Source: a virus. From it: a stretch of DNA of 24,169 nt. The notes beneath the pieces are model-generated. The model did no database searches. It saw only the letters and a list, made by a program, of their open reading frames with translations, and was not told the DNA's origin. Positions within the stretch are counted from its first letter, which is position 1. Every line of letters starts with the position of its first letter. Below, in pieces: positions 1 to 24,169 of the stretch. Both the position numbers and the translations under genes were made by a program. The DNA is taken from IMG/VR virus record IMGVR_UViG_3300009155_002886, positions 1-24,169 of that record. One strand, given 5' to 3'.

Positions 1-47
1 ACTCGGACTCGATGTCCATCGATAATCGTGAAATCGTAGCTTGTCAT
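1..47 (-). CDS. 5' end of an unidentified protein (partial)
   Basis: An open frame starts with ATG at 47 and runs off the window edge after 15 codons (MTSYDFTIIDGHRVR). The stop of the upstream gene lies 4 bases before it, and a GAAGG-like ribosome binding site sits about 9 bases before the ATG, inside the end of that gene. This is the usual arrangement for the next gene of the same leftward operon. Too little is visible to name a product. Confidence 0.5.
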   Translation of the reverse strand, partial: MTSYDFTIIDGHRVR

Positions 48-51
48 TTAT

Positions 52-1179
52 TTATACCTTCAACAGAATGGTGTTTTCGTTAACTCGATGCTGTAGCACG
101 CAGGTCTTGAGCGAGGCTATCATCTTACCGAAAGCTCTTTTACCACCACGCAGAGCGATTTCAATATGCTCCTCAGTCTTGCGACCGATGCGATAGGTTT
201 TGCTCTTTTCCTCATCGTAATTCAGGATCGTAGCACCCTTGACGTCTAGACCCGACTTCCCTACGGCTACGAAGTGCGTAAGCGTCTTGTATCGGGTATT
301 GAACGTAACGAGCTCCTCAGCACCCAGAACCTTTTCTGGGTTGATAGAAACCACCTTGAAATCCTTGCTCTCTTGCTGAAACTTAAAACCCTTCAGCTTC
401 TTATCCGGAGTGATAACCTTCTTCTTACGGATCGCAGGCTTTTTGTTGGAAGAATGCCGATCGCAATCAGCCAGGATACTGGCATAGAACGCTGCGCGCT
501 GCTTCAGCTGCGCTGAGGTGAAGTTTGCGTAGCCTTCTTTCAGCCCAGAGTCAGCATTACGACTGATCAACAGCGCAGCCTCCTCAGCGATCGGACGAAA
601 GAATTCTGCAACGATCTTAGCCTGGTTGGCAGGAATCTGTTTCTGCTGTAACCAATCGTACATAGACAGAGTCCAGCCATTCTTGTCAATGGCTTCGTCG
701 AACTCGCCGATAAACTCCGAAACCTTATCCTTGATACGGTCCTGGATATTTACCTTCGGTAGCTCGGGCTTCTTGTCTTCATCAGTCGTCTCAGTCTTAG
801 CGCCTGCCTTAGTGAACATCTCCTTGATACGCAACTCGAGCTTCGCCATGTAGATATCGTTGAGGATACCACCACGCGTCAGAATACGCGCGAGCCAACC
901 AGCCTGTAGGTTTACCCAGGTCTCGGGAACACGCTTCAGGGTCTTGATATCGTCATTGCGCTTATTAGCCTTGAGATACGCCTCGACGTATTCACGCGCA
1001 TCCACGCGCGAGCACATGTAGTTATACCAGTTAAACACTCGAGTCAGATTGATATCGTTGACGATCTTACCCTTGACATCTGGCTCATCTCCCATATATT
1101 TTAGATCAGCGATGCGCTGCACCGTCTTACCGGCACGAACCTTTTTAGGTTTTGACGATTTGAGTTTAGCAACAGCCAT
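52..1179 (-). CDS. Conserved T4-type phage protein of unknown function, 375 aa
   Basis: I do not recognise a characterised domain. The ATG at 1179 is preceded by AAGGA at 9 bases. A TTG three codons upstream lies against that site and is a poor start. The N-terminus (residues 1-25) is very rich in Lys and Arg and is followed by an aromatic stretch (FNWYNYM). The middle is acidic to neutral and the C-terminal third (from about 260) is again basic. No signal peptide or membrane segment is visible. The general pattern, a Lys/Ser/Pro-rich head, then 'ELKYMG'-like and 'YNWYNY'-like segments, resembles hypothetical proteins I associate with T4-like cyanophages and pelagiphages; that is recollection, not a search. 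It has its own strong promoter directly upstream (1221-1249) and is probably co-transcribed with the partial gene at the window edge. Confidence 0.85.
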   Translation of the reverse strand: MAVAKLKSSKPKKVRAGKTVQRIADLKYMGDEPDVKGKIVNDINLTRVFNWYNYMCSRVDAREYVEAYLKANKRNDDIKTLKRVPETWVNLQAGWLARILTRGGILNDIYMAKLELRIKEMFTKAGAKTETTDEDKKPELPKVNIQDRIKDKVSEFIGEFDEAIDKNGWTLSMYDWLQQKQIPANQAKIVAEFFRPIAEEAALLISRNADSGLKEGYANFTSAQLKQRAAFYASILADCDRHSSNKKPAIRKKKVITPDKKLKGFKFQQESKDFKVVSINPEKVLGAEELVTFNTRYKTLTHFVAVGKSGLDVKGATILNYDEEKSKTYRIGRKTEEHIEIALRGGKRAFGKMIASLKTCVLQHRVNENTILLKV

Positions 1180-1220
1180 ACGATTCAATCCTTCTCGAGC
1201 GTTTCACAAACTTATAACGT

Positions 1221-1249
1221 ATTATAACCCTATTTTGAAAAAAAGTCAA
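1221..1249 (-). promoter_or_regulatory. Sigma70-type promoter for the 375-aa gene
   Basis: On the minus strand, TTGACT (1249-1244) is separated by 17 bases from a perfect TATAAT (1226-1221). The base before the -35 is C (CTTGACT), and the spacer is T-rich then A-rich as in the other promoters of this block. The upstream HNH gene stops at 1260, so the promoter begins just 3' of it. Confidence 0.85.
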
Positions 1250-1259
1250 GAGTTATTTT

Positions 1260-1682
1260 TCAACGGCGATTCAAAACCCTATGCTCTTCTCGCTTCTGCG
1301 CGTTTTGTTTAACTGTCACCCATTCTAGATTCGAAGGATGATAGTTCTCAACAACGTGATCAATATGATTGACTTGGTATCCTCCTCGAAGCAAAGCTTT
1401 GACTGAATCAGGCGTCTGTTTCCATTCCGACTTGGTCACTCCAATTGGAACTGGAAACTTATGCCATGTTTCGCAAACAACTCTATGAGCCATTTTTGTG
1501 TGGCTCTTACCATTTATGTTAAGAGCAACTTTTGGGTATGGACAGTTACCAGAGGCTTTAACTACGAGTTTACGTAAATAATCACCTCGCTTAGTGCTCC
1601 AAATATCTCCGTTCCGACAAACGAAATAATCCGGAATAACTTGTCCATCAACAATCACAGGCTTCATTGTATTGGTTGTCAT
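1260..1682 (-). CDS. HNH homing endonuclease, free-standing, 140 aa
   Basis: Probable site-specific DNA endonuclease that spreads its own gene. The N-terminal part (residues about 19-40, 'YFVCRNGDIWSTKRG') matches the NUMOD4-like DNA-recognition segment common in phage HNH enzymes. The HNH core is at residues about 66-125: AHRVVCETWH, then VNHIDH with H106, and PSNLEWVT with N118. No CxxC zinc knuckles are present. ATG 1682 is chosen because GGAAG lies 8 bases upstream; an ATG at 1697 is just before that site and has no ribosome binding site of its own. It lies between the DUF932 gene and the 375-aa gene, with a strong hairpin just upstream and no promoter of its own that I can see. It is probably read from the DUF932 promoter. 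It is short but appears intact. Confidence 0.85.
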   Translation of the reverse strand: MTTNTMKPVIVDGQVIPDYFVCRNGDIWSTKRGDYLRKLVVKASGNCPYPKVALNINGKSHTKMAHRVVCETWHKFPVPIGVTKSEWKQTPDSVKALLRGGYQVNHIDHVVENYHPSNLEWVTVKQNAQKREEHRVLNRR

Positions 1683-1722
1683 TTTCGTTTCTTCCATTTC
1701 AAAGGTGTTGGCATCGGACTGA

Positions 1723-1750
1723 TGGGTGAAGAATTTTCGTTCTTCACCCA
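1723..1750 (-). terminator. Perfect 11-bp hairpin between DUF932 and HNH genes
   Basis: The two arms (1723-1733 and 1740-1750) are perfect reverse complements with a 6-base loop. The hairpin starts 14 bases after the DUF932 stop. No U-run follows on the minus strand, so it is not a classical intrinsic terminator. It could stabilise the DUF932 message or reduce read-through into the endonuclease gene. Confidence 0.55.
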
Positions 1751-1764
1751 AGGTAATCACTGGC

Positions 1765-2721
1765 TCAAGTGGCTTCCGCCATCTCGAGCGCAGTCTCAAG
1801 AGCCTTGGTCTTCAGGTTCTTGTTGTAACCATACCAAGCCGAAGCCAGGCGAGTGTCAGCAGTACGACCTGCCAGGTGGTCCGTAAGGTAAGTCACGGTG
1901 TTGAATGCCTGCCACCAGGATCCACGAGCGAACTCGGCACCAGGCTGCGTATCAAGCACGCCGAGAGCAACGTTGGCGTTCTTGCTGATCTCCTTCTTGG
2001 CGTTATCGCCACCAGCAACCGGGAAGATGCGCTTGAAGTAGTCAACTACGTTCTCGTTGGTGTAACGCTTCGAACCCAGGAACTGAGCCATTTCCTTGTA
2101 CTTCGCCAGCTTCTCAGCCGCGATGCCCAGCATCAGCTTGACGTTGTCACCATCAAACTCGCGACGGTGGGAGATCTTCACCATACGCTCCACCTTGGTA
2201 TTCAGCGACAGCGTAAGAGTGTTATTGCAGACGACACGGATCGGAGTGAACCGAACGTCAGTGCTGTAACCATACTGGTGGAAGTTCGTGAAGTGCAGGT
2301 AGGACTCAACGCTATCGCCACCGAACAACGAGAAGCCATCCTTCAGCTTTGCCAGAGCCCAGACGATCTGACCACCGCGCAGGCTGCCAGCAGTATGCAT
2401 CTCCATATCGCCCTCGGCGATGAAGTCATTGAAGAACTCGAAAGCCTCGGAGTTCTGCACCGGATTCCAGTCGTTGGAGACCACACCAAGGATCTTGTTA
2501 TCGGTCTTACGAACAAGAGCCGAGCGATCCACGGAGACGTTCTTGCCACCAACCTTGGCGAAAGCTTCAATCTTTTCCACTTCCCAATTCAGACCAGCAG
2601 CCTCGAGCATCTGCTCGGGAGTCAGGTCGTCAGGGACGCGAGTGCCCAGACCGTGCCAGGGAAGATCCCCAGCGTAAGCCATTTGAGCCTTACCGTTAAC
2701 GAATTCAATTTCATGAGCCAC
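1765..2721 (-). CDS. DUF932 phage/plasmid-like protein, 318 aa
   Basis: This belongs to the DUF932 family (phage/plasmid-like protein, TIGR03299 type), found on phages and plasmids with no established biochemical function. Recognisable features are the N-terminal 'MAYAGDLPWHGLG', the central 'VRFTPIRVVCNNTLTLSL' and the 'SHRREFDG' segment, in the usual order. The length is normal for the family. The start is GTG at 2721 with AAGGA about 10 bases upstream. No earlier ATG is available, and the family begins with this MAHEI-like sequence. It is probably soluble, with no membrane segment. Its promoter and leader are one of two identical 77-bp cassettes; the other drives the gene at 4304-4531. The gene is followed by a hairpin and the HNH endonuclease gene. 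Confidence 0.9.
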   Translation of the reverse strand: MAHEIEFVNGKAQMAYAGDLPWHGLGTRVPDDLTPEQMLEAAGLNWEVEKIEAFAKVGGKNVSVDRSALVRKTDNKILGVVSNDWNPVQNSEAFEFFNDFIAEGDMEMHTAGSLRGGQIVWALAKLKDGFSLFGGDSVESYLHFTNFHQYGYSTDVRFTPIRVVCNNTLTLSLNTKVERMVKISHRREFDGDNVKLMLGIAAEKLAKYKEMAQFLGSKRYTNENVVDYFKRIFPVAGGDNAKKEISKNANVALGVLDTQPGAEFARGSWWQAFNTVTYLTDHLAGRTADTRLASAWYGYNKNLKTKALETALEMAEAT

Positions 2722-2798
2722 TGTTCAGGTTTCCTTTTCTGTTTCAACCTTATAAAAGCATCTTAGCCTAGTTTCTGAAATAAGTCAAGCACTTTTTT
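2722..2798 (-). repeat. 77-bp promoter-leader cassette, copy A
   Basis: All 77 bases are identical to 4531-4607, in the same orientation. The cassette holds the promoter (2760-2788), the initial transcribed sequence and the ribosome binding site, and it ends at or just before the start codon of the downstream gene. Similarity continues a few bases past a 1-base indel (AGAAAAAT versus CAGAAAAAT). Confidence 0.95.
2760..2788 (-). promoter_or_regulatory. Sigma70-type promoter for DUF932 (and HNH) genes
   Basis: Minus strand TTGACT (2788-2783), a 17-base spacer, TAAGAT (2765-2760). An A-tract precedes the -35 (AAAAAAGTGCTTGACT) and may act as an UP element. The leader reads TTTATAAGGTTGAAACAGAA before the AAGGA site. 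Confidence 0.88.
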
Positions 2799-2805
2799 AG
2801 AAAAA

Positions 2806-3141
2806 TTACGTGGCAGCCGCAGCTTTCTCGCGAGCAGCCTGATCCAGCTGTTTCCAGTATTTTGCGATGCGCATCGTACCACGAGAATCAACCTTGAGCC
2901 AACGCTCCACCTGCCAGGGCTGCAGCGTCTTATGCTTCAAGAACGTCTTAGCGGTAAGAGAACCGCACTTCGCGTCCGAGCCAGTGAACCCGATAGAATT
3001 CTCGGTGTTCGTCGAGTTCGTCTGGCGCTCGGACTCCGTCTGGCGCTTGAACAGGACCAGGCAGGCTCGCCCAACGATCTGGGCTTGCTTCTCGGGGTTG
3101 GCTGCCTGGATCATCTTAGTGAGGCTATCTTTGGTGACCAT
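2806..3141 (-). CDS. Conserved phage protein of unknown function, 111 aa
   Basis: No characterised domain is recognised. The central part 'ENSIGFTGSDAKCGSLTAK' followed by 'HKTLQPWQVERWLK' resembles a pattern I associate with small conserved proteins in large phages (GFTGxDA, then a Trp-rich helix); function unknown. The N-terminal half is helical and Gln/Thr-rich (RQTESERQTNSTNTEN), and the C-terminus is Ala/Lys-rich. ATG 3141 has AAAGGAG 8 bases upstream, a strong ribosome binding site. It is a single-gene transcription unit with its own promoter at 3176-3204, followed directly by the DUF932 promoter cassette. Confidence 0.85.
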   Translation of the reverse strand: MVTKDSLTKMIQAANPEKQAQIVGRACLVLFKRQTESERQTNSTNTENSIGFTGSDAKCGSLTAKTFLKHKTLQPWQVERWLKVDSRGTMRIAKYWKQLDQAAREKAAAAT

Positions 3142-3175
3142 ATCTTTATCTCCTTTGTTTCAACCTTATAAACTC

Positions 3176-3204
3176 ATATTAGCCCATTTTTGAAAAAAAG
3201 TCAA
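3176..3204 (-). promoter_or_regulatory. Sigma70-type promoter for the 111-aa gene
   Basis: Minus strand TTGACT (3204-3199), a 17-base spacer, TAATAT (3181-3176). The leader shares the TTTATAAGGTTGAAACA sequence of the 77-bp cassettes, though the rest has diverged. An A7 run lies upstream of the -35. Confidence 0.85.
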
Positions 3205-3232
3205 GGAGTTTTTTTGTTAAAAAAGATTAATC

Positions 3233-3472
3233 TTACCGACCGATGTCGAAATAGGACTCGGACTTGCTGCCGGCATACATCTCTAGGATGGCACGAGCCA
3301 CCATGATAGCCTGCTCCTTACTCATAAGAATACTCTGCTCAACCTCGCCTTTTGACGAGACATCGCGAATCTCAACGCAGCACAAACCATCGCGGTCCGG
3401 ACCAACGTGAAAATGATTTCCTGTGTCCGAGTCATGGATCTGAGTGACTCGCTCGATATAGAACTGCTTCAT
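3233..3472 (-). CDS. Small conserved protein of unknown function, 79 aa
   Basis: Not recognised. The protein begins MKQFYIERV and appears to fold as a beta-rich N-terminal half ('GNHFHVGPDRDGLCCVEIRD') and a C-terminal helix ('MSKEQAIMVARAILEMY'). ATG 3472 follows AAGGA by about 6 bases. A TTG six codons upstream overlaps the preceding stop and is rejected. It is the third gene of a three-gene operon read from the promoter at 4268-4295, 14 bases after the preceding gene. Confidence 0.75.
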   Translation of the reverse strand: MKQFYIERVTQIHDSDTGNHFHVGPDRDGLCCVEIRDVSSKGEVEQSILMSKEQAIMVARAILEMYAGSKSESYFDIGR

Positions 3473-3486
3473 CTTATCTTCCTTTT

Positions 3487-3906
3487 TCAAATTGAACCGC
3501 CATCGAACCGCGCCAGAATCAAATCCAGCTTGGCATCTAACTTACGAAGAAGCTCAAGAGTTTCGCTATCTTCTTCCTTCTGGTCTTCTGCAGCCAATTC
3601 CGGGAAAGACTCGTTGAAGAGATTTTCTTTCTCTTTCTGAGTCATAAGTTCCCAGCAATAAACGAACAGATCGCCATCTTGATAAAGCTGCCAGCGAAAA
3701 CCCTTTGAGTCAACGTAACATGCGTTGTCTAGGATGTTCTGCCAGGTTTCCCAGTATCCGCAGCTTCCAGGACCTCGTAAAAGAATCTTTACATCTTCTG
3801 GATCATAACCTTCCCAGGAATTACTGCCTTCCAAGCTTGTTTGTGCAAACGTCTGAGGAATATAAACGCCGTGCCTATCGCTCAGAATAATATCAACACC
3901 AGACAT
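3487..3906 (-). CDS. Unknown protein, tandem paralogue 1, 139 aa
   Basis: Function unknown. It is clearly related to its upstream neighbour at 3920-4234. The two align from the first residue (MSGVDIILSDRHGVYIPQ versus MSGFEILISGSRGVYIPQ) through a shared W-E-x-W..N..NACY(V/I)D..G..WxL(Y/W)Q(D/E)GDLFxYCxELMT segment. This copy has an extra charged C-terminal tail of about 40 residues (EDSETLELLRKLDAKLDLIL) that looks like a short coiled coil. ATG 3906 has AAAGGA about 9 bases upstream and matches the paralogue's start. The GDL-W/Y-rich pattern is soluble, with no membrane segment. Confidence 0.8.
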   Translation of the reverse strand: MSGVDIILSDRHGVYIPQTFAQTSLEGSNSWEGYDPEDVKILLRGPGSCGYWETWQNILDNACYVDSKGFRWQLYQDGDLFVYCWELMTQKEKENLFNESFPELAAEDQKEEDSETLELLRKLDAKLDLILARFDGGSI

Positions 3907-3919
3907 ATTTCGTTTCCTT

Positions 3920-4234
3920 TCAATCGTTTTCGCGTTCAATACCGAAGAAATTACAATATTCTTCGTCGGTCATAAGTTCGAGGCAGTAAGAGAACAAGTC
4001 ACCTTCCTGCCACAAACGCCAGACATTACCGTTCTTATCGATGTAACAAGCGTTAGATACGACATTCTCCCAGGCTTCCCAGTAGAACTCGTTTTCAGTA
4101 TAATCAGGACCAGAAAGAAGGCAGTCACGATCGTGATCGGACACACCCCATTGATCCATATGATAGCTCTCAGCGAAGTTTTGAGGAATATATACTCCTC
4201 GCGAGCCGCTTATCAGGATTTCAAATCCACTCAT
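3920..4234 (-). CDS. Unknown protein, tandem paralogue 2, 104 aa
   Basis: First gene of a three-gene leftward operon and paralogue of the gene at 3487-3906. It holds the shared GVYIPQ-F motif near the N-terminus and the aromatic core 'NACYIDKNGNVWRLWQEGDL'. It lacks the coiled-coil-like tail of the other copy. ATG 4234 is preferred over ATG 4240, because the AAAGGG site lies 7 bases before 4234 but only 1 base before 4240, and it matches the paralogue's MSG start. No function can be assigned. Divergence between copies is large, so the duplication is old. Confidence 0.8.
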   Translation of the reverse strand: MSGFEILISGSRGVYIPQNFAESYHMDQWGVSDHDRDCLLSGPDYTENEFYWEAWENVVSNACYIDKNGNVWRLWQEGDLFSYCLELMTDEEYCNFFGIEREND

Positions 4235-4267
4235 TTTCATACCCTTTCAATCATCATCACATTACTG

Positions 4268-4295
4268 ATTATACCGGGATTGGTAAAAAAGTCAA
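4268..4295 (-). promoter_or_regulatory. Sigma70-type promoter for the three-gene paralogue operon
   Basis: Minus strand TTGACT (4295-4290), a 16-base spacer, TATAAT (4273-4268). The initial transcribed sequence is GTGATGATGA, a variant of the ATGATGATGA found at other promoters here. The -35 box lies in the 3' arm and tail of the terminator of the upstream gene. Confidence 0.83.
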
Positions 4296-4313
4296 GGACT
4301 ATTTCAGTCCTCG
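4285..4313 (-). terminator. Terminator hairpin fused to the next promoter
   Basis: On the minus strand, CGAGGACT (4313-4306) pairs with AGTCCTTG (4300-4293), 8 bp with one G-U pair and a 5-base loop that carries most of the stop codon of the gene at 4304-4531. ACTTTTTT follows directly. The stem and U-run overlap the -35 box of the next promoter, giving a compact terminator/promoter unit. Confidence 0.55.
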
Positions 4314-4531
4314 ACAGAAAGATCGAGTTCCTCGTCGGCGACGTAGCCTTCAGAGAGGGCACCGAGCAAATGCCGCTGAACGGCAAAGTACTGGAATTCC
4401 TGCACGACTCCTCCCCAACACACCGACACCACGTAAGCGCGAGCCATCACCCGAGCCTCAGCCAGATCGCGAGCTACACCCACCACGGAGCGCTCGTAGG
4501 AATCACCGAAATCCACAACCAAAAGTTCCAT
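4304..4531 (-). CDS. Small protein of unknown function, 75 aa
   Basis: Not recognised. The sequence is hydrophobic but not clearly transmembrane (MELLVVDFGDSYERSVVGVA, then a helix rich in Ala and Arg), with an acidic C-terminus (DEELDLSVED). The first third looks like a beta-strand/turn/helix unit. ATG 4531 is 8-9 bases after AAGGA, within the 77-bp cassette shared with the DUF932 gene. It is a single-gene unit between a cassette promoter and a terminator hairpin. Confidence 0.75.
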   Translation of the reverse strand: MELLVVDFGDSYERSVVGVARDLAEARVMARAYVVSVCWGGVVQEFQYFAVQRHLLGALSEGYVADEELDLSVED

Positions 4532-4607
4532 GTTCAGGTTTCCTTTTCTGTTTCAACCTTATAAAAGCATCTTAGCCTAGTTTCTGAAATAAGTCAAGCA
4601 CTTTTTT
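4531..4607 (-). repeat. 77-bp promoter-leader cassette, copy B
   Basis: Identical over 77 bases to 2722-2798. It contains the promoter at 4569-4597 and the leader with AAGGA. The repeat stops exactly at the start codon, where the two downstream genes have no similarity, so only the control region was copied or conserved. Confidence 0.95.
4569..4597 (-). promoter_or_regulatory. Sigma70-type promoter for the 75-aa gene
   Basis: Minus strand TTGACT (4597-4592), a 17-base spacer, TAAGAT (4574-4569), identical to the DUF932 promoter, with an A-tract upstream of the -35. Confidence 0.88.
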
Positions 4608-4640
4608 CAGAAAAATCAAAAAACTTCCGGATCAGCAGCT

Positions 4641-4823
4641 TCAGCCTTTGAGCTCAGGGTAGAGGCGATCCATAAGACCGCTATTCACCATATCGCGCAG
4701 ACGTTCAGCCACCAGACTGACGATACCACCCTCGCGTGCAGGGGAATGGGCTAGGACCCGGAGCAGGAGTGACCGTTCCTTGGGAGTCATCATAGCCAGG
4801 GTGTCGCGTTCATATTGGGTCAT
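4641..4823 (-). CDS. Small helical protein of unknown function, 60 aa
   Basis: Not recognised. It begins MTQYERDTLAMMTPKERSLL and continues as two amphipathic helices, so it could be a small DNA- or protein-binding factor; this is inference from composition only. ATG 4823 follows a weak purine-rich site (AGAAAGAAA). The frame is also open from ATG 4847, which sits at the predicted transcription start, so a leaderless 68-residue form is possible. It is read from the promoter at 4854-4883, divergent from the rightward small-gene block. Confidence 0.7.
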   Translation of the reverse strand: MTQYERDTLAMMTPKERSLLLRVLAHSPAREGGIVSLVAERLRDMVNSGLMDRLYPELKG

Positions 4824-4853
4824 CGGATTTCTTTCTTTCATCATCATATTATC

Positions 4854-4883
4854 ATAATAGCCTTTTTTTTAAAAAAATAGCAA
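4854..4883 (-). promoter_or_regulatory. Weaker sigma70-type promoter for the 60-aa gene
   Basis: Minus strand TTGCTA (4883-4878), an 18-base spacer, TATTAT (4859-4854). The first transcribed bases would be ATGATGATGAAAG, six bases after the -10, as in the two rightward promoters. Confidence 0.65.
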
Positions 4884-4985
4884 GCATTTTCTTTTTGAAT
4901 GGAATCAATGGCTTACGGAATCGCTTTAGTTAAGTGGTTGAAATCATTAAAAATAAAAAAAAATATCAAAAAACACGAAAAAAGT
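4884..4985. other. AT-rich divergent intergenic region
   Basis: About 100 bases between divergent promoters. The right half is almost entirely A/T (runs such as AAAAATAAAAAAAAATATC). No gene or clear repeat is visible. The A-tracts probably strengthen the promoter at 4988 as an UP element. It is also the only divergent control region in the window. Confidence 0.5.
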
Positions 4986-5033
4986 GCTTGACTTATTTTT
5001 AAAAATGGCGTAAGATGCAATTATGATGATGAA
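4986..5033 (+). repeat. 48-bp promoter cassette, rightward copy 1
   Basis: It matches 5224-5271 with only two mismatches, both in the spacer near the -10. It holds the -35, spacer, -10 and the ATGATGATGA initial transcribed sequence. Confidence 0.92.
4988..5016 (+). promoter_or_regulatory. Sigma70-type promoter for the first rightward gene
   Basis: TTGACT (4988-4993), a 17-base spacer, TAAGAT (5011-5016). ATG 5023 lies six bases after the -10, at or very near the expected transcription start. Confidence 0.88.
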
Positions 5034-5043
5034 AGGAAACGAA

Positions 5044-5229
5044 ATGTATCTCGTGAGCTTTACGAATTTCGCCTACACCAAGGCATTCAATGACATCGAC
5101 CTCGCGATCGCTCATATGGAGCGCGCGGGGTTTGAGTCGGTCCTCATGACCTCGGTGGGCGAACGCCTCGGCGAGTTTCGTCCCCTGGGCGGTGGATTTT
5201 CTTTCGATCGGTACCGAAAAATCGCTTGA
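5044..5229 (+). CDS. Small protein of unknown function, 61 aa
   Basis: Not recognised. It begins MYLVSFTNFAYTKAFNDIDL and has an alpha/beta character with a Gly-rich C-terminal part (RPLGGGFSF). ATG 5044 has AAAGGA 6-7 bases upstream. Three in-frame ATGs start at 5023 on the predicted transcription start, so a leaderless 68-residue form cannot be excluded. The stop codon TGA lies inside the -35 region of the next promoter, so the following gene is in its own transcription unit. Confidence 0.75.
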   Translation: MYLVSFTNFAYTKAFNDIDLAIAHMERAGFESVLMTSVGERLGEFRPLGGGFSFDRYRKIA

Positions 5230-5271
5230 CTTATTTTTAAAAATAGGGTAAGATGCAATTATGATGATGAA
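5224..5271 (+). repeat. 48-bp promoter cassette, rightward copy 2
   Basis: Second copy of the 4986-5033 cassette, 238 bases downstream, with two mismatches. The downstream genes are unrelated. Confidence 0.92.
5226..5254 (+). promoter_or_regulatory. Sigma70-type promoter for the rightward small-gene operon
   Basis: TTGACT (5226-5231), a 17-base spacer, TAAGAT (5249-5254). It is the last clear promoter before the terminator at 8102, so it probably drives all genes from 5282 to 8094. Confidence 0.88.
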
Positions 5272-5281
5272 GGAAAAGCCG

Positions 5282-5473
5282 ATGAACGTAAAGATCTATG
5301 AGATCGTGACCCGTCTTGAAGCTGCCGCCCTGGCAGAGAAAAATGACGCGAAGTCCAACGCTCTGTCGCGGATCGCCGAGCGCGTCGCCGAGGTTGGCAC
5401 TCCGTACGCTGGTCACTGGGACGGTCCCATCACTGCGGATGAGATGAAGATCATTCGTCAGTTTATTCGCTAA
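5282..5473 (+). CDS. Small protein of unknown function, 63 aa
   Basis: Not recognised. Mostly helical and Ala-rich (RLEAAALAEKNDAKSNALSR), with a conserved-looking 'PYAGHWDGPITADEMK' turn and a short C-terminal helix. ATG 5282 has AAGGA 7 bases upstream. As for the previous gene, an in-frame ATG triplet at 5261 lies at the predicted transcription start. Confidence 0.75.
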   Translation: MNVKIYEIVTRLEAAALAEKNDAKSNALSRIAERVAEVGTPYAGHWDGPITADEMKIIRQFIR

Positions 5474-5486
5474 GAGGAGAGAGAAG

Positions 5487-5561
5487 ATGGAATATACCAT
5501 TCGCGATATCCTGGTTGGTCTGGCTGTGGGTGTTACCCTCGGCTATCTGATCTTCTTCTGA
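5487..5561 (+). CDS. Tiny single-pass membrane protein, 24 aa
   Basis: The frame encodes MEYTIRDILVGLAVGVTLGY then LIFF, a short polar head followed by one hydrophobic helix running to the C-terminus. ATG 5487 has GAGGAG 7 bases upstream, a strong site, and the stop is followed directly by the ribosome binding site of the next gene. Its size is below normal gene-finding cut-offs. It could be a holin-like, regulatory or scaffold membrane peptide; no function can be assigned. Confidence 0.7.
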   Translation: MEYTIRDILVGLAVGVTLGYLIFF

Positions 5562-5575
5562 TAGGAGAAATTGAA

Positions 5576-5722
5576 ATGGCTGAACCCACTGGACGCGAAA
5601 TCACCTACGCGTACTATATGGAACTGGTGAAAGCATATCAAAATCATACTATCACCGACGACGAACGGTACGATCTAGAGTTGGCGATGGCGAAGTATAT
5701 GCCCAACGCGTATTTCCGCTGA
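5576..5722 (+). CDS. Small soluble protein of unknown function, 48 aa
   Basis: The frame begins MAEPTGREITYAYYMELVKA and ends KYMPNAYFR. It is tyrosine-rich and helical. ATG 5576 follows AGGAG by 9 bases. The upstream junction sequence CTGATAGGAGAAATT is repeated exactly before the next gene. The gene is missed at usual length thresholds, but its spacing and ribosome binding site make it convincing. Confidence 0.7.
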   Translation: MAEPTGREITYAYYMELVKAYQNHTITDDERYDLELAMAKYMPNAYFR

Positions 5723-5736
5723 TAGGAGAAATTACA

Positions 5737-6015
5737 ATGCGATACATGCTTTTCACTGGCGACAACTATTATCCTTGCGGTGGCGCAGCAGACTTTGCCG
5801 GTCGCGCTGCCACTCTAGTTGATACGATGGAACTGTTGCATCGACGCCGTCATTGGGATTGGTTCAACATCTATGACACCGTAGCCGATATTACGTACGA
5901 TCGCAACGTATTTTATGGAGTGACGTCGAATGAACAACGTCACAATTGGGCTGCGGATAGGGACGAAGAGCTCATTCGTGAGGATATGATCCGCGTTATG
6001 AATGCCAGCGTGTGA
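5737..6015 (+). CDS. Protein of unknown function, 92 aa
   Basis: Not recognised. Starts MRYMLFTGDNYYPCGGAADF and has several His/Arg/Trp residues in the middle (LLHRRRHWDWFNIYD), which suggests a small compact alpha/beta fold like others in phage early regions. ATG 5737 follows AGGAG by 9 bases. It is placed in the operon from the 5226 promoter, 14 bases after the previous stop. Confidence 0.75.
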   Translation: MRYMLFTGDNYYPCGGAADFAGRAATLVDTMELLHRRRHWDWFNIYDTVADITYDRNVFYGVTSNEQRHNWAADRDEELIREDMIRVMNASV

Positions 6016-6027
6016 GGAGATGTTAAC

Positions 6028-6282
6028 ATGACTGCGAATGACTATTACAATCGCATGCGTCGAACATACAAGGATCGTTATGATTTGGAATGGCAACATC
6101 AGTATCTTTGGGGTGCTGAGCAAGACTGGTATCTATGTGAAACAGCCATGAGATCTGGCATTGAGTGCAGGGCATTGTGTGCTTACTCACCATCCGAGAT
6201 CGAAATGGTGGCCAATGCCATTGTTATCAAGGAAATGTTACAAAAAACAAATGGGAGTCCGCAGGAACATGAACATTATTGA
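6028..6282 (+). CDS. Protein of unknown function, 84 aa
   Basis: Not recognised. Helical and aromatic (MTANDYYNRMRRTYKDRYDL, then WQHQYLWGAEQDWYL), with two Cys near the middle (ECRALCAY). It has no membrane segment. ATG 6028 has GAGGAG 8 bases upstream. Its 3' end overlaps the next gene by 14 bases. Confidence 0.75.
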   Translation: MTANDYYNRMRRTYKDRYDLEWQHQYLWGAEQDWYLCETAMRSGIECRALCAYSPSEIEMVANAIVIKEMLQKTNGSPQEHEHY

Positions 6283-6496
6283 ACGACTTGACGAACTCGA
6301 TGATCGGGTTAGTGACATTGATAGTGTGACAATTCGTGATGCTATGAACTTGATTGAACTCTACGACGATGTTCTTTTGATCATTGCAGGTATTAGTCCG
6401 AGCTATCTTTCGAGTATGTTGATTCAATACGCCAAGACGGCAATTACACAAAGTCGGCTAAACTATAACCGACCCGACGAGGAGAAATCGCAATGA
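6269..6496 (+). CDS. Helical protein of unknown function, 75 aa
   Basis: Not recognised. Starts MNIIERLDELDDRVSDIDSV, probably a short coiled coil or helical hairpin, then a hydrophobic segment 'DDVLLIIAGISPSYLSSMLI' too polar to be a clear membrane helix. ATG 6269 overlaps the previous gene. A GGGAG lies 11 bases upstream and an AGGA just 2 bases upstream, so the start is less certain; ATG 6251 is the alternative. Its stop overlaps the next start (ATGA). Confidence 0.65.
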   Translation: MNIIERLDELDDRVSDIDSVTIRDAMNLIELYDDVLLIIAGISPSYLSSMLIQYAKTAITQSRLNYNRPDEEKSQ

Positions 6497-6711
6497 ACGT
6501 AGATAGTTTGCAAGATCGCGAAGCACTTCGCGCCACGTGTGCAGAAAAGATCCGTCGTATGGAATCCGATTTGGATGAGGTGTACCGTACAATGATTTAT
6601 ATTGGAGCTTCAAATGGCGTTCTAAACTACATCGCACATGTGCAAGAAAAGCTCGATAAACTGTGCATTAACGTAGAAGGAGCCGACGTTTCGCTCGGAT
6701 TGGAGGAATAA
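6493..6711 (+). CDS. Coiled-coil-like protein of unknown function, 72 aa
   Basis: Not recognised. The first 30 residues are a strongly charged helix (DREALRATCAEKIRRMESDL). The rest is mixed and the C-terminus is acidic. ATG 6493 follows GAGGAG by about 8 bases and overlaps the previous stop by four bases, indicating translational coupling. Confidence 0.75.
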   Translation: MNVDSLQDREALRATCAEKIRRMESDLDEVYRTMIYIGASNGVLNYIAHVQEKLDKLCINVEGADVSLGLEE

Positions 6712-6822
6712 ATGCTCAGTTACATTCTTTGGGGTGTGGTGGTGTTTTTGCTCGCCGCTATTATCTACATGGCTGTATATCTTTGGAATGCCGATCCCGG
6801 CGATGAACGAGAAGGAAGATAA
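6712..6822 (+). CDS. Tiny single-pass membrane protein, 36 aa
   Basis: The frame is MLSYILWGVVVFLLAAIIYM, then AVYLWNADPGDEREGR: one strong hydrophobic helix (residues about 3-25) and a charged tail. ATG 6712 follows GGAGG by 5 bases and starts directly after the previous stop. The Asp/Glu/Arg tail and short head suggest an inner-membrane peptide of unknown role. Confidence 0.72.
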   Translation: MLSYILWGVVVFLLAAIIYMAVYLWNADPGDEREGR

Positions 6823-6825
6823 GAA

Positions 6826-7170
6826 ATGGATGTTCTTTCAGCTTACGTAACTCGCATGCGCGAGAAAACAGTAGAAGGCAGCCTGAGCCACGAACAGGTT
6901 CCGCCTCTAGTCTGTCGCGATGGGCTCAAGTTGTCTGTGCAGGCGAGCGCTCGCCACTATTGCGCTCCGAAGAACCACGTCGGTCCCTGGACTTCTATGG
7001 AGATAGGGTTCCCCAGCAAGCCTGTTCCCGAGCTGCGAGAGTGGCGGGAAGATCTGGGCGACGATCAGCCGGACGAAGAATGCGTCTTCGGTTGGGTTCC
7101 CGTTGAGAAGATACTGGAAACCATAGAGAAGCATGGCGGCTGCGTGCAGCTTGAAAGTGTTGCGGGATAA
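6826..7170 (+). CDS. Protein of unknown function, 114 aa
   Basis: Not recognised with confidence. The protein contains 'PPLVCRDGLKLSVQASARHYCAPK', then 'WTSMEIGFPSKPVPELREW', then 'GWVPVEKILETIEKHGG'. A similar layout, a short beta region carrying 'VGPYTSVEVGFPS', is one I associate with small phage and bacterial hypothetical proteins of unknown role. ATG 6826 has AAGGA about 8 bases upstream. The stop overlaps the next start (TAATG). Confidence 0.78.
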   Translation: MDVLSAYVTRMREKTVEGSLSHEQVPPLVCRDGLKLSVQASARHYCAPKNHVGPWTSMEIGFPSKPVPELREWREDLGDDQPDEECVFGWVPVEKILETIEKHGGCVQLESVAG

Positions 7171-7421
7171 TGTCTATTACTGATACCGAAACATTCCGTG
7201 CTCTCGTCTCGCAGGGTCCAACTGTTATTATGGTCGAGAAAACCCATATGTTGGCTCTGTTAGACGAGCGTGACGAATTGCGCGATGCTCTGGTTAATAT
7301 GTTGATGGTTCTTGATTGCGCTCATCAAGCAAATGGGTTCATTTCGACCGGTCACAACAAAGACACCGAGAATGCTCTGACTCGCGCTAAGAAGATTTTG
7401 TTTGAAAAGACCCAGGGATAA
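7170..7421 (+). CDS. Protein of unknown function, 83 aa
   Basis: Not recognised. It is helical, with a predicted short coiled coil around 'LLDERDELRDALVNMLMVLD' and a basic C-terminus. ATG 7170 shares a base with the previous stop, and only a weak GCGGGAT site precedes it, so translation is probably coupled to the upstream gene. Confidence 0.7.
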   Translation: MSITDTETFRALVSQGPTVIMVEKTHMLALLDERDELRDALVNMLMVLDCAHQANGFISTGHNKDTENALTRAKKILFEKTQG

Positions 7422-7449
7422 AATGAAGATGAATGGACAAGAGGATAAA

Positions 7450-7644
7450 ATGAGTTTGTTTATTAACGTTGGTGATACGGTCATTGCTTCCTTCAATCAT
7501 GGAGATCGAGGTATAGACGACGTGCGGCGCGAGGTTGTGCAAGTCAAGTTTATTGATGGTGAACAAGTTTGCGTCAAGACGCTTGAGGGCGATCTGAAGA
7601 TTTATAATCGGAAGAACCTTCGTTTCATCCCTAAGAGCTTCTAG
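7450..7644 (+). CDS. Small beta-rich protein of unknown function, 64 aa
   Basis: It begins MSLFINVGDTVIASFNHGDR and continues with strands ending 'LEGDLKIYNRKNLRFIPKSF', an SH3-like or KOW-like pattern of short strands; this is a fold guess from composition. ATG 7450 follows GAGGA by 4 bases. ATG 7423, with the similar context AGGGATAAAATG, would add nine residues. Either start is possible. Confidence 0.72.
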   Translation: MSLFINVGDTVIASFNHGDRGIDDVRREVVQVKFIDGEQVCVKTLEGDLKIYNRKNLRFIPKSF

Positions 7645-7653
7645 AGGTGTGAG

Positions 7654-7860
7654 ATGAAGAAGTTTCTGGCTGTCGTTGCTCTGGTTAGTTTATCGGGCTG
7701 TGCTGTTTATCCCTATGAACCTACCATTGTTCATTCACCATATGTATATTCGGCTCCTCGCCCGTATTACGACGCGCCTGTTTACCGACCTTACTACAGC
7801 TATCATTATAGCTATCGATACAGCAATCATTATCGTAATAGAAATCGACACTACAGATGA
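7654..7860 (+). CDS. Tyrosine-rich lipoprotein, 68 aa
   Basis: A lipoprotein signal peptide is clear: MKK, a hydrophobic core (FLAVVALVSLSG) and the lipobox LSGC with Cys16 as the lipidation site. The mature part is about 53 residues, roughly 15 of them Tyr, with Pro, His, Arg and Ser, ending in a repetitive YSYHYSYRYSNHYRNRNRHYR-type tail. It should be an envelope lipoprotein after export by the host Sec pathway; with Ala at position +2 there is no Asp retention signal, so outer-membrane sorting is likely. Phage lipoproteins of this size, such as the T5 receptor-blocking protein Llp, can cause superinfection exclusion. That is only an analogy. ATG 7654 follows GAGGTG by 4-5 bases. Confidence 0.85.
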   Translation: MKKFLAVVALVSLSGCAVYPYEPTIVHSPYVYSAPRPYYDAPVYRPYYSYHYSYRYSNHYRNRNRHYR

Positions 7861-7875
7861 ACAAGGAGATTTGAC

Positions 7876-8094
7876 GTGAATGAGAATGAAGAAGCCGCAA
7901 GGAAGGCTGTTGAAAGTTCCGATCTTGCTCTCTGGCAGGCATACTGCGAGAAGAAAGAAGAATTGGAAGATGCTCAATATCTAATTGAAAGGTTGCAGAA
8001 CGAGATAGCGACTCTCAAGCTTGAGTTAGCTACAGGACGAGCTTACGAAACTTGTTGTCTTGACGATTATCAATTCGGTTTGAATCGAAGTTAA
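7876..8094 (+). CDS. Coiled-coil protein of unknown function, 72 aa
   Basis: The frame starts at GTG 7876, 7 bases after a strong AAGGAG; no ATG is available in a suitable position. The protein is a long charged helix with heptad-like spacing (YCEKKEELEDAQYLIERLQN, then EIATLKLELA), followed by a short Cys-Cys tail. It is the last gene of the rightward block, directly before the terminator. Confidence 0.75.
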   Translation: MNENEEAARKAVESSDLALWQAYCEKKEELEDAQYLIERLQNEIATLKLELATGRAYETCCLDDYQFGLNRS

Positions 8095-8101
8095 AACGAA
8101 A

Positions 8102-8126
8102 AAGGAGCCGAAAGGCTCCTTTTTTT
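8102..8126. terminator. Bidirectional intrinsic terminator
   Basis: AAGGAGCC (8102-8109), a GAAA tetraloop, GGCTCCTT (8114-8121) and a run of T. The A-rich left side gives a U-run on the minus strand too. It separates the rightward small-gene operon from the convergent leftward nuclease gene, whose stop codon lies within the T-run. Confidence 0.93.
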
Positions 8127-8769
8127 ATGCGAAAATTCTAAGAACTTTTTGAACGTAATCTTCTCGTTCTTTAACGAACACCTGCGTTTCCTCATGATCG
8201 ACCGCTATGATGATAACGATCTGAGGAATCTTCATACCAGTTCTTTCCTCCGCCATCATGCTGTAGCAGGTAGCCTGTAGGAAATAACTTTCAATATGAT
8301 CTTCCGTCTTGATCCTTCTAGAAGTCTTGAAGTCAATGATGGAATTGATCCCGCGCCAGCCCGCGAGTAGGTCCGTTCTCCCAGCAGTTTTTAGTTTCTC
8401 TGACCAAAGAGGAACCTCCACGCCGTATATAGTTCCGACGTGTTGATCTAAATGTGGTCTGATACGAGAGAACGTATCAATGTTGGTTGGCATGGCACCT
8501 CGCTTCCAATTCTTATCATTCATAAGATAAGCTTCAGCGAGAGCATGAATAGCAGTTCCACGAACTGCAGCCTGGTTTGAAATCTTATTGGCTTCTTCTT
8601 CACCAACTCGATTACGCCAAGCTTGCAATCCATCCTTGGAAAGTTTCTCCCCGAGAACAGTTGTTACTGAAGGAAACATTCCTCCTGGAGTGATGTAATG
8701 TCTCTTTCCATCTACGCTGACCGTTTCTAGGTCAGGTAGGTTTATCGGATTGTGGAAGAATTCTTTCAT
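8125..8769 (-). CDS. PD-(D/E)XK nuclease, MGME1/RecB-Cas4 like, 214 aa
   Basis: Probable single-strand or DNA-end exonuclease used in phage replication, recombination or host DNA breakdown. Catalytic features are visible in the order of the MGME1/Cas4-like PD-(D/E)XK group: GTAIHALAE with His75, E118 in 'GVEVPLW', D133 in 'AGRTDLLAG', DFKTS with D146 and K148, and the QxxxY motif (Q165, Y169). The length is typical for phage members. The N-terminal 'PSVTTVLGEKLSKDGLQAWR' is also usual for the family. ATG 8769 shares a base with the stop of the dCMP deaminase gene (TAATG), so translation is coupled. It is the last gene of the leftward operon. Confidence 0.88.
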   Translation of the reverse strand: MKEFFHNPINLPDLETVSVDGKRHYITPGGMFPSVTTVLGEKLSKDGLQAWRNRVGEEEANKISNQAAVRGTAIHALAEAYLMNDKNWKRGAMPTNIDTFSRIRPHLDQHVGTIYGVEVPLWSEKLKTAGRTDLLAGWRGINSIIDFKTSRRIKTEDHIESYFLQATCYSMMAEERTGMKIPQIVIIIAVDHEETQVFVKEREDYVQKVLRIFA

Positions 8770-9323
8770 TACAAAGAAACTTCGCCTACGATCTTTTCAT
8801 CGAGGTCGGCTTCATCAAGATCGAGTTGGCGAACTCGATTCTTCCAAGCTTGTAATGCATTCTTTTCAATATTATCATCTTCCCACAACATATCGATCTC
8901 AATTCCTGCCTCCGTCAACATCTTCTTGGATGTCTCGTAGTTGTGAATCGGTATCTTGGTCGATTGGCTGATTGGTCTTGTTACAACCCTAACGATACCC
9001 GATTGAATCAACGCTCTGGCGCAATCGGAGCAGGGGAACATAGTTGTATACGCAATACAGTTATCCGTCCGTGCTCCGTTCCTAGCAGCGTTGTAGATAG
9101 CATTACGCTCGGCGTGTTCGGTCCAGAGGTACTTCTCTGGTCGTTCATGCCGCTCTTCAACGTCATCGTCAACATATCTACAAAAACCATTGTAGCCTGT
9201 TGATCTGACGTCTTGATTATCTGAACCAACAATCACACAACCAACCTTGGTCGATCGGTCTTTCGACTTAGATGCAACCAACTCAGCCATTTTCATAAAG
9301 TAGTAGTCCCAATGCATTGTCAT
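8769..9323 (-). CDS. dCMP deaminase, 184 aa
   Basis: Zinc-dependent deoxycytidylate deaminase that makes dUMP for thymidylate synthesis. The zinc site is complete: HAE (H70, E72) and PCSDC (C98, C101). 'STKVGCVIVG' and 'STGYNGF' near the N-terminus are typical of the substrate loop. A tail of about 40 residues after the core (from about 145) contains 'ALQAWKNRVR', which resembles a segment of the adjacent nuclease. ATG 9323 is chosen because AAGG is 7 bases upstream; ATG 9329 overlaps the previous stop (ATGA) but is only one base after AAGG. It is part of the leftward early operon. Confidence 0.93.
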   Translation of the reverse strand: MTMHWDYYFMKMAELVASKSKDRSTKVGCVIVGSDNQDVRSTGYNGFCRYVDDDVEERHERPEKYLWTEHAERNAIYNAARNGARTDNCIAYTTMFPCSDCARALIQSGIVRVVTRPISQSTKIPIHNYETSKKMLTEAGIEIDMLWEDDNIEKNALQAWKNRVRQLDLDEADLDEKIVGEVSL

Positions 9324-9325
9324 TA

Positions 9326-9604
9326 TCATACCTTAATAGGATAAAAGTGTTGATGAATCGCCAAGGAATTATCAATTCCACAGCAAAGGTAACCATACTC
9401 GTACGAATTGGGAGTGCATATCTTTGGATTGATCTCTATATTTTCCATTAGATCTTTGATTTGTTCATCAACAACCTTCATGCACTCCGCGATGATCAAT
9501 TCAGCAAACTTTCTTTCCCACATAGTTCCAGCTATTTCCCTTGGCTGCGTTTTACAATATTCTGCAGCCTGAACAGCAAGTTCTTCAATTCGATCTTTGC
9601 TCAT
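9326..9604 (-). CDS. Conserved phage hypothetical protein, 92 aa
   Basis: Function unknown. The 'WERKFAELIIAECMKVVDEQ' helix and the C-terminal 'CGIDNSLAIHQHF' are a pattern I associate with small proteins widespread in large phages. It is soluble and helical. ATG 9604 shares a base with the upstream stop (TGATG); a TTG one codon earlier is not needed. An AGGA lies 10 bases upstream. Confidence 0.82.
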   Translation of the reverse strand: MSKDRIEELAVQAAEYCKTQPREIAGTMWERKFAELIIAECMKVVDEQIKDLMENIEINPKICTPNSYEYGYLCCGIDNSLAIHQHFYPIKV

Positions 9605-9873
9605 CAACCATGGATCCTATTCATATGACCTGCTTTCTGGATTGCTTGCTCTTTTGTGTAACCGTCCACAAGATAAGATTTGTATAACCAATCAAATCGC
9701 ATAGGTGCTAATTCATAAATTGAAAGACTTGGTTCTACTACACCAACACAACGAAAACAAAGATCCTTGTGATCAGAACAGAACCCCACTTCTTCCAGAA
9801 CCTTCCAACAACGCTCACATTTGGTTCCTATTGCTCGTGTTATTGTTACGCCAACAGTCATATTGTCACTCAT
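9604..9873 (-). CDS. IleRS-type zinc-finger mini-protein, 89 aa
   Basis: Residues about 8-46 read like the C-terminal zinc finger of isoleucyl-tRNA synthetase: an 'A.GTKCERCWKVLEEVG' segment, then 'HKDLCFRC', with four Cys ligands at C19, C22, C39 and C42. In IleRS that finger helps tRNA aminoacylation; related FPG/IleRS fingers bind DNA in glycosylases. The remainder (residues 47-89, FDWLYKSYLVDGYTKEQAIQ) is helical and not from IleRS. No catalytic synthetase domain is present. Start is ATG 9873 (ATG 9876 is adjacent), overlapping the previous gene. Zinc binding is a strong inference; the nucleic acid target is not known. Confidence 0.82.
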   Translation of the reverse strand: MSDNMTVGVTITRAIGTKCERCWKVLEEVGFCSDHKDLCFRCVGVVEPSLSIYELAPMRFDWLYKSYLVDGYTKEQAIQKAGHMNRIHG

Positions 9874-10054
9874 CATCCAATGTCCCAAGATATTTCACAA
9901 CAGGTTGTTTTTGACTTTTTGCCCAAGCTTCGGCTTCTTCTACAGTGCAGAAAGTATTATATCTCAATTCTATCCAAAATGGCCACCACCAGCGCCAAAT
10001 TTGAACTTCATATCCTCTAAAGTTATCTGCAACAATACGATAACGATTTTTCAT
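9866..10054 (-). CDS. Small Trp-rich protein of unknown function, 62 aa
   Basis: Begins MKNRYRIVADNFRGYEVQIW, then 'RWWWPFWIEL' and a helix 'VEEAEAWAKSQ'. It resembles short phage proteins with a strand, a Trp-rich strand and a helix, but I cannot name a family. ATG 10054 overlaps the upstream stop (ATGA), with GGGAG 9 or more bases upstream. A longer form from 10093 would lie wholly inside the upstream gene and is rejected. Confidence 0.75.
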   Translation of the reverse strand: MKNRYRIVADNFRGYEVQIWRWWWPFWIELRYNTFCTVEEAEAWAKSQKQPVVKYLGTLDDE

Positions 10055-10272
10055 TTGTCTACACTCTCCCATGCCCAATTCACAATCACCCAATCATCAA
10101 TACAATCATCTTTACAATAGCCAGCATCTACAGCTTCTTTGCCAAACTTAGACACCATTGCGTTATACCAACGATCATAGTATTCAGCGAGAATCTCTTC
10201 CTCGGAGACGACCTCAACGTATGAATCGACGGACGGATCAGTCTTCCAAGTGTTGTAACAATAATATCTCAC
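10051..10272 (-). CDS. Conserved phage hypothetical protein, 73 aa
   Basis: The protein begins (V/M)RYYCYNTWKTDPSVDSYVEV and ends with 'DDCIDDWVIVNWAWE', a pattern I associate with small conserved T4-superfamily proteins (recollection). Start is GTG 10272, overlapping the upstream stop as GTGA; a second GTG at 10299 would overlap far into the release-factor-like gene. Acidic and soluble. Confidence 0.75.
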   Translation of the reverse strand: MRYYCYNTWKTDPSVDSYVEVVSEEEILAEYYDRWYNAMVSKFGKEAVDAGYCKDDCIDDWVIVNWAWESVDK

Positions 10273-10499
10273 AGCAACTTCGCTTTCATCAAGCCCCACT
10301 CAATCATTTCCATCGCGATTTGTTTGTTTTTGTGTTGAGAACGTTCTTCGCCATACTGAGCCATGATGCCTGTAGGCTCGTGCGTGACTCTAATCGAAGA
10401 CGCTGGAATACCAGCTTGCTGACCGCCAGGATATTGTGAAGCACCAGTCTGTTCGTATATGACTTCCACTTTACAATCAGCCTGCCAGTTCGTCACCAT
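10269..10499 (-). CDS. Release-factor GGQ-domain mini-protein, 76 aa
   Basis: The sequence matches the catalytic domain of class I peptide release factors (prfA/prfB/ArfB superfamily): PGGQQAG with the GGQ motif at residues 25-27, 'SSIRVTHEPTGI', and 'EERSQHKNKQIAMEMI'. That domain reaches the ribosomal peptidyl-transferase centre and hydrolyses peptidyl-tRNA. No codon-recognition domain is present, and the long basic ArfB tail is absent (it ends MKAKLL). The residues after GGQ (QAG) differ from the usual HVN. It could assist ribosome rescue or interfere with host termination. ATG 10499 overlaps the upstream stop (TGATG). Confidence 0.85.
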   Translation of the reverse strand: MVTNWQADCKVEVIYEQTGASQYPGGQQAGIPASSIRVTHEPTGIMAQYGEERSQHKNKQIAMEMIEWGLMKAKLL

Positions 10500-10681
10500 C
10501 AATCGTCATATCCATACGACGAAGGCAATCGTAAGTCCAACTCGTCGCACTTGTCCCGAAGACGCGCGATTTCTCTTGCGGCTTCTACAAGTACCGCATA
10601 GACTTCCGCATCGGAATCATCTCTTGCTCGAGCCGACACTGTAATCCGAGCGTCTTCGATTCGATCAATAATATCAATCAT
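10499..10681 (-). CDS. Small helical protein of unknown function, 60 aa
   Basis: Not recognised. One long charged helix (MIDIIDRIEDARITVSARAR, continuing EVYAVLVEAAREIARLRDKC), so dimerisation is likely. ATG 10681 follows AAAGG by 6 bases. It is the first gene after phoH, about 115 bases downstream of an internal promoter-like sequence at 10796-10823. Confidence 0.75.
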   Translation of the reverse strand: MIDIIDRIEDARITVSARARDDSDAEVYAVLVEAAREIARLRDKCDELDLRLPSSYGYDD

Positions 10682-10695
10682 AACAAACCTTTCAA

Positions 10696-11460
10696 TTATA
10701 AAGCGGAGACTAGACCTTTTTCTTCAAGCTTCTCGCGCGCGATGATATAGGATTTCACTAGGTCAGAACGAACGATGTCTTCCCTCGTAAACTCTATTAT
10801 ACTAAAGTCTCGCATTTCGTCAAGCACTTTGAAGAAATCTTTGAAACCAGATTCTTCTCTTTTTCCGCTGAAGTCATTCTGCTTGATGTCACCAGCAAAA
10901 ACCACTCTACAGTTCTTACCGATTCTTGTGAAGACAGAATGCAGCTCGTTAGCTGTCATGTTTTGAAACTCATCAACGATGATAATACAATCACTGAGCG
11001 TGATACCACGAACGAAAGAAGTCGTCATGAATTCAACAACGTTTTTGTTTTTGAGATATTCGTATGAATCACCTCTACCGAAAAGTTCCGCAAAGATTGC
11101 GTAGTAGGGTGCCTCGTAGACTTTGGACTTTTCTTTATTTGAGCCAGGTAGAAAGCCCATGTCTCTAGTAGGAACAACACTACGGATGATTATCATCTTT
11201 TCATGCGTTTTACGTTCCATTATGTCCTGCATACCAAGATAGATTGATAAAAACGACTTACCAGTGCCAGCTGTCCCGATTAGCGCGAGATGTTTATTGT
11301 CATCATAATAATCAAATGTGCGTCGTTGGTTATCTGTTAGAGGGCTGATTTTGCGAAGATTGAAGTTTAACTTCTCTTTCACAACCTCCGAATTTTGATC
11401 TTTTGTTCTTTTTTCTTTTCTTGACAAACGCTTTTTAGTTTGATTGTTTGATACTGGCAT
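10696..11460 (-). CDS. phoH: PhoH-like ATPase, 254 aa
   Basis: PhoH-family P-loop NTPase, thought to act on RNA and common in T4-like phages. Walker A is GTAGTGKS (residues 62-69) and Walker B is IIIVDEFQN (159-167). 'RSVVPTRDMGFLPGS' and 'VVFAGDIKQNDF' are characteristic of the family. A basic 30-residue N-terminal extension precedes the ATPase core. ATG 11460 has a GAGAG site 5 or more bases upstream. A strong promoter-like sequence occurs inside the 3' part of the gene, facing the downstream genes. Confidence 0.93.
   Translation of the reverse strand: MPVSNNQTKKRLSRKEKRTKDQNSEVVKEKLNFNLRKISPLTDNQRRTFDYYDDNKHLALIGTAGTGKSFLSIYLGMQDIMERKTHEKMIIIRSVVPTRDMGFLPGSNKEKSKVYEAPYYAIFAELFGRGDSYEYLKNKNVVEFMTTSFVRGITLSDCIIIVDEFQNMTANELHSVFTRIGKNCRVVFAGDIKQNDFSGKREESGFKDFFKVLDEMRDFSIIEFTREDIVRSDLVKSYIIAREKLEEKGLVSAL
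10796..10823 (-). promoter_or_regulatory. Promoter inside the phoH gene
   Basis: Minus strand TTGACG (10823-10818), a 16-base spacer, TATAAT (10801-10796), preceded by AAAGTGC as in the early promoters (AAAAGTGCTTGACT). It lies in phoH codons but points to the genes from 10681 to 8125, which otherwise have no nearby promoter. Confidence 0.6.
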
Positions 11461-11468
11461 TTATTCTC

Positions 11469-11717
11469 TCAAAAAGTGTTGACTGTGCTCCTCGTTAGAC
11501 CACGACTGTGCGCTTTCTTGATTTCTTTGAGGCGGTCCCGAAACCCGTTATCAGGTTTACGAAGTCCAAGGCGAATTGAGTCACCGAGGGCAGGAGCAGA
11601 AGTCAGTTGTTGCTGAATTTGTGGATTCTCTTTAAGAAATTCTTCCCTCTCGCTGATGGACATAATGTCAGTCCATTCTTCGCCAGTATTTAGGTTTTTA
11701 AAAGTGTAGCTAGGCAA
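11469..11717 (-). CDS. Conserved phage protein of unknown function, 82 aa
   Basis: Begins (TTG as Met) MPSYTFKNLNTGEEWTDIMS and ends 'LGDSIRLGLRKPDNGFRDRL' with a basic tail. It looks like an FmdB-type small beta domain without the zinc-binding cysteines; I associate this pattern with T4-superfamily phages, function unknown. The TTG at 11717 is supported by AAGGA 8 bases upstream and by the fit of MPSYTF to the family start. It overlaps the upstream gene by 8 bases. Confidence 0.8.
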   Translation of the reverse strand: MPSYTFKNLNTGEEWTDIMSISEREEFLKENPQIQQQLTSAPALGDSIRLGLRKPDNGFRDRLKEIKKAHSRGLTRSTVNTF

Positions 11718-11907
11718 TGATGTTTTCCTTGTACTTTTTGCGTAGTAGTTCGCGATCTTCTTGTAGCATATTAATCAATACGCCCATCGCGTTGTATTCG
11801 GTTTGATATTCGCCAGCTTTACGAAGCAAAAGAAGAGCTACGTAGAACTCACCAACTGCCTTTTCGAGCATCTCTTCAATTTCTTCGATAGTCTTCGTAT
11901 TCGTCAT
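11710..11907 (-). CDS. Small helical protein of unknown function, 65 aa
   Basis: Not recognised. Begins MTNTKTIEEIEEMLEKAVGE and stays helical through 'LLRKAGEYQTEYNAMGVLIN' to a basic tail, probably a helical bundle or coiled coil. ATG 11907 has GGGAA 6 bases upstream and overlaps the end of the previous gene. A start nine codons upstream (11934) would extend into that gene and has no advantage. Confidence 0.75.
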   Translation of the reverse strand: MTNTKTIEEIEEMLEKAVGEFYVALLLLRKAGEYQTEYNAMGVLINMLQEDRELLRKKYKENIIA

Positions 11908-12067
11908 CGTCCATTCCCATAATCTGATCAACATTCTTAGATCGAATAAGATTCTTCAACCGTTTTTCTTTGCGTTTCTGCTTGGTGTCCTGGTAGCTGT
12001 AACTGTCTTCATCGTCATCGTACCAGTCGCGGCGGCTACTGAAATTCTTATTCTTAGACTTACTCAT
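11876..12067 (-). CDS. Highly charged small protein, 63 aa
   Basis: Not recognised. The N-terminus is Ser/Lys-rich (MSKSKNKNFSSRRDWYDDDE), the middle is strongly basic (KQKRKEKRLKNLIRSKN) and the C-terminus acidic (MDDDEYEDYRRN). The protein is probably disordered and may bind nucleic acid. ATG 12067 lies about 14 bases after AAGGAGG, a longer spacing than usual, but no better start is in frame. Confidence 0.7.
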   Translation of the reverse strand: MSKSKNKNFSSRRDWYDDDEDSYSYQDTKQKRKEKRLKNLIRSKNVDQIMGMDDDEYEDYRRN

Positions 12068-12086
12068 TGTAGTATGTTGATCCTCC

Positions 12087-12497
12087 TTACAGGATATTAG
12101 GAAATGCTTTGGTGACAACTTCTTTCGTCACGCCAGGATATGGAATATGTTTTTCTTTGACAGCAAGCAATAGCTTTGCGTCCTCAGGATCGAGTGTTTC
12201 GAGTAGCTCAATGAACAATGCTTCACGGCGAAGCTGCTTGAGATTGGGATTACCACCCTCAATGAACAGATACAGCTTACGAGCCTCAGTATATAGCCTG
12301 TTCTGTTGATCAACAATATCGTTTACCTTGTACGGAGGAGCTCCTTCCGGCAGTAACCAAACGATCTTAGGATCATATGCTCCACGAAGCATACTCTCTA
12401 ACGCAACACTGTTGTTTTGACGGAGCCAGTCAATACGCTGGTTTTCGTCTGTGATTTCTGATGCTTTCTTTAGGATTTCAGCAACACCTAGTTTCAT
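12087..12497 (-). CDS. Conserved T4-superfamily protein, 136 aa
   Basis: Function unknown. Segments such as 'MKLGVAEILKKASEI', 'LPEGAPPYKVND', 'LYTEARKLYLFIEGGNPNLK' and 'LDPEDAKLLLAVKEK' are strongly reminiscent of a protein conserved in many T4-like phages next to RNase H (from memory; possibly the family annotated as DUF6433). It is helical and soluble. ATG 12497 overlaps the rnh stop (ATGA), with GGAGA 6 bases upstream. Co-translation with the replication nuclease suggests a role in replication or recombination; this is inference. Confidence 0.85.
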   Translation of the reverse strand: MKLGVAEILKKASEITDENQRIDWLRQNNSVALESMLRGAYDPKIVWLLPEGAPPYKVNDIVDQQNRLYTEARKLYLFIEGGNPNLKQLRREALFIELLETLDPEDAKLLLAVKEKHIPYPGVTKEVVTKAFPNIL

Positions 12498-13345
12498 ACA
12501 AAGTCTCCGATATTTTCCATGAGATTCTTTAGTCGATTAGCAATAAAATAATCCATCAGCTTGTTGGGCTTCTTACCAAGCTGTTCCCCATAACTTTCGA
12601 GAATCTTATCAGCGATATGTTCGGGAATCTTAGTCAGGTCAATCAGTTGCTCATTGCGCTTGTAGTTACGCAGCATCAACTCCGTACAGAAACGCTCTGG
12701 CTCTTGATTGATCCATACTTCGAGCTTCTTAGAACTGATGGGTTTCTGACGTTCACCAACAACCAGACAGTTATCAGGGCTGAGGAAGTTGGGAACTCCA
12801 TCGCCTGCATCACCCTTGATAATATGTTCCTTGAGGAACTGTTCTGGGTTGTTATGAGTGACGAACTTCTTCAGTACAGGATTATACTGACGAACGTTGA
12901 GGTAACGCTGGAGCTGAACGAAGTCTTTGTCACCAGACAGAATGAGAATCTTCTCATAGTCACCGAATTCGCGACAAAGTGTACCGATGACATCATCAGC
13001 CTCTGCAGTTTCAACATCAATAACACGATAGGGAAAAACGAGCTTGAGTTCCTCACGAATCTTGTGCAAACAATCGAAGATTGCCTTCCAATCAAGCTCG
13101 GAAGTCTCTCGGTTCTTCTTGCGATTCGCTTTGTAATATGGGAACAGCTGTCGACGCCAATAGTTTTTGTTATCGCAAGCGATAATCAACTCGCCGTATT
13201 CTTCTCCGAACTTAGCCTTGAAAGATCGGATAGAGTTTAGGACCATATGGCGAACCATACTTTCCTCAATTTCCGCGTTGGTATGGTTACCAAGTTGAAC
13301 CATAATATTGCTAAGCATAACCTGAGAAAGATCAAGAATAATCAT
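12494..13345 (-). CDS. rnh: RNase H / 5'-3' exonuclease (FEN family), 283 aa
   Basis: T4 RNase H type flap nuclease that removes RNA primers and short DNA flaps from lagging-strand fragments. The acidic metal-binding residues are in the usual places: D5 (LDLS), D58 (ACDN), E115/D117/D118 (AEADDVIG), D139/D141 (SGDKDF), and D179/D182 (KGDAGDG), the last in the helix-hairpin region. 'YWRR..FPYYKANRKKNRE' is the helical arch. The length is normal for the family. ATG 13345 has AAGG about 10 bases upstream. The gene follows the leaderless 125-aa gene and is read in the same direction. Confidence 0.93.
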   Translation of the reverse strand: MIILDLSQVMLSNIMVQLGNHTNAEIEESMVRHMVLNSIRSFKAKFGEEYGELIIACDNKNYWRRQLFPYYKANRKKNRETSELDWKAIFDCLHKIREELKLVFPYRVIDVETAEADDVIGTLCREFGDYEKILILSGDKDFVQLQRYLNVRQYNPVLKKFVTHNNPEQFLKEHIIKGDAGDGVPNFLSPDNCLVVGERQKPISSKKLEVWINQEPERFCTELMLRNYKRNEQLIDLTKIPEHIADKILESYGEQLGKKPNKLMDYFIANRLKNLMENIGDFV

Positions 13346-13357
13346 TGTATACGAGCC

Positions 13358-13735
13358 TTAGCTCTTTCCTTCCTTTGGTGTGATCACAATCTTAACTTTG
13401 TCTGAAACTTCTAGATTACCATCTTCATCGACTTGATCGAAAAGATTCTCTGCAATCAGCTGTAATGGATGAGGCAAACCAGAAACTTTACAAAGAAAAG
13501 ACCTGGCAGCTTCTACAATCAAAGCTCCATGCTTCATATATTTTTCTTCGTCATCTTCGTCAGGTTGAAATCCAGCAACCGAAAAGCTCTCGAACAATCT
13601 AGGAACTACAAGCTCGAGGGTTTCCTGAATGTAAACTTGGCGAACCATATCAAGATTGTCCACGACTTCCTCAATTGTTTGAGGACCACGGACATTCTTT
13701 CCAGGAAACACGATGATATTATTTGCAGCATCCAT
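13358..13735 (-). CDS. Conserved phage protein, 125 aa, probably leaderless
   Basis: Function unknown. The start 'MDAANNIIVFPGKN..GPQTIEE' and 'HGALIVEAARSFLCKVSGLPHPL' resemble a small protein I associate with T4-superfamily phages. It is acidic and mostly helical. ATG 13735 lies exactly six bases after a perfect TATAAT, at the predicted transcription start, and there is no room for a ribosome binding site. The beginning matches what I expect of the family (VFPGK near the N-terminus), so a later start is unlikely. It should be translated from a leaderless mRNA. Confidence 0.83.
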   Translation of the reverse strand: MDAANNIIVFPGKNVRGPQTIEEVVDNLDMVRQVYIQETLELVVPRLFESFSVAGFQPDEDDEEKYMKHGALIVEAARSFLCKVSGLPHPLQLIAENLFDQVDEDGNLEVSDKVKIVITPKEGKS

Positions 13736-13741
13736 AAGCTT

Positions 13742-13770
13742 ATTATACCTGATTTTTTTTTATTAGTCAA
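13742..13770 (-). promoter_or_regulatory. Sigma70-type promoter, leaderless transcript
   Basis: Minus strand TTGACT (13770-13765), a 17-base spacer, TATAAT (13747-13742). It starts 8 bases after the gmhA stop and probably drives the rnh/phoH block. The -35 lies in a short inverted repeat (TAGTC-CTT-GACTA). Confidence 0.87.
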
Positions 13771-13777
13771 GGACTAT

Positions 13778-14362
13778 TTAGAGTTTTAGATTATTTCCCT
13801 GAATCGAATGATCTGTTCTAATCTTTTGAACAAGAGAATGTAAGATCATCATATGAGTGTCTTCTACAATTCCGTAGTTATTTGCATCAACATGAATCAC
13901 CACGTCCGCCAGGTGATCCTCCAAAACTTTTCCTCCATCAAACCCCACGAGAGCGATCGTCTTCGCTCCAATAGAGTTGGAAAATTGTAGCCCACGCGTA
14001 ATATTCGTGGAATTACCGCTAGAAGAAACTGCTATAGCGAGGGACGGTCTATGGTAAGAGATTTGATCCTGAAAGATATTGAGGTAACTCATATCATTAG
14101 CCAGAGCAGTCAATAGAGGACCATTGCTTGTAAGGCTCGTACACTTCGGTTTTAGATCAGTATCCGAGCGAACACCTTTTACGAAGTCAGCACAGAAATG
14201 ATCAGCGATAGCGGCAGATCCTCCGTTACCGAAGATTACTACGTTGTCCATATTTCTCAGAAGCAGCGCATATGCTTCATCAATCTTTGGTTGATCTACA
14301 GCCATAGCTGCTGCGTAAAGTTTTACAGCGTAATTGGAAAAAGAATTTGATGCAGATATCAT
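13778..14362 (-). CDS. gmhA: Phosphoheptose isomerase, SIS domain, 194 aa
   Basis: Converts sedoheptulose 7-phosphate to D-glycero-D-manno-heptose 7-phosphate, the first step of heptose nucleotide synthesis. The SIS fold markers are FGNGGSAAIADHFCADF (residues 44-60), SSSGNS (113-118, phosphate loop) and the C-terminal IVEDTHMMILH (E167, H170), which fits the GmhA active site. The length matches bacterial GmhA. ATG 14362 overlaps the stop of the kinase gene (ATGA), so it is translated with it. It is the last gene of the sugar cassette. Phage versions are uncommon. Confidence 0.92.
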   Translation of the reverse strand: MISASNSFSNYAVKLYAAAMAVDQPKIDEAYALLLRNMDNVVIFGNGGSAAIADHFCADFVKGVRSDTDLKPKCTSLTSNGPLLTALANDMSYLNIFQDQISYHRPSLAIAVSSSGNSTNITRGLQFSNSIGAKTIALVGFDGGKVLEDHLADVVIHVDANNYGIVEDTHMMILHSLVQKIRTDHSIQGNNLKL

Positions 14363-15345
14363 AATGTTACAGCTGTGCTTCCCTGATCTGTAAAGTTGAA
14401 ATTGAATCTTTTGTATTCGCGCATCGCGAGAGAAACTGATCCTCGACTAGATTCTGGAACGTAGAATAGCATATAGCCACCACCACCAGCACCAAGTAAC
14501 TTACCACCGAGCGCACCAGCACTTATACCTCTCTGATACATGAAATCAATATCAGAGTTTGAGATTTTGTTTGATAACTTCTTTTTGGTTTTCCAGGCTT
14601 CGTCTAACAAAGCTCCGAAGTCATCGATCTTGTTTTTTACCAGATAACCGAGTGCCTGTTTAGCGAGGTATACCAATCTGGTTGTATTATCGAACGCGTC
14701 AACATCGTTACTGATGTTATTGACCTGATCAGAAAGGATATCCGTGGTGTTTCTACTTATGCCTGTAGAATAACACATAAGGTTGTCATTCAACTTACGA
14801 AGAACTGATGCCCCAATATTAAGCGGAGTAACTTCAACTCCGGATGAATCGAACCGGATAACGTTGAACCCACCATATGCTGCTGCATACTGATCTTGCT
14901 TGCCAATTGGTTCGTCGCAGAGATCGATTTCAATCTCACAAGCAGCCTCCGCAAGATCTCTCTTGTTATGAAGTAGAACCTTATGAGCATACAACGCTTT
15001 CAACAACCCTACGGTGAAAGTCGAAGAAGAACCAAGACCCGTACCCTTTGTAGGAACATCGGAGAAACTACAAATCTCGATGTTGTTTTTGATATTGAAA
15101 TATTTTAAGGCTTCTCTGATACGATTGTGTCTTAACTGTTCAACCTTGTCAACAACTTCCATTTCTGAATAGACAGCTCTAATGTGATTAGTTTGACACT
15201 TGTTTAGAGCAATCTGTATATTCTTATCGATGGTAGTCGAAATGACCATCCCAGGATTTTTAGTGACACATTGATTGTAATACTGTGGAATATCTGATCC
15301 CCCTCCGAAGAAACTAACTCGGAGGGGTGTTGTTGATACTATCAT
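14359..15345 (-). CDS. hddA: GHMP kinase, heptose-7-phosphate kinase (HddA-like), 328 aa
   Basis: GHMP-family sugar kinase. MIVSTTPLRVSFFGGGSDIP at the N-terminus, the ATP loop GTGLGSSS (101-108) and the C-terminal GAGGGGYMLFY (285-295) match the HddA type, which phosphorylates D-glycero-D-manno-heptose 7-phosphate at C1 in the GDP-heptose branch. Fucokinase-like enzymes share these motifs, so substrate is inferred mainly from gmhA next to it. ATG 15345 overlaps the glycosyltransferase stop (ATGA), and the stop overlaps gmhA. Full length. Confidence 0.87.
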   Translation of the reverse strand: MIVSTTPLRVSFFGGGSDIPQYYNQCVTKNPGMVISTTIDKNIQIALNKCQTNHIRAVYSEMEVVDKVEQLRHNRIREALKYFNIKNNIEICSFSDVPTKGTGLGSSSTFTVGLLKALYAHKVLLHNKRDLAEAACEIEIDLCDEPIGKQDQYAAAYGGFNVIRFDSSGVEVTPLNIGASVLRKLNDNLMCYSTGISRNTTDILSDQVNNISNDVDAFDNTTRLVYLAKQALGYLVKNKIDDFGALLDEAWKTKKKLSNKISNSDIDFMYQRGISAGALGGKLLGAGGGGYMLFYVPESSRGSVSLAMREYKRFNFNFTDQGSTAVTL

Positions 15346-16328
15346 GTGCTATATTTGAACATCTTCTTAGGGATGCCTCTGGAACCGACTGGATACTGTT
15401 CCTTTAGAGAAGTAAGCATGTCCTGCCACTGACGAGCGATCTTGTTTATGTTGAATCGATTGTCGGCGTAGGACTTCACATAACGTAGGTAGTTCTGTGT
15501 ACTTCCTTCATGAACAACGCTGATAGCTTGGTCTAGAAGATGATAGAACTTATTGGCATGAACATTTGCATTTTCTTCGAACTGATACATTGAAGTCAGA
15601 TTACCGGAAGTATCAGAAAGACCAGCAAGGTTAGGGTGCAGACAAAGAGCGCCAGCACTCATTGATTCAATAAGAGCTCGGCTATTACATTCTTGCCAAA
15701 TAGAAGGATACGCAAAGATGTGAGCCTTCTGTTGAGCTTCTCTGACTACTTCGTTAGGAGCGAACCCATGATAAGTGATCTGTGGATGATTCTTACAGGT
15801 TTCAAATAATTCCTTGAATTGTTCGTCCGCTCCATCCCATCCGTAGATTGAGAAACTTGAAAACACGTCGAGATGGATATTTTTTCTGTGCTTCGCGAGC
15901 TCCACGAAAACTGGTACGAGAAGAGCCAATCCTCTTTGAGGAGTGCTTGTGTAGATGAGTCTGACTTCATCCTTGCTCTTTTCCTTATACTCAATTGGCT
16001 CAATCGGAGTGTCAATAACTGCGCACTTATCGTTCGACGGAATACTCAAAGTGTTAAGGTATTGATTGTATTGCCAGTGACCACAAAAGACCATCTTATG
16101 AAAACGGTCTCGGCTGGCAGTATCCTTTAGATGATTGGTTTCTGGATCCTGGGGAAGATCGTGCAACCAATACACTCTAATCTTGTCTTCCTCAATATTT
16201 CTAACTCTAGAGCAGATAATCTGAAACTCGTCAGCTAGACCCTCTGGCATACGCGCGGCGATCGCGCGCTTAACCATTTCAGTTCCACCAAAAGACTTGG
16301 TAGAGATTTCATTTTCCTCGAACGCCAT
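15342..16328 (-). CDS. GT4-type glycosyltransferase, 328 aa
   Basis: GT-B fold glycosyltransferase, most like family GT4. The N-terminal acceptor domain begins with the FGGTE motif (residues 13-17, acceptor/phosphate-binding loop). The C-terminal donor domain shows 'YTSTPQRGL' and an E(x)7E element (E213, E221) in 'YPSIWQECNSRALIESMSAG'. It retains both halves but is somewhat short, about 40-70 residues below many GT4 enzymes. It probably transfers the sugar made by the neighbouring genes; the acceptor (phage DNA, virion protein or host polysaccharide) is not visible from sequence. ATG 16328 has GGGAG 7 bases upstream and overlaps the epimerase gene. Confidence 0.88.
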   Translation of the reverse strand: MAFEENEISTKSFGGTEMVKRAIAARMPEGLADEFQIICSRVRNIEEDKIRVYWLHDLPQDPETNHLKDTASRDRFHKMVFCGHWQYNQYLNTLSIPSNDKCAVIDTPIEPIEYKEKSKDEVRLIYTSTPQRGLALLVPVFVELAKHRKNIHLDVFSSFSIYGWDGADEQFKELFETCKNHPQITYHGFAPNEVVREAQQKAHIFAYPSIWQECNSRALIESMSAGALCLHPNLAGLSDTSGNLTSMYQFEENANVHANKFYHLLDQAISVVHEGSTQNYLRYVKSYADNRFNINKIARQWQDMLTSLKEQYPVGSRGIPKKMFKYST

Positions 16329-17301
16329 TACGATACTCCCACGCAGATTTGATCATTATGTCTAAGTCATAGTGTTTATACTGGTATTGAAACCCAGTTG
16401 TTCTTATAAATTTGTTAGGATTTGCGACTAGGAACGGCGGATCGCCTACTCTCCTAACACCGACTCTGTATTCAACTTTCCTACAAAGGTTGTTGAACAT
16501 CTCGACGATATCTAGAACGGAGGTTCCTGTTTCGGTTCCTAGATTGAACTTCAAGGAACAAGGATCCTTGTCGTCGCTAAGGTATTTATCAGCGTGGATT
16601 AGAGCTCTACAAACATCGACAACATGTAAGTAGTCTCGAACACAAGTACCATCTCTGGTGTCATAGTCGTCACCATGAATAACAAACGGTGTATCGCCCA
16701 TTATGGCTTTGTCACAAAGTTTGTTGATGATGTGGGGAGTATCTGGTTGCTGCCCAACGTCGCCATAAGCACCAATGACGTTGAAGAATCTAAACGAAGC
16801 TACTCTCAATTTTTTGACTTCGTAGCAAGCATCAATCATCTGCTCACACCAGAGCTTCGAAAGACCATAGTTGTTCGGGGGGCTGATTCTACTTGCTTCA
16901 GTTACAACCTTATCAGTTTCATCGTAAACCGCTGCTGTGCTTGCAAAGATAAGTTTATGTGTAGGCTTCAAATTTTGTAGAAGTTTGAGAGTCTTAGATG
17001 TGTTGTTCTCGAAGTATTCAAGAGGTAAATACGCGCTAGGTCCCAGTAAGCTACTCGCAGCAAGATGAAAGACAGTTGCTTCGGGATAATCTTTGAATAC
17101 TTGCCTCGCGGGAGCGCTGGAAAAACAGTCGCCAAGGAACTCATCACAATACTTTGTTCTTGTCTTGTTTGTCATCCAACATTTTAGCGCATCGGGGTCG
17201 TTGTCAATTCCGACAACGTAGTAGTCATTTTCTTTTAGGAATTTAGTAAGAACTGATCCGATGTAACCAAACGAACCAGTTACTATAGCTACAGGTTTCA
17301 T
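16309..17301 (-). CDS. NAD-dependent sugar epimerase, GalE-like, 330 aa
   Basis: Extended short-chain dehydrogenase. The Rossmann loop is TGSFGYIGS (8-16), the catalytic residues are S121/T122 and Y145xxxK149 (NNYGLSK), and the C-terminal half carries 'VRDYLHVVDVCRA' and 'FNVIGAYGDVGQQ', as in GalE (UDP-glucose 4-epimerase). It probably epimerises a nucleotide sugar; specificity is unknown. ATG 17301 overlaps the methyltransferase stop (ATGA) but has no clear ribosome binding site, so coupling is likely. A start at 17328 would add nine residues without a better site. Confidence 0.87.
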   Translation of the reverse strand: MKPVAIVTGSFGYIGSVLTKFLKENDYYVVGIDNDPDALKCWMTNKTRTKYCDEFLGDCFSSAPARQVFKDYPEATVFHLAASSLLGPSAYLPLEYFENNTSKTLKLLQNLKPTHKLIFASTAAVYDETDKVVTEASRISPPNNYGLSKLWCEQMIDACYEVKKLRVASFRFFNVIGAYGDVGQQPDTPHIINKLCDKAIMGDTPFVIHGDDYDTRDGTCVRDYLHVVDVCRALIHADKYLSDDKDPCSLKFNLGTETGTSVLDIVEMFNNLCRKVEYRVGVRRVGDPPFLVANPNKFIRTTGFQYQYKHYDLDIMIKSAWEYRNGVRGK

Positions 17302-17900
17302 CTCTTTAGATACACCGCATTGATACATGTCATACGACCAAAGTTTTCAAGCGGATCAACTCGCGCGAAACCATGGTCATTATGTAAAGAATCCCACCAA
17401 GGTTCATCCTTTAGTGTAACGTGATATCCTTCATCTGGGAATGTAGCAATACCAGCAGTAAAGATACCACCTTGCTTTAGGTGATTATTGATGTTTGTAA
17501 GTACTTGAACCAAGTCGGCTTCATGAATGTGTTCAAGCACATCGAATGCCGAAATAACATCAAACTCGATACGATTACCTTCGTCGTCTAGAACTTCAAA
17601 TGGTTTGGTGATATCAGCAGTGAACAGATTATTCGGAATCTTTGGCCATTCGCCATGTTCATTCTTTCTGCCATAATCACTACCTTCGATACCAACAGCA
17701 AGAATATCATTCTTCAAGAACTGAGAAACAAACCCACCACCAGCACAACCAAGATCCATGTAACGCATATCAGGTCCAAACCTACGGATAAGTTCTCTCA
17801 CATATGCGCCATTTTTAGTATTATCTTGTTTTGTGCCATTAGGAACGATGTGATCATGACTCTCGTAAGCAATCGGGAAATCAGTAACAACTCTAACCAT
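17298..17900 (-). CDS. SAM-dependent methyltransferase, 200 aa
   Basis: Class I Rossmann methyltransferase. Motif I YMDLGCAGGGF (47-57), an acidic residue in motif II (GIEGSD), and 'FDVLEHIHEADL' (119-130), typical of FkbM/UbiG-like small-molecule or sugar methyltransferases. No DNA-target recognition domain is visible. It may methylate the sugar or glycan. ATG 17900 has GAGGAGAA about 9 bases upstream and overlaps the cytidylyltransferase gene by 8 bases. Confidence 0.85.
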   Translation of the reverse strand: MVRVVTDFPIAYESHDHIVPNGTKQDNTKNGAYVRELIRRFGPDMRYMDLGCAGGGFVSQFLKNDILAVGIEGSDYGRKNEHGEWPKIPNNLFTADITKPFEVLDDEGNRIEFDVISAFDVLEHIHEADLVQVLTNINNHLKQGGIFTAGIATFPDEGYHVTLKDEPWWDSLHNDHGFARVDPLENFGRMTCINAVYLKR

Positions 17901-18300
17901 TTTTAATTCTTCTCCTCAATTCAGAACTACTCCAAGTGTGATATCTCGGAATCAAAATAATCTCTATGTTTCGTTCTCTACAAATTTCCATACCAGTGTA
18001 AGATCTGAAAGCGTAATCTGAACCTATGAATCTTTTATTGATATTCGCGGTTGATAAAAAATTCACTAGATCTAACTCCGTGTCATACGGAAAGATATCG
18101 TTGACAGCATTCAGAGCGCCTAGCTGAATGTGTCTTTCTAAAGTAGACTGCACGGGTTTGTTCTTTTCCGGACGATCAATAGTTGGGTCAGTATGCAACC
18201 CAACAACCAAATAGTCACATTGTTTCGCGGCACTATTCAAAAGATGAACGTGACCGGGATGTAGTAGGTCAAATGCGCCGCAAGTGAATCCTACTACCAT
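17893..18300 (-). CDS. Cytidylyltransferase, TagD/HldE-C like, 135 aa
   Basis: Nucleotidyltransferase of the HxGH superfamily. HPGH at residues 14-17 and the C-terminal WSSSELR (123-129, in place of the ISTTKI/ISTSxI motif). Similar to glycerol-3-phosphate cytidylyltransferase (TagD) and the C-terminal domain of HldE (heptose-1-phosphate adenylyltransferase), for example 'STLERHIQLGALNAVNDIFP'. In this operon it most likely activates the heptose or a related sugar as an NDP-sugar. ATG 18300 shares a base with the upstream stop (TGATG). Confidence 0.87.
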   Translation of the reverse strand: MVVGFTCGAFDLLHPGHVHLLNSAAKQCDYLVVGLHTDPTIDRPEKNKPVQSTLERHIQLGALNAVNDIFPYDTELDLVNFLSTANINKRFIGSDYAFRSYTGMEICRERNIEIILIPRYHTWSSSELRRRIKNG

Positions 18301-18674
18301 CAGTTAGTTTCCATAGTAGCCTGACGCTTCAGGAAAGCTCGACGTAGAGACTTCGCGTCAAAATACTTCACAATCAAATCTTCTACGATACGTTCGTCGA
18401 ATGTCTTACAGCTGAACACATCGAGGTAAATCTCTCGATCCTGATTAGCGAAATGCGCGCAGATATTGCTAGTTTCAATCAGCTGAACAAGGCTGTAGCC
18501 TTCCTTGTTACCAGTACCGAATTTAACAATCTGTGGTTCGCCATACGCAACCATGTCAATATCATTGACAAGCTGCTTATTGAAATTGTAGATATTGTCA
18601 TAGCTGGTCATCTTCTCGATGTCACAACCAGCGGCATCCACGATAGCGTGATAACCCCAGTAACGTTCACTCAT
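18300..18674 (-). CDS. speD: S-adenosylmethionine decarboxylase-like protein, 124 aa
   Basis: Small SpeD-type enzyme, expected to self-cleave and form a pyruvoyl group for S-adenosylmethionine decarboxylation in polyamine synthesis. The family markers 'YWGYHAIVDAAGCDIEKM', 'VAYGEPQI', 'GYSLVQLIETSNICAHF' and 'YLDVFSC' are in order. Candidate residues are S69 (cleavage serine), H74 and C89. The usual His after the serine (ESH) is Asn here, so activity or substrate may be altered; some SpeD relatives act on arginine or ornithine. ATG 18674 is 9 bases after AAGGA; ATG 18683 is against it. Confidence 0.85.
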   Translation of the reverse strand: MSERYWGYHAIVDAAGCDIEKMTSYDNIYNFNKQLVNDIDMVAYGEPQIVKFGTGNKEGYSLVQLIETSNICAHFANQDREIYLDVFSCKTFDERIVEDLIVKYFDAKSLRRAFLKRQATMETN

Positions 18675-18688
18675 TCCATTCATTCCTT

Positions 18689-18964
18689 CTAGTAAGCACC
18701 CTTGACTTCGCAGTAAAAAACAGAATCAATTCGGAAAGAACGCCAACCGTTCTCGCCCAGATCCCAAACTGCGATAACGTCGGGATTTTCTTTATGGAAA
18801 GTCTTCTCTTCAGTTTGCTCTTCGAGACTACGCTGGTAGCTCTCCGGTAACATATGTTTCTGAAGAGTGCAACGCATGATGCGATTCTCTCCATTAGCCT
18901 TTGTGAAATGAACTTCAAGCACTTGGCTACGAAGATCCTTCAGCAAGGTGTCACGCTGGTACAT
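18689..18964 (-). CDS. SH3-like beta-barrel protein, 91 aa
   Basis: Resembles small phage SH3 beta-barrel proteins (DUF2693 type) that begin with an 'LRSQVLEVHFTKANGENRIM' strand pair and end with 'VWDLGENGWRSFRIDSVFYC'. Function unknown; possibly nucleic acid or protein binding. ATG 18964 has AGGAG 7 bases upstream. It follows the glutaredoxin gene after 10 bases and is downstream of a promoter-like site at 19032-19060. Confidence 0.8.
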   Translation of the reverse strand: MYQRDTLLKDLRSQVLEVHFTKANGENRIMRCTLQKHMLPESYQRSLEEQTEEKTFHKENPDVIAVWDLGENGWRSFRIDSVFYCEVKGAY

Positions 18965-18974
18965 AATATAGCTC

Positions 18975-19229
18975 CTAACCGTTCAATTGAATCTGAGAAT
19001 CATTTATAGAATTCAGATGTTCCCTAAGCTGAGTATAACCCCCAATATACATACCGTCAAGCACTATTATTGGAAAAGACTTAGCTTCCGGGAACTTTTC
19101 TAGGATTTGTTCTCTTGAGAAATGTCTACCAAGTTTATGTTCGCTGTAAAGAATTTGTTTGTCCCATAGAGCAATCTTAGCCCTCTGACAATATGGACAA
19201 TCTTCTTTCGTATATAGCTCGACGAACAT
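18975..19229 (-). CDS. Glutaredoxin, 84 aa
   Basis: Thiol-disulphide protein with the CPYC active site (C11, C14), a FPIIV cis-proline segment and a C-terminal GGY (glutathione site). It probably reduces the phage class I ribonucleotide reductase, whose genes lie 3-5 kb away in the same orientation. The length is typical of glutaredoxin 3. ATG 19229 shares a base with the upstream stop. Confidence 0.92.
   Translation of the reverse strand: MFVELYTKEDCPYCQRAKIALWDKQILYSEHKLGRHFSREQILEKFPEAKSFPIIVLDGMYIGGYTQLREHLNSINDSQIQLNG
19032..19060 (-). promoter_or_regulatory. Promoter inside the glutaredoxin gene
   Basis: Minus strand TTGACG (19060-19055), a 17-base spacer, TATACT (19037-19032), preceded by AATAGTGC as in the early promoters. 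It lies in the 3' part of the glutaredoxin gene and faces the SH3-fold, SpeD-like and sugar-cassette genes. Confidence 0.5.
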
Positions 19230-19690
19230 CAGCTGATTGTTTCCATAGCAGCCGCGCGAAGAGTAGTATATACAGCGTCTCCGTCGCTCAGACTCCGAAA
19301 GTAATTCGAATATTTGTCAACAGCTTCTGTTTCGTGGGTAGCCTGAACCAGACGGAACTGCTTTGCTACAACCGAACCTCTACCTAACTCCCGTGGTGAC
19401 ATCTGCACTTCACCTTCAACAAGATAAAGTTTCGGTTGTCCGATTAAAGCATCAGACCGCTGAACTTGAGATGTTAGAATCGGGCTTGGTAGCGGTTCTG
19501 ATGGAGGAACCATCAGCGCAGCATCTTGAGTCGATAAAGTCCAGGCTGGTTGCTCGTTCCTTACAACTGTATACGCAGTATTCTGATACGAATTATCAAA
19601 CATTCCATCGTCTCGTTCGTAATCGAACTCTACAGGCTCGACAACTTCATTAACAGTAGTCTTGTTCTTTGAACCCTTGGGTCTTGGCAT
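19229..19690 (-). CDS. Unknown protein with RPKGSKNK motif, 153 aa
   Basis: Not recognised. Starts MPRPKGSKNKTTVNEVVEPV, where RPKGSKNK resembles an AT-hook-like basic motif often seen at the start of phage DNA-associated proteins. The middle is Pro/Ser-rich and probably disordered (SEPLPSPILTSQ); the C-terminal part is helical. ATG 19690 has AAGGAG 6 bases upstream, and no upstream in-frame ATG has a comparable site. It overlaps the 3' end of neither neighbour. Confidence 0.78.
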   Translation of the reverse strand: MPRPKGSKNKTTVNEVVEPVEFDYERDDGMFDNSYQNTAYTVVRNEQPAWTLSTQDAALMVPPSEPLPSPILTSQVQRSDALIGQPKLYLVEGEVQMSPRELGRGSVVAKQFRLVQATHETEAVDKYSNYFRSLSDGDAVYTTLRAAAMETIS

Positions 19691-19700
19691 AATCTTCTCC

Positions 19701-20246
19701 TTAATAAAATTCAACAATTTCATCTGCGATTCCATATTTCACAGCTTCTTGGGCACTCAGCCAGACGTCTTCTGGAGGTAAGAGATACTTTCTGACCTCT
19801 TTTTCACTCAACCCTGTGCACTTTATATAGTGATCTATAAATCGTCTGGAAATATTGTGGATCTCTTTTGATCTAGCCATCAACTCATGTTCTTTTCCCC
19901 AGAAGATCGAGGAGAACTGATGGCTAAGAATACTTGTGTTTTCCGTTATGTAACGATGACCTTTTTTACCAGCGATGAACGCCAGTAGCCCACAGCTTGA
20001 TATCTCTCCTAGACCGTAAGTGTAAATCGGTATACGAGAGCCTTTCATTACATCAATCAGGCTGAAAGCTGCGGGTAATTCGCCACCAGGAGAGTTGAAA
20101 ATAATCTTCATGAACTTCGGTGCAGTCTTCATCAAGTTACGTTCGATGATGAACTTGATCGCGTTAGAAGTAGTTTCGTTAGTGAAATCTTGATGGAACA
20201 AATAGTAATTATGATCCTCTAGAGTCTTCTTTTCGTCTTTCGTCAT
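19701..20246 (-). CDS. clpP: ClpP-like serine protease, 181 aa
   Basis: Peptidase of the ClpP family. The substrate strand is 'FNSPGGELPAAFSLID', the nucleophile S84 lies in GEISSCG (in place of GxASSMG), the base His109 is in SILSHQF, and D160 is in 'PEDVWLSAQEAVKYGIADEI'. The length is close to that of bacterial ClpP. Phage members may act as prohead or regulatory proteases, or join the host ClpX/ClpA; no ATPase gene is adjacent. ATG 20246 follows GAGGA by about 6 bases. Confidence 0.9.
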   Translation of the reverse strand: MTKDEKKTLEDHNYYLFHQDFTNETTSNAIKFIIERNLMKTAPKFMKIIFNSPGGELPAAFSLIDVMKGSRIPIYTYGLGEISSCGLLAFIAGKKGHRYITENTSILSHQFSSIFWGKEHELMARSKEIHNISRRFIDHYIKCTGLSEKEVRKYLLPPEDVWLSAQEAVKYGIADEIVEFY

Positions 20247-20261
20247 ATCGATCCTCGCTGT

Positions 20262-20777
20262 TTACATTATCTCAACTCGCAGAACCATTATTCCGGTACG
20301 CTCGAACCCGAGAGCTCTAGCAGAACCAAGAGAAAGATCAAACTCTCTACCTCTTATATATGGTCCTCTGTCATTCACTCTAACTGTTACACTCTGCCCA
20401 TTATCGGGATTAGTGAATCTTACAATTGTGCCGAATGGTAGAGAGCGGTGGGCGACAGTTAAACCCAGAGGGTTGTATTGTTCACCATTGGCAGTTACTC
20501 TACCATGTCTATACCAAGATGCTTTTGCGTTGTACCTTCGTACGATGCGTCGTTCCTTGGCGGCAGCGTTGTTGTCGCTTACCTCTTGAATATGAGCGTT
20601 ATTAGTTTCAACTGTTGCAACCATAGGGGTTGCTTCAATCGTATCAGCTTGTGGGCTGACAACACGTTCCTCCGTCAAAATGTTTTCACGTGCAATATTG
20701 TTATTTTGTGCTGCGCCAGAGATGCAGCATAGTAAAACGCTCAAACTCAAAAGCGCGACTAGTGTGCGCTTTAGCAA
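20262..20777 (-). CDS. rlpA: RlpA-like secreted DPBB protein, 171 aa
   Basis: Double-psi beta-barrel protein of the RlpA family, whose bacterial members are septal lytic transglycosylases that cleave denuded peptidoglycan. A signal peptide (MLKRTLVALLSLSVLLCCIS) is followed by a spacer of about 60 residues, then the DPBB domain (about 84-171) with AHRSLPFGT (H110) and VNDRGPYIRGREFDLS (D136). The signal cleavage is probably near GAAQ; the Cys pair is not a good lipobox. Start is TTG 20777, 8 bases after AGGAG. Probably exported to act on the cell wall in lysis or entry interference. Confidence 0.88.
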   Translation of the reverse strand: MLKRTLVALLSLSVLLCCISGAAQNNNIARENILTEERVVSPQADTIEATPMVATVETNNAHIQEVSDNNAAAKERRIVRRYNAKASWYRHGRVTANGEQYNPLGLTVAHRSLPFGTIVRFTNPDNGQSVTVRVNDRGPYIRGREFDLSLGSARALGFERTGIMVLRVEIM

Positions 20778-20850
20778 AGTTTGATCTCCTAATTTTGATT
20801 AACGGGTTAAACCCATTCCCGCAGTATGCGGTCGCGAAAGCATTTGGTAT

Positions 20851-21318
20851 TTATGCTGCCGCCAGACCCTTGTAACGATCCGCAGCAATACTAGCTGCAA
20901 AAGCAAAAGGCTTAACCTTCGGCTCGATGTTACAAGTACCTATGATGTAACCGATTGCTTGAGTAACGACGCATGAAGAGCCGTAACGTTCATCGGGGTT
21001 GATATCAAGGTGAAGCTCGCAGAATCTGTCTCCAATAGCTTCCTGGAGTTTGTAGTACAGTTCCTGAACCTTGTATGCTTCGTTCATCAACCTAAGTGCT
21101 GGTCGACTTACCTTACGATCGTAATCTAGCTCTCTGGTTACTTCGCCAAAGATCCTACAACCGTGTTTGCCATCGATATGAACAACTACGACCGTAGCAT
21201 AATCAGCATACCACTTTCCCTTGAGCTTGAATCTTTCGGAATCTGATCCGATGTAGATCTTCGATGTTGGCGAGCAGGTTTCGATATAGGCTATTACTTC
21301 GTTCATGTTCATATTCAT
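20851..21318 (-). CDS. RNase H-like protein, DUF458/YkuK type, 155 aa
   Basis: Appears to be an RNase H-fold protein of the YkuK (DUF458) type: 'KIYIGSDSERFKLKGKWYAD', then 'VVVVHIDGKHGCRIFGEV', 'ELHLDINPDERYGSS' and 'TQAIGYIIG', with conserved Asp residues in the first strand and 'DINPD'. Biochemical role is unknown. The start is ATG 21318, with in-frame ATGs at 21312 and 21306; the nearest purine-rich site (GAAAGAAG) favours 21318. It has its own promoter (21363-21390). Confidence 0.82.
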   Translation of the reverse strand: MNMNMNEVIAYIETCSPTSKIYIGSDSERFKLKGKWYADYATVVVVHIDGKHGCRIFGEVTRELDYDRKVSRPALRLMNEAYKVQELYYKLQEAIGDRFCELHLDINPDERYGSSCVVTQAIGYIIGTCNIEPKVKPFAFAASIAADRYKGLAAA

Positions 21319-21346
21319 GACACTACTTCTTTCTATTATTTTGCTG

Positions 21347-21787
21347 CTATCCCAGTAACCTTATTATACTAGATTCCTGGGAGAAGTCAAGCTTTTTTAC
21401 ATGTGATCTGTGAATCTTGCACATGATAAAATCGTTATAATACTTATCAGTTTCGAGAACTGAGCATTGAAACTGGAATTTTGCTTCCCAGTAATTACAT
21501 TCACCTTTACTCTTACAAAACATTAGAATCTCTCGGGAGAACTTGTCTTCGCCTAGAGCTTCAACATCGGCTATGAGAGTTTTGTTAGAACCCCAATACT
21601 TCTTCCAGTCTGACTCGACAAGGATTTTTTTCTTTTTACCCTTGACGATCTTACTCCTTCTGAACTTCAGAAGCTTCTTACCGATGTATTTCTTATTATC
21701 AATCAAGTTAGTAATGCAGTAAACGAAACCGACGTAATCATCTAGAACAGTTTCATCTACAGGCTGCGATTCGAAAATCCATGACAT
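21347..21787 (-). CDS. GIY-YIG homing endonuclease, 146 aa
   Basis: Free-standing GIY-YIG nuclease of the T4 Seg-like group. The motif pair is FVYCI (21-25) and KYIGKK (33-38). A basic insertion KIVKGKKKK follows, then WKKYWGSN and 'CNYWEAKFQF' with the catalytic Glu101. The C-terminal end is His/Lys-rich. ATG 21787 has AAGGA 9 bases upstream. The last 14 codons overlap the promoter of the next gene. It lies next to nrdB, and ribonucleotide reductase genes are frequent homing targets in phages. Confidence 0.9.
   Translation of the reverse strand: MSWIFESQPVDETVLDDYVGFVYCITNLIDNKKYIGKKLLKFRRSKIVKGKKKKILVESDWKKYWGSNKTLIADVEALGEDKFSREILMFCKSKGECNYWEAKFQFQCSVLETDKYYNDFIMCKIHRSHVKKLDFSQESSIIRLLG
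21363..21390 (-). promoter_or_regulatory. Sigma70-type promoter for the DUF458 gene
   Basis: Minus strand TTGACT (21390-21385), a 16-base spacer, TATAAT (21368-21363), within the final codons of the GIY-YIG gene. CTTGACT matches the early promoters. Confidence 0.75.
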
Positions 21788-21819
21788 AGAGAGGCATCCT
21801 TTTAACCCCTCTACTTATA

Positions 21820-22083
21820 TCAAAACATCTCACGCCCACCGTCTGGCCAATCATCTTCTTCGTCTTCGTCGTTTTCGTCGAATTCAATCAAGCCCATTTC
21901 TTTGAAGACTTCTTTCAACACCGGATCCGAGCTGTCACATTCGTCTAAGGTGTCGCAGTCATGGTCCGCGAATATTCCGAGAATAATTGAATAGAGTAGT
22001 TTACGATCTTCAGGATCGTCTACAATGTTAAAAATGGTTTCCGCAATTTCGTCAAAAATCTTCGATCCTGAACTCCAACCCAT
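21820..22083 (-). CDS. Small acidic phage protein, 87 aa
   Basis: Not recognised. Begins MGWSSGSKIFDEIAETIFNI, a helix, and ends with a long acidic run (DENDEDEEDDWPDGGREMF). It could be a protein-protein or DNA-mimic type partner; this is only composition. ATG 22083 shares a base with the nrdB stop (TAATG). Confidence 0.82.
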   Translation of the reverse strand: MGWSSGSKIFDEIAETIFNIVDDPEDRKLLYSIILGIFADHDCDTLDECDSSDPVLKEVFKEMGLIEFDENDEDEEDDWPDGGREMF

Positions 22084-23189
22084 TATAATGTCATCCCTTT
22101 AAATGTTTCTGTTGATACGTCTTTCTTCACGCCGCCGACAATATAAGATGTAATCTGAGTCTCCTGCGGTGCGACTTGAACCTCACCTCCGCTGATCCAC
22201 TTTTGTGTCCAGGGCAGAGGATTTGATCCGGTCTTATATAGCGTTGGCAAACCTACAGCCTGCATACGGCGATTTGTAATCCACTCGACGTAATCACAGA
22301 GAAGCTGTTTATTCAAACCGATCATAGAACCGTTCTTGAAAAGATATTCAGCCCAAGCTTTCTCCTGCTCGGCAGCAGATTTGAACATCGCCACGCAATC
22401 ATCACGAGTTTCTTCTTTGATTAACGCAAAATCGGGATCATCCTGAGGAAGAACCTTGAGCAGCTGCTGAGTTCCTGCTAGGTGAAGGTTCTCGTCACGA
22501 GCAATCAACTTGATGATCTTCGCATTGCCTTCCATCTTCTTCAATTCAGCGAATGCCCAGGAACAAGCAAAGCTGACGTAAAAACGAATGCCTTCAAGAA
22601 TATTGACCGAGGTAAGAGCCATCCAGAGCGCACGCTTGTGATGATAAGGCGATGGGGTGTTATGAGCATGCCAATTCAATGCCGCACGTTGATTCAGATC
22701 AATCAGATCGTCGTAGTACAAGCTGATATCCTTGGCGCAATCAACAATCTCCTGCATATCAAGGATGTCGTCAAGAACCTTAGACGGATCGCTATAGACA
22801 TTACGAATGATATGTGTATATGAACGTGAATGAACAGACTCGCTGAACGTCCAGGCGATAATCCAGTTCTCGAGTTCTGGAAGCGAAGCAATAGGGCTGA
22901 AAGCTGCCGTTGGCGCGCGACCCTGAACCGAATCAAGAAGAATCTGTCGCTTCAAGTTGCTGGTGAAGATGTGTTGCTCGTTCTTCGTCAAGTCGCGAAA
23001 ATCCTTGGTATCGCGAGTCAGGTCAACTTCTTCCGGAACCCAGAAGAATCCCATCTGCTGCCGAGTCAGCTTCTCTAGGAACGGATACTTCTGTTTATCA
23101 AATCTAGCAATGGTTGGAGCATTATCAAAAAATGCTCTAGCCTTCAGGTGATCCTTCTTGTTGCTAGAATCGAATACGTTGTAAGTCAT
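22083..23189 (-). CDS. nrdB: Ribonucleotide reductase class I beta subunit, 368 aa
   Basis: Small subunit that carries the dinuclear metal centre and radical Tyr for reduction of ribonucleotides. Metal ligands by family alignment: D86 (LLDS), E117 and H120 (FSESVHSRSY), E199 (ILEGIRFYVSF), and E233/H236 (RDENLH). The radical tyrosine is Y124. The C-terminal tail (VSTETFKGMTL) should bind the alpha subunit. The length is typical of class Ia. ATG 23189 has GGAAG 9 bases upstream; upstream starts are not needed. It follows a small 65-aa gene that separates it from nrdA. Confidence 0.96.
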   Translation of the reverse strand: MTYNVFDSSNKKDHLKARAFFDNAPTIARFDKQKYPFLEKLTRQQMGFFWVPEEVDLTRDTKDFRDLTKNEQHIFTSNLKRQILLDSVQGRAPTAAFSPIASLPELENWIIAWTFSESVHSRSYTHIIRNVYSDPSKVLDDILDMQEIVDCAKDISLYYDDLIDLNQRAALNWHAHNTPSPYHHKRALWMALTSVNILEGIRFYVSFACSWAFAELKKMEGNAKIIKLIARDENLHLAGTQQLLKVLPQDDPDFALIKEETRDDCVAMFKSAAEQEKAWAEYLFKNGSMIGLNKQLLCDYVEWITNRRMQAVGLPTLYKTGSNPLPWTQKWISGGEVQVAPQETQITSYIVGGVKKDVSTETFKGMTL

Positions 23190-23191
23190 TT

Positions 23192-23389
23192 CTATTTTCT
23201 TCCGATTGTAATGTTTTTGTCTGCTTTTATATCTCTGTTCGACCAAGTCCAACATTCACCGGTTTCGTTCTGAAAACAAACCCACATCAAATCGTGCTCG
23301 ATTCCATAATCAATCAAAACATGCGCCAGCCCCTTGCCGAGAGGTGTTACTATTGGCAAGGGTGGATTTAGCTGTATTAGATTTTGCAT
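23192..23389 (-). CDS. Conserved small phage protein between nrdA and nrdB, 65 aa
   Basis: Function unknown. The beginning (MQNLIQLNPPLPIVTPLGKG) and 'IDYGIEHDLMWVCFQNETGE' resemble a small protein I associate with similar positions in T4-superfamily genomes, which supports it as real. It is beta-rich (SH3-like guess). ATG 23389 overlaps the 3' end of nrdA, with GAGGA 9 bases upstream. Its stop lies 2 bases before the nrdB start. Confidence 0.85.
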   Translation of the reverse strand: MQNLIQLNPPLPIVTPLGKGLAHVLIDYGIEHDLMWVCFQNETGECWTWSNRDIKADKNITIGRK

Positions 23390-24169
23390 GCGTCACAATC
23401 CTCTTCAACAATAACTCCAGACAAAGGTTTTGGAGTTTCGATGTGTTCGCCAGCGCCGTCAGCAGTATTAAAGTAGTAAAGCTGCTTTCCGCCATAACGA
23501 TAGAACATCACGATATGTTTGACCAGTTCGGACATAGGTATCTGCTCTTCCTCATAGAACTTTGGATTGTATGAAGTGTTGACAGAGATACCCTGATCGA
23601 TAAACTTCTGTAGCACAGCGCAAATCTTCAAGTAGCCTTCCGGAGACTTTTGATCCCAGAGCAGGTCATACTTATTCTTCAGCTTTCGGACCTCGGGAAC
23701 GACTTGCTTCAGGACGCCATCCTTAGATTGCTTGACCGAAACAAGCGAACGCGGAGGCTCAATACCATTGGTTGAATTGCTAACCTGCGCAGAAGTTTCG
23801 GCAGGCATCAAAGCCATAAGTGTCGAGTTACGAATACCGTGTTCGCTAACCATTTCGCGAAGCAGGTTCCAATCCATATTATAAACCGGATGTGCTAGTT
23901 CGTCAACTTCTTTTTTGTAAGTGTTGATAGGAAACTGACCGTAATGGTAATGAGTTTCCTGAGACAGAGAACATTGCCCACGCTCGCGAGCGAGCTCGAC
24001 AGATGCCTTGATCAGATAATAAGACCATGCTTCCGCATACTGATGAATCTTTTGAAGACCTTCCTGAGTTATATACTGATAGCTAAGGTCGTTACGAGCA
24101 AGCCAGTAAGCAAAATTGACAATACCAACTCCAAGCGGTCTTCTCGACATTGTAGATCTTTTTGCTGCC
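23377..24169 (-). CDS. nrdA: Ribonucleotide reductase class I alpha subunit, C-terminal part
   Basis: Large catalytic subunit, 3' end only; the frame stays open to the window edge, so the gene starts outside. Family motifs seen: 'RRPLGVGIVNFAYWLA', 'NSTLMALMPAETSAQVSNST' (phosphate and loop region), 'NTSYNPKFYEEEQIPMSELV' and the tyrosine pair in 'KQLYYFNT' that relays the radical. The C-terminus DCDACKI carries the CxxC swinging arm reduced by glutaredoxin or thioredoxin. The ATG at 24150 is an internal Met. Confidence 0.95.
   Translation of the reverse strand, partial: AAKRSTMSRRPLGVGIVNFAYWLARNDLSYQYITQEGLQKIHQYAEAWSYYLIKASVELARERGQCSLSQETHYHYGQFPINTYKKEVDELAHPVYNMDWNLLREMVSEHGIRNSTLMALMPAETSAQVSNSTNGIEPPRSLVSVKQSKDGVLKQVVPEVRKLKNKYDLLWDQKSPEGYLKICAVLQKFIDQGISVNTSYNPKFYEEEQIPMSELVKHIVMFYRYGGKQLYYFNTADGAGEHIETPKPLSGVIVEEDCDACKI

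Follow-up and report, generated by a model that had tools for sequence, protein, structure and literature searches.

A predicted heptose-type sugar cassette around a GT4-type glycosyltransferase in a freshwater T4-like phage

Which sugar would a phage make for itself, and on what would it place it? The question is raised by six overlapping genes on the minus strand of a freshwater T4-like phage (13778-18300), which encode GmhA-, HddA-, GT4-, GalE-, methyltransferase-, and HldE-C/TagD-like proteins. An answer would tell us whether phages make activated heptose themselves with the help of a single phosphatase from the host, and what purpose this serves. The window, that is the whole stretch of DNA analysed, is a 24 kb fragment of the phage (24,169 nucleotides). 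Tentatively, we read the genes as a sugar-donor and transferase module whose acceptor would be a glycan or lipid of the host envelope.

Layout of the cassette and its surroundings

All six open reading frames were confirmed on the minus strand at the coordinates in Table 1; significant domain scores agree with the six coupled genes and the families named in an earlier note on this DNA. Neighbouring genes overlap by 8, 31, 20, 4, and 4 nt, counted from the nucleotidyltransferase end to the GmhA end. The operon extent given in that note holds for the six genes, but the context is wider, with a WYL_2 gene and a SpeD-like gene directly upstream. The latter overlaps the nucleotidyltransferase gene by 1 nt and is co-operonic with the cassette but probably separate in function; where a phage has no donor genes (L079, L085), it still adjoins the GT4 gene. 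The WYL_2 gene is syntenic in the relatives and in phage phiM12. A separate unit begins beyond the cassette, at a sigma70-like promoter downstream of gmhA; an element similar to it follows gmhA in 39 of 61 loci. The module runs on directly into nrd/glutaredoxin genes, and rnh lies next to it. No gene for an acceptor, for export, or for a lipid carrier was found within the cassette, which counts against our reading of the module.

Table 1. Features of the cassette and its neighbours
Feature	Coordinates	Strand	Length (aa)	Evidence and remarks
T4-type RNase H/exonuclease (rnh)	12494..13345	-		phrog_107 9.6e-64 and synteny; conserved right-hand anchor of the module
sigma70-like promoter TTGACT-N17-TATAAT	13742..13770	-		11/12 matches; between gmhA and the next gene
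GmhA-like SIS isomerase	13778..14362	-	194	SIS_2 1.9e-11
HddA-like GHMP kinase	14359..15345	-	328	GHMP N/C 1.1e-11 and 2.2e-5
GT4-type retaining GT-B glycosyltransferase	15342..16328	-	328	PF00534 Glycos_transf_1 1.6e-8; phrog_2170
GalE-like SDR epimerase	16309..17328	-	339	Epimerase 1.3e-35
Class I SAM methyltransferase	17298..17900	-	200	Methyltransf_23 1.6e-11
HldE-C/TagD-like nucleotidyltransferase (HxGH-type)	17893..18300	-	135	PF01467 CTP_transf_like 2.9e-13
SpeD-like AdoMet decarboxylase	18300..18683	-		PF02675 7.5e-18
WYL_2 protein	18689..18964	-		PF10902; conserved left-hand neighbour of the module
Glutaredoxin-like protein	18975..19229	-		conserved neighbour, also in Cr30, DLP6, and phiM12

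A constant glycosyltransferase with exchangeable donor genes

Among 49 viral loci spanning the WYL_2 gene to the T4-type rnh, the order nucleotidyltransferase-(methyltransferase)-GalE-GT4-HddA-GmhA was found in 36; other arrangements included GT4 alone (7 loci) and nucleotidyltransferase plus GalE only (4 loci). Chance is excluded, as dozens of viral contigs repeat this gene order and their frames stay open down to about 40-60% identity. The idea that the cassette is unique to the window phage was rejected; dozens of related phages carry the block in an equivalent position, and we regard it as typical of its phage group. gmhA and glycosyltransferases have already been reported in such phages, and the present block is a variant of that.

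The search for the cassette in related phages, as suggested in the earlier note, also found most of it in synteny in Cr30, a standard transducing phage of Caulobacter. The sugar and its acceptor should therefore be testable in a common laboratory system. In Cr30 (NC_025422), gp006-gp010 encode glutaredoxin, epimerase, glycosyltransferase, HddA, and GmhA in the same order, and gp005 beside this block matches a window protein. The Cr30 block differs in that the methyltransferase is absent, an extra small open reading frame is present, and the nucleotidyltransferase (TagD) is unlinked and located near rnh; the proteins are 32-47% identical. The Emdodecavirus phiM12 and the Stenotrophomonas phage DLP6 share the GT4 family, and phiM12 also the synteny Grx-WYL_2-GT4-...-rnh, but HddA was found in neither genome, and in DLP6 further sugar-transferase-like genes lie next to GT4. 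The sugar clusters of the Kyanoviridae cyanophages Bellamy and SynMITS9220M01 contain an HddA-like kinase and epimerases, in SynMITS9220M01 also GmhA and a nucleotidyltransferase; in contrast to the cassette they are large, with many other sugar genes, and have neither a syntenic GT4 nor the rnh anchor.

The GT4 gene occurs in hundreds of environmental viral contigs, in many cases inside a heptose-type donor cassette. By comparison of the loci, the glycosyltransferase is the constant core of the module and the donor genes are an exchangeable add-on whose members come, go, and swap parts, although the conservation of GT4 is partly a matter of ascertainment because the relatives were gathered by GT4 similarity. 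The methyltransferase, a predicted sugar O-methyltransferase, is an optional part; its slot in the relatives is empty or holds a Methyltransf_23 or an unrelated TylF-type (macrocin O-methyltransferase) enzyme. The view that this GT4 is strictly phage-only had to be softened, as the surroundings of L096 (44%) and L097 (29-30%) are bacterial; close cellular relatives were few in a genome scan limited to two peptide patterns.

The putative donor sugar and the missing phosphatase

The D-glycero-D-manno-heptose pathways employ GmhA, HddA, GmhB, and HddC for GDP-heptose and GmhA, HldE, GmhB, and HldD for ADP-heptose. The cassette shares with them homologues of the isomerase and the C1-kinase and an HldE-C-like nucleotidyltransferase. 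It differs by combining a kinase of the HddA type with a transferase of the HldE-C type, by having no GmhB, and by a GalE-like gene where HldD would be. The earlier note had seen what looked like a complete route to make, modify, and attach a heptose-derived sugar, apart from the phosphatase. The gene names stand; the route itself is our reading of them. The best NCBIfam names are phosphoheptose isomerase, HddA, GalE, and rfaE_dom_II, every score being under its curated cut-off.

The GmhA-like protein is a predicted sedoheptulose 7-phosphate isomerase. It scores 81-87 bits with gmhA models, under their cut-off (TIGR00441, 81.6 bits against 209). The catalytic His is kept (H175), and Asp59 stands where known GmhA has the catalytic Glu; this Asp is invariant in the phage relatives aligned. 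The HddA-like protein, a predicted heptose 7-phosphate 1-kinase, does not reach the cut-off of the HddA equivalog NF049969 (157 bits against 600). Its solved relatives are 4usk, 3k85, and 4n3o (1e-38 to 8e-33), the GHMP motifs and the catalytic Asp are present, and G101, G103, S106-S108, D151, and G285-A286-G287 (GAGxGG) are invariant in nine sequences. A bacterial origin of HddA had been considered from a copy in a Bacteroidetes MAG and was rejected, since the contig that bears it is from a phage of this lineage. The nucleotidyltransferase carries the HxGH motif as HPGH. It scores 113 bits with the heptose adenylyltransferase family phrog_7878, 46 bits with g3p_cytidyltrns, and 71 bits with TIGR02199 (rfaE_dom_II, HldE-C; cut-off 181.5, not reached), and its nucleotide may be ADP, CDP, or GDP. 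The GalE-like protein falls just short of the galE cut-off (TIGR01179, 250.9 bits against 262.3) and matches GalE structures at 4.5e-43; it may be a tailoring enzyme or a separate, plain UDP-hexose epimerase.

A GmhB-like HAD protein gave no score in any frame of the window, in agreement with the earlier note, and GmhB was not detected in Cr30 or in four near-complete environmental relatives with the cassette (the G001, G002, G003, and G031 phage contigs). The removal of the 7-phosphate is therefore probably left to the host GmhB. That note had offered two explanations of the gap, supply by the host or a different substrate, and the first is now the better option. A GmhB-like HAD phosphatase occupies exactly the GalE slot of sister cassettes at two loci (L088 and L091), and phage G007 has an overlapping operon of SIS isomerase, GmhB, transaldolase, and HddA, with nucleotidyltransferase, GalE, and GT4 elsewhere. 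The heptose reading gains support from these loci: a GmhB-like HAD and a transaldolase beside HddA and SIS fit a 1,7-bisphosphate intermediate and a supply of sedoheptulose 7-phosphate.

We consider it likely that the donor sugar is of the heptose type. GmhA would convert sedoheptulose 7-phosphate to heptose 7-phosphate, HddA would phosphorylate it at C1, and host GmhB would remove the 7-phosphate, as the phage group normally encodes no GmhB. The nucleotidyltransferase would then form NDP-heptose, GalE and the methyltransferase would tailor the sugar, and GT4 would transfer it. Alternatively, the substrate of the GmhA and HddA homologues could be a different sugar phosphate, with GT4 receiving a UDP-hexose from the GalE-like enzyme. 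The unmet equivalog cut-offs, with GalE scoring almost as a true UDP-glucose 4-epimerase, the Glu to Asp exchange in GmhA, the lack of GmhB in most members, and the resemblance of the nucleotidyltransferase to cytidylyltransferases agree with this possibility, which we hold to be rather unlikely as sister phages link a GmhB-like HAD and a transaldolase to HddA and SIS.

Candidate acceptors

The GT4 protein has the GT-B fold and the EX7E motif (the CAZy GT4 criteria), with E213-x7-E221 and G14-G15 invariant. Its AlphaFold model (pLDDT 92.5) was used for a structural search, in which the best folds were GT4-type enzymes with Z up to 27.5. With regard to the acceptor the search returned general GT4-type matches only; T4 DNA glucosyltransferases were absent among the matches listed, which speaks against no acceptor. 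Because GT4 folds span every kind of acceptor, the match does not discriminate between them.

The earlier note had proposed phage DNA, the virion, and host surface glycans as targets, and of these the DNA has become disfavoured. Phage T4 glucosylates a hydroxylated base of its DNA with a donor from the host. Phage RB69 has an arabinosyl DNA modification (PMC6024577). With these modules the cassette shares a phage glycosyltransferase with or without its own donor genes, and by analogy GT4 could put a heptose-type sugar on a hydroxylated phage base, allowing escape from restriction or CRISPR. The position next to nrd/glutaredoxin genes and rnh would suit this function, and GT4 and a TET/JBP oxygenase (PF12851) occur together in Cr30, DLP6, G011, and G013. 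Moreover, GT4 relatives are present in phiM12 and phiN3. For rhizophage DNA that resists restriction, PMC6992544 refers to Finan (1984) and to Martin and Long (1984). These are the phiM12 and phiN3 papers. Unlike the T4 and RB69 enzymes, however, the cassette enzyme is GT4-type, and a hydroxymethylase was not found in the environmental relatives. The TET/JBP enzyme was not found in G001, G002, G003 (146-164 kb), and the G031 phage, all of which carry the cassette. TET/JBP as an obligatory partner was rejected as a rule: it was present in 4 of 30 records searched, 29 of which carry GT4, and TET phages are mostly without GT4 (one weak match in 14 large TET records). A dCMP hydroxymethylase partner was likewise rejected, as Cr30 and phiM12 have PF00303 (thymidylate-synthase-type) enzymes that retain the thymidylate synthase Asn, and no PF00303 enzyme was found in G001-G005. 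Because near-complete environmental cassette relatives are without known base-hydroxylating enzymes, DNA is not favoured, and we consider it an improbable acceptor.

GT4 could also decorate capsid or tail proteins, shielding or retargeting the particle. The variable tailoring genes around a conserved glycosyltransferase (two unrelated methyltransferases, GalE or GmhB) would then give variable coats on one protein acceptor, and protein O-glycosyltransferases (SdgB, GtfA) are among the structural neighbours. The genes sit with nucleotide metabolism and not among the late structural genes, and the GT4 fold is shared by enzymes for all kinds of acceptors; we consider the virion improbable. We are equally doubtful about a conserved T4-superfamily system in which the glycosyltransferase gene is anchored and near-core and the sugar is swapped between phages, with phage DNA or virion protein receiving a methylated or epimerised heptose. 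To our knowledge, neither heptosylated phage DNA nor a heptosylated virion has been described. There is a small chance that the acceptor is something other than envelope, virion protein, or DNA.

For the host envelope the chance is close to even. The most likely acceptor would be a glycan or lipid that faces the cytoplasm in the envelope of the infected cell, and the altered surface would block competing phages or re-adsorption. The SAR11 cellular GT4 relative L097 adjoins genes that, from their translations, were read as MlaA/MlaC-, GT2-, and FkbH-like, which we count for an envelope acceptor. The authors of a pelagimyophage study likewise view phage glycosyltransferases as acting on the envelope (PMC7029224).

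The six-gene cassette in the window

By its NrdA, NrdB, PhoH, rnh-type exonuclease and dCMP deaminase, the 24,169-base IMG/VR record derives from a T4-like phage. The six coupled sugar genes proposed in the earlier note are borne out by overlapping reading frames, arranged head to tail, and by concordant Pfam, PHROGs, NCBIfam and PDB sequence matches. These identify a SIS isomerase (GmhA), a GHMP/HddA-like kinase, a GT4 glycosyltransferase, a GalE-like SDR, a class I methyltransferase (MT) and a cytidylyltransferase-like nucleotidyltransferase (NTase). None of the proteins reached an NCBIfam equivalog cut-off, GalE coming nearest (250.9 of 262.3), and the PDB sequence search returned no relative of GT4 or of the methyltransferase.

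GmhA contains the catalytic His (H175); the Glu of solved GmhA structures is replaced by Asp59, which is invariant among the phage relatives aligned. We take the catalytic roles of both positions to be those in E. coli GmhA. HddA retains the GHMP motifs, and the EX7E motif of GT4 is invariant. For GT4 a confident GT-B model was predicted, whose top fold matches are GT4-type enzymes with many kinds of acceptor. A 197-aa protein takes the place of the methyltransferase in five loci (L008, L012, L029, L030, L032), and it is of TylF type in the two scanned (L008 and L012); the simplest common role of both methyltransferase kinds is sugar O-methylation.

Promoter-like elements comparable to the one past gmhA in the window follow this gene in 39 of 61 loci, and the cassette and the rnh unit therefore look like separate transcription units. 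The T4 late-promoter-like sequence TATAAATA overlaps the gmhA stop in L004, L008, L083 and L091 and is absent from the window.

Coordinates of features in the window and in related loci
Location	Feature	Remark
Window 13778-18300, - strand	Six-gene cassette	
Window 13742-13770	Sigma70-like promoter	Immediately past gmhA
Window 19701-20246	ClpP-like protease gene	Same operon region as RlpA-like gene
Window 20262-20777	RlpA-like lipoprotein precursor gene	Same operon region as ClpP-like gene
Window 13778-15345	HddA and GmhA	Compared with L008-L012, L030
L006:1039-1524; L027:344-775; L029:9523-10011	143-162 aa protein	Inserted between GalE and GT4; no Pfam match for L006 copy
L080:2392-2973	Peroxiredoxin-like gene (Redoxin, AhpC-TSA)	Immediately ahead of lone GT4, where donor genes would be
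L104:1270-2598	Cr30 gp129, TET/JBP-type oxygenase, 442 aa	Annotated as SNF2 DNA repair protein

Gene order and composition in relatives

At the DNA level, a search against named phages gave zero matches for the window. Protein searches, including the search for the cassette in related phages that the earlier note had recommended, led to Caulobacter phage Cr30, which has the order glutaredoxin-epimerase-GT-HddA-GmhA in common with the window, and to viral contigs carrying the entire block. The Cr30 genes are already annotated in GenBank, and gmhA, reported earlier (PMC7409041), is a listed well-characterised AMG of marine phages (PMC9238414).

A search with the GT4 alignment turned up relatives on at least 407 viral contigs, 80 of which were fetched. 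The order WYL_2-[SpeD]-NTase-[MT]-GalE-GT4-HddA-GmhA-rnh-g12087-PhoH persists to a GT4 identity of about 55-60%. Among the 49 loci reaching from WYL_2 to rnh, 36 contain NTase, GalE, HddA and GmhA (10 of them the methyltransferase too), seven have GT4 without donor genes, four NTase and GalE only, and two NTase and HddA without GalE. By these counts, the transferase is the constant part and the donor genes form a module that is gained, lost and altered. GT4 is the best-conserved gene of the region, and at 36 of the 43 distant loci its conservation is higher than that of rnh; this is partly ascertainment because the loci were picked by GT4 similarity.

In L008-L012 and L030, HddA is 90-92% identical to that of the window and the adjacent GmhA just 50-52%, suggesting a recombination junction within the cassette.

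Two phage contigs (about 148 kb combined) in the Bacteroidetes MAG G031 appear to be pieces of one cassette phage, since GT4 stands at the end of one, and HddA-GmhA-rnh at the end of the other; neither GmhB nor TET was seen in the approximately 140 kb fetched. The presence in this MAG of contigs of a T4-like phage of the window's lineage (CAIWHI010000288, L093; G031:C271) is probably due to a binning artefact or prelytic infection.

The phosphatase step

No HAD/GmhB-like protein was found in any frame of the window, in agreement with the proposal of a cassette lacking this phosphatase. TIGR00213 had no match in Cr30, Bellamy and SynMITS9220M01, and TIGR01656 none in Cr30, G001, G002, G003 and G005; the latter model matched in the phage genomes G007 and G011. 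GalE is missing from G011 (L091), where the HAD gene, flanked by NTase and GT4, occupies exactly the GalE position of other phages. L088 is arranged likewise, its HAD being 41% identical. Both HADs match heptose 1,7-bisphosphate 7-phosphatase models with scores under the cut-off. G007 carries an overlapping operon SIS isomerase-HAD-transaldolase-HddA, with NTase-GalE-GT4 at another genome site. Transaldolase can produce sedoheptulose 7-phosphate, and GmhB takes off the 7-phosphate downstream of the HddA or HldE kinase step.

Because of these HAD and HAD-transaldolase associations, the best reading from sequence is that HddA and the SIS isomerase of this phage family would serve a heptose 1,7-bisphosphate route. 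Where the phage has no GmhB, the host would supply it, and this earlier suggestion gains as the best reading from the sister HADs and the G007 operon. Our literature search, thin on subscription journals, found no description of GmhB/GalE alternation in one slot or of a GT4 at a fixed site whose heptose-type donor module can be exchanged.

Candidate acceptors

The acceptor is tentatively taken to be the host envelope. This choice is favoured by the context of a SAR11 GT4 relative, which sits among genes read as MlaA/MlaC-, GT2- and FkbH-like, by the interpretation of pelagimyophage glycosyltransferases as O-chain modifiers (PMC7029224), and by a TET/PF00303 pattern that argues against DNA. A second cellular GT4 relative stands alone in a Rhodospirillaceae MAG. 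Alternatively, the sugar may be attached to the virion.

DNA may also be the acceptor: Cr30, DLP6, G011 and G013 each encode a TET/JBP oxygenase, roughly 450 aa long, and passages of PMC6992544 hint at modified DNA in phages phiM12 and phiN3. However, G001-G005, G007, the G031 phage (fetched stretches), phiM12 and the record OC yielded no such oxygenase, and large TET phages mostly lack GT4. PF00303 matches are limited to Cr30, phiM12 and, weakly, G010, and the enzymes of Cr30 and phiM12 retain the thymidylate synthase Asn. The Cr30 oxygenase is gp129 (L104); DLP6, G011 and G013 have its homologues (loci L111, L105, L106), and its relatives are encoded on 462 viral contigs.
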